From contig JAGTXO010000010.1 of the NCBI GenBank assembly GCA_019448385.1, positions 434,001 to 498,000 of the forward strand: 64,000 nucleotides of DNA, written 5' to 3'. Of the stretch, positions 1 to 64,000 are shown in pieces. Position 1 is the stretch's first letter, and each line of letters starts with the position of its first letter. A program made the position numbers and the translations under genes. This DNA comes from Diacronema lutheri (Eukaryota; Haptophyta; Pavlovophyceae; Pavlovales; Pavlovaceae). The notes below the pieces were generated by a model. The model ran no database searches. It saw only the letters and a program-made list of their open reading frames with translations, and had not been told where the DNA came from.

Positions 1-3000
1 GCGACGGGCGACGCGACGGCGTTGCAAGACGCGATCGCGGCGCTGCGCGCGCCCGTCGGCAATGCGGCGATCGACAGCGCAGCGCGTGCGGAGCGCGCGG
101 CCGTCGAGCGGGCGATCGCGTACCTCGGGCAGCCGGCAGGCGACGCCGCCGCCCGCGGCACGGCCGAGGCGGCCGAGGAGGAGAGGACGGTCGACGCCGA
201 CATCTGCGCGTTGCTGCACCAGCTCGGCGCGAGCGTGGCGCACGTGCACGTCGAGGACGCGGATTGCGTCACGCGTGAGCATTGGGGCGGGGCGGTGCTC
301 GCTGCAGCGGGCGACCCGTCGAGCGCCCCCGCCATTTCGAGCGTCATCGTCGCGCACATCGTGCGCCTCGCCGGCTTTGGCGTCGAGCTCCCGCAGTCGA
401 TTCGCGTCGCCCCCAGCACGGCCGACTGGCACGAGGGCTGGCTCGACGTGCAGTGCGTGCTGCTGCGCACGCGCCGGCGCGGGCGGCGCGACGACGACTT
501 TGTGGCCGTCGTCAGGCGCGGTGGGCGCTGGTTTGCGTGCGAGCCCGGCCGCGCGCGGCGGCTGCAGTGGCGGTCGGTCCTGCGCCGCGCGCGCGGCGGC
601 GTCGACGGGACCGGCGAGGAGGCGTTCGCGGTCGTCTACGTGCGGCGCGGCGACGCGGCCGGCGACGCGGCTGGCGACGCGCAGGCCGAACGGGCGCGCG
701 GCGGGCGCGCGCGCAGGCGCACGCGCGGCGGCACGCGCAAGCGCAAGCGCGGCGCCTCCGCCGGGCTCGAGGCGGCCGCGCCCGCCGGCGCGCCGGCGGG
801 CGCTGCTCACCGCCCGCCCGCCAGGCGTGCCACGGTCGCCGCGCGCACCACGCGCTCTGTGACCGACGCGCGGCACTCGGCGCCTGCCGCCACGGTTGCA
901 CCTGTCTTCGACTGGCGCGCCGGCCGCCCGCCCCCTGCCGCCGCCGCCGCCGCCAAGCGCGGCCAGGCGCTCGAGCCGGGGCAGTTCGCGCGGCCGCGTG
1001 GGCGCGCGCCATGGGGCAAGGTCTGGGACAGAGTCTCGGGTGCGTGGGCGGACAAGCCGACTGGTGCTGCCGTCGCCGCCGCGCCGCCGCCGCTGCCGCC
1101 CGCCGCCGCGCCGCCGCCCGCCGCCGCGCCGCCGCCCACCGCCGCGCCGCCGCCCGCCGCCGCGCCGCCGCCCGCCGTCGCGCCGCCGCCCGCCGCCGCG
1201 CCGCCGCCGCCGCCGCCACCGGCGGCGCTCGGCCGCCGGCAGCACGTCGGCGCGGGCGGCAGCGCGGCGGGCCGGCGGCTCGCGGCCATCGCACGGCGGC
1301 AGCGCGGCGTGCGCGCGCCGCCGCCCGCCGCGCGCTTCCTCGCCACGCTGCCGCCACCGCCACGCGACGGCCTCGCGCGCACGAGCAAGCAGGCGCGCGC
1401 GAGGCGCAACGCGGACGGACGGCCGGCGCACGCGCGCGCGGCCAACGCGCGCGCCTTCTACCGCGGCGTGGAGCTCGGCGTGCACGCGACGCGCGCCATC
1501 GTCGACGCGCGCCACGCCGACCTGCCGCAGGCCGTCTTCGTGGCGGAGGCGCGGGCGATCGTCGCGCGCTCCGCCGGCGGCGGCGCGCTGCTCGCGCCGG
1601 ACGACGTGCGCGACCTGTGCGACGCGCAGACGGACGCCGATCGCGCTGCGATCTGGGCGTCGGTGGGCGCGCACGAGGCGACGCGCATCTTCGCGCTCGT
1701 CACGCGCAACGCGAGCTTGGCGGGCGCGGCGCTGCTCGTGCTGCACACGCCGGCGGGCGCGCCGGCGCGCGCGCTCGGGCTCCTGGCGACGCGCTCGCGC
1801 GCGCCGTCGACGGGCGCGCCGCGCGACGCGCACAGGGCGCTGGTGCAGCGGTTGGACGTGCTGATGGACGCGATCGCCGCGGCGCGAGGCGCGTCGCCGC
1901 TCGAGCTCGAGCTCGCGCTCGCGCCCGAGCCGCAGAGCGCGTGCAACGCGCGTGCGGCCGCGCTGCTCTGCCTGCAGGCCGTCGCGGACGCGAGCGGCCG
2001 TCCCGCCGCTGAGGACGCGCTGGCCGCGCTCGACGACGCGCGCGGCATCGACCGGCACTGCCACGCCGTCCGGCAGCAGATCGAGGCGAAGCTCGCGTGG
2101 CGGCGCGCCGACGGCGCCGTCGGCGTTGACGGCGCCGACGGCGCGCCCGCGCTCGCGCCTGCCGCCGCACCGCCGGCGTGCGCGCCGGCGCACGCTGCCG
2201 GCGAGGCGGCGGTCGACCAGGCGATCGTCACGCGGGTGCGCGACGCGCTGCGCGCGTGGGCGACGACTGGCACCGCGCCCAGCGCGGCGGTGCTCGACGA
2301 CGCCTGCGCCGCGTACACGGCCCGCGCACGCGCGCGCAAGGACGCGCGCACGGCGCTGGGCCCGACGCGCGCGGCCGAGCTGCTCGCCGCGGCCGCGCGC
2401 GGCGGAGCCGACGGGGCGGATGCCGCGCGCGCGCTGCTCGGCGGCACGCCGCGCCTGCTCGTCGTGCTCCTCTGCGTGCCCGTCGCCGCGCCGTCCGGCG
2501 AGCCGCCGCGCCCGGTCGGGCTGCTCGTCGCCGACCGGCCGACGGACGACTCGCGCCCGGCCGCGCTCGTGCGCTACGACTTTGCGCCGCTCGACGCGGA
2601 CGTGGCCGTCGCGGTCGGCGCGCATGCCGTCGCGCTGGCCAGTGCGATCTGGCCGCTGCTCGCGGCCGAGGGGGAGCCGCGGCCATCGCCCGTCGTGCGC
2701 TCGCAGCCGCGCGGCGGCGACGATGGCGCGCGTGCGCTCGCAACGTTCGCGTGCCTCGACGCGCTGATGACCGCCAGCGTCGGCGCGCACGGCCTCGCGG
2801 GCGGCGCGGGCATGCTGCCCGCGCTGGTCGCGCGAGGCGCCGCGGCCGCCCAGCGCGAGCGGCAGCTGCGCGCGGCCGCCGAGAGGCTGGGCGGCACGGT
2901 CGCTGGGTGGCCGGACACGGGCGCGAGCGCGGCGGGCGCGAGCGTCGACGAGGAGGCGCGCACGTACGAGGTCGAGGCGGTCGTCGACGAGCGCCGCAAG

Positions 3001-6000
3001 GCGGGCAAGAAGGTGACGTTCCAGTTCCGGATCAGGTGGCGGGGCTACGACGAGAGCGCCGACACGTGGGAGCCTGAGGCCAACGTGAGCAGCGACCTCG
3101 TCGCCCAGTTCCGCAAGACGCGCGACGAGCAGAAGCGGCGCGCGGGCGTATCGGGCAGCGGCAGCGGCGGCGCGGGCGCGGCGTCGGCATTGGCGTCGGC
3201 GCCGCTTCGCGCGCACGGCGAGTCGGGCGCCGCGGGCAAGCGCGCCGCGGCGGGTGCCGCCGCGAGCGCGCGCGACGCCGCGGGCGCGCGCGCGCCGAGC
3301 GTTCCCCGCGCGCGCGGCGTCGAGCGCGCGCGCGTGGACGAGCCCGCTGCGCCGAGCGCGCGCGCCGCCGGCGGCGCGACGGCGCGCACGCGCGTCAGCG
3401 TGCTCCCGGGCTTCGTGGTCAAGCGCTCGACGCTCAACGCGGGGCCGCAGGCGGTGACGGCGCAGCCCGGTGCGCGGAAGGAGCTGCGGCGCATCGCGGC
3501 GGCCGTGCACAGGCTCACGACACAGGCGTACCGCGTCATCAACAAGGTGGTGCGCGACGAGGCTGCGGTGGCGAGCGCGCAGGCCGTCGGCGCGGCGTCG
3601 GGCGGCCCGTCGACCAGCGTGCACACGTCGACCACGATGGACAAGGGAACCGTCCGTGCGATCTTCTCGGCCATCGGCTGGCACAAGGACGAGAGCACGT
3701 ACGGTGCAGCGCCCCGAGGCAAGCCCGCCGAGCAAGCCGCCGCGCAGACCAAGGCGGCGACGGCGCGCGCCGTCGGCGAGATGGCCGAGGGCGTCCAGCC
3801 CGTCTGCGCGGTGGGCCTCACGGAGATCCTCGAGGCGGAGGCGACGCAGGTGTCCACCGCGTGCCTGATGCATCCATCGCGCGTCGTGAACGGGCTGCTC
3901 CGCGACGTCGTCCGCGCGGCAGTCGAGCGCGACGAGGCGCTCGTCGCGCTGCCCGAGATGCAGCGAAACGCGCGCGTGCGCGAGCTGTGCGAGCGGCTGC
4001 TGCGCGGCGACGTGGAGGGCGCGCGCGTCGGCTGCCCCGCCGCGCTCGACCGCCACCTGCCCGACATGGTCCTCCACAAGATCGACTACAAGTGCACGCC
4101 CACGAAAAGGTGGAACTACGACCGGCACACGACGCGCTACTTCCTCGTGCAGATCCGCACCCTGCAGCACGTGGCCGAGGGGCAGGCGCTGCTCTGCCGG
4201 CTCGCGCACATCCACACGCAGCTGACCGGCCGGCCGCCGCGGTACAATGTGGCGCCGCTGCGCACGCACAATGTGCGCGCGAGGCGTGGCTGCCGCTGCC
4301 GCCGCCGAGCGCCCAAGCGCGCGCGCCGCCGCCGTGCGCGCCGCCCCGCGGCCAGGTTGGTCACGCGCCCGCGCGCTCGCGCGCCGCGCGCTGCGCGCAG
4401 GTGCCGCGCAACGTGCGCCTCGCCGCGAGCGCCATCTGGGTGACGCTTTCGGATGACGAGCGCAAGGAGCTGCGCGCGCGGCTCAAGGCGCTGGACCTGC
4501 GCGACCACGATGGCGAGCCGATCAAGTGGACAGGCACAAACGGCAACACCCCGCCGATGTCGGACGTGCGCGTCAGGTACGCGGTCTTTGCGACGCGCTT
4601 CGACATCTCCAACCGCGTCTTCGACTACGCCGGGCGCGAGCGGCCGCCGGCCGATCTGCCGTGGCACGCGCGGCGCTCGTGGGTTGGCCTCGCGCCGCTG
4701 CCGCGCGTGCCGCTCCCGGGCCGGCAGCCCGTCAAGTCGGTGGTGACAGATGGCGTCGCCGTGCACGCCGTCGGGACCGTCCTCGTGCCGAAGGCGCAGG
4801 CGCCGGCCGGCGGCTCGGGCGTCCTGCACCGCTGGCGCCGGCCAGACGGGCGCATCGCCGTCGCGCTCGGCTCCGAGCTGCGGCGGGCGATCGACGTCGA
4901 GGCGGCGGTCGTCGTCGCGGCCGACCCGAACATGGGCAACATCACCACCTACTCTGCGCACGTCGGGCGGGCGGCCGTCTGGCGGCAGTTCACGCAGCGC
5001 GCGCGCGCGCGCGCCGCGGGCTTTGCGCGCGAGACGGCCAAGACCAACGCGGCGCGGCGGCGCGTGCGCAAGGACGGGCGCGGCGAGGAGTTCAGCGTGG
5101 AGGCGGACGAGGCGCGGCTTGGCGAGGCGCACAGCGCCAAGGTGCTCGGCGAGGGCGAGTTCCACGCCTTCCACCGCGAGAGCGCGCGGGTGCGCGAGCG
5201 CGCCGCCGAGCACGTGTACGACGCGCCGGCGCGCCGGAAGGAGCGCTGGCGGCGCGACAGCGGCGGGCGGTCCAACGCGGCGCGCGTCGCCGAGGCGCTC
5301 ATCGCGGCGCACTGTGTCGACGGCGTGACGCGCGACCGGCTGCTCGTGTGCGTGGGCAAGTGGCTGCGCGACCACAAGGGCGCGCAGCCCAAGGGCGCGC
5401 CGCCCGCCTTCCAGGTGGGGCTGCTGCGCGAGCTGCGGCGGCGCGGCGTCGCGGCCGTCTTCGTGCCCGAGCCGTACACGTCGATGCACTGCTCGATGCC
5501 GCGGCTCGCCAAGGGCGGCAGGCTGCAGCGCTGCGGCGCGGAGCTCGCGCAGAACCCGCGCCTGCCCGTGGCAAAGGGCGGCACGCGCACGGTGCACGCG
5601 CTCGTCATCTGCCCGGCGTGCAACGGCGGCAAGAAGCCCGTGCACCGCGACTACAACGCCGCGCGCAACATCTTCTACGACGTGCACGACATGGCGGCGC
5701 ACGCGGCCGGGCGCGACACCACGTCGACGCCTGAGCGCTTTGCCCTCGTGCTCGCCTGGTGGGCGCGCGGCGAGGTGTGGGAGCGTGAGGAGCGCATGGT
5801 GCACGGCGAGGGCGACGACTGCGACGACGAGTGCGACGGCGACGACGAGGGCGACGACGAGGGCGACGACGACGACGACGACGATGGCAGCGGCGACGGC
5901 GGCGGCGGCGAGGGCGACGGCGACGGCGACGGCGACGGAGGCGGCGGCGGCGACGACGACGATGACGGCGGGGGAGGCGGCGGCGGCGACGGCGGTGGCG

Positions 6001-6125
6001 ACGACGGCGGCGGGCGCGGCGGCGGTGGCGGCGGCGGCTCTCGCGCCCGCACCCCCGCCCGCGGAGCTGCCAGCGCCAGTGCCGGCGGCGGCAGCGCGCG
6101 CGGGCCGAAGCGCGGCCGGCGTTGA
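1..6125 (+). CDS. Chromodomain-Fanzor (TnpB-like RuvC nuclease) fusion, 5' partial
   Basis: The frame is open to the window edge, so the true start lies outside. I read two exons, 1-4272 and 4401-6125; the 128-nt intron starts GTGCGC, ends GCGCAG and is phase 0 on both sides. About 1,990 residues are visible (numbered from base 22). Residues ~120-200 and 470-900 hold weakly conserved regions that may be protease-like. A proline-rich stretch lies at 350-400. A chromodomain at ~981-1033 keeps the aromatic cage (YEVE, RWRGY, TWEPE). After it come Fanzor-type helices, then the RuvC-like nuclease: ADPNMGN with Asp1592, VPEPYTS with Glu1774, a four-Cys zinc finger (MHC, RCG, CPAC) and HRDYNAARNI with Asp1834. 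Glu in the YTS motif is the relocated RuvC-II glutamate reported for Fanzors. An Asp/Gly-rich tail ends the protein. Known family: RNA-guided DNA nucleases. The catalytic set looks complete. No transposase is seen beside it. Chromatin targeting by the chromodomain is inference. Confidence 0.8.
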
Positions 6126-6573
6126 CGCACGGCCGAGCCGCGCAGCGGTCGACGCTTTGCGGGCTCTGCCCAGGTCGCGCGCGGCTGGCGACGCGTGCCG
6201 CGCGCGGCACGACCGTGCACGCCGCCACCCGTGGCCGAGCGCGCCGCACCAGCCGGCCCGCTCCAACCGCCGTGCGGATCACGGACGCTCGCTACGGCTC
6301 GTCGGCGCGCGTCACCTGCGCCGGCGGCCACGGCGCCGTCTGCTCCGGCCTCGTCGCGAGCAGCCCGACCGCTGCTCGCCGCCCGCACGCCGCCGCAGCA
6401 ACGCTGCGCGTCGTGCTCCCCCGCTCGCCAAACGCGAAGAGCTCCCTCACAAGGACGTCCTTCCGAACGGCCCGCGCTGCACTCGGGGCGCGATCGTGCC
6501 CCTGATCGGATTTGGCTTGACCATCTATACGCATGACCGTTTAGACTTAAGACTGACATCTCGGTCCACGCGC
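6126..6573. other. Intergenic stretch downstream of Fanzor gene
   Basis: No convincing coding region. Several GC-rich inverted arms sit just after the stop codon, for example GCGCGCGGC near 6177 facing GCCGCGCGC near 6200. A Fanzor guide RNA normally overlaps the 3' end of the gene, so this is where one would expect it, but nothing here proves it. Base composition becomes more A/T-rich around 6525-6560, before the next start codon, which suits a promoter. Confidence 0.4.
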
Positions 6574-8079
6574 ATGCCGCTATTCGGGCCACTGCCGACC
6601 GGCGCGCTGGCGACGCCACAGTCGGCCTTCGGCCAGGTCGTGGCGGTACGCTCGCTGCTCGCGGAGGCGAGCGCGCCGCTGCGAACGGCCATGGCACCGC
6701 CACCGCCCAGGCCTGCCCTCGTGTCCGCGGCGCCGACGCTGCCGGGCTGGGCGACCGCGCCGAGCGCGAAGCGCGCGGACGCGTGCGCGCACGCGCAAGC
6801 GCGCGCACCAAGCGCCTTCGACGTGATCCAGGCGTCGCAGGTCGTGCGCGATGAGCGTCGCAACTTCTCCGTGCTCGCGCTCCGCCTAAAGGCGGCGCAC
6901 GCCGAAGAGCTGAGCGCGGCGCACGGCGCGGCCGCAGGGCACGCCGCAGCAAGGCGCGCGGCGGAGGCGGCCGCCGAGGCACTGCGCGTCGAGCTTGAGG
7001 CGGCGCGGCTCAGCGCGGCAGCGCTCGAGCCGGAACTCGCCGCAGCGCGCGAGCGCGCGACCGCCGCCGAGCGACATGCCGCTGCGCTTTCGACCGAGTG
7101 CGGCGAATTGAGACGGCGAGCGGCCGACGCCGAGGCGCGCTACGCAACCGGCAACAACATGGTGCAGGAGTTTTTAAGGGAGGCGGACTGGCTGTGCGAC
7201 GCGGAGCTGCAGGCGCGCGCGCAGAGCGCCGGTACAGACGGCGGCCGGGGCTCGAGCGCGCCGCCGCCCGTGCGGCCACAGCCGACCGCGCAGGCCACGC
7301 CGGCGCCCCCGGCGCATCGTACGGGGGCGGCGGGGGCGGAGGAGGCGGAGGGGGCGAGCGAGGACGAGGACGAGAGTGAGGGCGATGGCGAGGGCGAGGG
7401 CGAGGGCCAGGGCCAGGGCCAGGGCGAGGGCGAGGTGGCGGAAGATGGGGATGCAGACGCTGACGAAGGGCCCGCCGCGCATTCCGTGCCCACGGCCGCC
7501 GCGGCCACAACCCGCAGCGGCCGGCACCTCCTCGTCGCGTCGCCGCCCTCCGGGGGCGTGCCTGCCGTGCTCGAGCGCGCGCGCGGCGGCGCGCGCCGCG
7601 CGCGCGACGAGCTGCGCGGACCCGGACCAGACGACCCACGCGCAGAGGGCGCGCTTGGAGCGCTGAGCGGGGCTGTGTGCCGGGCGAGCGCGGGCACGTC
7701 AGCGGCAGAGACGCTGAGTTCCGCGCGCGCGGGCCGCACGCGCGCGGGCGCCGGCGCTGCTGTCGACGACGAACAGAAGCGGCAGGGCACGCCGAGCCGC
7801 GGCAGCAGGCGCACCTCGTCTCCGCGCCGCCAGTCGCCCACGACTTCCGCCTCGCGTCCGTCGCGCGAGCAGCCGGCGCGGCGTGCGCGCGCACCGCCGC
7901 AAATCGGCGCTGAGGCGCCGCGCGCCGCTGCGGCGACGGCCTCGGCCAGGCGCACCGGGCGGGTGCGCGCCGCCGCGCGCGCGTCCGCCTCCGACGCACG
8001 CTCGCGCGCGCCGTCCTCGGAGGACCTCACCGCCTCGTCAGAGCGCAAGCGCGCGCGGCGCAAGCGCGACGTCGACTGA
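6574..8079 (+). CDS. Coiled-coil protein with acidic middle and basic C-terminus, unknown family
   Basis: Single open frame of 501 residues, taken from the first ATG after an A/T-richer gap. Residues ~85-200 are an Ala/Glu/Arg-rich coiled coil. A conserved-looking segment (MVQEFLREADWLCDAEL) follows. Residues ~240-290 are a highly acidic Glu/Gly/Asp tract with Gly-Gln repeats. The C-terminal 200 residues are Ser/Arg-rich and end in a lysine/arginine cluster (KRARRKRD) that resembles a nuclear localisation signal. I do not recognise the family. It ends 100 bp from the convergent FCF2 gene. An undetected intron inside the basic half is possible. Confidence 0.55.
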   Translation: MPLFGPLPTGALATPQSAFGQVVAVRSLLAEASAPLRTAMAPPPPRPALVSAAPTLPGWATAPSAKRADACAHAQARAPSAFDVIQASQVVRDERRNFSVLALRLKAAHAEELSAAHGAAAGHAAARRAAEAAAEALRVELEAARLSAAALEPELAAARERATAAERHAAALSTECGELRRRAADAEARYATGNNMVQEFLREADWLCDAELQARAQSAGTDGGRGSSAPPPVRPQPTAQATPAPPAHRTGAAGAEEAEGASEDEDESEGDGEGEGEGQGQGQGEGEVAEDGDADADEGPAAHSVPTAAAATTRSGRHLLVASPPSGGVPAVLERARGGARRARDELRGPGPDDPRAEGALGALSGAVCRASAGTSAAETLSSARAGRTRAGAGAAVDDEQKRQGTPSRGSRRTSSPRRQSPTTSASRPSREQPARRARAPPQIGAEAPRAAAATASARRTGRVRAAARASASDARSRAPSSEDLTASSERKRARRKRDVD

Positions 8080-8179
8080 CGAGGGTGGGTGGGACTCGTC
8101 GCCGGCCAAAGTGAGCCACGCATGACACATCCGTTGGCCCGTTCCAAATGAGGGCCTGCAGTCACTGTCAGGGAGTCGC

Positions 8180-9047
8180 TCAGTGCCGATTGGCCGCCCA
8201 CTTTGGCTTCCGAGCCTTTGCCTTCGCCTTGCTCGCGTTCCTGCCGCCGCGTTGGCTCTGCGTCTGCACCTCCAAAAATTTCCTCTTGGCGTACGAGCGC
8301 ACCTTGCTGTCCGCCATGAGCTCCGCCACCATGTTTGTGCGCCTGACGGCGGAGCGCGGACGCGGGCGCACGCATAATTGGGGCGCATGCCGCGGCGCTG
8401 AGCTGCCGGCGGGTGGCGCGAGCGGCGCGAATTGGGCGCGTGCCGTGCGGCGCAACGCGCGACGCGTGCCGATGAGGCGCGCACCTTTCGCTGCGTGCGA
8501 GCCGTGCGGATCTGAATTCGGTCGGCCCCTCGACAATCGTGCCGACGTGCACGTTGGTCGGCAGCTTGCCCTTCTTGTAGTCGGAGCGCTTGTAAAAGCG
8601 CTTGGGATCGATCACGCCGAGCATCGCCACCACGTTGAGGTCGTCCTTGAGCTCGCGCGTCATCTCCGCCTTGCCGATCTCGTGCCACGCGCTCGACGGT
8701 GCGGCCGGCTGCGCGCGGGTTGTGGCGCGCCCGGGTGCATCGCGAGGCGCAGGGCGGACGCGCATGAGCTCATGGAGCATAGCGCTACAGTAACGGCACG
8801 AGGGGCAACCGCTCGCCACGTGCGCAGGACGGCGTGCTCTGCGCGCGCGCGAGGCGCTGACCGTGCGCTTGGCGATGACGGGAATCATACGCGAGTCGAA
8901 CGCGTTGAGCGCGTGTGAATTTCCAGCGACGCTGCCCACCTTTGCCACGCGCTTGGGTGCTGCGGTCGCCTGCGCGCTCAAGGTCGCGATGCCGTCCACG
9001 CCAAAGCCGATGAGCGGTTCGAGCCGGTCTTTCCTGGGCGGCGCCAT
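8180..9047 (-). CDS. FCF2: Fcf2-type pre-rRNA processing protein
   Basis: Three exons on the minus strand: 8862-9047, 8485-8708 and 8180-8342, giving 190 residues. Introns are 153 nt (GTCAGC...CGCAG, phase 0) and 142 nt (GTGCGC...GTCAG, phase 2). The joined protein carries the Fcf2 signature: WHEIGKAEM, LKDDL, DPKRFYK, a KGKLPTNVHVGTIVEGPTEF stretch, and after the second junction MVAELMADSKVRSYAKRKF. Fcf2 (human DNTTIP2/TdIF2) acts in the nucleolar small-subunit processome in early 35S pre-rRNA cleavage. The C-terminus is Lys/Arg-rich as in the family. The first exon (residues 1-62) is not conserved and may be longer or shorter. Its start lies 153 bp from the divergent unknown gene at 9201. 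Confidence 0.85.
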
Positions 9048-9200
9048 GGCGGCTGCGAGGACAAAGGGCGCGGCGACTTTTAAAGGAAGGAGGAGGGAGG
9101 ATCACCGATCAGAGGGCCCTCGCCCTCGGCTGAAGACCCCTGAGCCGTGCTGCTGTCCCCTTCTCTCGCGCCCTGCCTGCCGCTCTGCCGCCCCCGCGCC

Positions 9201-10265
9201 ATGCTTCTCGCCATCGCGCAAGTGGCCTCGGCATTCCGGCGCGCTCCGTGGGCGCGCGACGTTCGCACTGGGGCCATTTGGCGGTGAGTTGCGCACGTGA
9301 TGCGCGGTCGCTCTCGTGGCAGCGTGCGTCTGCGCTACGTTGCGCCATGACTTTACCCCGCGCTCGCGTTGTGACCGAATGGTGCATCACCACACGCCGC
9401 GCGCACATGCAGGGCGACGCTGCACGTCGCGATTCTCGCCCAGAAGTGCGACGGCGACAGCTGCCGCGCGCCTCTCGGCACGCGACCGCTGAAATCCACG
9501 GCGAATGCGCATGGTGCCGAGATCTTGGTCGAGACGCTCATGTATCCGCTCAGGCATATCACAGATCAGGACATCGTTCGCAAGATCGGGCAGAGCATTG
9601 TGACGGTCATCGCGAGCAAGGAGCAGACCATCGTGCTGGCGAAGAAGGCGTTGGAAAATTCGATCGCGGACAAGAAGCAGGCTATCGCCGGCAAGGATGA
9701 GGTCATCGCGGCCAAGAATACGCTCTTGGCGCAAGCACAGCGCGAAATGGAGCTCGGCGTCAGCTCCAAGACCTCGCAGCTCGCGCTGTACAAGGCGCAG
9801 TTTGAGCCGTGCATCATGGTGGACACCCTGTGGGCTGCGCTGACGTCTGCAAAGCTGCACAAGGAGGAGGACGAGAAGCAGGCGCGCAAATGGCGCACGC
9901 TGCTCCGCGATGTGCTTCACGAAGGCAAGCTCACAGCGGCGGCCAAAGCTGACCTCGATGACCTCGACGGAGCGGCCGAGGAACTTACCGTCATCAGCGA
10001 CCTTGGATCGCTCCCGAATCGCCTCGCCTCGCCACACCACTCTGGTGCCACCGACGTTGGCGGAACTGGCTGGCGCATCGGGACATCACCGTCGCCCCAC
10101 TTGGCTACGGCCCTCGTGCTCAGCGCGAACGTGCGCACGTTGCAGGCGAATGGCGTCGAGTCGCTGCGCGGCGACGTCATTTACCTCGATCGGCAGTTCA
10201 AGGAATCGCACCGGTTCGACATGGGCGCATTGCGCTGGGTGAAGGGGCGTGCAAACGCATCGTAA
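9201..10265 (+). CDS. Unknown coiled-coil protein, paralogue A (311 aa)
   Basis: Two exons: 9201-9283 and 9413-10265. The intron has a GTGAGT donor and a CATGCAG acceptor, phase 2. The first exon encodes MLLAIAQ followed by an Arg-rich amphipathic stretch that looks like a mitochondrial presequence (inference). Then comes a region around HVAILAQK, a short coiled coil built from KEQ/KDEVIAAK units, and a C-terminal domain (about 170 residues) starting near FEPCIMVDTLWAAL. The paralogue at 13209-14399 agrees closely in this frame and its indels are multiples of three, which supports coding. Compared with it, this copy lacks the second intron and has fewer coiled-coil repeats. I do not recognise the family. 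Confidence 0.65.
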
Positions 10266-11473
10266 GCAGCGGGGGCCATGGCCCATGGGGCACCTACCGC
10301 TGCACACCGCTTGGTTCGCTCTTGGTTGAACGTGTGACTGCACAGACTGCGGGGGATCCCCTCGCGGCTTTCGTCCAGAATGCGCATATCCTGGGGGATT
10401 TGCTCTCCTCTCTGCGGCTCTGCCCGCGCGGCGTTCGCCTGTCGCGCGGCGATCAGCCGCCTCGGCGCCGCAGCGATCGCACTGCGCTGCACGCTCGTGC
10501 TCGGCCCGCGCGCGCGCGGCGCGTGCAAGAAGGCCACGTCCCTGCAGTTCGCCGCCAATTGGCTCGCGCCGCGCAGCGGCAACGCGGCGGATGCGGCGAC
10601 GGCGGGCGGCGACGGCGCAAGTGGGGGGCTAGCCTCGACCAGCGCGTGGATGCCATTAGCGACGAGTGGCGCCGGGCCGCGTGGTGCGCACCGCTGCGCT
10701 GCTCGTCGCGAGGGGCTGGCCGCCGGAGCGCGGCGCGCGCGCGTACAAACCGGGCGGGCCCGGGCCGCTCTCGCGCGCGGACATTGCGCGTGCGGTGGTC
10801 GCCCAGCTCGCGCCCGGCCGAGAGCACGAGCTCGCCGTGCCCGTCGCGCGTGACAAACCGAGCCGCTTCGCTGTCGCGTCGCCGGCGGACATCAGCATGG
10901 AAGGCGCAGACCTCGCCTCGCTCACGGGCCTGCCGCTCGAGGGCCTGGCCGGGACGGTGCGCCCGGCCCTCGAGGCGGACGGAGAGCTTGGACGCTGACC
11001 GCGCGCGTGCATGCCAGTCGAGTGTCGGTGCCCGAGGCGGTGCGTGGGCGACTGGCCAACGCGTGCGGCTCGAGAGCGGACGCGCGCAGTGTTGCCTTGG
11101 ACGCTTCGGCGCTCGCGACCTCGCTCGCGCCAGCGGGCAGCGCGGCCGCGCCACCGGCCGCGCCACCCGAAGCGCCAGCCGCCGCAGCCTCGAGCTCTAG
11201 TTGCCACGAGGCTGGGAAGGCGGCGTTACGCATGCCTGCCCGGCATGATGGCGTCGGGCACGGATGCGACGAGCGCGCTGAGCGGGAGCGTGCGTCTTGC
11301 GGTGGCCTCCTGCGCAGCGCAGCCAAAACCAAAATGGCCACGCTCGACCACGCGGCGTGCAAGCGCAACGCCTGCGCGCCGTGGTTCGCGCGCACAGCGA
11401 TGGCGCGTGAGGGGCGCTTCGCCGCGCGAACGCGCGCTCACCGTTGCTGCAACGCGCTCGCATGCTCGCCGCT
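10266..11473. other. Duplicated downstream flank, no confident gene
   Basis: This sequence recurs after paralogue B (14400-15604). A 110-residue open frame at 10666-10998 (plus strand) is kept in both copies and contains a plausible segment (DIARAVVAQLAPG, VARDKPSRFAVASP). Upstream frame pieces such as LDQRVDAISDEWRRAAW are shifted in copy B by a small insertion. It could be the last exon of an unresolved gene or neutral sequence carried by the duplication. Confidence 0.4.
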
Positions 11474-11641
11474 GCTGCGCGCACCTCCCCGGAGGCGGAG
11501 ACATTCGGCCCTCCTGCACCTTGACGGGGCGACGGCCGAGTCGACGTGCTTCGCCTAGCTGCGCGCACCTCCCCGGAGGCGGAGACATTCGGCCCTCCTG
11601 CACCTTGACGGGGCGACGGCCGAGTCGACGTGCTTCGCCTA
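11474..11641. repeat. Tandem repeat, 84 bp x 2
   Basis: Two nearly identical 84-bp units occupy 11474-11557 and 11558-11641, with the first bases of a third at 11642. Copy B of the segmental duplication has only one unit at the matching place (about 15604-15687), so this tandem doubling arose after, or was lost from, one copy. Confidence 0.9.
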
Positions 11642-12528
11642 GCTGCGCGCAAACTATGAGTCGGCAGAGCGCGCGCGCGCGCGGCAGAGAGCGCGCGCGC
11701 GCGAAAGAAAGGGGGGGGTGGGGGGGGGGGGGGGGGGGGCAAGCATCGGCATGAGCGCGGCACGGCGCCGTGCTGGCTCGTGCAGCGTTCATCACGCGCC
11801 ATCTCGGCTGCGCGCGCAGTGCGCGAGCGTGGGGCGCCGCGGCGCGCGCACGTGTCTGCGCGCACGGTGTCGAGCAGCCCGTCGGGAGAGGCGCGCATGA
11901 AGCGCACGGCCGCGCCCACGCACAGCGCGGCCGAGTGCGTCGCCGATCCGAGTCGAATCGCACTGCCGAGCTGCCCGTGTGGCGCGCGGCTGGAGCAGCA
12001 GCGCGTCGACGTGCGGCTCATTCCTGCGCCAGAAGCGTGTGGAGCGCGCGATGAGCTGCCCGTCAGCCGCACGCGCGCGAGCCGCCAGCCGAGCGCGGCC
12101 GCGCGCACGCGGGCTGTCGCGCACGCGTGCACGCCCACGCTGTCGCGCACGCGTGCACAGGGAGAGAAGGGGAGGAAGCTGCGCGTCAACGAATGACGTA
12201 TCGAGCACGCAGCCGCCGACTACCTCGCGCGCCCACGCGCGGCGCGGCGCACGACGTGCCAACTCAGCCATGGCGCGGCAGGCGGCGCATCCGCAGCGCG
12301 CAGCTCGATTGGCGACACGGACGCGAGCGGCAAGATGTGCGGCGGCTTGGGCGTCGTGCGCGCGGGTATTGCCTGCGTCGCGACAAGTTGCCAACGCGCA
12401 GCGGCGAGGAAGGACGACGACGGCGCGAAAACGTGCGGCGCACCGCCCGCCGCTCGCTCCTTCGCGATGCACCGCGCGCTGGGGTCGAGGAAGACGGCGC
12501 GCACCTTGCGCGCCAGCCGAAGTGCAAT
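11642..12528. other. Spacer between duplicated blocks
   Basis: No gene can be supported. It holds a GA/CG-rich simple tract (11665-11705), a long G-run at about 11706-11739 and GC-rich sequence. A 34-bp piece near 12235 (CGCGGCGCGGCGCACG then CGTGCCAACTCAG) matches sequence near 15783, so part of the spacer is related to the region after copy B. Confidence 0.4.
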
Positions 12529-12954
12529 CTAAGCCAAGGAAGCTTGGTTCATGTCCTGCTCCGCGTCGAGTGCCATCTGCCTGACCGCGTTGCGCAGCTC
12601 GGCGAGCAGGTTGGCGACTCTCTCGCGCTCGGCCTTGAAAGTAATGGTGACGAGCGCCTTGCGCGTGTCAGGCATGCCCCCCCCGCGTGCGCGTGGCGCC
12701 GATGGCGTGGAGAAGAGCTCATCAGGCAAGCGGCTCGCCGCTTGCTCCAAGTGCAAGTTGTGGGTGGCGTCGGTGATGTCGGCGATGTCTCCGAGGACGA
12801 GCAACTGGGTCGCCGGGGCGGCGTCGGGAGGGAGCACCGAGATGCGCTTCGGCGCTTGGCGCCGTTCAACTCGATGCCAAGAGCGCCACCACCTGATCAC
12901 GTGCGACCTTGTCGTATAACTCGCTGCCGCAGCGTGGCGCGGGCAGCAAACCAA
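12529..12954 (-). CDS. Hypothetical protein, 5' structure unresolved
   Basis: An open frame of about 141 residues. The C-terminal 100 look like real protein: LPPDAAPATQLLVLGDI, HLEQAASRLPDELF, then a helical end (FKAERERVANLLAELRNAV, MALDAEQDMNQ). Upstream, another frame reads KKHGEDVIDLT and ELYDKVARDQVVALL, which suggests one or two short upstream exons or a frameshift. I could not fit introns with matching phases. Family not recognised. Confidence 0.4.
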   Translation of the reverse strand: MVCCPRHAAAASYTTRSHVIRWWRSWHRVERRQAPKRISVLPPDAAPATQLLVLGDIADITDATHNLHLEQAASRLPDELFSTPSAPRARGGGMPDTRKALVTITFKAERERVANLLAELRNAVRQMALDAEQDMNQASLA

Positions 12955-13107
12955 CGTGAGGTCGATGACATCCTCGCCGTGCTTTTTCGGGCCATGGCGC
13001 CCGCCATCTTACCCACAAAGGCAATTTTTCCAATTTTTTGTCAAAAACCCCTCGACAGTGGACAAAATGGGCGCGCTACTCTTGGCGGTCTCGGCGGTAA
13101 GGAGCGA

Positions 13108-15688
13108 GGGGGGAGGATCAAGGGCCCTCGCCCTCGGCTGAAAACCCCTGAGCCGTGCTGCTGTCCCCTTCTCTCGCGGCCTGCCTGCCGCTCTGCCGCT
13201 TCCGCGCCATGCTTCTCGCGATCGCGCAGAGGGCCTCGGCATTCCGGCGCGCTCTGCGGGCGCGCGACGTTCGCATTGGGGCCATTTGGCGGTGAGTTGC
13301 GCACGTGATGCGCGGTCGCTCTCGTGGGAGCGTGCGTCTGCGCTACGTTGCGCAATGGCTTTACCCCGCGCTCGCGTTGAGACCAAATGGTGCATCGCCA
13401 CACGCCGCGCGCACATGCAGGGCGACGCCGCACGTCGCGATTCTCGCCGAGAAGCGCGACGGCGACAGCTGCCGCGCGCGACTGCTGAAATCCACGGCGA
13501 ATGCGGATGGTGCGTTGCATGCACCGCGCACGAGCGCATGGTTCGCTGTCTAAGACGCGCTCACCCCCCCCCCCCTCCCCCCAGCCCCGCACGACTACGA
13601 GATCATGGTCGAGACGCTCATGCATCCGCTCAGGCATATCACAGATCAGGACATCGTTCGCAACATCGGGCAGAGCATTGTGACGGTCATCGCGGGCAAA
13701 AATGAGGTCATCGCGAGCAAGGAGCAGGCCATCGTGCAGGCGGAGAAGGCGTCGGAGAAGGTCATCGCGGCGAAGGAGCAGGCCATCGTGCAGGCGGAGA
13801 AGGCGTCGGAGAAGGTCATCGCGGCCAAGGATGAGGTCATCGCGGCCAAGAATACGCTCTTGGCGCAAGCACAGCGCGAAATGGAGCTCGGCGTCAGCTC
13901 CAAGACCTCGCAGCTCGCGCTGTACAAGGAGCAGTTTGAGCCGCGCATCATGGTGGACACCCTGTGGGCTGCGCTGACGTCTGCAAAGCTGCACAAGGAG
14001 GAGGACGAGAAGCAGGCGCGCAAATGGCGCACGCTGCTCCGCGATGTGCTTCACGAAGGCAAGCTCACAGCGGCGGCCAAAGCTGACCTCAATGACCTCG
14101 ACGGGGCGGCCGAGGAACTTACCGTCATCAGCGACCTTGGATCGCTCCCGAATCGCCTCGCCTCGCCACACCACTCTGGTGCCACCGACGTTGGCGGGAC
14201 TGGCTGGCGCATCGGGACATCACCGTCGCCCCACTTGGCTACGGCCCTCGTGCTCAGCGCGAACGTGCGCACGTTGCAGGCGAATGGCGTCGAGTCGCTG
14301 CGCGGCGACGTCATTTACCTCGATCGGCAGTTCAAGGAATCGCACCGGTTCGACATGGGCGCATTGCGCTGGGTGAAGGGGCGTGCAAACGCACCGTAAG
14401 CGGCGGGGGCCATGGGGCACCTACCGCTGCACACCGCTTTATTCGCTCTCGGTTGAACGTGTGACTGCACAGACTGCGGGGGATCCCCTCGCGGCTTTCG
14501 TCCAGAATGTGCATCGTCCTGGGGGATCTGCTCTCCTCTCCGCGGCTCTGCCCGCGCGGCGATCGCCTGTCGCGCGGCGATCAGCCGCCTCGGTGCCGCA
14601 GCGATCGCACTGCGCTGCACGCTCGTGCTCGGCCCGTGCGCGCGCGGCGCGCGCAAGATGGCCACGTCCCTGCAGTTCGCCGCCAATTGGCTCGCGCCGC
14701 GCAGCGGCAACGCGGCGGATGCGCCGACGGCGGGCGGCGACGGCGCAAGTGGGGGGCTGGCCTCGACCAGGCCGCGCGTGGATGCCATTAGCGACGAGTG
14801 GCGCCGGGCCGCGTGGTGCGCACCGTTGCGCTGCTCGTCGCGAGGGGCTGGCCGCCGGAGCGCGGCGCGCGCGCGTATAACCCGGGCGGGCCCGGGCCGC
14901 TCTCGCGCGCGGACATTGCGCGCGCGGTGGTCGCCCAGCTCGCGCCCGGCCGAGAGCACGACCTCGCCGTGCCCGTCGCGCGTAACAAACCGAGCCGCTT
15001 CGCTGTCGCGTCGCCGGCGGACATCAGCATGAAGTACGCAGACCTCGCCTCACTCACGGGTCTGCCGCTCGAGGTCCTGGCCGGGACGGTGCGCCCGGCC
15101 CTCGAGACGGACGGAGAGCTTGGACGCTGACCGCGCGCGTGCATGCCAGTCGAGTGTCGGAGCCCGAGGCGGTGCGTGGGCGACTGGCCAACGCGTGCGG
15201 CTCGAGAGCGGACGCGCGCAATGTTGCCTTGGACGCTTCGGCGCTCGCGACCTCGCTCGCGCCAGCGGGCAGCGCGGCCGCGCCACCGGCCGCGCCACCC
15301 GAAGCGCCGGCCGCCGCAGCCTCGAGCTTTGGTTGCCACGAGGCTGGAAAGGCGGCGGTACGCATGCCTGCCCGGCATGATGGCGTCGGGCACGCACGCG
15401 ACGAGCGCGCTGAGCGAAAGCGCGCGTCTTGCGATGGCCTCCTGCGCAGCGCAGCCAAAACCAAAATGGCCGCGCTCGACCTCGCGGCGTGGAAGCGCAA
15501 CGCCTGCGCGCCGTGATTCGCGCGCACAGCGATGGCGCGTGAGGGGCGCTTCGCCGCGCGAATGCGCGCTCACCGTTGCTGCAACGCGCTCGCATGCTCG
15601 CCGCTACTGCGCGCACCTCCCCGAAGGCGGAGACATTTGGCCCTCCTGCACCTTGACGGGGCGACGGCCGATTCGACGTGCTTCGCCA
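13108..15688 (+). repeat. Direct segmental duplication, copy B
   Basis: Second copy of the block at 9092-11556, same orientation. It is about 115 bp longer, mainly because of an 84-bp stretch covering an intron and extra coiled-coil repeats in the enclosed gene, offset by having only one 84-bp downstream unit. A Fanzor remnant begins within about 150 bp of its right end. Confidence 0.9.
13209..14399 (+). CDS. Unknown coiled-coil protein, paralogue B (328 aa)
   Basis: Three exons: 13209-13291, 13421-13509 and 13585-14399. Intron 1 matches that of paralogue A. Intron 2 is 75 nt (GTGCGT donor, a run of 17 pyrimidines, CCAG acceptor, phase 1) and is absent from paralogue A. Spliced, the protein reads smoothly through NADAPHDYEIMVETLMHPL. 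The coiled coil contains two tandem 19-residue units (KEQAIVQAEKASEKVIAAK), against degenerate single units in paralogue A. N-terminus is Arg-rich and presequence-like. The C-terminal domain is nearly identical to A. Family unknown. Confidence 0.7.
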
Positions 15689-15839
15689 AAACGCGTCGCA
15701 GACCGAGGCGCAGCGCAGAACGCGTGCTGCCACGCGCGTCAGCCGTGCGTCGTGCGTGTCGACGCGCTCAAGGTGCGCGTTTCCACGCGCGGCGCGGCGC
15801 ACGCCGTGCCAACTCAGAGGTACGGGGAGGTTGGCCTGA
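14400..15839. other. Duplicated flank and junction to Fanzor remnant
   Basis: The first 1.29 kb is the copy-B version of 10266-11556. The 110-residue frame is kept at 14798-15130 with several amino-acid changes, while the upstream frame is shifted. From 15689 the sequence diverges from copy A and leads into the Fanzor remnant. No gene is supported. Confidence 0.4.
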
Positions 15840-16910
15840 GGACTTTGAGCGGACGGTCGGCAGAGGCTGCCACGCGGGGCTGCCGATCACCGCAGGCAGC
15901 AACCGCACGCGCATCTTCAACGTGGTGTTCAAGATGACCGAGTCGCGCGCGCTCGGGCGCGCCAACCGCGCGGGTGGTTACGTCTCGTCAATCCAGACGG
16001 ACGGCAAGGCTGCCTCATCCTGCGCACGTGCGACACGCCGCTCGCGAGTCGCCTTGGCGGGCCGGACGGGCTCGGGCGCACCGACTACCTCGACCGCGAG
16101 ACGCTGTGCCGCTACACGCCCGAGCAGATCGTCGTGTTCGACCCGGGCAAGAACAAGCTCTTCTTCGCGTAGGCTTGCGCGCTGTTCGGCGCGACGTGTC
16201 CGCGCACGCTCGGCTGGTCGGCGGCGCGGCACCGGCGGCTCGCGGGCGAGCGCCGCGCGACGGAGCGGATGCTGCGTCGCAAGAAGATGACGGTCGTGCG
16301 CGGCGACCCGCAGCGCCGCTCGATCGCGCAGCTCGAGGAGGCGCTCGCGCAGCTCGACGGCCACGGCGCGCCGCTGCTTAACGAGGACGAGCGCCGCGAG
16401 GCGCGCGAGCTGCTGCGAGGCGCGTACGGGCACGAGTGGTTCCGCACGCACCGCATGCACGCCTACTCCAACCACCAGCGCGCGCACAGCAGGATGGTCG
16501 ACGCGTTCGCGGCAACGTACGGCGGGCCGGGCGAGGTCATGATCGCGCTCGGCGACTGGAGTCTGCAGCTGCACAACCTTAAGTTTGGCAAGTGGCACGA
16601 ACGCGGCAAGATGCCGTCGCAGACGATGGGCATCGTCGACGCCTTCCGCGCGTGCGGCTACACGATCGGCTTCGTCGACGAGAGCTACACGTCGCAGGAC
16701 TGCAGCAAGTGCGACGGCAAGAGCTGCTGCGACTTCTTCACAAAGACGCGCCGGCAGGTCCGCGTGCGCAAGCACGACCCGTCGAGCCCGATGACCAACC
16801 GCGTCGTCAAGACGCTCGTGCGCTGCGCGTGGTGCCGAACCATCTTTGACCGAGACTTCAACGCCGCGCGCAACATTCACAAGAAGGCGCTCGAGCTGCG
16901 CGGGCCGTGA
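15840..16910 (+). pseudogene. Decayed Fanzor (TnpB-like) nuclease gene
   Basis: A second Fanzor, unrelated in detail to the one at the left edge. Recognisable parts in order: GGYVSSIQTDG (the conserved Fanzor IQTDG motif, near 15980), VVFDPGKNK with RuvC-I Asp at 16140, GDWSLQLHNLKFGKWH, VDESYTSQDCSKC with the relocated glutamate at 16680, a four-Cys zinc finger, and DRDFNAARNI with RuvC-III Asp at 16854. The reading frame changes between the IQTDG motif and the RuvC-I block, and a TAG interrupts shortly after RuvC-I (near 16170). An intact frame resumes to the TGA at 16908. N-terminal helices are missing. The catalytic residues themselves persist, so decay looks moderate. An undetected intron could explain the frame change but not the stop as simply. 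Confidence 0.75.
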
Positions 16911-16995
16911 GCGACGGGGCTGCCGCCAGACGAGCGCGCGATCGCACACACCGCGCGCGCTCGTGTCCGGCGGCGCAGCCCCTCGCCGCTCGCTC
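16905..16995 (+). other. Long hairpin at the 3' end of the Fanzor remnant
   Basis: Immediately after the stop codon, GGGGCTGCCGCC...CGAGCGCGCG (16916-16940) pairs with CGCGCGCGCTCG...GGCGGCGCAGCCCC (16952-16982). The flanking GAGCG and CGCTC extend the stem, leaving a loop of about 11 nt. TnpB and Fanzor guide RNAs end in structured sequence at this position relative to the gene, so it may be guide-RNA scaffold or an element terminus. That reading is inference. Confidence 0.55.
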
Positions 16996-17597
16996 GCGCC
17001 CGAGCTGACGCGCGCGGCGTGGCAAGCTCCTCCGCTCGCCACGCGCGCGGCCGCCGACGCGCGCTCGCGCAAGCACCACCACCACGCCGCAAGGCGCACA
17101 GACCTGCACGCTTCGTAAGGCGGCGCTGCTGTCGGAGGCAAGCTGCTTGCCTCCAGCAGCAGGCCGTCGGGCCGATCCGCCCCGTGCGTGTGCACGCACG
17201 GGGCGGTCGGGCACTTGGGTTACCGCGTCCGCGGATCGCGCGCGCACAGGCGCGCGCGGCTGCGAACCTCTTCTATCCCCCCCCCCCCCCCCCCCCCCCC
17301 CGGGCCGCTAGGTGTGCGGTCCCCTCTGCTCGGAGCTTGCGCCGATGGCACAGGCCGCCGGCGTCACGCAAACGAGGTCACATCGTCTGCCGCAGTTTGG
17401 GCGAGCCTAGTTTGGGCGAGCCCAGCTTTAGGCCCCCGGCCGTGCTGGCCGGGGAAGCGTTGCTTTCTGGATGCTGCGGCCTCAGAGGGCGCGCCCCTGC
17501 CCCTGTGGAGAGCGCGCGTGCGCACGCCGACCGCAGGGGCCAGGATTGGGATCATGCATGGGGCGCGCAGGCGCCCATGCAGGGACGCCCGCCAAGC
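16996..17597. other. Intergenic spacer
   Basis: No gene is supported. It contains a run of about 20 cytosines (17279-17301), a short direct repeat of TAGTTTGGGCGAGCC-like sequence near 17396-17425, and GC-rich text leading to the end of the membrane-protein gene at 17598. Confidence 0.4.
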
Positions 17598-20500
17598 TCA
17601 GAGCTTGCGCAAGCCCTCGACCTCGCGCGCGTAGCTGAGCGCCATCGCGGCGAGCGCGTACGCGACGCCCGAGACCGCGCCGAGCGCCTGTGCCGCCGTG
17701 TGCGCCCAGATGAGCGGCATGACGCACAGCGCAAGCAGCGCCGCCGACCGCGAGATCGGCACGCATCGGCCCGTCCACAGCGCGCGCAGCAGCGAGATGT
17801 GCGACGGCGCGACGCCGCACAGCGGCAGCAGCTGCAGCGCCGCTGACCACACCGCGCCGCCGCCCGCAGCTGCCGGCGCGGCGCGGCGTGCGCGCAGCGC
17901 GAGCGCGGCGGCGCGCAGCGCGTACACGGCGCAGCCCGCGCTCACGGCCGCGCACGGCGGCCAGTAACGGCGGTGTGGCGCGAGCCACGGGCAAAGCCGC
18001 GGCTCGGCGCGCAGCAGCAGCAGCAGCGGCGCAACTGCTACCAACGCCCACGCGGTCCCGCCGAGCGCGACCAACTGCAGCGCCAAGCTGAGCGCACACC
18101 CGATGAGCGTCGCCACGTTGCCCACCGTCGCCGCCTGCGCCGTGCGCGGTGGCAACGGCCATGGCGGCGTGCGCCGGGGGCGCAGCGCGCGGCGATCACA
18201 TGCCGGCGGGACGGCGCGCGCGCGCGGCCGCACACGCGCGAGCGACGTACCGGAGGCGCCGCCGCGGCATCGCGCTGCGCGCGCAGCGCGGCCGCGCCGC
18301 CACCGCCGCCCGCGGTGGCCACGGCGCGCGACGGTTGCTGCGCGGCGGGCTGCAGCCGCGCGCAAAGGCCAATCAGGACGTTCATGCCTGGCACGCGCGC
18401 GCGCGCGTGGCGGAGGGGCGACGGCGGCGAGGCACGCGAAAAGCGTTCGCGCGGCATGCGCGCCCAGTCGACGAGTGCGCGCGCGCGCGAGCTCGCGCGC
18501 GCGCGTGGCCGCCTGGGTTCGCCGGCTGGCGCGCGTGGCGCGCGGCGCTGCGCGCGCACTGGCGCCAAGAGCAAGCGCGGCGACGCGGCCGCGGTGCGAG
18601 CCGCCCGCAAAGCGCTCGCGCGCCGACGGCGCGACCAGCGCGCCGTCGCCGAGCAGCGCGCTCGCGCTGAGCAGGGCGAGCGCGACGAGCTGGAGCGCGC
18701 GCAGCCCGGCGCGCGATGGCGCAGCTGCGTGCATGGCGGCAAGCAGCGCGCCGTGCGCGCCCGCCGCGCAGGCGACGAGCGCGTACCCGACGCGGCTGGG
18801 CGGCATGCCGACAACGCCCGCGCAATACAAGCCAGCAAGAGCGCCGAGCGAGGCTGCGAGCGCGAGGCGCGGCGTGGGCGACAGGCCGGCCGATGGTGCG
18901 AGCAGCGCCCAGCCCGCGCAGCCGACGCCGAGCAACCACAGCGCCCACGGCGGCCAAAGCAGCAGCCGTGCGCTCGGCGCGCCCGCCGCCGCCGCTCCGA
19001 CGGCGGCGGCGGGTGCGAACGCGCGCGCCGGGTGGAGTAGCGTGTGCTGGAGCGACGCGCGGATGAGCTCGAAATCGAGGCTAGGCTGAAGAAGCCAGAG
19101 CAGTGCCGCGCCGACGAGAAGGAGGAGGCACAGCCGCGGCGCGCGCCGCGCGCGCGGCGCGTGCCGGCGGAGCGCGGCGGCGGTGGACACCGCTGGGATC
19201 GCACACGCCGCGGCGGTGGCGGTCGCGCGCGTCGGCGCGCCGCCGGCGAGCAGCGCGATGATCGGCGCGATCGCCGCATCGCGCGCGAGCCACGCCGCCA
19301 CGCACGTGATCGCCGCGCTCGCGCCAAGCTGCGCGGCTGATACGTCGCCTGGCTCAAGGAGCCAAGGAGCATGCAGTGCACTCAACCCGACAAACCACAA
19401 CGCCGGACCCGCCAACGCCGGACCCGCGCCCGCCGCGCGCGACGCGGCGACGCCGGGCAAGAGGAGCGCCAGCTTGCTCGCGTAGCCCCACACGAGCACG
19501 ACGCTGAGCGGGCTCGGCGCCGGCCGCCACGCGCCAGCCGTCGGCGCCGGCGCCGCCGCCGTCGAGCAGCGGCCGAGCGCGCGCGCGCGCGCGCTCGCAA
19601 GCGCCCCGGCGACACCCGCCCCGGACGTGGCCAGCAGGAGGTATGGCGGGTAAAGGAGGCCAACTGGCGGCGTACAGTAAAGGAGCAGCTCGGCCGCGTG
19701 CAGCAGCGGCAGCAGCAGCAGCGCGAGCATGTCGAAGAGCCTGCAGGCGGCGCGCGCGCGCGGGTCGGCGCCCGCGCGCGCGCCGCCCGCGCCCATCTTG
19801 GGAGTTGCACCCGCCGCCATGCGCGCGGCGAAGAGGGCGGCCGCGGCGGCGAAGGCGAGCGCGGACGCGACGAGGCAGAGCACGACGAGCTCCTGCAGCG
19901 AGACGCCGCGGTCCAGCCCGCCAAAGGCGCCCCCGAATTTGAAATGGGCGGGCCAGAGCGCGCGGCGCGCAAACGCGCCGACGCTCAGCTGCGCCGCGAC
20001 GGCCGCGGTGGCGAGCTGCAGCGTCGACGGCGCGGCGGCGGTAAGGAGCGCGGCGGAGGCGGCAAGCGCGCCCGCGGCGGGCACGGCGCACAGCAGCGCC
20101 GGCAGGCCGAGGAGCGCGCCGAGCGCCGCGGCGGACGCGGCGTGCATTGCTGATGCAATCGCGACAGCGCGATGCGCCGGCAGCAGCGGCCACGCGGCGA
20201 GCGCGAAGAGCGAGCAGCCGACGGCCGCCGTGGCGAGCAGCTCGTCAAACGGCGCGTGCATCGCCACGTAATGCCGCAGCGATCCGAGCAGCACGCGCCC
20301 GCGCACAAAGGCGCCGACGACCACCGCAGAGAACAAGCGCGCGCCAGCGGAGGCGGCGCGCGGGCCCCATGCGCCCGCCGGCGCGCGCGACAGCGCAGCG
20401 CGGCGCGGCGGCGGCGCGGCGTCGCCGTCGCTAGGCAGCGTGGAGCTCGTGCCGCCGGCACCACCCGTGTCGCGGAGCGCGGGCGCGAGCCACCAGAAAG

Positions 20501-21299
20501 CATCGTCCGCCGGCCGCAGCCCAAGCGCTGCCGCTGGTACTGTCGCCGCGGCGAGCGCGTCGAGGGTACGCGAGCCGTCGGGCGCGTGGCGGACGAGGAG
20601 GACGTGAAAGAGTGGCGGGAGGAGGAGTGTCGCGACGCACTGCACGCCTGCCACGCCGCGCGGGCAAAGCGGCGTCGCGCCGCCGCCGCCGACGCTCGCG
20701 CGCGCCGGGCCGGCGCAGAGCGCGTGCAGCAGCGCGCAGCACACGCCCAGCTCGCACGGCGCCCGCGCGGGGCCGTCGAGCGCGAGGGCGCCCCACGCGA
20801 GGACGGGCGCGGCGGCGAACGGGGCGGCGGCGAAGAGTGCGCGCTCGAGCGCCGCCATCTGCGCGCCGTACTGCCGCACCAGGCTGCGGTAGTTGAGGCT
20901 GCCCCAAGCGCCGATGCAAAGCGCGACCGTCGCCGCGCCTGCCGCGACGCTCAGCCCGAGCGGCGAGAAGCCAAAGACGAGGAGGGCGGAGATGAGGTGG
21001 CCGCTAGCGAGCGAGATGAGCGTGCCCCACATCGACGCGAGCGACGCCTCGCGCCAGCCCTGCAGATCGAGCGCGTACGTCAGCAGCCCGCCAAACACGG
21101 CCGTGCCGCACAGCGTCGAGCCGCCCGCGACGAGCAGCAGGGCGGCGGGCGGCAGCAGCGCGAGCGCCGCGCGGCCATTGTGCGCAAAGCGCGCGGCGCG
21201 AACGGCCGCGTCGCGGCCGCGCGCGCCGCCGCCGCGTGCCGCCTCGCCCGCGCCGTCGCGCGGCGCGCGCGCGTCGCTGCTCGCGCCGCGCCGCTCCAT
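17598..21299 (-). CDS. Large polytopic membrane protein, unknown family
   Basis: About 1,233 residues from the first ATG that follows the divergent gene; a longer non-ATG or upstream start is less likely. After a ~45-residue basic head there are more than a dozen hydrophobic segments, for example LALLPPAALLLVAG, GHLISALLVFGF, LALQLVALGGTAW and a final LLALCVMPLIW. Long stretches are Ala/Leu-rich. Between about 18138 and 18590 the protein is suddenly Arg-rich and non-hydrophobic, directly before AATVGNVATLIG; an AG acceptor (GCGCAG) sits exactly there, so that part is probably an intron that happens to be open. I do not recognise the family. A transporter or membrane scaffold is possible, nothing more can be said. 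Confidence 0.6.
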   Translation of the reverse strand: MERRGASSDARAPRDGAGEAARGGGARGRDAAVRAARFAHNGRAALALLPPAALLLVAGGSTLCGTAVFGGLLTYALDLQGWREASLASMWGTLISLASGHLISALLVFGFSPLGLSVAAGAATVALCIGAWGSLNYRSLVRQYGAQMAALERALFAAAPFAAAPVLAWGALALDGPARAPCELGVCCALLHALCAGPARASVGGGGATPLCPRGVAGVQCVATLLLPPLFHVLLVRHAPDGSRTLDALAAATVPAAALGLRPADDAFWWLAPALRDTGGAGGTSSTLPSDGDAAPPPRRAALSRAPAGAWGPRAASAGARLFSAVVVGAFVRGRVLLGSLRHYVAMHAPFDELLATAAVGCSLFALAAWPLLPAHRAVAIASAMHAASAAALGALLGLPALLCAVPAAGALAASAALLTAAAPSTLQLATAAVAAQLSVGAFARRALWPAHFKFGGAFGGLDRGVSLQELVVLCLVASALAFAAAAALFAARMAAGATPKMGAGGARAGADPRARAACRLFDMLALLLLPLLHAAELLLYCTPPVGLLYPPYLLLATSGAGVAGALASARARALGRCSTAAAPAPTAGAWRPAPSPLSVVLVWGYASKLALLLPGVAASRAAGAGPALAGPALWFVGLSALHAPWLLEPGDVSAAQLGASAAITCVAAWLARDAAIAPIIALLAGGAPTRATATAAACAIPAVSTAAALRRHAPRARRAPRLCLLLLVGAALLWLLQPSLDFELIRASLQHTLLHPARAFAPAAAVGAAAAGAPSARLLLWPPWALWLLGVGCAGWALLAPSAGLSPTPRLALAASLGALAGLYCAGVVGMPPSRVGYALVACAAGAHGALLAAMHAAAPSRAGLRALQLVALALLSASALLGDGALVAPSARERFAGGSHRGRVAALALGASARAAPRATRASRRTQAATRARELARARTRRLGAHAARTLFACLAAVAPPPRARARARHERPDWPLRAAAARRAATVARRGHRGRRWRRGRAARAARCRGGASGTSLARVRPRARAVPPACDRRALRPRRTPPWPLPPRTAQAATVGNVATLIGCALSLALQLVALGGTAWALVAVAPLLLLLRAEPRLCPWLAPHRRYWPPCAAVSAGCAVYALRAAALALRARRAAPAAAGGGAVWSAALQLLPLCGVAPSHISLLRALWTGRCVPISRSAALLALCVMPLIWAHTAAQALGAVSGVAYALAAMALSYAREVEGLRKL

Positions 21300-21388
21300 T
21301 GCGAGCGAGCGATGGCGGCGTTTCCGCCGCGGGATTCTTGGGTGCAAAACCGGTGGCGGGCGCCTTGGCCGGCGACGCGCGCGTCGAG
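21300..21388. promoter_or_regulatory. Shared divergent promoter gap
   Basis: Only 89 bp separate the start codons of the membrane-protein gene (minus) and the small anchored protein (plus). Both must be driven from this gap or from within the neighbours. No TATA box is visible. Confidence 0.4.
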
Positions 21389-22240
21389 ATGGGCGCCTCC
21401 TGCTCACAAGCGGCGCCGCGAGCCGCGACGCCCAAATCGGGGACGCGTGCGTCGAGCCCTGGTGGCTCCCTGGCGCTGTCCGAGCTGGGGCACGCAGATC
21501 TCGCCTCGCTGCGCGTCGCGCAGCACCACCGATCCGCCTCCGAGCAGGCGTCCACGGCCGGCATCTTCACGCCGCCGGCGAGCGACGGCGCGCCGCGCCC
21601 GAGCGACGCTGCGCCGCGCGTGAAGCGATGGTCCGAGCGCGAGGGCTCGGTCATGTCGTCGGAGACTCGGCGCCGCCGCCGCGCCGCGCTCGAATCGGTC
21701 ACCTTTGACCTCGCCGGCCGCGCCAAGCGACCGTGGATGAGCGTCGGCGTCGGCGCCATCGTCATGTTTGTGCTCGTCGCAGGCCCGCTCGTCGCGCTCG
21801 GCACGCTCTCGAGGCGCCCGGAGGTGGAGGGCAACCCGGGGCCGCCGTCGCCGCAGCAGGTGCGCGACGCGCTGCGCGAGATCGTCACCGAGCGCCTCGC
21901 CGCGCGCCGCGCCGACGACACGAGCATGCGCGGCGCGCCGGCGGCGGGCGCGCTCGGCTCCGTCGGGGCGAGCGCGCAAGCGCCGCTGCCGTTGTCGCCG
22001 CCGCTACCATCGCGCACCACCGAGAAGGCGTCGCCCGTCCCCGCCACCGCCACAGCCGACGCGCCCACTACGCCAGGCGCCTCATTGCCCGAACGCGCAG
22101 AGGCCGCGGCGCACGCGCAGCTCGCGGCGCTTTCGGCGGCCGAGCCGGACACTCCGGCCACGCCGGCCGCTCTGGAAGGGCAGCAGCCGTGGCCGGGGCT
22201 GGGCGGTGCCTCGGCGGGTGTCGTCGCGGTGAGTCACTGA
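21389..22240 (+). CDS. Small single-pass protein with N-myristoylation-like start
   Basis: 283 residues. It starts MGASCSQ, which fits the Gly2/Ser6 N-myristoylation pattern with an adjacent Cys for palmitoylation. Residues ~127-150 form one membrane segment (VGVGAIVMFVLVAGPLVAL). The rest is low-complexity Ala/Pro/Ser/Thr with a short helical part (VRDALREIVTERLAARR). Close to the stop codon a perfect GTGAGT follows a complete codon at 22228, so the last few residues may instead be spliced to a further exon I could not find. Family unknown. Myristoylation plus a membrane segment is unusual and may mean that the true start differs. Confidence 0.5.
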   Translation: MGASCSQAAPRAATPKSGTRASSPGGSLALSELGHADLASLRVAQHHRSASEQASTAGIFTPPASDGAPRPSDAAPRVKRWSEREGSVMSSETRRRRRAALESVTFDLAGRAKRPWMSVGVGAIVMFVLVAGPLVALGTLSRRPEVEGNPGPPSPQQVRDALREIVTERLAARRADDTSMRGAPAAGALGSVGASAQAPLPLSPPLPSRTTEKASPVPATATADAPTTPGASLPERAEAAAHAQLAALSAAEPDTPATPAALEGQQPWPGLGGASAGVVAVSH

Positions 22241-22633
22241 GCAGCGCGATCGCGGGTTCACTGAGCCGCGCGGATTCACTGAGCCGCGCGAGCGCGGGTT
22301 CACTGAGCCGCGCGAGCGGCAGAGCGCGGGTTGGCAGCTTGCGGTTGCGACGCCCGTGCGGCAGGGAGCGGCGCGCGCTGCGGGTGCGCTCCGCGCCGTC
22401 AAGTCGCGCGGCAACGGGGCAACGCCATCGTGCGCCGCGGGCGCGAGTGACGCGCTCGGCGCCGTGCCGCCGTCCGCCGCTGCGGCGGACACTGCGCGTT
22501 CGGTGGCGCTCAGTGCGTGTGGTCGGCCACTGGTGACTGACTCAGCGGCAGGTGGCAGGCGGCAGCCCGCCGCTGCGGGCCGTGCCCCGTGCCCGGCAAG
22601 GCGACGACGGGCGGCGGCACACTCACTTGAAAG
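22241..22633. other. Intergenic stretch with short direct repeats
   Basis: Between 22238 and 22320 a unit like TTCACTGAGCCGCGCGAGCG is repeated about four times with small changes. The rest is GC-rich spacer before the CS-domain gene. If the preceding gene continues past the GTGAGT at 22229, part of this is intron. Confidence 0.5.
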
Positions 22634-23218
22634 ATGCACAGAAAATTTTCACTGAAAAACGACGGGGACGACGACGGACGGCGTCGGCCGGATTCACACC
22701 GTCCGATGAACGTCGACGCAGCCGCCTTGGCGCCAACCCACGAGGCACGCGGCGAAGACACGCCGGGCACTACCATCGCCGGTACTGCTGCGCCCGCGCC
22801 CAACGGCGCGCGCAGCGCCGTCGGCACAGCCAAGGCCGACGGCATCACGGCGCGGCCCGCGCCGCTGATTTGGCACCAGACGCGCCACAAGGTGCTGGTC
22901 AACTGCGTGCTCGACAGCCTGCGCGACGTCGATGTGGATATCGACGAAACATGCCTCGCGCTCTCAGCCACGCACCACGGCCAGCGCCTTGCCATCGACG
23001 TGCCTCTCAGGCACGAGGTCGACGTGGGCGCGTCTCATTGGTTTGCGAGCGATCGCGAGGTCGTGATCGTGCTCGCCAAGAAGGCGCCGCTCGACGCAAC
23101 GTACTGGATGTCACTCACGGAAGAACCGGCCCTCAAAAAGTGGGTGCGCCCAGACCTCATCAACTGGCTCGAGGAGGACGACGTCAAGTACGCGAGCCGC
23201 TCCTTCAAGTCTATGTGA
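22634..23218 (+). CDS. CS-domain (p23/NudC-like) protein
   Basis: 194 residues; an in-frame stop lies just before this ATG, which fixes the start unless an exon is missed. Residues 1-75 are disordered. Residues ~76-180 form a CS domain of the p23/Sba1 type: PLIWHQTRHKVLVNCVL at the first strand, then DIDETCLALSA, a YWMSLTEEP motif followed by KKWVRPDLINW, and the short acidic LEEDD. CS proteins bind Hsp90 or act as chaperones themselves. The usual long acidic p23 tail is absent, so assignment to p23, NudC or another subfamily is left open. Confidence 0.7.
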   Translation: MHRKFSLKNDGDDDGRRRPDSHRPMNVDAAALAPTHEARGEDTPGTTIAGTAAPAPNGARSAVGTAKADGITARPAPLIWHQTRHKVLVNCVLDSLRDVDVDIDETCLALSATHHGQRLAIDVPLRHEVDVGASHWFASDREVVIVLAKKAPLDATYWMSLTEEPALKKWVRPDLINWLEEDDVKYASRSFKSM

Positions 23219-23532
23219 ACGCGTGAACGGCCGTGGCTGCGAAGCCGGTTGCACGGGCCAGCCAGCGGGTCGTGAGCGCGCGCCGTTCGTATGAAGCCAG
23301 TGTGGCCATCGATCCCCCAGTCTCAGCCCGCGGCCCGGGGTCGGGCGCCTGCACGTGCCACTCTGTTTTGCCCGCCGCCCGGATGCACACTACACTGGGT
23401 GCTAGCCCCAGCGAAGGGCGGGAAAACGTGCCCCATTTGAAAGTGCCTGCGACCAACGGCAGCTTTTTTGGCGCGGTGCTGGGCTGCGGGCGCTCCGCGG
23501 GGGCGCAGCAGGCAGCCAGCGGGCCGGTCGCG
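23219..23532. other. Spacer before SAS-6
   Basis: 314 bp between the CS-domain stop and the SAS-6 start. The plus-strand frame is open for 300 bp before the SAS-6 ATG, but the translated sequence has no SAS-6 similarity until MADEVLY. It is probably promoter and 5' leader. Confidence 0.4.
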
Positions 23533-26171
23533 ATGGCCGACGAGGTGCTGTACGCGGCGGATGTGCCTGCGCGCGTCAGGCTGCCCGAGCGCGAGGATCG
23601 CCTCGCGCGCCTCTCCGTGCGCATCTCGCAGACCGGCGGCGCGTCGTCGCGCGCGCCGACCGCGCTGATGCTGCGGTTCACCGACCCCGAGGACGCTCTC
23701 CTGCTGTACACGCTCGAGATCTCGGAGGATGAGTACCACGCGATCAAGGCGGAGCATTCGCTCCTTGTCGACTTCCACGAGTTCACGCCCAAGCTCGCCG
23801 AGCTGCTCGAGCGGTGCGCGCGCGCGTCGGCGGAGCCGCACCCGGCGTTCGCGGCGACGCTCAGCGCATCGCCGTCCGCGCCCACGTTCGCCGTGCACGA
23901 GACCAACTCGTTCTCGCAGCTGCCGCATCTGGTGCTCAAGCTGCGTCCGGCGACCGATACGCAGCTCAAGAAGCACCTCGCCGAGCTCGTGCGCACTTTG
24001 CGAGCCGATGGCGCGGCCGCGCGCGAGCTCGCCGCACAAAACGGCGCGGAGCGCGCGCGCGCCGAGGCGGCGGCGAACGAGGCGCGCGACGCGCTCGTGC
24101 GCGAGCAGGCGCAGCGTGAGGCTGCCGCGCGCGACGCCGCCGCGCGCGCCGCGCAAGGCCTCGCGTCCGCGCGCGAGCGCGCGACGGATGACGCTCGCTC
24201 GGCCGCCGCGCGCGCGGCCGCGGAGCTCGCCGACGTGCGGCACGCGCTGGGCGCAGAGGCGGGCGAGGCGCGGCGCGCGCTTGGCGAGGCACGCGCGCAG
24301 GGCGAAGCGCTCACCGCCGCGAAGCACGAGCTCGAGATGCGCCTCGCCGCCACGTCCGCGCGGCTCGCGGCGGCCGATTCGGAGCTGCGCGCCGCGCGCG
24401 ACGACGCGGCCGCGTTGCGCGCAGAGACGGCGACGCTGCGCACGGCCACCCGGCGCGGCGAGTCGGAAGCGCACGCGGCTGCGCTCGAGCTCTCGGCGCT
24501 CACGCAGGCCGTCGACGACCGCGACGAGATCGTCGCCAAGACGTCCGCGCTGCTCGACGCGGCGTTGGACGCGAAGCGCACGGCAGAGGCGTCGCTTGGC
24601 GAGACGCGCGCGCGCCTGGACAAGGCGGAGGCCAAGCTCGAGCACGCGGTGAACGAGATCGGCAAGGGGAACGAGATCATCGAGCGCTTGCAGGCCGACG
24701 CGCGCGCGAGCCGCGCGAAGGCCAAGCTGCGCGCCGCGGCCGCTGCCAAGGCGGAGTCGGCCGCGGCGGAGGGTCGTCGCGCGCTCGACGCGGCCGCGCT
24801 CGACGCCGAGCGGCAGCGCGCGGCGCTCGCCGAGGCGGCGGCCGCGCGCGAGCGCGCGGAGGAGCGCGCGGCGGAGGCGGCGCGACAGCTCGATGAGGCG
24901 CACGCGCAATTGGCCTCAAACCAGCAGGTGCGCCGCCGCTGCCGTCGAGCTGTCACGCGATCTTCCGCTCGGCGCGCGCGCGCCCCGCTGCGCGCCTCGC
25001 CTCGCCTTTGCCGCGAGGCGCTTGGCCGTGGCCTGCCGCGTGGCCGCGTGACGCGCGCCCGCCGCCTGCCGCCGCGCAATGCCGCGCAGCCGGCCGCGCG
25101 CATCGCGGCGCGCCCCGTCACTCGCGCGCGCTCACGTTACGCGTCACGTTACGCGTCACGTTACGTTCGCTCTGCACCGCGCGCTCATCCGCCCAGGTCA
25201 TCCAATGGCTCAACCGCGAGGTGAACGACGCGCAGCTCGGCCGCGCTTCCAGCGCAGCCTCGTCCGCCGCGCTGTCCGCCGCCGCGTCATACCGCCCGCC
25301 CGCCGCGCTCTTCGGCGCGGGCGCGGGCGCAGGCGCGAGCAGCGGCCGCAGCGCGCCGGGCGCGTACGGCGGCGGCGTTGGCGTGCCCGCGCCCAAATGG
25401 AGCGCTGCCGGCGCAGCCACGCCGCCGCCGCAGCCGCAGCCGCCCGGCGGCGCGCCCGGCGCGCTGCCGTTTGCCAAGTACGTGTCGGCCCCGGCGTATG
25501 GCGGCGGGTTGAATGGCACGGGCGCGCTGCCATTCGCCAAATACGCGTCCGCGACGGCGAACGGCTGGCACGGCGCGCGCGCGGGCGCCGGCGAGTACGG
25601 CTGCGGCCAGTCGGCGGGCGGCGGGTTCGCGCGCGCGGGCGCCGGCGTGTCCCCGGGCGGATACGGCGCGTACGGCAGGAGCGTGGGCGGCTACGAGGGC
25701 CTTTCGCTCGGCGGCTCGAGTATCGGCGGGTGCAGCGCGCGCGACACGACCTCCTCCTTCCTTGCGACGCCGCCGCATGCGCCGGCCGTCGGCGCGCCGG
25801 CTGGCAGCGCGGGCAGCGCCCCTTCCACCTCCGGTGGCACCGAGCCGAGGCCGACGCGGCGGCCAGCAGGCGCTGGCGCGATGGCGTCGCCTCCGCCGGC
25901 AGCCTCCGTCGGCCACGCGACGACCGCGAGCGCCGCGCCCGGCGCTGGCGTGGCGGCTGCCGCGGTGCCGCGCCGATACGCCGCAAACGATGGCGACGAC
26001 GATGGCGACGGCGATGGCGGCGCGGATTTTCTCTTCTCCACGCCGGCTGCGGCAGGCGGCGCCAAGGCGGCGAGCGCCGGGCCGAACTGGGTCGCCGCGG
26101 CGCTCGGCTCGGCCGGGCTTCCGAGCGCGTGCCTGGGCGTGGAGTACGCGACGGCGCAGGGCGTGGCTTAG
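23533..26171 (+). CDS. SAS6: SAS-6 centriole cartwheel protein
   Basis: Two exons, 23533-24927 and 25197-26171, give 789 residues. The 269-nt intron starts GTGCGC after CAG, ends CCCAG and is phase 0. Residues 1-165 match the SAS-6 head domain: LTD-like FTDPEDALLLYTLEISE, LLVDFHEFTPKLAELLE, then VHETNSFSQLPHLVLKLRP. Residues 165-465 are one long Ala/Glu/Arg coiled coil. The second exon starts VIQWLNREVND, the conserved short motif after the SAS-6 coiled coil, followed by a ~300-residue Gly/Ala/Pro-rich tail with two ALPFAKY repeats. SAS-6 dimers build the nine-fold cartwheel that templates basal bodies (Bld12 in Chlamydomonas). Its presence implies a flagellated stage. Confidence 0.9.
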
Positions 26172-26457
26172 GCGTCGAGGGGAGGCGAGGGGAGGGCGCG
26201 ATCGCGCGCCTCCGAGCCGCTCGCGCGCGCGGCCGTGCGCGACGCCGAGCGGCGTGGCTCGTGCATGCACGCCGAGCGGCGAGCGCAACCAGCATCGGCG
26301 GCGGCGGCATGCGCGCACTTGTGGTCATTTCGCGAGTCGTCGCGGCCGACGACTCGCTCGTCGGTGGACGCGGACGACGCGCGGGCATTTAAAGGGGAGC
26401 GCGCGCGCAATTTTCAAGGTCAGACTCGGCGGTGACTCCAGGGGCGAATGCTCATTC

Positions 26458-29400
26458 CTACGGCAGCTCCTGCACGTCGCATGAACTCAGCGGCGCAAGC
26501 GGCAGCGATGCGGCAGCGCCGTAGTAAGCTGCGGGCTCAGTGTCAACCGAGTCGCCTCGCGGCCGCAGCCCCTGCCAGCCGGTGTCCGACTCGCGCGAGC
26601 TGCTGCGCGAGCACGTCACCGCGAAGCGCAGCTCCGCCGCGCCCGCCGCAGCGCCCGGCCACGCGGCGCTCGACGCGCGGCCGGGAGTGAACTGCGCGCC
26701 GCCGGAGTCGGACGGCAAGGCGTCCGTCGGTGTGTGCCACGCGCCTGAGTCGGAGCGCGCGCGCGAATCCGCGTCAGAGCCGCCGGTTGAGAGGACCTGG
26801 TCGGGCACTCGGCGCAACCGGCCTGAGAGCACGAGGCCCCGCAGGCCGTCGCCCGCGCTCGCGGCCGCGCCCGCGCCGCCAAAGAAGGCGCACGCGTTGC
26901 TGTGCGCACCGCCGGCGCTGTGCTCGGCGCGCTCGGCGCTCGCGGCCTCCGCGGTGGAGGCGCGCGGCAGCGACGGCGGCGGCGGCTGCGCGGCGCGCGG
27001 CGCGGCGGTCACGGACTCGACGACCGAGCGGCTACGGGCGAGCGTTGACGCGATCTGGTCAGCGAGCTTGGCGCGGCGCGCGGCGAGCGCGCTGAGCGCG
27101 CGCGATGCGGAGCGTGGCTGCACAATGGCGGCACGAGCACCGCTGTCGCTGCCGAGCCCGCCGTCGTCCGCGCGGAGCGGTGACGGCAGTGACGGTGACG
27201 GCAGTGACGGTAACGGCTGTGGCGCTGGCGCCAGTTTCACCGCCTCCGTCGGCTGCGAGACCGCCGGCGCAGCCTCGTGGCCGCTCCGTCGCTCGCCATG
27301 GCCGCCATGGCCGCCCTGGCCGCCCTGGCCGCCATGGCCGCCATGGCCGCCATGGCCGCCATCCGAGGCGGCGTATTCCCGCTCGCCGAGCGCCGGCGGG
27401 AAAGGCAGGGGCAGAAGCGGCGCCGTACCGTCCGCACCCGTTCGCGCGCATTCGCTGCCCCCTTCTGGCCCGCCGGCCATTGCAAGCGAGGGGTCCAAAG
27501 CAGCTGCGTCCGGCCAAGGACCCGGACCGCTGGACTCGTCGCCGACGCCGCCACCCGGACCGCCGGACTCGTCGCCGACGCCGCCGACGCTGCGCGCGGC
27601 AGGCCCACTGCCGTCCGCGCCCTCGTCGCTGCCCGCTCGCCTCCCGAGCGCCCACTGCGCCGCGTGCGCCGCCGGCCCCACGGCGGCCGCTGCCGCGCCG
27701 GCCACCGCCAGGGCGGCGCGCCGCCGCAAATTGGCGGCGTGCAGCGGCCGCGCTCGCGTCGCCGCCTCTTCGGAGCTGTGCGCGCCGCGCCCGTCACCCG
27801 CCGCCGTGCCGTCCGGGGCAACGGCCGGCGCGAGCGCGGCGAGGGGCGCGTCAGCGGCGGAGCCCGCGGCGTTGAGCTCGGCGGGCGCGAGGCCGTGCTC
27901 TGCCGCGTAGCGCGAAAATGCGCCGGGCTCGGGTGCGAACGCGCGTGCGAATTGGAGCGCGCGCGCGCGGCTTCCCGCCCCCTCGTGCGGCTGCGGCTGC
28001 GGCTGCGGCTGCGGCTGCGGCTGCGGCTGCGGCTGCGGCTGCGGCTGCGGCTGCGGCTGCGGCTGCGGCTGCGGCTGCGGCTGCGGCTGCGGCTGCGCCC
28101 GCTCGAAAGCCGCCGCATCGCCCGCACGCCCCACGTCGGCGCGCGCGCGCGGCAAAGGCGCCAAGTGGTCCGCGAGCTCATGCGTCGATAGCTCGCCACG
28201 CAGCCATGCGCGCGCGCACGCCGCGCTCATTTCAAAGATGAGCGGACCGTGCGGCGCGCACAGCTCCTCCGCACCGCCTGCGCTGCGCGCGTCGCCGTCG
28301 CCACAGCCGCCGGTGACGCTCGCACCGTCGCCGCCGCATCCGCCCTCGACGCCGCGCGTGAAATCGCCGTGTAGCACAAAGGCAACAGCCTCGTCGTGCA
28401 CGCCGCCGGCACCGCCCTCCACGCGCACGGTGACGATGAGCGGCTGTGGGTCGGGCCGCGCGGCGAGCAGCGCTCGTTCTGCGCGCCAGCGCGCGCCGTT
28501 GGCCCCGCTAGCGTAACCGCCGGCCCCGCGAGCGTAACCGCCGGCCCCGCGAGCGTAACCGCCGGCCCCGCGAGCGTAACCGCCGGCCCCGCGAGCGTAA
28601 CCGCCGGCCCCGCGAGCGTAACCGCCGGCCCCGCGAGCGTAACCGCCGGCCCCGCGAGCGTACCCGCCGGCCCCGCGAGCGTAACCGCCGGCCCCGCGAG
28701 CGTAACCGCCGGCCCCGCGAGCGTCACCGCCGGCCCGGCGAGCGTCACCGCCGGCCCCGCGAGCGTCACCGCCGGCCCCGCCAGCGTCACCTCCGGCCCC
28801 GCCAGCGTCACCGCCGGCCCCGCCAGCGTCACCGCCGGCCCCGCCAGCGTCACCGCCGGCCCCGCCAGCGTCACCGCCGGCCCCGCCAGCGTCACCGCCG
28901 GCCCCGCCAGCGTAACCGCCGTCGTCGTGCTTTTCGTGCTCGGCGGCTGATGCGCCGCTGCCCGCACCGTGCGCCACCGGATCCGCGCCCGCCAACGATG
29001 GAGGCACCGAGTCCGGTGGAGGCACCGAGTCCGTTGGAGGCAACGAGTCCGGTGGAGGCATCGAGTCCGGTGTAGGCACCGAACCCGCGTTGGCCGTCCG
29101 CTGCCGCCACGGCAGCGCGGCGCCGAGGCGCGCGGCGGACGCGCGTGCGCCGCGCGCGGCACTCTCGCGCGGCGGCGGCGGCGGCTCGCCGTGGCGCCAG
29201 TGCACGCGCAGCAGCGCGTCGCCGCAGAATGGCGGTCGCGCCGCCTCCCACGCAGCGGCATCGGCGCACGCGGTCGCACACCCGTCCGGCGCCGCGCCGG
29301 ACTCTCCACCGGACTCGCCGCCGCCACAACCGTTGGCGCCCGCGATGTGCGCGACATCGGCGCACGCGCTCGCACACCCGTACGGCGCCGCGCCCGTGGC

Positions 29401-29564
29401 GGCGGGCGCAGGAGCCGCTCCTACCGGGCGCTGGCGCGCGCGCGCGAAAGCGACGGGCAAGAACGCCAAGGCGCCAAGTAGCTCAAGCGCGGCGTCGTCG
29501 TCAGGCGCGCCGGGCTCGCCGGCGTCCGCCGCGGCGGCCGAGGCAGCGGCCACAGCCGCAGCGC

Positions 29565-29617
<53 letters not shown>

Positions 29618-30906
29618 TGAAGGCGGGGCGCGCCCCCGCGCGCGCCGACGGTCGCGGCCGCCATTCTGAAAAGGCCGCCGCCATCCGCTGGCCGGACCGC
29701 GCCGACGCGCAGCCGGACAGCCGCAGCGCCCGAGCACCCGTCGACGCACAGCGCAAGCGCCACGCGCCCCGGCCCGAATGCGCGCGCGAGCCCGTCCGCG
29801 TGCGCGTCCGCCCGGGCGGCGGCGACCGAGCGGCCAACGCGCGCGACCTCGTCGCGCAGCCACGCATGCTCGCACAGCTGCCGCACATGCGGGCGCTGGT
29901 CGGCGCGCGGCGCGAGCATCGACGCGACGAGCTCTCGCGCGCCCGCCGAGACTGCCGCCCAGCCTGGCGCGGACCAGTCCGGGCCGATCCGGGCACATCG
30001 ATGGAGGAGTTCGTCAATTGGCAGCGCCTGGCCGAATGGTAACTCCGCGACGAGCGCCGCGTGCAGCACGACGCCCGCAGCCCACACGTCGCACCGGCGG
30101 CCGTACGGCGCCGCGACGAGTCCGGCCGGCTTAGTCCGGCTGCCCGGCTGCGTGCCCGCGTCGCCCAGGTTTGCGTCCTCCTCCCAGTACCACGCCATGA
30201 CCTCGGGCGCTGCGTAGACGGCCGTGCCCGCGAGTCCGCGCAGCCCGTCGTCGCCGTCTGACGGCGGCTCGGCAGCGGCGAAGAAGTCGGCGAGACCAAA
30301 GTCGATCAGCTTGACGACCGGCCGCTCGCCACACCCGTCCGTCCGCACGAAGCAGACGTTCTCCGGCTTGACGTCTCGGTGGCAGACGCCATGGGCGTGG
30401 CAATGCCAAAGTGCGGACGCGAGTTGTGCGAGGATGCAGCGCGCGCACGCCTCCGTGTACGCGCCATCGCGCTCGATCGACCCAAGCAAATCGCCGCCGC
30501 ACACGAGCTCGAGAACGAGCGCCACGTGCTCGCCGCTCACGAGCACGCCGCGCAGCTGTGCAATGTGCGGGTGCGGCGGCAGCGCGCGCATTGCGCGCAG
30601 CTCGCAGCCGACGGAGGCGAGCTCCTCGCGGTCGGCAGCGAGCGTGGCGGTGGAGAGGGTCTTAAGCGCGACGCGCTGCCCGCTCGTCCGCTCGACCGCC
30701 TCGAACACCGTCGACGTCCGCCCGCGGCCCAGCTCGGCGCCCAACTCGTACAGAGTGCGCACGTCGCTCACGCGCGTGACGCTCGCGCCGGAGGCGGCGG
30801 CGAGCTCGGCGTGCACGGCGGCGGCGGCGCGCTCGTCGGTACGCGCTGCGCCGCGCCGCACGCGGCTCGCCACATGCTGCGCGCCCAGGCGTACGCGCTC
30901 GAGCAT
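26458..30906 (-). CDS. Ser/Thr protein kinase with long repetitive tail
   Basis: 1,482 residues from the ATG that gives MLERVRLG; it is read as one exon. Kinase domain at ~50-370: glycine loop GRGRTSTVF, VALKTL lysine, LELVCGGDLL, catalytic HRDVKPEN, DFGLADFF, and AAPEVMAWYW. The pattern is closest to CAMK-group kinases (CDPK/DCLK style), but no EF-hands are present. The remaining 1,100 residues are low complexity: a poly-Pro run, about 20 tandem heptapeptides (GAGGYAR/GAGGDAG), a (Gln-Pro)n run of about 17 dipeptides, and GGHGGHGG repeats, all encoded by minisatellites. Two short non-repetitive islands (around LIVTVRVEGG and PLIFEMSAACARAWL) may be folded. Introns within the tail cannot be excluded. 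Tail to tail with SAS-6, 286 bp apart. Confidence 0.75.
27986..28097. repeat. Hexanucleotide array (GGCTGC)n
   Basis: About 18 perfect copies. On the minus strand they encode alternating Gln-Pro inside the kinase tail. Confidence 0.95.
28501..28920. repeat. 21-bp minisatellite, about 20 copies
   Basis: Units of GCGTAACCGCCGGCCCCGCGA and close variants (GCGTCACCGCCGGCCCCGCCA) run for 420 bp. A gradient from the TAACC to the TCACC variant is visible along the array. The length is a multiple of three, so the kinase frame stays open with heptapeptide repeats. Confidence 0.95.
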
Positions 30907-31010
30907 ATCGGCGGCGGACGGTGCCCAACCGGGGGCGGCTACTGTCGAAAGGGACGGGACGTCAGAAGGCCTCCGATTTTTGTTCTCCGAGTCCGCCCAG
31001 CCGCGCGGTC

Positions 31011-32428
31011 TCAGGCGAGCGCGCGCGCACCGCCGCGCAAGTCCTCCGCGCGGAACCACGCTTTGTCGCGCTGATCGCGCTCGTGCGTCAGGTGCTCGCG
31101 CAGCCGCGCGTCGTGCTTGGACCATTGCCGCATCTTGACCGCGTCCTGCCCGCCCACCCCGACCCACTGCGAATAGAGGGACATGCGCGCCTGTAGCGCC
31201 GCGATCTGCTCGTGCGCGTCGCGCAGCTTGATCTGAGCCGAGCCCCGGCCCAGCTCCTCCTCGCCGTACTTCTCGGCCATCCTGCGCGCCATGGGCGACG
31301 GAATCGCTGTCGGAATCCGCCGGAATCCGAAAGAGCGCAGCGCGCGCTGCGCGGTGGGGGCTCGACAAGGCCTGGAGGCGCGGCAGGCGACGCGCGGCGC
31401 GCGCACCAATCGAGCTTCTGCTGCAGGCGCTCCACCTCGAGCTGCGCGGCGGCGAGCGCCTGGCGCGTGCCCACGTGCGCCTCGCGCTCGCGCGTCAGGT
31501 CGTGCGCGGTGTTCTCGTGACCAGTCGCGTTGCCGCGCGCGTCGTCGCGCGCGCGGCGGAGCTGCTGGTCGAGGGATTCGGTGAGCGCGGCCTGCGCGCG
31601 GAACGTTGCCTTCATCGACTCGTGCTGCGCACTCAGCTCGTCAAGCTTGCTCCTCGCGTTGGAGTGCGACTGCGCGACGCGCGGCGCGGCGCGGCGGGGC
31701 GCGGCGGGTGCGGGTGCGGCGTGAGCGGCGCGCGCGCGGCCGTGGCGCGGCTCGACGAGGCGGCGAGCAGCGCGCACGTCCTGCGTCTTGCTCAGCAGCA
31801 GATGCGCTTGTCGCAGCTGGTGCGCGCTGCTCGCCGCCTCGTCGCGCAGCGCGCGCCCTCGCGCGGTCGCGGCGCGCAGCTCCGCTTCCATCGTGCCCAG
31901 CTCGCGCTCGAGCGCCTGTGCGCGCACACCGTCGGCGGCGCGGGCGAGCGCGGCGGCGCGCAGCTCGTCGCGCAGCGAATCGTTCAGCGCGAGCGAGTCC
32001 TCGAGCTGCGTGCGCAGCCGCGTCGCCGACTGCGCGAGCTCGAGGTGCCGATCGTGGCTCGCGGCGTTGCGCGCGGCCGCCTCCTCGACGGCACGCCGCT
32101 CGGCAAGGAGGCGCTCGTTCTCCTTGTGGAGGACGGCGCGGTGGACGGTGAGCTCGTGCACTTGCCCCTTGTAGTATTCGAGCTCCGACGCCTCGTCGCG
32201 CGTCTCCGCGCTCAGCTTTGCGACCTGGCCGCGCAAGTACGCGTTCTGCGTCTGCAGGTCGCGGAAGCAGGGCGTGCGGTAATTGTACTTGTGCGGCAGT
32301 GGCGCGACCTTGCTGACAAGGTCTGCGTCCTCGTGCGCGTGCGCCGAGTCGTGCTCGACCGGCGCGCGTTGGGAGAGCAGCTCGCCCGACCGGCGCACGC
32401 CGCGCGGCACCTCCTGCCGTACAACCAT
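31011..32428 (-). CDS. Coiled-coil protein, unknown family
   Basis: Three exons, 31778-32428, 31407-31669 and 31011-31281, give 394 residues. Introns of 108 nt and 125 nt both start GTGCGC and end GCGCAG, in phases 0 and 2. The start is the first ATG in frame (MVVRQEVPRG). After ~55 residues a motif VAPLPHKYNYRTPCFRDLQ leads into a continuous coiled coil to about residue 305, then KLDWMAEKYGEEELG and a helical end with MSLYSQWVGVGGQDAVKM. The junctions restore heptad continuity, which supports them. It could be a cytoskeletal or ciliary coiled-coil protein; that is a guess. Its stop lies 104 bp upstream of the kinase start on the same strand. Confidence 0.65.
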
Positions 32429-32534
32429 TTGAAATCCTTGTGATGTCCTTGCTTTAATAAACTGACGGGTTACGACCCGTCCTTTCAACTGGGCGTCATC
32501 CGAGCGACAAGACCACACTCGAGGGCGCGCCGCA
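32429..32534. promoter_or_regulatory. Shared divergent promoter gap
   Basis: 106 bp between two start codons facing apart. It contains the only A/T-rich patch here (GCTTTAATAAAC) and a palindrome ACGGGTTACGACCCGT at about 32464-32480 that could bind a dimeric regulator. Confidence 0.45.
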
Positions 32535-33922
32535 ATGAGCTACGCCCTTCCGTACCCGGATGAGGCGAGCACGGCCGTCGAGGGTGGCGACGCGCCGCGC
32601 GGGCCAGTCGCCGCGCCTCTCGGCTTTGTCGATCCCGCTCCGACCGCCCACACGCCCCAGGTCCCCGGCGCGACCCGCGTCGGAGCGTACGCGTCCGTGC
32701 CGCCGCCGCCCGGATTCGCTCCCGCGTCGCCCGAACGTACGGAGCTGCGCAACAGCGTCGACCTGAACGCGGCCGACCGAGCGGCGCTCAACTTACAGCA
32801 CATCCAGATTGCCCTCGCGCCCTCCACGGACGCGCTCGGCAGCGGCGGTGGCGGCGAAGGTGCTGGCGGCGGCGGCGGCGGCGCAGATAGCGGTGGAGCG
32901 CCCGGTTGCGTGGACGAGGCGAGCCGCGCGCCAGCTGGCGCGGAGCATGCGCGCGCACCGTCGCCGACGGCGGGCGCTTCGCGCGCGCGCGTCAGGCTGC
33001 GCACCGCCATTATGTCCGCGGCCTCCATGGATCCGTACCTCCGCGCGCGCCAGCGGCGGGCGGACCACTGGCGGCCGCTCCGCCTCCGCTTCGACCAGCC
33101 GCGCTACCATGGGCTGCCGCGGGCGGGCAAGGCGGACGGCGGCGGTGTGGCGACGTCACCGCCGCGCCACCAGCCGGGCAGCGCGCGCTCGCTCGCAAAT
33201 CTCTTCGCGCACGCGCAGCCGGTCGGCTGCGCGGGCCCCGGCTCGGCCAGCCCCAGCCTGAGCACGAGCGGCCCGCCGCACTTGCTGCGTGGTCGCTCAT
33301 CCGGCTTCGACCGCGCGGACGTGCGCTTGCTCCGCAACCACGACGCCAACGTGCAGATCCCCGACCAGATTGGCCTTTGGCTGACAGATCGTGACAACTA
33401 CGCACCGAACGCGCAGCTCGCCTCGCACCGGCCTCAGCGCATCCTGTACACGGCGCGCGTCTCGCTGCGCTTCAAGGACCACATCGTCGCGCAGTCGCCG
33501 TGCGCATACGCCCTTGCGTGCCCGTTCCCCGTGATGATCTTCCAATACGCTTACGACCTCTGGCGCGTCTATACGTGCGCCGGCTGCCCGGCAGGTGTCT
33601 CCTCGTGGGACCAGCCGATCCTCTGGCACTCCAAGGGCTACGGTGCGCGCGCGGCGCGCGCAGCACCGGCCCTGCTCGGCCGTGTCCGCCCCCTGCACCT
33701 TCGTCCGGATGAGCTTGCACCCTCGTCCGGACAAGCTGCATCCTCGTCCGGACAAGCTGCACCCTCTTCCGGACAAGCTGCACCCTCGTCCAGACAAGCT
33801 GCATACTCGTCCGGACAAGCTGCACCCTCGTCGCCGTCAGCCAGCGCTCTCGCGCGAATTGCGCACCAAGCGCAAGCGCCCGCGCCCGCGCCCGCGCCCG
33901 CGCCAACGTCCTTGGCCCCACT

Positions 33923-33974
<52 letters not shown>

Positions 33975-34956
33975 GCGCAGACTTACGCGCCTATTTCCAC
34001 GTGTATAACAACCGCGTCGAGGTGAACTACCCGACGGTACGCTGCCCGTGGGGCGTGCTCGGCTGCGGCTCGTGGAACGCGGACGACGTGCGCGTGCACT
34101 ACTTTGACCGCGGCTCTTTTGGCTTTCGCAGGGTCCCGTGCGCGACCCAGTGGCATTGCTGCTGGGTATGGGAGCCCTTTGGCGAGGTGGTCGGCAGACA
34201 ACGCTGCCCGTGTAACGGCCCGCTCGTCGACGCGCGCGGCACCGTGCGCTGTGGTCAGTGTTGGTGCGATCACTGGCTGTGCTCCACTTGCTGCTGCCAC
34301 TATCATTATCCCGGTGCGCGCGCGCCTCCCATATGCGCGCGCTCTGGTTGGAAGAGGGGGGGGGAGGGGGGGCGTGACAGCGCGCACGTGGCCGGTTTCG
34401 GAGCCCGCACGTCTCGGGGCTCGTGTGGCCGGCGCACGCCTCCGAGTTTGCGGCGCGCGGCATGACGCGCGCGCACGCGTCCGCGCGCGCGAAAATTGAC
34501 GTGCGCGGCGCGCGCGCGCGCGCAGGGCTCGTCGACGCCGAGGAGACTTCGACCGCATGCGACGTAGCCCTGCAGGCCTACTTTGATGGGGTCGATTTGA
34601 CGCAGGCCGAGTTCGACGAGCGGCTCGACCGCGCGCTCGCGTTCCGGTACCATCGGAAGCGGCGCGGCGCGCGTGGCGTTGCGTTGGGCACGGCCGCCTC
34701 GAGCAAGCAGTACGACCTCGACTCGCACGCCTACTCGCGCACGATGACGCTCGTCGCCGTGTCGATCGGCGCGGTGACCATTGCGATCCAGATCTTCGTC
34801 GTGATCGCGTTTGCGTTGTACGTGCAGTATCGCTCGCACCGGCAGTGGTACATTGATTACGCGCACACGCTCTCGCGGCCCGAGCACTACGAGCAGCTCG
34901 TGCAGAACGGGACGCGCGCCGTGGAGAACATTGTGCGAGGCGGAGGCGGAGAGTGA
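32535..34956 (+). CDS. Cys-rich protein with C-terminal membrane segment, unknown family
   Basis: Three exons, 32535-33642, 33981-34313 and 34526-34956, give 623 residues. Both introns start GTGCGC, end GCAG or CGCAG, and are phase 1. Residues 1-250 are low complexity. From about residue 275 the sequence looks folded: DQIGLWLTDRDNY, SLRFKDHIVAQSPCAYALACPFPVMIF, WRVYTCAGC. Exon 2 is Cys/Trp-rich: VRCPWGVLGCGSWN, CATQWHCCWVWEPFG, RQRCPCNG, CGQCWCDHWLCSTCCCHYH, about 17 Cys in 110 residues, suggesting metal binding or disulfides. Exon 3 has one membrane span (SIGAVTIAIQIFVVIAFAL) near residue 560 and ends NIVRGGGGE. I do not recognise the family. Confidence 0.65.
33694..33975. repeat. 21-bp minisatellite plus CGCGCC array inside intron 1
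   Basis: About seven copies of a 21-bp unit like CCTCGTCCGGACAAGCTGCA run from 33694 to 33840, then a (CGCGCC)n stretch at 33880-33975 reaches the splice acceptor. The frame of exon 1 stays open through all of it, so intron retention would add SSGQAAP repeats before a stop at 34023. Confidence 0.85.
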
Positions 34957-35168
34957 CGGCCCCTCTTTGGCCTCATCGTTCGTCTCGAGGAGGCAGAGGC
35001 TGCATCGCCGCCGTCTCGGAGTCGACACCAACTGTGCCCGCCTGTTCGAGCAACTGTGCGCAACTTTGCGTCGCCAGTCACTCAGTCACTGGCTCGTCCA
35101 ACGGCATAGTTCATTCCTCAGCTGGCGCCGGCATTTCAAGCCCAGCCGCGCCGGCGGCACAGGCCGCG

Positions 35169-38100
35169 ATGACGGCGAAGGCGGCGGCCTCGCTCGCGCT
35201 GGCGCTCGTGGCGGGCTTCGCGGTCGCGCTCGTCGCGCTGTCGCGCGGCCTGCCGCGCGCGCCGCCCGCGCCCCTCGGCATCGAGCACAACTGGAATTGG
35301 ACGGACCTCGTCGGCGGCGGCCGCCGCGCGGCGCACCGCTCTGTCGGCGAGCCGGGCGACCGGCGCTCGCACCTCGCGCAGGGGGTGCTCGCGCCGAGTG
35401 TTGAGCTGATCGGGATCCACCACACGCACGAGGTCTTTCGCAGTCGCTCGGACGTCGACCAATTACCCGCCGAACTCGCGCCGCCGTCGTCGCCGCCACC
35501 GAGCCCGCCGGGCCGCTCAGCCGCCGATGCGAGCGCCGTGGCCGCGGCCGCCGAGCGCGCGGCGGGCTGGCGGCGCGGCGATGCGTGGCCGGGCGGCGCG
35601 AGCTGCGCGCCTGGCCGAGATGACGCGTACCACTTGCTGCCCATGCCTGGCTGCGCTCCCGACTGCGCATCGTGCGATATGATTTGCCTGCCGCGCGTCG
35701 GTGCCGAAGCGGCCGACGCGGCCGTTACGTTCGCCGCGCGCGGTGGCCGGCTGGGCGGCGCGTGCTTCGAGTTGGGGTGCGCGCACCCGCTGGGCAACGG
35801 CTCGCGCGCGGGCGTGCGCTTCTTCAGCTACGCATGCGACCGCGCCGCCATGCTCGCCGTCGCCGCCGCGCGCGCGGCGAGCGGCGCGGCAGGCGGCGCG
35901 GCGGCCGACGCGCGCACCGACGCGCGCAACGCGGGCAGCGAGGCCGACGCGGGCTCGCTGGGCGAGGCCGACGCCCGCGGCGTGGTCCGCGAGGGCAACT
36001 ACAGATACCACCGCCCCGTCCACTCCGACGCGCCTGTCCCGCGCGTCACATCGCAATTTACCGATTTACCGCAATTTACCGATTTCCGGCCAGACGCGGG
36101 CGGCGGACACGTTGCCGGCGCGCCCGCGGGCGCCGCGCCGCGCGTGCGCGGCGGCGGCGGCGGGAGCGGCGCGCCGCTCGGCGGATCTGCGCCGCCATGC
36201 TTGCTCAGCATGGCGTCGGCCGACGGCACGTGGCCACTGCCGCCGGGCACATCGACTCGAACACGCCCGCTGTGGCTGTGGGCGCGCGCGCTCGTGTATG
36301 CGGTCGCCGTTTCGCTGTGCATTGTGGTGCCTGCGCTCGCGCTACTGCGCGAGGCGCGAGGCGCGCGGCGGCCGGCGGGCGCGGCGGCGGGCGCGGCGGC
36401 GGGCGCGGCGGTGAGCGCGGCGGACGACGAGGAGGCGGGCGCGCAGAAAGAGGCGCGCGCGCCCGAGCCTCGCGGTGCCGCTGCGGCTACGGCGGCCGTT
36501 ACGGCGGCCGTTACGCCGCTGGCCGCGCGCGAGCCCGAGCTCTCCCCTGCGGCCGCCTTCAAGCGCAATTTCCCGTCCGTTTCGCTCCGGGCGCCGCCGG
36601 CGCAGCCGCAGCCGCAGCCAGTGGCGGCGGCCGACCCACTGCCGCCGGCGACGGCGGCCGACTCGCCGCCGGCGGCGGCGGCGGCGGCGACGGCGACGGC
36701 GGCGGCGGCGACGGCGGCGGCGGCGGCGCCCGACGGCGCGCGCTCGCGCTCCGCTTGCGGGGCGGCGACGGTGGTAGGCACGGTGTTCGACGAGGCGTCG
36801 GCCGTTTCAATGGACGGGCGGCGCGGCACAGAGAAGCCGCTCACCTCCGCCGACATTTTACACCTCGAGCGCGAGCTGCGTGCCGAGCGGCGCGCGGCCG
36901 CTTCGGACGAGCGCGCGCCCGACGCGGCCGCGCGCGTCGCCGCGGCAGAGGCGCGCGTGCTCTTCGCGCGGCGCGTGCTTCTCGGCCTGCCCGTGGGTGA
37001 GGCGAGTGCACCACGCGCGGCAGGCGCCACCACGGCGCTGGCCGCGGCTGCAGACGCAGCGCGCGTGCAGCACGCGCGCGCTGCCGGCGTGGCCGAAGCT
37101 GCGGCAAAACGGCCGGCGGACAACGGTGACGGTGACGGTGACGGTGGCGGTGACGGTGACGGTGACGCGGAGCTTGCACGGTCACGCATGCGCGCACGCG
37201 CGACCGCTGGCTGTGCGCTGTGCGGCATGCTGCTCTTCGCGGCGCTCGTTGCGGCGCTCGAGTCCGGAGCGCTCCTCGGTCGCCATTTTGACCCGCTGAC
37301 CGTTACGCCTCGCGAAACCGCCGGTCTCGTCGCGCCTCCGCTTGTGGTGCTTGCCGATTGGCTGATGGCCGGTGCGGACGGCACCGCGCGGCGCGAGCCG
37401 CGCGGCGGTCGCCGCCGCCTGCTCGGCCACGCGCACAGGCGCGACGAGAACGACGTGGCCGCGTCGACGCTCGGCGGCGCGTCCGTGCGCGCCGAGCCGC
37501 CGTCGGGCGCGGAGGCGTCGCCCGCGGCGGCGGCGGCGGCGCGGCCCAACGTGCTCCTCTACCTCGCCGCCGACCTCGGCTATGCCGATCCGAGCGTCTT
37601 CGCGCGGCACGCGATCGGGCGGTCGCTGCCTGCCCAACCGACCCCACACCTCGCGCAGCTCTCACGGGACGGCTTGATGCTCACGCACTACTTGACCGAG
37701 GCGCACTCGACGCCGGCGCGCGCGGCGCTGCTCACCGGCCGCTACCCCGCGCGCTACGGCCTCGCCGGCGGCGAGGCGGGCCCGCAGCGCTCGCAGTGGG
37801 CCACCGGCGCGCCCGCCGGCCTCCGGCGATCCGAAGCCACGCTCGCCGCCATCCTTCGCGCCGCGGGCTACGAGACGGGCTTCTCGGGCGTGTGGGAGCT
37901 GGGCGTGGGCGCGGCCGACGGTGCGGACGATGGCGCCGCCGCGCGCGCCGACGCCGACGTTGCGCGCGGCGGCGAGCTGGCCGAGCTTTTCGCGCGCGCG
38001 CGTGAGGCGAGGCGCGGCGGCGGCGACGGCGACGGCGTGCGCGAGCCGCGTGGCGCGCGCAACCTCACGTTCGCGCTGCTGCCGGCGCAGCACGGCTTCG

Positions 38101-39623
38101 ACACGTCGCTTGTCCTGCCGCTCGCGCACAATGGCCTGTGCGACCCGCGTCCCGCGCCGTGCGGCACGGACGGCTGCGCGCGCGCGCGCGGCGCGGGTCG
38201 CGCGCAGCCGCCCGCTGGGTACGCGCGCTCGGCCGCGTGGTGTCCCCTAATCGCCAACTCGACGATCGTGCAGCAGCCGACGTACATGCACGGGCTCGCG
38301 GCCAACCTGCGCGAGCACGCGCTTCGCTCGATCCAGGCCGCAGCCGCGCACCGCCGCCCATGGTTGCACGTCTTCGCCGACCCACACCCTGCGGCGCCGC
38401 AATTCGCCGCGCATGGCGCGCCCGACGGCACGCGGTTCGGCGCGGCGCTCGCCGAGCTGGACGAGACGCTCGGCGCGCTGCTCGCCGAGATCGACGCGCT
38501 TGGTCAAGCCGAGTCAACGCTCGTCGTCTTTGCAGCGGTGAGTGGGCCGGCGCTTGAGTCCGGCCGCGCCGAGTCCGGCCATACGGGCGGCCTGCGCGGC
38601 GGCAAGGGGCAGGTTTGGGAGGGCGGGCTGCGCGTGCCCGCCATCGTGCGCTGGCGTGGGCTCGTGCCCGCCGCGACCGTCTCCGACGCGCCCGTCCGCT
38701 CGCTCGACTGGTTGCCAACGATCATCTCGCTCGCGCGCGCGCCCGTGCCAGCCGCTCGCGCCGCGCTGCGCGCGCTCGACGGCGTCGACCAGTCGCGCTT
38801 TCTGCGCACGGCGGTGGCGGCCTTCAACCCGTGGCTGATTGGGCCGGACGGGCTGGGCGCGACGCGCGCGCAGCTTCACTTCTGCGGCGCGCGCGTGATC
38901 GGCGCGCGCGTGCGCAACATTAAAATCCTCTGGGCGACGCAACGCTGGGCCCAACCGGACGACCTGCCGGGCGGCCCGCGCGGCGGGTGGGCGCCCGACG
39001 TATGCGAGCAGTGCTGCCCGCGCGCGGGCTGGGCCGAGCGTGCGCCGTTCGGCGCGCAGTCCGGCTGCGGCTGCGACGACAGTTCGCTCGACTGGCACAA
39101 CCCTCCACTTGCTTTCGACGTGGCCGCTGATCGCAACGAGACGCGGCCGCTCGGCGCCGGCGCGCTGTACGACGAGGCCGTCGCGCTCGCGATTGCGGAG
39201 CGCGCGCGCGTCGAGCGCGAGCTCGCGCGCATCGGCGACGACGCGCCCCCCGCGCCATGCCTGACGTGTCTCGTGCCCTTGCCGCTCAGCGCGTGGCCCT
39301 GCTGCGGCGGCCGGAGCGGCCGCGGCGACCCGCGGTGCGGCGAGACGCGCGGCGTCGAGCTGCAGCGGATACTTGGCGGCGGCTCGCTGCCCGCGCAGGC
39401 CGACGCGCTCGCGCGGCTCGTGCACGACTGCACCGCCGCCGACGACCTCGCCTTTTCGCTCGCGCAGATCATGCGCCCGCGCGCGGCGGCCGCGCCCGCC
39501 GGCGGCGAGGTCGGCGACGGGCGCGGCGAGGACGGGTTAGACCTAGCGCGACCGTGCACGTGCAACCTGTGCGCGCCGGGCACGGCGGAGGGGCGCGGCG
39601 CGTGCGCGGGCGGCTGGCGCTGA
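35169..39623 (+). CDS. Membrane-anchored sulfatase-like protein with degenerate active site
   Basis: 1,484 residues from the ATG directly before a signal-anchor (LALALVAGFAVALVAL). Two more hydrophobic spans lie near 367-393 and 678-703. Residues ~790-1250 follow the sulfatase fold: RPNVLLYLAADLGYADPS, PTPHLAQLSRDGLMLTHYL, HSTPARAALLTGRYPARYG, AAGYETGFSGVWELG, GGKGQVWEGGLRVPAIVRW. Usual catalytic residues are changed. The metal-binding DD pair is AD, the formylglycine Cys is Ser847, the GKWHLG motif is GVWELG, and the late DNG motif is VSG. Eukaryotic sulfatases need Cys at that position, so this is probably not an active sulfatase. The first 500 residues, with paired Cys (PGCAPDCASCDMIC), are of unknown type. 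It could be two genes fused by my reading, but no stop separates them. Confidence 0.7.
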   Translation: MTAKAAASLALALVAGFAVALVALSRGLPRAPPAPLGIEHNWNWTDLVGGGRRAAHRSVGEPGDRRSHLAQGVLAPSVELIGIHHTHEVFRSRSDVDQLPAELAPPSSPPPSPPGRSAADASAVAAAAERAAGWRRGDAWPGGASCAPGRDDAYHLLPMPGCAPDCASCDMICLPRVGAEAADAAVTFAARGGRLGGACFELGCAHPLGNGSRAGVRFFSYACDRAAMLAVAAARAASGAAGGAAADARTDARNAGSEADAGSLGEADARGVVREGNYRYHRPVHSDAPVPRVTSQFTDLPQFTDFRPDAGGGHVAGAPAGAAPRVRGGGGGSGAPLGGSAPPCLLSMASADGTWPLPPGTSTRTRPLWLWARALVYAVAVSLCIVVPALALLREARGARRPAGAAAGAAAGAAVSAADDEEAGAQKEARAPEPRGAAAATAAVTAAVTPLAAREPELSPAAAFKRNFPSVSLRAPPAQPQPQPVAAADPLPPATAADSPPAAAAAATATAAAATAAAAAPDGARSRSACGAATVVGTVFDEASAVSMDGRRGTEKPLTSADILHLERELRAERRAAASDERAPDAAARVAAAEARVLFARRVLLGLPVGEASAPRAAGATTALAAAADAARVQHARAAGVAEAAAKRPADNGDGDGDGGGDGDGDAELARSRMRARATAGCALCGMLLFAALVAALESGALLGRHFDPLTVTPRETAGLVAPPLVVLADWLMAGADGTARREPRGGRRRLLGHAHRRDENDVAASTLGGASVRAEPPSGAEASPAAAAAARPNVLLYLAADLGYADPSVFARHAIGRSLPAQPTPHLAQLSRDGLMLTHYLTEAHSTPARAALLTGRYPARYGLAGGEAGPQRSQWATGAPAGLRRSEATLAAILRAAGYETGFSGVWELGVGAADGADDGAAARADADVARGGELAELFARAREARRGGGDGDGVREPRGARNLTFALLPAQHGFDTSLVLPLAHNGLCDPRPAPCGTDGCARARGAGRAQPPAGYARSAAWCPLIANSTIVQQPTYMHGLAANLREHALRSIQAAAAHRRPWLHVFADPHPAAPQFAAHGAPDGTRFGAALAELDETLGALLAEIDALGQAESTLVVFAAVSGPALESGRAESGHTGGLRGGKGQVWEGGLRVPAIVRWRGLVPAATVSDAPVRSLDWLPTIISLARAPVPAARAALRALDGVDQSRFLRTAVAAFNPWLIGPDGLGATRAQLHFCGARVIGARVRNIKILWATQRWAQPDDLPGGPRGGWAPDVCEQCCPRAGWAERAPFGAQSGCGCDDSSLDWHNPPLAFDVAADRNETRPLGAGALYDEAVALAIAERARVERELARIGDDAPPAPCLTCLVPLPLSAWPCCGGRSGRGDPRCGETRGVELQRILGGGSLPAQADALARLVHDCTAADDLAFSLAQIMRPRAAAAPAGGEVGDGRGEDGLDLARPCTCNLCAPGTAEGRGACAGGWR

Positions 39624-40092
39624 GAGTCCCGCCTCATTTCACGTTTTGAAAAGTCGAGGAATATGCCCGCTAGCCTTCTGCGTCGCATGGCACTGCGCGG
39701 TGAGCCGGGCGGGCCGGCGCCCTACGCGCCCTACTGCCGCGTGCAATTGTACTCCAAGCCGTGGGTCCAGCTGCCGCGCACGCCCAGATGCCGCTTCCGC
39801 CTGACTTCAAAATATGGCTCGCAAAGGTGAGGGCCCATCCTGCGCGACGCACTGGCCGGATTTGCGGGCTCGGCAGATCCGGCGATCGCGAGCGCCGCCG
39901 TGCGCGCGTGCTGCACGGCGTGGTACCAAGGGCGCGCGCGCGTGCGTCGACACGGCTGCGCCGCTCATCCTGACCAACGCGAGCTGGGCCGAGTTGAGGG
40001 CACGCCCGCTCGCACGGGCGTGGCCGTGCCTAGACCCACGCGTCTTGACGGACCCTCAGGGGACGCACGCAACATCAGACACGCAATCCCAG
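39624..40092. other. Intergenic, possible tiny exons
   Basis: No gene can be fixed. A 57-codon frame from ATG 39663 (MPASLLRRMALRG) and a fragment LPPDFKIWLAK followed by GTGAGG at about 39828 look exon-like, as does AGSADPAIASAAVRACC further on, but I could not join them in phase. Confidence 0.3.
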
Positions 40093-43000
40093 TCACAGGT
40101 CCCAGCGGGTGATCTCATAGTCAAGCGAGAGGCGGAAGGGCAGTTTCCTAAGCGGCTCGATGGTGCACATCACCTGGCTCAGTGCGCTCTGCGAGGCGGC
40201 AGGACCGGCGTGCGGGCAGCATGGCGGGCAGGCGTACCGTGAGCGTGGCCCGAAGCCATGCAAGCACGCGCGGCCACGCAGCCGCGCCGACGGCGCGGGC
40301 ATGCGCGCGCTCGCGGGCGTGCCAGGCGCACCTCGGACGCGCGAACGAAGGCCCACGTCTCGTAGAACTTGGTCATCGTCGGCTCGTCGCGCGTGAGGAT
40401 GGCGATCCACTCGTGCAGCAGCAGGTCGTTGAGCCCCTGGCAGACAAACGATCGGAATTTAATATTCGGGTTGTTTGCCATCCCCTCGTGTTCGTTCACC
40501 TGCGTGGCGGTGCGCGGCGGTTGGGGGCGGGCGGCTGACAGACTCAGCGGGCGAGGGTGGGGGCGCGGGCGGAGGGTGGCGGCCCGGGCGGAGGGTGGCG
40601 GTGCGAGGCGGTTGGGGACGGATGTGGGGGTTGGGGCGTGGTGGCGGGTGGTGGCGGGTGGTGGGGGGTGGGGGGTGGGGGGGGGGGGGGGGGGGAGCGG
40701 GGGAGTACAGGACCGCTCGGCCAAGGCCGAGGGCACAGGAGCACGGGCGGCCATGCTGCTGCCCGGGGCCGTACCTGCACGACCGCCATCGTGAGTGAAG
40801 CCTCTCCCGGCGTGAGCTCTCTGCCGAGTGCCAAGCCCATCTCGTGCACCTGCGCGCATGGCGCGACGGGCGGCGCGCGCGTCGCGGCGCAGTGCGCGGG
40901 ATGCCACGCGGCCGTGAGGCACGCGCGCCGGTCACAAGGTCACGCGCACGCGCGCACGCGCGCGCGGTGGCGCACCGCGTCCGCCGCGGACTGGACAAAG
41001 TCCCAGATGTGATAGCGGCCAATGAGCTTAAAGCTCTTAAAGCCGTGCAGCATCACGCGTGAGAGCGCGGTGCACAGCTGCCCGCGCACGAGCACGGCGA
41101 TCTCCTTGTTCGCCGCGTCGTCGCCCAACTCAACGGTCGTGTCGTTGAGCGGCACGGCGCCGCCCGCGTCCGCGCCAAAGTGGAGCTGAATCGCTCGCGC
41201 GGCGGCCTGCAGGCCAGAGAGCGCGTCGTTTGGCGGCGGGATAATGCTTCGCGCACCGCCGCCCTGCGCCGCGAACGACGCGCGCTGCGAGCGCTGCGCG
41301 CCGCCCACGCCCCCGCGCGAGTCGACGTTCTGCCGGCCGTCAGCCGCGCCCAGTCCGTCGCGCGTGCCGGCCATACCAAGAAGATCAAGAAGGCCGACAG
41401 ACCACGTGCCCTTGGCGACGCCCGCGCCGACCGCCGACTGCCGCCGGGCGCTCCCGCCGCCGCTGCCGCCACCTCCGCCGGCGGTGGCGGCGAGCGCAGG
41501 CGAGGGCGCGCCCGCAGCGGGGCCCTGCGTAGCGCGCTCTCGCTCCCGGACTGCCCGATCCATCACAGTCCGGATGTGCGCCTCGAGGTCGGCGGGCGCC
41601 ATCGCGCCGGCCTGCGCGCCTCCGGCGGACGCGGCGAGCTTCTCCTCGAGAAGCGCGACGCGCTCCTGCTCGGTCTGCATCATCCGCACGACGGCGGCGA
41701 GCTTCTCCTCGAGGCGCGCAATGCGCTCCTCGCACGCGACGAGCGCCGCGGCGGGCACGAAGCCGCCGCCGCCGAGCGACGGCGGGTGGTGCGCGGCGAC
41801 GGCGGCGGCGTCGGCGGCGTCGGCGGCGGCGCGCTGGCGCGCGAGCAGCGCCGCGCGGTATATCGCCACCTCCTCGTCGCTCGCGCCGTCGCTCGGCGGT
41901 GGCGGCACGGGCGGGAGCGGGGGCGGCGGAGGCGCACGATGGCGGCTCGCGTAACGGCTCGCGTCATGGAACCGGCCGCCGCCGGCAGGCACCGCGCCGA
42001 GCCGGCCGGCATTGGCGGCGTTGGCGAGCTCGCGCACGCGCGCGAGCTCCAGCTTGGTCGCGGCGCGCTTCGCCGCCTCCTCCTCCGCCGAGCGCTGCAG
42101 CGCGTCGAGGCGACGCGCCTCGCGCGCCGCCGCGAGCGGCGCGCGCGTCGCCGCGCGCGCGAGCAGCCCGCGCGACGTACGCTGCACGAGGAAGGTGGCC
42201 CACAGCTGGCGGTGCTGCCGCGCGACGACGATCTGCCGGCGCGCCGCCGCCTGCAGGCACACGGCCGCGCGCGTGCGCACGAGCTCCTTGGCACGCCGTA
42301 ACGACAGCTTTGGCCGGTTCGTCAAAAGCGTTACGACCCCGAAGAGGCGGCGGATGCGCGCGCGCGCGCGCAGCTCGCGCAGCGTGGCGGCGATGCGCAG
42401 GTAGGCGACGACGGCGATCGTGTGCCTGCGGAAGCGCTTGCGAATCAGCCAGATCCGCACCTGCCCGCCATCGTGCGACGGCGGTGGGCGCAGTGCGCGC
42501 AGTGCAGTCGGGGCGCGCGGGTTTTAGAAAGCGGCGGGAGATACGAACAGCGGCGGGAGGTACGCGCGGCGCGCGCGGCGCGCGGCCGCGCGCTGAGCGA
42601 GCCGCCCGGCATGCCCCATCGCACGATGCGCGCGCCGCGTCGCGCGCGCAGCGCCTTGCCTTATTCACGATGTCGGGCGCGAGCTCCTCGTACTCTGACG
42701 AACGCAGCTCGTCGAGAAACGCGAGCTTGCCCTGCACGCGCGATGGCGGGCAGCGGCGGGTGTTGGCGTGCGCGTGTTCCGCGCGCAGCGCACGTGGGTA
42801 AGGACGTGCGCGCGCGCGCGCGCGCGCGCGCGCGCGCGTTGGGTTGAGATGGTGGCGTGCACGCGCGCGTGTTCCGCGCCGCCGCCAACAGCAATGGCGG
42901 CGGTCACATCCCACGCCTGCGGGCATCGCGGAGGGTGCGTGCCGGCACGGCAACGCGACGGCGCTAGCGGCGGCGCTGGCGGCGGCGCTGGCGGCGGCGC

Positions 43001-45802
43001 TGGCGGCGGCGCGGCGCCTGACCGCGCGGAAGAAGACTTTGGTGATGCCCAGTTGGTAGTCCGCGCGGTCTAGCCCCAGCGCCATCAGCAGCACCTCGCA
43101 GAAGGACGGGGAGTCAAGCGAGGCGATGGAGCGCGGCATCATCTCCTTGTACCGCTCGTACAGGTCGTCGTAGGGGCAGCGCGTCGGGAAGCCCGCGTGC
43201 ATCAGCCGGAGCGCCTCAATCATGCCCGAGCAGCGCAGCTGCGCGAGCACGCGACCGCCATCAAACTGGCCCGCGCGCTTGTGCGTGTTCGGGTTGATGC
43301 ACCGGACGAAATGCGAGTTGGTCTGCCGCAGCATGCCCATCAGCTCGCCGAGCTGCCGGACAAACTGCCCGGACACCGACTGGAAGCGGCTCGACGCAGG
43401 CGTGCGGCTCGTGCCGCCATTTTCCCGCGCGCCGCTGCCGGCGCCGCCGCTCGAGATCGGCGCGCCCGCGAGGACCTCGCGCAAGAAGGGGTCGGTGGTG
43501 GACATGACCACCTCCTCGAGGTCGGCGTGCAGCACGTTGTTGTTCTTGTCGATGAAGGTGGCCGTGCAGTAGCTCACCTCGCCCGCATAGTGCCGCACGA
43601 CAAACGCCTCGTCCTCCGAGAGGCCCTCGCGCGCGCCCGGCCGGCGGCCGCCAAGTCGCGGGCGCGAGAGCGCCTTGCACGCCGAGTGCAGCTCGTAGAC
43701 CTTGCGCGTGAAGGCCTGGTCCGTCGCGCCGGCGAGGCGGCACTGCTCGTCGAGGAGGTGGAAGATGCCCGGCGGGACGGTCGCCGCGCCCCTCTGCTCG
43801 AGCATCGCGATGCACTCCTCGTTGTTCGGCTCGTCAATGGGCGTCCACTTGATCGCCTCGCGGATGTAGATCTCCTGCTCCTGCTTGAAAATGCACGCGT
43901 TGAAGTGGCCCTGCAGTTTCTCGTTGGCAAAGTTGATGCATAATTGTTCGAATGAATTCACGAGGAAGACTTCGAAGCCAAAGATATCGAGCACGGAGAT
44001 GGTCGAACGCGTCTGCGCTTGCGTGAGCAGGCAGCCGTTGATTCGACCGACGAGCCACGAGAAGAGCGCCGCGTACAGCCACTTGCACAGCGTGTCGCGC
44101 GCGTAGTGCGCATCCGTCGCCTTGATCGGGATCTTGCACGTCTCCGCCGCCTTGCCCGCCGCGCCGCCGCCGACGGTCATCGTGCGCTGCGTGAGGCCGT
44201 CAAGCGCGACGGGCTCGGAGCAGCCGAGCAGCCGCGCCGCGACGCTCAGCGGCCGGCCATGGATGAGGCGGCAGCCGTCAGAGTGCTCGCCGCCCGCGCC
44301 GCCGAGCGGCCCGAACTGGAGCGAGCCCATGTGCAAGATCGCAGCGAGCACGCGGAAGATGGACTTTTGCGTCGCCGCGTCGATCGCGCACGTGTGCATC
44401 GACGCGACGAGCTCCGAGTAGCAGTCGGAGTCGTCGACGCCGTCGATCTCCGAGCAGCCCGACTGCGCCAGGTAGCTGCCCGTGTGTGCGCGCGCGCGAC
44501 GCAGGCGGCGCGGCGTGGCACGCGCGCGCGCGTCGGCGGCCGCGGCGGGGCGCGGGGCGCTGCGCGCGCGGAGGGTGCGGCGCGTCGCGCTCGGAAGTCG
44601 GCGCGCGGCGCGGCCGCGCGCGGCTCGCGGGCGCGGGCCGGCCGCACGTGTAGTGCTGGATATGCTCAAGGGCAAACTCCTGCCTGTCAATGTCGTTCAG
44701 GCCGGCGAGCATCTGGTACCAGATGTGGAAGTTGCGCTCGTCGGGCGACTGCAGCACCACGCGGCTGCGCTCGAGCAGGTAGGTGACAATGTCCGCGCCG
44801 ACGAGCCAGTTGCGCGTGTCAAAATGGATACGCGTGAACTTGCCGAAACGGCTCGAGTTGTTGTTCATCACGGTCTTGGCGTTGCCAAAGGCCTCGAGGA
44901 TGGGGTTGCAGCCGAGCACTTTCTCCGACAGCTGCGTCAACGTCTCCGACGCGCGCCGCTCGTCCGAGTCCTTGAGCTTGTTGGCCGGCGGCCGGCCGGC
45001 GAGCGCGAGGTAGCGCATGACGATCTTCGACGACTCCGTCTTGCCCGCGCCCGACTCGCCCGAGATGATCACCGACTGGGAGCAGCCGTCAACCTTCATC
45101 GAGCGGTACGCCCGGTCAGCGATCGCAAACAGGTGCGGCGCCTTCACGCCGATCGACTTGCCGATGTAGTCGTGCATGTCCGCGTCGGAGAAGCAGCCGA
45201 GCTGCTTGTACGGGTTGACCGCGATCAGGATGTAGCCCGTGTACGTGTAGATCAGGTCCTTCTCGTAGCGGTAGCGCACGTTGTGCAGCAGCGACGGCTC
45301 GTGCAGGTGCATCAGCTGCGTGTTGTCGCCCACGCCGTCCAGGTTTGGCGGGTTGACCGGCCGCGCGATCGCCATGCCGAGCGTCTCGACGCGCGTCTCG
45401 CCGTCGGGCAGGTGCAGCCGCACGCGCGCAATGTCGCCGTGCCCAATCTTGTCGAGCACGTCGCCGAGAACGTAACCCTCCGTCTGGTGCGGGAACCAGA
45501 ACACGTCGACCGGCGCCGCATCCTGCGCGGCCGCCGGCGCGCGGGCGGCGCGCGAAAGCGCGGAGGCGCGCGAGTGCATGGGCCGGGGCCGCGGCGCAAC
45601 TGCACGTCAGGGCGCACGGGCAGGGCTCCGACAGGCGCGCGCGCTGTGTGCACGGGCGGGCCAGCTGCGCGCGCTCGCGCCGCCGCGCGCGCACCTTCTT
45701 CGGCTTGGATGAGGGCTTGGGCTTGCGCGCCGCGGTCAGCATGGCGCTGTCCGCTCCGAGCGGCGCGGAAAACACCTCGCCCACCTTTTTGAATTGCAGC
45801 AT
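40093..45802 (-). CDS. Myosin heavy chain with IQ repeats, coiled coil and C-terminal RUN domain
   Basis: Eight exons: 45695-45802, 44648-45522, 43023-44475, 42660-42731, 40976-42460, 40775-40849, 40332-40499, 40093-40188; 1,443 residues. All junction phases agree. Motor: GESGAGKTE P-loop (~187), NNNSSRFGKF switch I, DIFGFE switch II, FVRCINPN, then KVFFRA|GKLAFLDEL across an intron. IQ-type basic helices follow (VRIWLIRKRFRRH, VCLQAAARRQ), a Pro-rich break, a short coiled coil, and a RUN domain at ~1290-1443: LVRGQLCTALSRVMLHGFKS, GRYHIWDFVQ, FRSFVCQGLNDLLLHEWIA, KFYETWAFV, IEPLRKLPF. RUN domains bind Rab or Rap-type GTPases and kinesin/dynein adaptors, so cargo recruitment is inferred. Intron 4 has a GC donor (AAG|GCAAGG). 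Its ATG overlaps that of the neighbouring glycosyltransferase gene. Confidence 0.88.
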
Positions 45803-46874
45803 GGCGGCGGGTCGACGGAGAGCGCGCGCGCACGTGGTGCTCGCCCTCGTCGCAGTCGCGCTCGTGGTCGCGGTGCCGGTGGCGTGGCACCTCTCGTCGT
45901 ACGAGCGACGCATCGCTTCGTACGTTGCGACGATGGACGCGCTGCTCGCGCGGATCCAAACGCGCGCGCGGGCGCGCGGCGCGCGCGCAGGCGCGATTGG
46001 GCTGCCCGTCTACTTTGTCAACATGGACGAGAACGCGGACCGGCGCGCGCAGCTCGAGGCGCGGCTGGCCGAACTGACACCACCGGTGATTGGCGTGCGC
46101 GTCCGCGCGGTCGACGGCCGCCAGCGCTTCGGCTCGGCGCACGTGCACTCGGGCTTTGAGTGGAGCTCGCCGGGCGAGCTCGGCTGCACGCTCTCTCACC
46201 TCGCCGTCGCCAAGCGGCTCGTGGCGGACGGGCACGCGGCGGCGCTCGTGCTCGAGGATGACGCGCACCTTGGCCTCGTCCCGCTCTGGCCCGTCTCGCT
46301 CGCCGAGCTCGTCCGCGCGCTCCCGCCACGATGGACGACGCTGCAGCTGTACCACGGCACCGACACGGCCGCCGAGCCGCCGCTGCGCGGGCATTCGGCG
46401 CTCGTGCCCTACGACCTGAGCGCGCGCGTACGCTCGCCGGGCACCGTCGCGTACGTGCTCTCGCGTCGCGGCGCGCGCGCGCTTCTCCGCCTAACCGACG
46501 GCGGCGAGGCCGTCCACGCGCGCGCTCTGGGCACGCGCGACGGACGCGCGGACACGGTCATGTACGAATTTCAGGGCGCGCTTCCTTTCGTCGTGTGGCC
46601 GCGGTACGTGCTGCCTTACAACGACCTCGCGCACGCGGCGTCCACAATCCACGCGAAGACGTCCAAGCACCACCTCTGGCACGTGCGCGTCGCCGCCGCC
46701 ATTCTCCAGCGCGCCGTCGCGCTCTGGGCCGACCAGCCACCGCCACGCGAGCCCGCGCCTAGTGTGGCCAGCGCGGGCAGTGACGGCCGGACCGGCGCCG
46801 CCGACGGCGACGAGCCCACCGACGCGCCGCGGGGCCCGCGCGCCGGTCGGGCGAAACCGAAACTGCTGCGCTGA
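45801..46874 (+). CDS. GT25-family glycosyltransferase, type II membrane protein
   Basis: 357 residues from ATG 45801, followed at once by a signal-anchor (VVLALVAVALVVAVPVAW). The lumenal domain matches glycosyltransferase family 25: LPVYFVNMDENADRRAQLEARL at the N-terminus, RAVDGRQ, GELGCTLSHLAVAKRLV, and VLEDDAHL as the metal/nucleotide-sugar acidic motif. Later PGTVAYVLSRRGARALL fits the family. GT25 covers collagen galactosyltransferases and LPS galactosyltransferases. The acceptor here is unknown; a Golgi location is inferred from the topology. The last 45 residues are disordered. Confidence 0.8.
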   Translation: MAAGRRRARAHVVLALVAVALVVAVPVAWHLSSYERRIASYVATMDALLARIQTRARARGARAGAIGLPVYFVNMDENADRRAQLEARLAELTPPVIGVRVRAVDGRQRFGSAHVHSGFEWSSPGELGCTLSHLAVAKRLVADGHAAALVLEDDAHLGLVPLWPVSLAELVRALPPRWTTLQLYHGTDTAAEPPLRGHSALVPYDLSARVRSPGTVAYVLSRRGARALLRLTDGGEAVHARALGTRDGRADTVMYEFQGALPFVVWPRYVLPYNDLAHAASTIHAKTSKHHLWHVRVAAAILQRAVALWADQPPPREPAPSVASAGSDGRTGAADGDEPTDAPRGPRAGRAKPKLLR

Positions 46875-47052
46875 TACGACACCGACTGCCCCTCGCGTGA
46901 CGTGGACCCTGCCTCACGGCCTCGGCATGAGCGCGTCCAGAGCGGCTGGGAGGGGGTGCGCTGCGCTTGAAGTCGACCGCCGACGGCAGAAAGGCGATGG
47001 TCGATGGTAGCCGCGGGCACTGGCAGTGCCTTGTGACTCTAGTCAGGGGCTC

Positions 47053-47213
47053 AGGCCCGTTCCCTGTAAACTTTTTGGCGTCAAGTTTACGAAATTTGGT
47101 GTTTCGGCATATGTGACGATACCGAAAATCCATGGCGGCGCAAAATCGAACAGGGGCCAGAAGAGCGTCACGATTTTTGTCTGCAGAAATTTTTGTCTGC
47201 AGGGAACGGGCCT
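47053..47213. mobile_element. Small non-autonomous inverted-repeat element (MITE-like)
   Basis: A 161-bp A/T-richer island bounded by a perfect 14-bp terminal inverted repeat: AGGCCCGTTCCCTG at 47053-47066 and CAGGGAACGGGCCT at 47200-47213. Inside, TTTTTGTCTGCAG occurs twice near the right end (47174-47201). No clear target-site duplication could be fixed. No coding capacity. Confidence 0.6.
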
Positions 47214-47261
47214 CAGGGCCAGTGCGGGCACGCAGACGCGAAGGCCGGTGGTGCCTGCAGG

Positions 47262-50069
47262 ATGATGCCGGCAACGACGAACGCGCGCATCGTCGAGGCG
47301 GCGAGGGCGGGCTGCGACGGGGAGGCGTGCTGCGACGGGGAGGCGTGCTGCGACAAGGCCGCCGGCTGCGACGACGGGGACGCGTGCTGCGACGCGGGCG
47401 GCGGCTGCTGCGACAAGGCGCGGCAGCCCGCGCCTTGCGATTCGCCGCCCGCGCCAGCTGATGCTCCCGCCGAGCGCTGCGCGCTGGTGCAGCCACCGCC
47501 GTCCGAGCTGAGTGGCGAGGCGAGCAAAGGGTGCTGCGAGCCCAAGCTGCTCATCAACGAGGCGTACCGCCCCAAGCCGCGCGCCAACGGCGCGCCCGCT
47601 GCACCTGCGGCCGCACCCGCCGCGGACGCGGTCGTGGTCGACGTACGCGTAGCGCAAAAGTGCGACGCGTGCACGGACGCGCCGGACGCGGTGCCGCACA
47701 CGATGGTGCGCACCGCGCTGCGCGTGCGCGGCCTCTGCTGCGACGCTGAGGTCCGCCTCGTCGAGAAGCTGCTCCGGCCGCTGCGCGGGCTGGCGCCGGC
47801 TGATTCGATCGACGTGAACGTTTTAAGCAAGATGGTCTATGTGCAGCACTGCGCGGCGCACTGCTGCCTGCCGCCCGAGCAGATCGCCAAGACGCTCAAC
47901 GGCGCGCAGCTCGGCGCCGCCCTCGCTCTCGGCGCGCGCGCCGCCGCCGACGGCGCGGACTCGGACGCGGACACGCTCGGCGCCGCGGCGCCGTACGCCC
48001 ACGCCGCGCTGCTGTGGCTTCTGCTCGCGCTCGGCGCGCTCGGTGGCCCTTTTGGCGTGCTGAGCGACGGCGCGGGCCGGCGAGTGCTTATCGCGTGCGC
48101 GCTCCTCGGCCTCGCGCCCATCGCCATCTCGATCGCGCGCGTCGCGCTCGCCGCGCGCGCCGTCGCGATCGAGATGCGCGCGCTCATGCTCGCCGCGACC
48201 GTCGGCGCGATGGCGGTGGGCGAGGAGTGCGACGCGGCGCTGCTCGTCTCGCTCTTCGCGGCGGCGCAGCTCGTCGAGCACGCCGCGATGGCGCGCGTCG
48301 GCGCCGCGCTCCGCTCGGCCACGCACCTCGCGCAGCCGAGCACGGCGAATCGTGCAGCCGACGGCACAGCCGTTTCGCTTTCCGAGCTGCGCGCGGGCGA
48401 TCGCATTGCGCTGCGCGCGGGTGAGCAATGCTTGGCGGACGGGCGCGTGTGCGCCGGCAAGGCCGTCGTCTCTGATGCTGCGCTCACCGGCGAGCACGCG
48501 CCGCGCACGGTGAGCGCAGGCGCGCCGCTCGCGGCCGGCGCACTCGTCCTCCATGGTTATTGTGAGCTCGAGCTGGACGCGCCGCCCGCGCAGTCGGAGC
48601 TTGCGCTCGCCGCGCAGCTCGTCGCGCTCGCGCAGACGCAGCGGCCGAGCGCGCAGGCCGCCGTCGACCGTTTCGCGCGCATCTGGACGCCCGCGGTGCT
48701 GCTCGCGGCCTTTGGCGTCGCGTGCTGGGGCGCGCTGCGCGGCGCGGCCGTCGGCGCGGCGGTGCAGCCCGCGCTCGCGCTCCTGTTGCTCGCGTGCCCG
48801 TGCTCGCTCGTGCTCGCCGCGCCCGTGCCCACCTCGTGCGCGATCGCGAGCGCTGCGCGCCACGGCGTGCTCGTCCGCACGCCGCGCGCGCTCGACGCGC
48901 TCGCCATCGTGCGCTCGCTCGGCGCGGACAAGACGGGCACCCTCACCTCCGGCCACTTCTCCGTGGTCGCCACCGAGCGCTTCCGCGCGGGCGTGGGCGC
49001 GGGCGCGAGCGCGCAGGCCGGCGGCGACGCTGACGACGACGACGCGCGCGAGACGGCGCGCTGCTTCAAGCTCGCGGCCGCCGTCGAGGCGCGTTCAACG
49101 CACCCGCTCGCGGCGGCGGTCGTCGCGCGGGCGATGGGCTGCGTCGGCGCGGGCGGCGTGAGCTTGCCAAAGGCCGCGCACTTCCGCGCGCTCGACGGCG
49201 TGGGCGTGCAGGCCGACGTCGTCGACGAGCGCAACAACGGCGAGAGCGTGGTCGTTCTCGTCGGCAACGAGCGCGCGCTCGAGTGGGCCGGCTGCGCGTC
49301 GGACGGCGAGCGCTGGTTCCGCGCGTTCTCCGCGGCGCGCCCGCACGACGCGACCCTCGTCGTCGCGATCGACGGCGTGCCGGAGCTTGCGATCGCCCTC
49401 AACGACGCGCCGCGCGCCGAGGCCGCCGACGCCATCGTGGCGCTACGCGCGCTCGGCGTTGAGACGACCATGCTCACCGGCGCGAGCGCGGGCACCGCCG
49501 AGCCGGTCGCGCGCGCGCTCGAGCTGAGCGGCTGGCGCGCCGCGCTGCTGCCCGCGGACAAGGCGAGCTGGGTGCGTGAGCGCCGCGCGGCGGGCAGCCC
49601 CGTCGCCATGCTCGGCGACGGCATCAACGATGCGCTCGCGCTCGCCGAGGCGGACGTGGGCCTCGCGATGGGCGGCACGGGCACCGCGCTCGCGTGCGAG
49701 GCGGCGTCCATAGTGCTGCTTGACGAGGACCTGCGCAGGCTGCCGCAGGCCATCGCGCACGCGCGCCGGACGCGGCGAGTCGTGCGCGCGAACATCGCGC
49801 TCTCAATCGGCGTCAAGCTCGTGGCCGGCGTCCTCGCGCTCTCCGGCAACCTGCGCCTCTACATGGCGGTTGCGCTCGACCTCGGCGGCACGCTTCTCGT
49901 GCTCGCCGTCGGCACGGCGACGCTGCGCGGCGACGTGTGGCGCGCCGCGCGCGCCGCCGCCGGCGCGCCGCGCCGGAGCGAGCGCCGCGCGATGGCGGAG
50001 CGTGGCGTCGAGGTTGAAGCCGCCGCCGTCGCGCTGCGCAAGCCGCTGCTCGATGAGGAGGAGAGGTGA
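47262..50069 (+). CDS. P1B-type heavy-metal ATPase (Zn/Cd-like)
   Basis: 935 residues starting MMPATTN. A Cys-rich N-terminus (four CC pairs in CDGEACCD-like repeats within the first 55 residues) may bind metal. A heavy-metal-associated domain follows at ~148-215 with GLCCDAE, which resembles the GICC..E signature of plant HMA2/HMA4 zinc/cadmium pumps rather than the copper CxxC. Core motifs are complete: TGEHAP, CPC at 512-514 in ACPCSLVLAAPV, DKTGTLT with Asp556, THPLAAAVV (HP locus), and GDGINDALALAEADVG. The fold ends with two more membrane helices and no metal-binding tail. Function: ATP-driven export or compartmental loading of divalent metal. The left edge adjoins the MITE. It ends 63 bp from the convergent EF-hand gene. 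Confidence 0.9.
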   Translation: MMPATTNARIVEAARAGCDGEACCDGEACCDKAAGCDDGDACCDAGGGCCDKARQPAPCDSPPAPADAPAERCALVQPPPSELSGEASKGCCEPKLLINEAYRPKPRANGAPAAPAAAPAADAVVVDVRVAQKCDACTDAPDAVPHTMVRTALRVRGLCCDAEVRLVEKLLRPLRGLAPADSIDVNVLSKMVYVQHCAAHCCLPPEQIAKTLNGAQLGAALALGARAAADGADSDADTLGAAAPYAHAALLWLLLALGALGGPFGVLSDGAGRRVLIACALLGLAPIAISIARVALAARAVAIEMRALMLAATVGAMAVGEECDAALLVSLFAAAQLVEHAAMARVGAALRSATHLAQPSTANRAADGTAVSLSELRAGDRIALRAGEQCLADGRVCAGKAVVSDAALTGEHAPRTVSAGAPLAAGALVLHGYCELELDAPPAQSELALAAQLVALAQTQRPSAQAAVDRFARIWTPAVLLAAFGVACWGALRGAAVGAAVQPALALLLLACPCSLVLAAPVPTSCAIASAARHGVLVRTPRALDALAIVRSLGADKTGTLTSGHFSVVATERFRAGVGAGASAQAGGDADDDDARETARCFKLAAAVEARSTHPLAAAVVARAMGCVGAGGVSLPKAAHFRALDGVGVQADVVDERNNGESVVVLVGNERALEWAGCASDGERWFRAFSAARPHDATLVVAIDGVPELAIALNDAPRAEAADAIVALRALGVETTMLTGASAGTAEPVARALELSGWRAALLPADKASWVRERRAAGSPVAMLGDGINDALALAEADVGLAMGGTGTALACEAASIVLLDEDLRRLPQAIAHARRTRRVVRANIALSIGVKLVAGVLALSGNLRLYMAVALDLGGTLLVLAVGTATLRGDVWRAARAAAGAPRRSERRAMAERGVEVEAAAVALRKPLLDEEER

Positions 50070-50132
50070 CGAGACGGTCGGCTGAAGTGCGAGGGAGCCG
50101 TACCTTCGATCACTGAAGTTGGCGGCCACTGG

Positions 50133-50825
50133 TCAGCCGTATCCGCGATCGTACGGCACTTTTTTCTCAGCGGGCATTTGGCCCTTCATGACGGCGGGGT
50201 TGCTCTGCATCACCTGCGTGAACTCCACGTAGCTGATTTTGCCATCCCCGTCAATGTCGGCCTCCTTGATCAGGTCTACCCCGCGGGGCACCACCCCCCG
50301 GGGGGGGGGGGGGGGTCAGAAGGGGTCAAGGCTGCGGCACGCGGAGAGCCGTGCGAGCCACGGTTGCGCGCAGGCGGTCGCGCGGCGCACCAGTCACGTC
50401 TTCGGGTGTCAGCGCGCAATCCTTGAGCAGCGCTCGGCGGAATTCATCGCGCGTGATGAAACCGTCCTTGTCCTGATCGAATGCCTGCGTCGATGAGGCG
50501 GCGCGCGCCGAGGGGAGATGGCCGTGAGCGAGCTGGCCGAACACGGCGCGCTGGCGGCAAAGCCGAGCAAGCGCCATCGCAAGGCGTACATGCGCGCTGC
50601 GAGCCGCGCGGCGCGGCCGCGCTGCGAGCCACGAGGTGCGGGCGCCTTCTCTTCCCCGCGCGCGCGTGCGCGAACCACAAACGCATCAAAGACCTCCTTC
50701 TTCGAGATCTTGGATTTGCGCGCATGCCGGGCGTCAGCGGTGCATGTGCGCAACTCAAGCCTCGCGACGGTCGGCACGGCGCTTGCTCGCTGCATGAAGG
50801 CCGCGCGCCCGACGCGCGACAGCAT
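50133..50825 (-). CDS. Small two-EF-hand protein with presequence-like N-terminus
   Basis: Three exons, 50676-50825, 50391-50484 and 50133-50275, give 128 residues. Introns are 191 nt (GTTCGC, phase 0) and 115 nt (GTGCGC...GTAG, phase 1). The joined protein has EF-hand loop 1 DQDKDGFITRDE and loop 2 DIDGDGKISYVE, both with complete calcium ligands, separated by LLKDCALTPEDVTDLIKEA across the second junction. The N-terminal 40 residues (MLSRVGRAAFMQRAS, few acids, many Arg) resemble a mitochondrial or plastid targeting peptide. The calmodulin-like C-terminal extension reads MKGQMPAEKKVPYD. Role: a calcium sensor, possibly organellar. Confidence 0.8.
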
Positions 50826-50938
50826 GGTCCGCGTTCGCACGGCTGCTGACGAAAGCCAAGAATAATAAATATCGCGAAAGGATTTCCACTTTGTAATTTT
50901 TTTTGTTTTTACTCGGAACGACAAACATCAGGTCGCGC

Positions 50939-51112
50939 CTAGACGCGCTGCGGCCCTTGCGCACGGGTGGCGAACTCCTCAGCCGCGCGCGCCTGCGCGC
51001 GCTTTTGGCGATCGCGCGCCTTGTCGAGCCGCGCCTTCTTTCGCCGTTCGCGCCGATCCTGCCACCACTCGCGAAAGGAGCGCCAGAGCGACCTGCGCGA
51101 CTTTGGCACCGC

Positions 51113-51145
<33 letters not shown>

Positions 51146-54100
51146 CGGCCGCGCGCGCTCGGCCGCCGCGCGCGTGCTCGCTGCGCGCTCAGCCCCGCCG
51201 AATCCGTCCTCCGACGCGCGAATGCCCATCGAGTGCGGCCTTGCCGAGTCGGTCTCGCTCGTCGTCATGTGCGTGGTGGCGGCCGAGTCGGTGTGCGAGA
51301 GGAACGAGCCGGCCGGCAGCGAGCTCGTCGCGTTCGACCAAGCGCCAACGCTCTGCCCGCGCTGGAAGAGGGTCGGAAAGACGCCGCCGGCGCGCCCGCC
51401 CTTGGCCCTTGGCTCAGGCGACGCCTCGGAGGATGCGCCGTCGCGGCTCGACGGCTCGTCCGCGCTCGGCGCGCCGACGGCGCGAGCGAGCGCACCCGGG
51501 CTTGCGAGCGCGCCGCCCGCATGGAGCGCGTCCATCGCGCCAACGCGCTTGCGCGCGTTGGAGCGGTCCTTGCGCAGGCGCTGCATGTGCACAAACTCGT
51601 TGAGGTCGATGGTGCCCGTATTGCTCAGGTTGGCCGTCGTGAACATCGCGCGCACTTTGGGCAACGGCGGCTCCGGCCGGTCGAGCTTGATGGCGTGCGC
51701 GTTGATCGCAAAGGCAAAATGCTGGAAGCTGATCACGCCGGCGCGGCTCGTGTCGTAGCGCTCAAAGGCCGCCGCCGCGCGCTTCAGCTGCGACGGGCGC
51801 AGGTCCGCCAGCGCGTCGACGACGTGCGCCGAGCAGACGTGCGAGAGCACGAGCGCGAGGTACGAGTCGACGCCGTACCGCGCCTCGATCACGCGCTGGC
51901 GGTAGAGCGCGTCCGCGGGGTGCGCGCGCGAGAGCGCGGCCGTGCTCGTGTTCGCGTAGTACGTGCGCCCCTCCGGGTCCATGCGCTGCTCCCACCCGTC
52001 GGGCAACGCGGCGTCAAGCCCCTCGCGCGCGAGATACAGGAGCTTTCGGTCGGGCGCATCGACGGTGTCGAGATGGAGGCCGATGTAACGGCCGTACTCG
52101 AGCTCGGCGACGGTGTGGCCGAGCGCGGACGCGAGGGAGAGCGCAACCGACGCCGACTCGTACGGAATCGAGCGGCTCATCGTGATGCGCGCCGACTGCT
52201 CCGCCGACGCGCGCTGCGACGCGTCCGCATCGGCGGGCGCGGCGGGCGCGGTCGGAGGCCGCCTGCGGTAGACATGCGCGCCGCTGCCCGCACCCGTCTG
52301 GCCGAGCGCGGCCGCGGCGGCCTGTCGCGCCTGCCACCGCGCGATCCGGTGCGCGCGCGCAGACTGCTCCGACGACGGCTCAAGCAGCGCCTTAGCTCTG
52401 CGAAGCGCCTCAGACTCGCCCGCTGCCGCGTTGCGCGCGGCGGCGGCGGCATGCTGCTCGCGCGCCGAGTCGAGCTGCTCGTGCGCGCGCGCGACGACGG
52501 AAGACAAGTCGATGGACAAGTGCGGCATGTCGACGCGCCCGCCGTTTGCGCCGCCCGCGCCGCCCACGCCCGCGCCGCTGTCACGCCGCGCGGCTCGCTC
52601 CGCGGCGTCGACAGCCGCCTGCGCGGCGTGCATGCGCTCGGCAGCCTCGGCCTCGGCGCGCGCCTTGCGCGCGCGGTCCTCAGCGAGCATCTGCGAGAAC
52701 GCGAAGCGCGCGACGCGCCCGCGCTGCCGCGCGCCAATCTTGGCCGCGGCGCTAATGAGCTTGGCCTCGCGCAGCCGCTCGAGCGTCTGCGTGACGCCCG
52801 CGCGCAAGAACGTCTTGCTCGTGCCCGCCGCGAAGAGCTTGGCGTCGATGCCCATCGCGGCAAGCAGCGCCGCGGCGCCGCGCGCGTCGGGCGCCGCGCG
52901 CTGCGCCTCTGTGAGCGCGCCGCGCGGCGCGATGTACGCATATCTCCGCACAAGCTGAGCGTGCGGCACGCGGTCGGGGAAGCCGGCGGCGATCGTCTCG
53001 ATCGCGGCGATGACGGCGGACGAGCGGAGCTGCGCGCGCACAACGTCGTCGTCCCACACGCCCGGCTGCTGCCTGTTGTTCGGCTTAATGCACCGGACGA
53101 ACCGGATCTCCGCCGCCTCGAGCACCGAGCTCAAGTCGCGCAGCTGCGCCTCGAACGACGGCAGAAGGCCCGAGCGCAGCCGCGACTTGCTCGGCGCGGC
53201 GGTGGCGGCGGCGGCGGCGGCGGCTGCGCCCGCGCGCGCGCCGCCGGGCGCGAAGATGGCCGCGACGAACGGCACGGACGAGCCGGCGAGCAGCACGGCC
53301 GCGTCCTCGGGCGTCGGATCGCGGTTCTTCTCAAGGAGGCCGCCGGCCGAGTACGTGACGGCGCCCGCGTAGTGCGTCACGACGAACGTGTCGCGCTCGC
53401 GCGCGGGCGCGCCGAAGCGCGGGTGCGCCTTGTGCGCGGCGCGCAGCTTGTCGAGCAGCGACGCGTCCGTGCCCTTCGGGATGAAGCACTCCTCGGCGAT
53501 CATCGACAGGATGCCCGTCGCCTTCGCGGAGAGGAGGTGCAGCGTGGGCGTCGGGTCGACGGACGCGAAGTCGGCCTCCTTCACCTCGACGCCCTCAGCG
53601 GCGGCCTCTCGCGCGGCCTGCTCGAACGTCGTGCGCGTGAAATGCGCCTGCAGCGTCTCGTTCGCAAAGTTGATGCACAGCTGCTCAAGCGAGTTGGTTG
53701 CGAATGATTCAAACCCAAACATGTCGAGCAGGCCAATCATCGTCTTCGCCTGCGCGTCGGCGGACGGGCCGGCGGCCGCGCCAGCGTAGAGGTCCTCGTC
53801 CGCCGCGGCGATCGCCGCCGTCGCCGCGTGCCCGCCCAGCGCCCAGTTGGTCGCGTCAAAGAGCCACGCAAAAATGCCGGCGTACACAGCCTTTGCGAGC
53901 GCGTCGGCGACGTTGGCCGACGCGCGCGGCGAGTTGTGCGACGTGACCCACTCTGCGCCCGCCTTGATCTTGCGCGTGGTCAGCGCGGCCGTCAGCGCGA
54001 CCGCGTCCACGCCGAGCAGCGCGGCCACGTGGCCGAGCGACGCGCGCGCGCCGGACGCGACCTCGGAACGTTCGGCCTCGGCGTCGTCGTCGCGCGCGCC

Positions 54101-55243
54101 CGTGCGCGTCTGGCCGGCAAAGTGGACGGCGCCCATGTGGAGCAGCGCGCCGACGCACCGCCAGATCGCCAGCTCGTCCGCCTCCGCCGCGCCGCACGCG
54201 TGGATCGCCTCGCGCGTCGCGCCGTACTCGCCCGCGTCGTCGCGCGTCGGCAGCGCGTCGGTGCGCGCGCCCGACCGCTTCCCACCGCCAAACAGGGCAT
54301 CGAGCGAGAAGAACGAGCCGCGGCGCGAGGCGACGTGCGAGTTGCCCGTCGAGCTTCCGCCGCTCGAGCGCACCGCCGGCCGCGTCGACGCCGTCGATGG
54401 CTGCGTGGGCTCGCCCGCGCCGCCCGACGCGCCGGGCGCGCCGTTGGGCGGCCGGGCGCGCGCGTTGTGGCGCTCGAGGTCGGCAATGTAGCGCGTGGCG
54501 GCGGGGAGCGCGTCCATGTGCAGCGCCGCGCGCGTCGCCGCGTCCGCGCCATTCGCAAGCTCGTAGAAGGCGTGGAAGCTGCGCTCGGCGCCGGCCGCGA
54601 CGACGCGCGTCTTCTCGAGCAGATACGACTTGAGCACGATGCCGGCGAGCCGGCCGCTGCCGGTGTAGTACAGCGAGACGAACTTGCCGTAGCGGCTCGA
54701 ATTGTGGTTGAGCTTGGTCGCCGCGTTGCCAAACGACTCGAGCGCCGGCACCGTGTGCAGCAGCAGCTGCTCGAAGGACTCGTGCCCGTCAGCCGCGAGC
54801 GCGGGCGTCGGCGCGCGCCATGACAGGTATGCGATCAGCTTCTTGAACGTCTCGGTCTTGCCCGCGCCCGACTCACCGGTAATCACAACGGCCTGGTCTG
54901 CTCCCTCGAGCATTCGTCGGTAACAGCTGGCTGCCACCTCGTATGCGTGCGGCGGGTCCGCGTCCGCGTCCTCATTGTACACGGCCATTCTCGCCTGCGT
55001 GTAGAGGCCGGGGATGTCGTGCAGCGGGTTGACCGCGACGAGCAGGCGGTGGACCCGCGTGTACACGATGTCACGTCCCATCAGCCGCGCCCTGAGCGCC
55101 TGCACGACCGCATTCTCCGAGAGGTTCGAGAGGCGCGAGAGGTCGTGCAGGTCGCTCGGCTCCAACCCCCTGACCTCCCCCATGGCCTGCGAACCCCAAA
55201 ATTTGGCCTCAATCTTCCTATCAGAAATCATTATACTTTGCAT
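50939..55243 (-). CDS. Single-exon myosin with WW-like and EF-hand tail
   Basis: 1,434 residues with no introns. Motor domain: LLVAVNPLHDIPGLY, GESGAGKTE P-loop (~120), NHNSSRYGKF switch I, DMFGFE switch II, FVRCIKPNN, FPDRVPHAQLVRRY. A low-complexity insertion sits at ~270-330. A basic neck follows the converter (KTFLRAG). The tail has a helical Ala-rich part, then DGWEQRMDPEGRTYYAN at about residue 1075, a WW-domain start whose second Trp is replaced by Arg, then two EF-hand-like segments (FERYDTSRAGVISFQHF and FTTANLSNTGTIDLNEF). The first lacks a normal loop; the second is nearer to canonical. It ends in a poly-Pro run and a basic tip. Class cannot be assigned from motifs alone. The upstream CobW-like gene stops only 36 bp before this start. 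Confidence 0.88.
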
Positions 55244-55279
55244 GCGTTGCGGAACGATAGGACTTCCGGAAATTTCGAC

Positions 55280-56497
55280 TCACGTCACGTCGACATCGTG
55301 CGCGCCGCCCAGCCCGCCCTCCTCCGCGCCGTCCTCGCCCGCACCGCCATTGCCCTCGCGCGCCACGCAACCCCGGAACTCACGCCCGAGCGCGTCCGCG
55401 TCCACACGCGCGCCGATGATGACGATCCAGTTGGTCGGCGCCGCGCCGCCGCGCTGTCCGCCGTCGTCGCCGCCGCTGTCGGCCGCAACGAGCGCCGGCC
55501 CGCACGGCTTGAGGTCCCACACGTCGTGCACGGCCTGCAGCGCGTGAGGCCGCACGTCTTCGCCTGCAAAATGCAACAAGCCCTTCGCGCGGAAGACCGG
55601 CCGTGTCGGTCTCTCCCAGAGAAGATCGCACAGCCACGCCTTGAATGGCTCGAGCGCAAGCCGCCCGTCGGTGCGCAGCGAGCACGTCTGCACGCGGATT
55701 GAATGCGCATCGCCGCTGCCAGCGTCGTCGCGCGCGGTGCCGTGCGGCTCCATGGGCGCGCACGGCAAGCACTCGCCCGAGAGCACGCCGGCGCGCGCGC
55801 GCGCGAGGCTCGCGCCCACGTCGAGCGCGCGCTGCGTCTGGAAGGAGCTGGTGCCGAGGATCGCGTCGAGGTCGACGTGCGCGTACTCGGCGCGCACGAT
55901 GGGCGCGAGGCCGTTGATCGTTCGGACCGTCTGCTCGACCTCGTCGAGCCGCTCGGCGGAAGGCGCGAGGTCGCATTTGTTGAGGATGAGGCGGTCGGCG
56001 TACGCGATCTGCTGCACGACCTCGTTCACCTGGCCCGTCTCCACGCTCCGTGCGGACACGTGCCGCAGCACGTTGGCCGCGTCGACGAGCGTGACGATGC
56101 CGTCGAGTCGCAGCGGGCTCTCGAGCGCGTCGTCGAGCCAAAACGTGGAGGCGAGCGCGCCGGGGTTCGCGACGCCTGTGGTCTCGATCAGGATATACTC
56201 GAATTGTCCGCGCCGCTCCATCAGCCGCTCGAGCGCGATCGTCAACTTGTCGCGCACCGCGCAGCAGAGGCAGCCGTTTGGCAGCTCGACCCACTCGTCG
56301 TAGCGGTCGCCCGTCTCGTTGAGCATGCTGACCTGCTCGGGGAGGGAACCGCCCGCGCCAAGCTCGTTTTGGATCACGGCGATCCGCCGGCCGTGCCGCT
56401 CACGCAACACGTGCTCGAGCAGCGTGCTCTTCCCCGAGCCGAGGAACCCGGTAATCACGGTCACCGGCGTTGTCCCCATTCCCACCGCCGCCTCCAT
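55280..56497 (-). CDS. CobW/ZNG1-family GTPase metallochaperone
   Basis: 405 residues from the ATG giving MEAAVGMG. N-terminal G domain: [16 protein letters not shown] Walker A, GCLCC metal-binding CxCC motif, [16 protein letters not shown], and NKCDLAP. The C-terminal CobW domain includes [16 protein letters not shown] and NWIVIIGAR. This is the COG0523 arrangement; eukaryotic ZNG1 passes zinc to methionine aminopeptidase, other members serve cobalt or nitrile hydratase. Substrate is not shown by sequence. The C-terminus is a short acidic/Gly tail. It lies near a P1B zinc-type ATPase gene, but linkage in a eukaryote need not mean joint function. Confidence 0.88.
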
Positions 56498-56814
56498 CGT
56501 GCGGCCGTCACAAGTCCGGGCGATTTCCGGCTCGACAGCCTCGTCGCCAAGGCAACAAGGAAAGGCAAGCGAGGACAGCTTGCGGTGCGTGCTTGCGCTC
56601 GGCGACGATGCGACGGCGGCGCGGCGCACGCCGTGGAGCGACGCGGCGCGGGCCTGCCGCGCGCGCCGGCGCGCGCTCACCCGCTCACCTGCTCGCGCTG
56701 CCCGCCGCGCGCTGCTCGCACCCCTCCCTGCCCTCGTGCCGCCAACCGCTCGCCCGCGCAGACCCCATCAACATGGGGCACAAGTCCAACCCGTGGAAGA
56801 AGGCCACTGCGGCG

Positions 56815-56892
56815 ATGCGATGGAAGTGGAAGAAAAAGCGCACGCGCCGCCTCATGCGCCGCAGGAGGAAGATGCGCCAGCGCTCCAAGTAG
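56815..56892 (+). CDS. RPL41: Ribosomal protein eL41
   Basis: 25 residues, MRWKWKKKRTRRLMRRRRKM then RQRSK, the whole of the cytosolic large-subunit protein eL41, which bridges the two subunits. The frame is also open from an upstream ATG at 56773, which would add 14 residues (MGHKSNPWKKATAA); an AG splice acceptor (CGCGCAG) lies just before that ATG. The canonical 25-residue start is preferred because eL41 begins MRxKW across eukaryotes. Confidence 0.85.
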   Translation: MRWKWKKKRTRRLMRRRRKMRQRSK

Positions 56893-57481
56893 GTGGGCAC
56901 GTTCGTCGGCGGTGGCGGCGGCGGCGGCGGCGGTCGCTCGGCCGTGCGTGCGCGACCGGACAACCTCTCGCCGGCGACTGCACGTGTTCGAACGCCGGCG
57001 CGCCAGTGGCCTGGTGGTGCCGTCGCCCGCGTCAGGCCGCGCTGGGCGCCGCCGGTCGCTCTTGCGCTGTCTCCGCACCTCGACGACGAGCGCAAGTGCA
57101 GCGGGGCGACGTTTGGCCTCGACGGCGCGCAGGACGAGCGCGCGGCGACTGGCACGGCGCGCACGGGCTGCGTGCACGTGGAGGTCTGATCATCGTCCGT
57201 CCTCATCGGCCGGCCCGAGCACTGCCGTCGCCGTGCGTACCGTCGGGCGTTCCGAGGCGATGCATTGACATGGTTCAGGCGGGCCACAGTTTGACTTGTC
57301 GGCACGTGGTGCGGATTGTCATGTCGATCGGCGACGTTGATGCAGCGGGTTGGACACCAGCACTTGTAGAGAGTTGCGGGGAAATGGCCATATCATGTGA
57401 AGTGCCTTGTGGTTCTGCCGATTCTCCGTGGTCGTCGATGCGGCGGCGCCCGCTAAAAGAGCGGCAGTGCTCGCATCAACG
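56893..57481. other. Spacer between eL41 and SDR genes
   Basis: No gene is supported. The first 300 bp keep an open plus-strand frame but with no recognisable protein. The last 250 bp are lower in GC and probably hold the promoter and leader of the SDR gene. Confidence 0.4.
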
Positions 57482-58273
57482 ATGGCGGCTCGATTTTTGC
57501 GTCGGCTCGCGGTGGTGACCGACGCCGACAGCGCGATGGCAGGGGCGGTGGCAGTTCGGCTCGCCAATGAGGGTGCGTCGCTGGTGCTGCAGCATCGCGG
57601 TGACGCGCACGCGGTCGAGCGCGCGCGGGCGCTCGCGTCACACCTCGTGGGCGGCGGCTGCAACGCGCTGGCCATCGCAGCGGACCTGCGCGATCCGTGC
57701 ACATTGGGGCTGCTCAGCCGCGCCATCTCCACGCTTGGGCCGCGCGTGGACGCGCTCGTGCACACCGCAACTGCACGCGTGGATACGCGCAGTCTTGACG
57801 ATGGCGCGGCCCTCGGATGCGGCGCCTTGGGAGACGTGCGAGCCTCGCTCGCGCGGGACGTCGACTCCCTCCTCGTCGCTTCGCAGTTGTGCGCGCCGCT
57901 CATGCAGCCGGGGAGCGCGATGGTCAGCCTCCTTTCGCTCTCGGCGCGTGACGGTGGTGCGGCTGGCCTCCGGTCGAGCGCCGTGTCTTCAGGCGCGGCC
58001 CTCGCGCTCGTGCGCACGCTCGCGCGCGAGCTCGGCCCGCGCGGCATCCGCATCAACGCAATCGAGTGCGACACGGAGCGAGGTGCCGCCCAGGCCGGTG
58101 AATGCACGCTTGATGACGAAGCGTGTGCCGTCTCGGGCACCGCGGCCTTCCTCCTCTCGAGCGACGCGAGCTACGTGACGGGCACGGTCGTGGCGGTCGA
58201 CGGCCGAGGCAAGGGCTCGCGCATGGAACGCAGGCCCGCGGCCGAGCTAAATGAGACGGCATGTCAAGCCTGA
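57482..58273 (+). CDS. Degenerate short-chain dehydrogenase/reductase-like protein
   Basis: 263 residues. The fold order of an SDR is clear: first strand RLAVVTDADSAMAGAVAVRL, an AADLRD acidic motif for the cofactor adenine, VDALVHTATA at the NNAG position, MVSLLSLSARDG, and ELGPRGIRINAIECD then SSDASYVTGTVVAVDGRG. The glycine-rich TGxxxGxG is TDADSAMA, and the catalytic YxxxK region reads AVSSGAALALVRTLA with no Tyr or Lys. Cofactor binding and catalysis are therefore doubtful. It stops 4 bp before the end of convergent CFAP36. An upstream non-ATG extension is possible. Confidence 0.75.
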   Translation: MAARFLRRLAVVTDADSAMAGAVAVRLANEGASLVLQHRGDAHAVERARALASHLVGGGCNALAIAADLRDPCTLGLLSRAISTLGPRVDALVHTATARVDTRSLDDGAALGCGALGDVRASLARDVDSLLVASQLCAPLMQPGSAMVSLLSLSARDGGAAGLRSSAVSSGAALALVRTLARELGPRGIRINAIECDTERGAAQAGECTLDDEACAVSGTAAFLLSSDASYVTGTVVAVDGRGKGSRMERRPAAELNETACQA

Positions 58274-58277
58274 CGAG

Positions 58278-60677
58278 CTACATGAGTGGCTTGAGGAGCA
58301 TCGCGTTGAGCGACGCCTTTTGCTTCTGGATCCGCTCGACCTCCGCTTGCTTGGCTGCCTCGTCCTTGTTGAGCCTGCCCTCGAGCTCCTTGCGCTGGTT
58401 TGCGAGGTACGCGTGCGTCTGCTCGTCGGAGCCAAGGCCCTGCGCGACGGACGAGGGCCCGCCGGCGGCGGCCGAGCCGCCTGGCCGCGTGCCCGACGAG
58501 TAGCCCGCGCTCTGCGTCGCCGAGACGGAGGCGAGCGCCTGGTTGCGCTTCTGGAGCAGCAGGAGCTCTCGCTGCCTGCGCATGTGCTCCGCGCGCTTTT
58601 GAACTTCGATTTCCTGCACGCAAGAGAGATTGGGAGCGAGTGGAAGGACAAAAAGGGTTTCAAAGAGTTCGGGAAAGAACGGGGGGGGGGGGGGGGGGGG
58701 GGATGTTTGCGGTTCGCTCGCCGGTAAGCGAATGGAGGCGTGACGCCGAGGGCAGAAAGGTGCGCAAGGCGCGAGCGAGCGGGCGAGGCGCGGGGCGCAG
58801 GCGCGCAAGAGGGCGGCACGGCTCGCGGCACAGTGTGGCAAAGCTCGCGTGCAACTGCGGCCCAATTTGAAACGCACGGGCGGCACGGCGCGCGCGGGAA
58901 CGCGCGCGCACGGTGTCGATCTGCCCGTTGGTGGGCGTGGTCGCCGAGAGTGCGACGCCGGCGGCGGGCGGCCGGCCGGCCGCCTGCGACAGCTTGTGCT
59001 GCTGGTCGCGCTTGCGCACCTCGGCCGCGCGCTGCGCGGCCTCCTCCGCGCGCTTCAGCTGCGCTCGCTGGGCGTCGGACGCCTTCTTCGGGTCGGCGAC
59101 GAACATCGACTGGTGCGAGTGGGCGGACGCGGCGAGGCTCGCGACCGCGCGCGTCGCGGCAGACTGCGCCGGCCGGACCGTGCCCGGTTCGATCCGGCTG
59201 TCAAGCGCCGCCGCGTCCGCCTGCGCCTGGCGCGCCCCCTTGACAGACGTCGCGAGCGTGTTCTTGTCGGTTTCGGCGGTCGCGCTCGCATCAGCAGGGG
59301 GGTCCGCGGCCTTGAGCTCGCGCGCGTGCTGCTCCTGCGCCAGCGCCTGCTCGGACCCAAACTTTGCGCCGAACACGGCGGCAGCTTCGTCCGACGCCTT
59401 TTTGGCCGCGGCGGCCTGCTCGGCGCGCGCGGCGGCGGCCGCAGCCGCCTGCTCGGCAGCGCTCGCCGCCGCGGCGGCCTGCATCTGCGCGTCGGCCTCG
59501 AGACGCGCGGCGCGCTGCGCCGCCTCCGCCTCCGCCCTGGACGCCGCGAGCGCGCGCTCGAGCTGCGCATCGACGTCGACGGTTGGATTGGCGGCACGCG
59601 CCGCCTCGAGTTGCATAGACATGGCGAGCACCATCTCAAGCTCCGCCTGCTCCTGCTGCCGGCGCAGCGCGTCGAGGTCGGAGCTCTCGACCTTGAACTC
59701 GCGCGCCTCCTCCATCGACAGCTTCATCGCGCGCTCGAGCTGCAGCTCGTAATTCTCGCCGTCCTCGCCGCCGACGGCGGCGTCGTCCGCCTCGTCGCCC
59801 AGCGCGGCGCGCTCCTGGTAGCGCGCGATCATGCCGAGCGCCTCCGCCTCCAGCTCGGCGTTGCGCTTTACCATCATCTTCTTGAAGGAGAGGAAGTCGT
59901 CGATCACGAGCAGCTGCGCGGCGGCGCGCGTGCCCGTGTGACGCGGCGCGCACAACGTGTGCACACGTGTCGCCAGGCGTGAGGCGACCAACGCTCGGCA
60001 GGGCGGGGCTTGATGCGCGGACGGCACGCACGCAAAGAGACGAGCGGCGAGCGCAACTGATCCGACCTTGCGAGCCTCATACGCTCTCACGCCGTCGTGG
60101 GGATAACCTCCGTTGCGCGCGCGCGCGCAAGCGCGCGAGGGCACGATGGCGCGTGGGCGCACACCTGCTCGAGCAGAGTTTTCACGAGGTGCGCATGCGG
60201 GTTGGAGGCGAGCGCGGCGTAGAAGGCTTCCATCGTGACGCCCATCTCACTCAGGTGGAATTCGAGGAGCGACTCGACCATGTCTTTGAACGCCTGCACG
60301 CGCCAGGTGAGCCGACGGCGCGCGAGGCGCGCATCGCAACCAGTCGCGCGGCGAGGTGAGGCACACGCGCGCGGCGCGCATACGCGGCCGTCTGGCTGAC
60401 CTGGTAGATCTCCATGTAGGCAAACTTGTTCTCGTCGTCGCTGTCAAATACAATGCAGTTCTCGTCGATGAACGACTGCGCAGAGAGGGCGCGGCGCGCG
60501 TGCGAGCGCGAGGTGGTCACCCTCCTGGCGCGCCAACCACGTCGTACGGGTGATCGCTACCCCTCCGCCCGGCCAGCGCGGGCGACGGCTACGGCGCACC
60601 ATCACGGGAAGCGCCCATGACGGCGACGCGAGGAACTGCTGCACGCTCTCAAACAGCCAGTCCGCATCCGAGGACAT
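58278..60677 (-). CDS. CFAP36: CFAP36 (CCDC104) ciliary BART-domain protein
   Basis: Five exons, 60606-60677, 60401-60475, 60165-60293, 58912-59913 and 58278-58613, give 537 residues; all four introns are phase 0. Donors are GTGATG, GTCAGC, GTGTGC and GTGCGC. Residues 1-130 form the BART-like domain: DWLFESVQQFLASPSWALP, then FIDENCIVFDSDDENKFAYME, AFKDMVESLLEFHLSEMGV, and LLVIDDFLSFKKMMVKRN. The rest is a charged Ala-rich coiled coil that includes ELQLERAMKLSMEEA, resembling a ubiquitin-interacting motif. CFAP36 interacts with ARL3 through its BART domain and localises to cilia. It is longer than the animal protein, mainly from the Ala-rich middle. Intron 4 contains a long C-run on this strand. 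Confidence 0.9.
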
Positions 60678-60775
60678 CGCGGCCCGGCGGTCGTCGCCGT
60701 ACGACTTGACTCGGTGCAGCCGACCTTCCTATGAAGCGTTTAAGGAGGGGCCAACCAACGGCTTTTGAGTCCAAG
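60678..60775. promoter_or_regulatory. Shared divergent promoter gap
   Basis: 98 bp between the start codons of CFAP36 (minus) and HSBP1 (plus). GAAGCGTTTAAGG at about 60733-60745 is the only A/T-richer element. Confidence 0.4.
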
Positions 60776-61513
60776 ATGGTGCGCTCCGCTGCAGCGCGCG
60801 GCGCGCAGGGCAGAAGGGAGAGGTGACGACGCGACGGGCCGAGCGCTGCGCTGTGCTCACGCCAGTCTCGTCCTGCGAGCGGCTTTGCGCGCTCGCGCGC
60901 GCCTGCTTGCCTCATGCCTTCGACAGGCGTCTGAGGAGCCGGCTGGCGCCGAGACCGACCCCAACATGCTGCAGTCGACGCAGGAGCTCACGGTGTTTGT
61001 GCAGAATTTGCTCACGCAGATGGTGCGCGAACCGGACGTGAACGATCCATGCGTGCGCGTGCTCTGCTCCACGCTAGTGCGCGCGGCCTCACTGGTCTGC
61101 GGCTTCCCGCGCGCCAACGCCGTGCCGCGCCCTCGCGCGCGCAGCAAGGGCGCTTTGCCACCATGTCCGATCAGATCATCGGCCGCATCGACGAGATGGG
61201 CAACCGCATCGACGAGTTGGAGAGCTCGATCGGCGAGCTGATGGCGCAGGTGTGAGCCGCAACAGCGCCGCGGGCCGCCCGCCTGCGCGTGCGGGCGCCG
61301 TTCGCATTCTCCAGCGCCCTTGCGCCATCCCAGCTGTATCGGCCACCACGGCGTGAGCGCAGGCCTTCGCGGCCGCGCGCTTGCTTGCGGTTTACAGCGT
61401 GCGCGGCCCATGCGGTGGCGCCGCGACGCCCTCGCGCGCAGGCGGGCGTCGAGGAAGAGGCCAACGGCGAGCCGGCCGCCGCGGCGACGGAGGCGGTAGA
61501 AGCGGTGAAGTGA
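60776..61513 (+). CDS. HSBP1: Heat-shock factor-binding protein 1
   Basis: Four exons, 60776-60778, 60927-61022, 61145-61249 and 61442-61513, give 91 residues. The first exon supplies only the ATG, followed directly by GTGCGC. Introns are 148, 122 and 192 nt, all phase 0. The protein reads [28 protein letters not shown], then [19 protein letters not shown] and [15 protein letters not shown], and ends AGVEEEANG. This matches HSBP1, a small trimeric coiled coil that binds heat-shock factor trimers and has been linked to WASH-complex assembly. Length agrees with the family (about 76-90). Confidence 0.9.
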
Positions 61514-62128
61514 GCGCGGCGCAGCCGTGCCTCGCTATGCGTTGGTACTATATACTAACGACGCTTACAGGCGGGTCAGCAGGAGGGGCGCGCACGGGGC
61601 CGAGGCTGGACAAACGGAGCAAGCGAAAGGGCGCACGCAACATCAGGCTGAAATGAGGGCGTCGACCCTGTGCACGCCGGCAGCGGGAACGCCCGGGACG
61701 GCAGGGCGCGGTCCGGGGCTGGGAGTCCAGTAGGGGGATTACATTGTCAGCCAATCATGAGCCAGCCAATCAGCGCACAGGGTGTGTGGATAAAGTCCAG
61801 GGCCAGTCCAGGGCTGGGGACCCCCCCCCCCCCTGACCGGCCGATTTTGAGTAGAATTTGGGCCCGGAGTGAGTCCGACCGGCGGAGGGTCTGGGTCCGG
61901 CCGGTGGAGGCTCGGACCCGGGAATCGGACCGGCCGGAGGGGTTTGGGCGGGCGAGGCCCAGTAGAATCCCGAGGCGGATTCCGGGGCGGTCCGATACTG
62001 GCGCCACGCGTGCTGAGGCGCTCTGACTGACCGGCCCGCGCTGAGTGTGTCACCCCCTTGGAGTGCACGGGCTCGGACAGTGTTCGCGACCTGGCAGCTC
62101 GCGGCGGCAAACCACAACTGCAACGGCG
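61514..62128. other. Non-coding stretch of lower GC with degenerate repeats
   Basis: No gene is seen. Two CCAAT motifs occur at about 61750 and 61767. From 61680 to 62030 G-rich phrases (GTCCAGGGC, GACCGGCCGGA, GGGTCTGGGTCCGG) recur in loose form, and a C-run lies near 61828. It could be an eroded repeat. Confidence 0.4.
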
Positions 62129-63099
62129 CTACTTGTTGTGCTTGGCGCGCTTGAAGCCGAGGTGCGACTGCTCGGAGGCGCTCGAGACGACCGTCAGCGC
62201 GCGGCCCGACTTGCGGCGCGGCGGCTCCTCCGGCGACTTGTTTGCGACCAATGCACGACTTGGCGCGCCGATGGCGAGAGGAGTCGTCAGAGGCAGGTCG
62301 AAGGACAAAGGCTCGGGCTCGGGCTCGGGCGGCTCGAGCGGCTCGAGCGGCGGCGCCTGCGCGGCGCGTGGCGGCAGGCGTGGCGGCGCGGGCGGCGGCG
62401 GGCTCGGCACCCACGGCCAGTCGATGAGAGTGCGCACGGCCTGCGTGAAGTCGTCGAGCGGCGGGTTGACGTGCGTGCTCTGTGCCGGCGACTCGGCCTC
62501 GAGCGGCGGCAGGCGCGTCGCGGGCGGCGGCGCGGGCGGCGGCGGCGGCGGGCTGGTAGGCGCGCGCGTTCTCCTCGAGCATCACGTCCTTGCGCGCGCT
62601 CGACCAGGGCGTGCATCTTCTCGGCGTGCGCGTCCGCGGCCTTGACGAGCGCGTATCGACGACGAACGAGTGAGCCGCGCACGGTAGCCTCGGCCTGGGC
62701 CTTCGTACGGTCCGACGACTCGACGAAGGCGGCGCTCGACGACGGGATCTCGTCGGTGGCCTGCGGCGGCGGGATGTCGGCGGTCGGCGGTTTGACACCG
62801 GATGCAGACAGGAGACAGTTGCCGCCGCCCGTGGCGAGACCAAGCGCCCACGCGGGAAGGTACATGTGCCTCGCATCCCGTCGAGCGTCGTCGCCTGAAC
62901 AGCCTCCTCGGCCGCCGACCTCCATCGGTGTCGCCGTACGCCGAACCGTGCGTGTCGTGGCCGTGCGCGTACTCCACCTCGTAGCGCTCGGTCTCGCCGT
63001 CGGCCGGCCACGCTGGAATGCGAGGCGAGCGCAGCTGCAGACGGAGGGGCCGTTCTCGTCATCCTGCGTCCTGGCCACTCTCGCGCTAGATGAGGACAT
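62129..63099 (-). CDS. Proline-rich hypothetical protein, exon structure unresolved
   Basis: The 3' part is convincing: STHVNPPLDDFTQAV, RTLIDWPWVPSPPPP, then SHLGFKRAKHNK to the stop at 62129. An upstream segment in another frame (GVKPPTADIPPPQATDEIP then VRGSLVRRRYALVKAADAH) also looks coding, as does ETERYEVEYAHGHDTHG further up and MSSSSARVARTQ at the proposed start. The pieces lie in different frames, so short introns or sequence slips in CG and CCG runs must separate them; I could not settle which. Family unknown. Confidence 0.4.
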
Positions 63100-63736
63100 T
63101 GCAGCCGCTCGGCGCGGTCGACTCCATGAGCACGCGAAATGCAAGAGCCATGGATCCATGGCGGCTGGGTCGCCCTCTCGTACTCGGTAGTGATGGCTGG
63201 AAGAAAAGCGCGTCGCCGCGGTGGCAGGCACGCACCCGCCACGTGCTGCAGCCCAGCATCACAACGTGCCGCGCTCGCGAAGCCACCACGCTCATCTGCG
63301 CCGCAGTCATGTAGCACTGCGGTCGGCGGCCGGCTCCTGAGCCGCGTCTGGCTGGCGGACGAGCTGGTCGGTGCCCCGCTCAGTGGCCTGCGCGTTGAGC
63401 ACTGGGCCAATCGCCAGCGCTTAGTCACAGCCGCTCGCCTCAGACTCATCACACGACTGCCAGTCGTCGTCGCCCACTACTAGACACTACGAGTGATGCA
63501 GGCCTGCAGCGATCGATTGCGCTCGCCACCGCTTGCTGCCAGCTGAGAGCCACTAGGTCGGGCTCGAAGTAGCTGGATCAAGGCTTGCCTCAAAGAGCAC
63601 TGAGCCCTCCCTCTCAGCGCAGCCACCTCAAGTCCAACGCCATGATGGTGACCAGGGCGTAGAACGGCCGCATGAGTGTGGTCTGGTGTGAGCGCCGCGG
63701 CCCGTAGCACTACTTAGCGAGGCGAGTGATCAGGCT
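63100..63736. other. Spacer of lower GC
   Basis: No gene is supported. Base composition is clearly less GC-rich than the host genes, and stop codons are frequent in all frames from 63480 on. Confidence 0.4.
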
Positions 63737-64000
63737 CTAAGTGTCCTGGTGAGACAGCGAGATCCACCACGAGCACAAGGGAAGCCAGGCAGTCCGGACG
63801 GCCAACTCGCCCGCGTCGCCGATTTTGTTTCTGTCGAGGTCGAGCGTGGTCAGCGACGCGTTGACCTTGAGGCCCTCGGCGAGGCCGATCGCGCCCTCGT
63901 CGCCGATTTTGTTTTGGGCGAGGTCGAGCGTGGTCAGCGACGCGTTGACCTTGAGGCCCTCGCTGAGGCCGATCGCGCCCGCGTTGCCGATCTGGTTGCT
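63737..64000 (-). CDS. Leucine-rich-repeat protein (ribonuclease-inhibitor type), C-terminal part
   Basis: The minus-strand frame runs off the window edge and stops at 63737, giving 87 residues. It has two and a half tandem 28-residue LRRs: KIGDEGAIGLAEGLKVNASL then TTLDL, of the RI/NLRC3-like type common in algae. The two full units are nearly identical in DNA (84 bp each), so the array is young or homogenised. After the last repeat come about 20 unrelated residues (LPLCSWWISLSHQ), which may be intron read-through. Confidence 0.75.
   Translation of the reverse strand, partial: SNQIGNAGAIGLSEGLKVNASLTTLDLAQNKIGDEGAIGLAEGLKVNASLTTLDLDRNKIGDAGELAVRTAWLPLCSWWISLSHQDT

Follow-up and report, generated by a model that had tools for sequence, protein, structure and literature searches.

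The first 6.5 kb of the window, a 64,000-nucleotide stretch of the genome of the marine haptophyte Diacronema lutheri, forms the 3' terminal part of a single copy of a mobile element that has amplified recently, and its sequence argues for a real fusion, far beyond chance, in which a chromodomain and a Fanzor-type nuclease are predicted to be encoded as one gene. A first-pass annotation had described a stand-alone gene of these two domains within positions 1–6125. The fusion is upheld, via an intron at 4273–4400 and an annotated protein with the same splice junction, but the proposed extent of the gene is not, as the two domains make up just the C-terminal portion of a giant frame with several domains that the element carries. 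In the reading favoured here (probability roughly 0.55), this chromodomain–Fanzor element would make one large, chromatin-docked, guide-directed cutting and transposition protein. The annotation had also known of no described example of such a fusion, and none was found in the literature searched.

The chromodomain–nuclease junction

The following features bear on the gene and on the end of the element.

1..4272, + strand: exon in frame 1, covering the 3' portion of the giant frame; without a stop between C86:433707, which lies 294 bases before the window, and 4443, and used to 4272
2965..3117, + strand: chromodomain (HP1/CDYL-like)
3118..3390, + strand: low-complexity linker rich in Ala, Gly and Arg, in frame and stop-free
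3391..4272, + strand: putative WED/REC region at the N-terminus of the Fanzor, placed by position and coding signal
4273..4400, + strand: intron of 128 bp, GT..AG, whose splicing restores the frame LRTHN/VPRNVRL
4401..6125, + strand: exon 2, with the catalytic (RuvC/TNB) half of the Fanzor-type nuclease and an acidic Asp/Gly tail; stop codon at 6123–6125
4923..4925, + strand: RuvC-I Asp (ADPN), D175 of exon 2
5469..5471, + strand: relocated RuvC-II Glu (VPEPYTSMHC), E357 of exon 2
5490..5621, + strand: zinc-finger region, C-x13-C...C-x2-C, with Cys codons at 5490, 5532, 5610 and 5619
5649..5651, + strand: RuvC-III Asp (RDYNAARNI), fitting RDxNAARNI
6485..6502, + strand: GC-rich hairpin GGGGCGC-GATC-GTGCCCC in the centroid structure, 28 nt from the right end
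6509..6530, + strand: right terminus of the element, ending in GATTTGGCTTGACCATCTATAC, defined by terminal sequence count and by flanks that diverge beyond it

The chromodomain and the nuclease exon lie in different frames, so that the fusion depends on the intron. Codon statistics favour frame 1 up to about 4270 and frame 3 from about 4400, the coding signal disappearing at about 4245–4425; third-position GC (GC3) is 0.91–0.98 in the scanned intervals up to 4200 and 0.85 in the last, which spans the intron start, and across 1–4272, linker included, the GC content of the three codon positions resembles that of coding sequence. The annotated D. lutheri protein KFE25_006464 has the identical 4272/4401 junction, leading from the frame of the chromodomain into the nuclease exon; it is the sole junction-covering annotated protein seen, and its start lies downstream of the chromodomain. 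The frame of the nuclease exon is itself open from 3078. A TNB match on the same strand, 2447–2476 bp downstream, accompanies 90 of the 150 chromodomain matches listed, and the arrangement thus occurs at 90 loci at least. No spliced copy was found in the genome at up to two mismatches.

Both domains were recovered by profile search, one of the checks that the first-pass annotation had proposed (PF00385, E 3.8e-13, for the chromodomain; PF07282, E 1.7e-6, 28.5 bits against a cut-off of 26.3, for the catalytic half of a TnpB/Fanzor nuclease at 4401–5810). In a comparison with the PDB the closest chromodomains are those of CDYL, CDY and HP1 (best E 7.8e-11), and the alignments retain all three residues of a Y...W..Y pattern, opposite Y, W and Y of HP1 in 1kna, which we take to be the aromatic cage. 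The intact cage reported earlier is borne out to this extent, and a methyl-lysine reader is a plausible prediction. AlphaFold models were too poor for use, with a mean pLDDT of 62.5 for the chromodomain, run without an alignment, and 42.6 for exon 2.

A divergent Fanzor1-type nuclease

Exon 2 aligns with a canonical Fanzor of the same genome at 25% identity (E 7e-11 with composition adjustment off, 3e-7 by tblastn), and the D-E-D triad encoded at codons 4923, 5469 and 5649 coincides in this alignment, all three acids being invariant in profile A2. The claim that they are all present holds, as does that of the relocated Glu, E357 standing six residues ahead of the first zinc-finger Cys, C364, as PMC10711439 gives for Fanzor1. 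The zinc finger was claimed more simply than it is found, with four Cys (exon-2 residues 364, 378, 404 and 407) that recur in a relative, P0002, but with non-canonical spacing and the first CxxC knuckle absent. RuvC-I does not read DPG as expected, but DPN (ADPN here, ADTGP in P0002), the Asp itself being present. The same paper describes DPG in Fanzor1 as 'near exclusively' the form, a wording that admits exceptions, and the nuclease is therefore best described as a putative divergent Fanzor1-type rather than as a certain member. The motif of Bao and Jurka, D-X(125,275)-[TS][TS]-XX-[C4 zinc finger]-X(5,50)-RD, can be traced through D175, T360 and S361, the four Cys, 8 intervening residues and RD, with unusual spacing within the C4.

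Profile A2 matches the Guillardia theta Fanzor1 (9cer) weakly (E 0.024), Cas12f1 scoring higher (E 0.00026), and exon 2 by itself has no significant relative in the PDB (best E 0.19). Its only protein-database matches are P0001 (99%) and P0002 (46%, and 51% identical in a separate comparison), the latter reaching only E 0.38 against PF07282; the second Fanzor family gave no match in the protein database, and no relatives were found in viral contigs. For the presumed N-terminal half, 3391–4272, homology to the canonical Fanzor was undetectable (19.2 bits, with 35 of 100 shuffles as good).

The giant frame and its exonuclease domain

Of 146 listed loci, 83 have a chromodomain frame of 4,400 codons or more, often of about 4,500, and the whole frame including the nuclease comes to about 5,000. 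In many copies other than that of the window, the same frame holds, about 1,170 residues ahead of the chromodomain, a domain of the lambda-exonuclease family (YqaJ/RecE-like), matched by PHROG 434 (E 9.5e-11), by TIGR03033 (E 4.9e-6, though at a score of 26.7 against a curated cut-off of 68) and by the YqaJ profile (E 0.0092, under its cut-off). Just one of 150 scored YqaJ candidates reaches E 0.001; the YqaJ match at C71:175587 lies in an open frame of 4518 aa, as does the chromodomain match at C71:179286. In six of ten other fetched copies no stop interrupts the frame between the exonuclease motif and the chromodomain. Suspected Ulp1-like protease motifs upstream of the exonuclease found no support in Pfam, NCBIfam or PHROGs and were dropped.

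The mobile element

When full length, the element measures about 31 kb; it is present in well over 100 copies, at least 40 of them 100% identical over 601 bp. Its right-terminus sequence occurs 216 times genome-wide at up to one mismatch, and a reversed control not at all. The ends read GGCGCGG... on the left, identified from copies on contigs C1 and C26, and ...CTATAC on the right; another left-end candidate, TTTCGGCC..., proved to be an unrelated repeat (250 matches at up to one mismatch). Insertions show a TATATA sequence preference, and no target-site duplication was consistent across the copies compared. Contigs C1, C12 and C8 end exactly at the right end of the element, and C14 and C32 within one base of it; a telomeric role was set aside, an assembly break at a long repeat being more likely.

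Close to the opposite end lies a separate gene for a Helitron-type PIF1 helicase (PF05970, 4e-24), which matches Helraiser best (E 1e-26; PIF1 helicases reach 1.3e-6). Of the listed copies, 36 could be assigned a right end, and in 29 of these the helicase is 27.4–27.6 kb away from it. Genome-wide profile searches for Rep and for tyrosine and serine recombinases found no recognised transposase in the element. Helitron_like_N (Rep, HUH; PF14214) has a single match in the genome, at C63, and Rep is thus no shared part of an element with more than 100 copies. The tyrosine recombinase profile PF00589 matches 16 places, two of which (on C17 and C69) fall within the span of a full-length copy; since one lies 26.5 kb and the other 23.5 kb from the right end, a tyrosine recombinase, as judged by this profile, is no shared part either. 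The serine recombinase profile PF00239 has no match in the genome. Consequently Helitron, Crypton (again by the PF00589 profile) and IS607 were each rejected as the whole answer. The Pfam-scanned frames, which for one part of about 5 kb cover the 2 kb read (L060), contain no reverse transcriptase or rve integrase.

Integrity, selection and guide RNA

The window copy is defective, with about 5 kb missing and one in-frame stop (C86:433704–433706) upstream of both the window and the chromodomain. Exon 2 is free of stops and gaps in nine of the ten other copies fetched, the tenth (L044) having a single-base deletion. Between the window and one diverged copy dN/dS comes to about 1 (differing codons: 18 synonymous, 48 non-synonymous), which for two copies is no demonstration of selection on the fusion, and the young copies have too few differences for a selection test. 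As for a guide (omega) RNA, the predicted fold of the terminal 405 bases is no more stable than that of shuffled sequences (z -0.5 to -0.8), and no Rfam family matches within 5800–6700.

Interpretation

In the favoured reading, the element would produce one large transposition protein, anchored through its chromodomain to H3 tails that carry methylation, probably those of silent chromatin rich in repeats. With a guide taken from the right end of the element, the Fanzor part would cut adjacent DNA, at the donor or at an allelic empty site, and the exonuclease and helicase would process the break, the element being copied or restored by recombination. A cut-and-copy role has been proposed for TnpB, and the overall scheme would correspond to it. 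Steering of the nuclease by histone marks is a plausible prediction. As the fusion is the C-terminal part of the giant frame of a 31-kb element, however, the chromodomain may work for the entire transposition machinery and not just for the nuclease. A tentative extension, itself rather unlikely, is a self-contained transposition machine built around one giant protein, in which the histone-methyl reader would pick the chromatin and the Fanzor would choose and cut the DNA by guide RNA, the lambda-type exonuclease and Helitron-type helicase then copying the element by recombination, either into the cut or back to it. The element would in that case represent a transposon class that joins epigenetic and sequence addressing in one polypeptide.

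Continuity of the frame in DNA need not extend to protein. The giant product, unusual in itself at near 5,000 aa, might be cleaved, or alternative starts or splicing might give a separate chromodomain protein and Fanzor, the chromodomain then guiding another part, such as the exonuclease, rather than the nuclease. Such an outcome would suit both the frame of the nuclease exon, open from 3078, and the start of KFE25_006464 beyond the chromodomain; it agrees less well with an annotated junction that links the chromodomain's own frame to this exon, with an uninterrupted coding signal across the linker, and with a spacing held constant at 90 or more loci, and we consider it improbable, if a serious contender. 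We are similarly doubtful that the Fanzor is a decaying passenger, once captured and now inactive or lacking its guide RNA, with the chromodomain acting in integration as it does in chromovirus integrases. Retention of all three catalytic acids here and in P0002, the intact exon 2 of most fetched copies and the recent amplification speak against decay, whereas the non-canonical zinc finger and RuvC-I, the lack of an omega-RNA signal in the fold and Rfam searches, a dN/dS of about 1 and the upstream break in the window copy would all accord with it.

An ordinary Helitron with a captured Fanzor (Bao and Jurka 2013), in which the chromodomain would be just another captured gene fragment, without importance, is harder to credit still. 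It would account for the helicase, the right-end hairpin and the lack of a consistent target-site duplication, but not for a Rep confined to one place in the genome, for ends other than TC...CTRR, or for a Fanzor and chromodomain in one giant frame instead of separately captured genes. Long spurious open frames do arise in sequence of 73% GC, but the profile E-values, the cage and triad, the annotated junction and the recurrence at 90 or more loci refute a chance neighbourhood of chromodomain-like and TnpB-like stretches without a gene, which retains a negligible probability.

The element brings together a Fanzor-type nuclease, a histone-reader module and a putative end-processing exonuclease in one predicted gene, with a Helitron-type helicase encoded alongside. 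Such a combination of predicted activities could tie DNA cutting to chromatin marks, and the fusion hints at a naturally evolved layout for RNA-guided nucleases directed by chromatin. As a young element with dozens of copies identical over the compared stretch, it offers a concrete setting in which to study the part of Fanzors in transposition and any contribution of chromatin state to their targeting.

Comparison with known systems

Fanzor1 proteins are known from eukaryotic transposons, Helitrons being among the hosts described (Bao and Jurka 2013, PMC3627910; Saito 2023, PMC10432273), the latter paper giving Fanzor proteins as 400–700 aa and their biological role as unknown. The present nuclease shares with Fanzor1 the RuvC triad and its relocated Glu, the TNB domain, the order [TS][TS]xx–zinc finger–RD and carriage by a mobile element, but differs in being joined to a chromodomain and a lambda-exonuclease frame, in a frame of about 5,000 codons, in zinc-finger spacing and in DPN for DPG. 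Helitron and Helitron2 elements (Helraiser; helicase PF05970) resemble the element in helicase, right-end hairpin and the lack of a clear target-site duplication; here, however, no shared Rep (HUH) was found, the TC...CTRR ends of Helitron1 are missing, and about 31 kb of element carries a giant fused frame. The exonuclease domain differs from the YqaJ/RecE/lambda-exonuclease family in its fusion into a eukaryotic transposon frame and its TIGR03033 score under the curated cut-off, yet is matched across the nuclease domain (TIGR03033, PHROG 434). Finally, unlike chromoviruses (Ty3/Gypsy integrase chromodomain) and adintoviruses, the element has no reverse transcriptase or rve integrase in its Pfam-scanned frames, but like their integrases it carries a chromodomain on a mobile-element protein.

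A chromodomain joined by an intron to a Fanzor-type nuclease

The frame already open at the window start contains no stop up to 4443 and carries a chromodomain, while the catalytic half of a nuclease follows in a different frame.

2965-3117, + strand: chromodomain, in the frame open to 4443 (PF00385, E 3.8e-13)
4273-4400, + strand: intron, GT..AG, rejoining one frame with PLRTHN directly before VPRNVRL
from ~4401, + strand: TnpB/Fanzor-type catalytic half (PF07282, E 1.7e-6, above cut-off)
6530, + strand: element terminus, right end of the window copy
16356-16877, + strand: fragment of a second, canonical Fanzor family (PF07282, 42.6 bits; DESYTS, DRDFNAARNI)

The first-pass annotation described a single gene joining a chromodomain with an intact aromatic cage to a complete Fanzor nuclease, and profile searches recovered both domains. 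The nearest solved structures to the chromodomain are those of CDYL, CDY and HP1 (best E 7.8e-11), and alignment with HP1 confirmed that the tyrosine, tryptophan and tyrosine are retained, residues which we take to be the aromatic cage of the HP1 chromodomain. Elsewhere, a pair of chromodomains at C69:981566-982417, each in a 1421-aa frame, has no partner Fanzor among the matches listed.

Set against a canonical Fanzor that this genome also encodes, the nuclease exon shows 25% identity (50.4 bits, where the top score among 100 shuffles was 28.1), and its catalytic Asp, Glu and Asp, the three acidic residues of the first-pass annotation, are in register; RuvC-I reads ADPN. The zinc finger keeps four conserved Cys, spaced C-x13-C...C-x2-C, but lacks the first CxxC knuckle. 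A PDB search with the exon alone gave no significant relative (best E 0.19), and a three-sequence profile reached Cas12f1 at the zinc-finger end only (E 0.00026) and Guillardia theta Fanzor1 across 174-432, a weak score (E 0.024) in the right register, with, for example, VPEPYTSMHC opposite VPEHYTSQEC. The 7,986 protein-database candidates scored included just two relatives of the exon, P0001 (99%) and P0002 (46% over 79% of the query), the latter with its predicted start at the exon start, the same four Cys, and a PF07282 match at E 0.38 only. For 3391-4272 no homology with the canonical Fanzor could be detected (19.2 bits, a score that 35 of 100 shuffles equalled or beat), so that its assignment as the N-terminal half is presumptive. 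In the left half of the element, L051:6761-6956 (C86) weakly resembles a Fanzor RuvC-II/zinc-finger region without the catalytic Glu (tblastn E 0.35), and is perhaps a relic of an earlier Fanzor. The second Fanzor family recurs at 13 places elsewhere in the genome, with identical scores of 43.9 bits among the matches listed.

The intron junction is well supported. Of the ten GT..AG pairs here that leave the frame open, 4273-4400 was picked by the sequence it restores, before the annotated protein was known. Codon usage, scanned with 1-2900 and 4701-5700 as training stretches, points to frame 1 as far as ~4270, to no frame clearly at ~4245-4425, and to frame 3 thereafter, and the spliced junction sequence is absent from the whole genome at up to two mismatches. 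The hypothetical protein KFE25_006464 (contig C69) matches residues 376-481 of the joined sequence at 94% with an identical junction position; the available text of PMC8379373 describes the annotation as the product of BRAKER2 with RNA-seq evidence. As this gene model comes from another element copy, starts downstream of the chromodomain and continues into three SAM domains, it backs only the intron, not the fusion as a whole. KFE25_006464 (P0003), an element piece spliced at the element's own intron and joined to the SAM domains, is possibly an exon donation to a host gene, or else an annotation chimera.

Copy number, extent and gene content of the element

The element is high-copy and young. 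Profile searches of the genome gave at least 148 matches to PF07282 (148 of the best 150 of 306 candidates scored) and at least 150 to Chromo (all of the best 150 of 260). When the 150 Chromo matches were paired with 117 of the 148 PF07282 matches, 31 higher-scoring ones being excluded as other families (some of these inspected), at least 90 had a same-strand partner 2447-2476 bases downstream. At least 40 copies of 2900-3500 are 100% identical over 601 bases (best 40 of 514 candidates), and the genome has 216 occurrences of the right end, GATTTGGCTTGACCATCTATAC, at up to one mismatch but none of its reversed control. With 146 Chromo matches assigned to the element by score, its share would stay below ~4.5 Mb, a tenth of the 43,492,796 bases (103 contigs; window GC 73.3%), a figure that assumes 146 full-length copies and is too high because some are truncated. 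For the NIVA-4/92 assembly of the haptophyte Diacronema lutheri, the available text of PMC8379373 gives 43.503 Mb at 73.25% GC in 103 contigs, the longest of them 3.042 Mb.

The left end of the window copy and the helicase gene lie as follows.

C86:414534: left end, common base for base to the C34, C1 and C26 copies (7 bases further right if the TATATA-like heptamer is target sequence)
L051 2900 to ~5300: PIF1 helicase gene (PF05970, 3.7e-14 and 4e-24; Pif1 2B domain, 2.8e-13)

A full-length copy occupies C1:1-31050. A right end was assignable to 36 of the 40 helicase copies listed; it lies 27.4-27.6 kb away in 29 of them and at 28.0, 22.9, 22.9, 22.7, 22.4 (C34), 18.9 and 9.1 kb in the other seven. 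The window copy measures 25,997 bases; its distance of 22.4 kb, and the fact that 2 kb sampled from inside the C1 copy (L060) do not occur in the compared parts of C86, indicate that it is without ~5 kb found in full-length copies. Several contigs end at the right terminus facing outwards, exactly at C1:1, C12:1 and C8:187138 and one base short at C14:457505 and C32:562155. Assembly breaks in so long a repeat are the probable cause, a connection with chromosome ends the less likely one.

Among solved structures the helicase is matched best by Helraiser, a Helitron transposase, at E 8.7e-7 with its first exon and 1e-26 with the piece that follows. The giant frame, the chromodomain's own long open frame, reaches at least 4,400 codons in 83 of 146 listed copies, 4,000-4,399 in 19 and 2,000-3,999 in 24, and is shorter in 20. 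It includes a lambda-exonuclease-family domain (PHROG 434, E 9.5e-11; TIGR03033, E 4.9e-6, under its cut-off), for which YqaJ scores E 0.0092 in the window copy, under cut-off, and E 0.001 or better in only one of 150 scored candidates, C71:175587 (E 5.9e-5); this match and the chromodomain match at C71:179286 are each reported in a 4518-aa open frame. Pfam, NCBIfam and PHROGs recognised no further domains in the scanned parts. Exonuclease motif and chromodomain share one stop-free stretch in six of ten other copies compared; L041 has a stop between them, L046 and L050 end before the exonuclease, and L042, at a contig end, shows no chromodomain motif. In the window copy a single stop separates the two, and the full protein cannot be made from it.

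Mobility and insertion sites

Searched genome-wide, the Helitron Rep gave a single match (PF14214, E 8.3e-23, C63:35738-36019), tyrosine recombinases 16, two of them within putative full-length copies at differing distances from the right end, and serine recombinases none; none is therefore a shared part of the element. No transposase was recognised in the parts scanned; it may sit in interior sequence outside them, have diverged beyond recognition, or be missing.

Left ends stood at the predicted place in 12 of 13 cases (not on C30), where GGCGCGG or GCGCGG immediately follows TATATAC (8), TATATAG (3) or TATTAAG (1) in a genome of 73% GC. Nine of ten right ends finish in CTATAC, the tenth (C9:1158585-1158634) diverging after CATCTA, and no consistent target-site duplication was seen. 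The terminal portion of a single dispersed repeat family, whose own end is GTTAGTATATAG, closes five of the 12 left flanks (C86, C34, two on C4, C8); the C86 and C34 insertions may be a single event, since ~5 kb is missing from both. The sites fit a TATATA sequence preference and a preference for repeats equally, so that nothing firm about the chromodomain follows from them. A dispersed repeat, present at 61641 (- strand) and at 250 places genome-wide, starts with TTTCGGCCTGATGTTGCG (up to one mismatch) and ends with GTAAGCGTCGTTAGTATATAG, and several giant elements adjoin this end.

Function, and comparison with known systems

Several observations speak against function. Compared with the diverged C46 copy (97.3% DNA identity), whose exon 2 carries a 2-base insertion, the window copy shows 18 synonymous and 48 non-synonymous codon differences, a dN/dS of ~1 (799 and 2,255 sites, counted over slightly different ranges). 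The last 405 bases of the element show no more structure than shuffles do (z -0.48, -0.78, -0.79) and match no Rfam family, and the window copy itself is broken. Structure predictions of exon 2 and the chromodomain gave models too poor to use.

That no chromodomain-Fanzor fusion had been described was borne out within the literature found on Fanzor and chromodomain, as far as its accessible text goes, and the same holds for chromodomain-TnpB fusions in that on TnpB and chromodomain. The literature searched held nothing on Fanzor in Diacronema, nor anything combining three of Helitron, chromodomain, lambda exonuclease, YqaJ and Fanzor. Matches listed from the wider literature gave no pointer to the fusion, which may be mentioned in a large 2023 survey, reportedly in Science Advances. 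The accessible text of Bao and Jurka (2013) places Fanzor1 in Helitrons and other elements, its sole 'chromo' word being 'chromosomal' in a reference.

The data bear out the copy number, youth, ends and intron of the element, together with its architecture, which by itself we hold to be highly probable. To judge by their families, the chromodomain, its cage being intact, would read methylated H3, as such domains usually do, the lambda-type exonuclease would resect DNA ends to allow recombination, and the Fanzor, which keeps its triad, would be an RNA-guided nuclease. The element protein may dock on chromatin and work by cut-and-copy, a reading to which, as a whole, we assign a probability of roughly 0.55, whereas steering of the cutting by histone marks is a tentative suggestion that we rather doubt. 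Chromatin-docked cut-and-copy is favoured because of the architecture, the family functions and a role like that proposed for TnpB: the available text of PMC10432273 suggests that Fz might promote transposons by cutting at the sister chromosome, as for TnpB.
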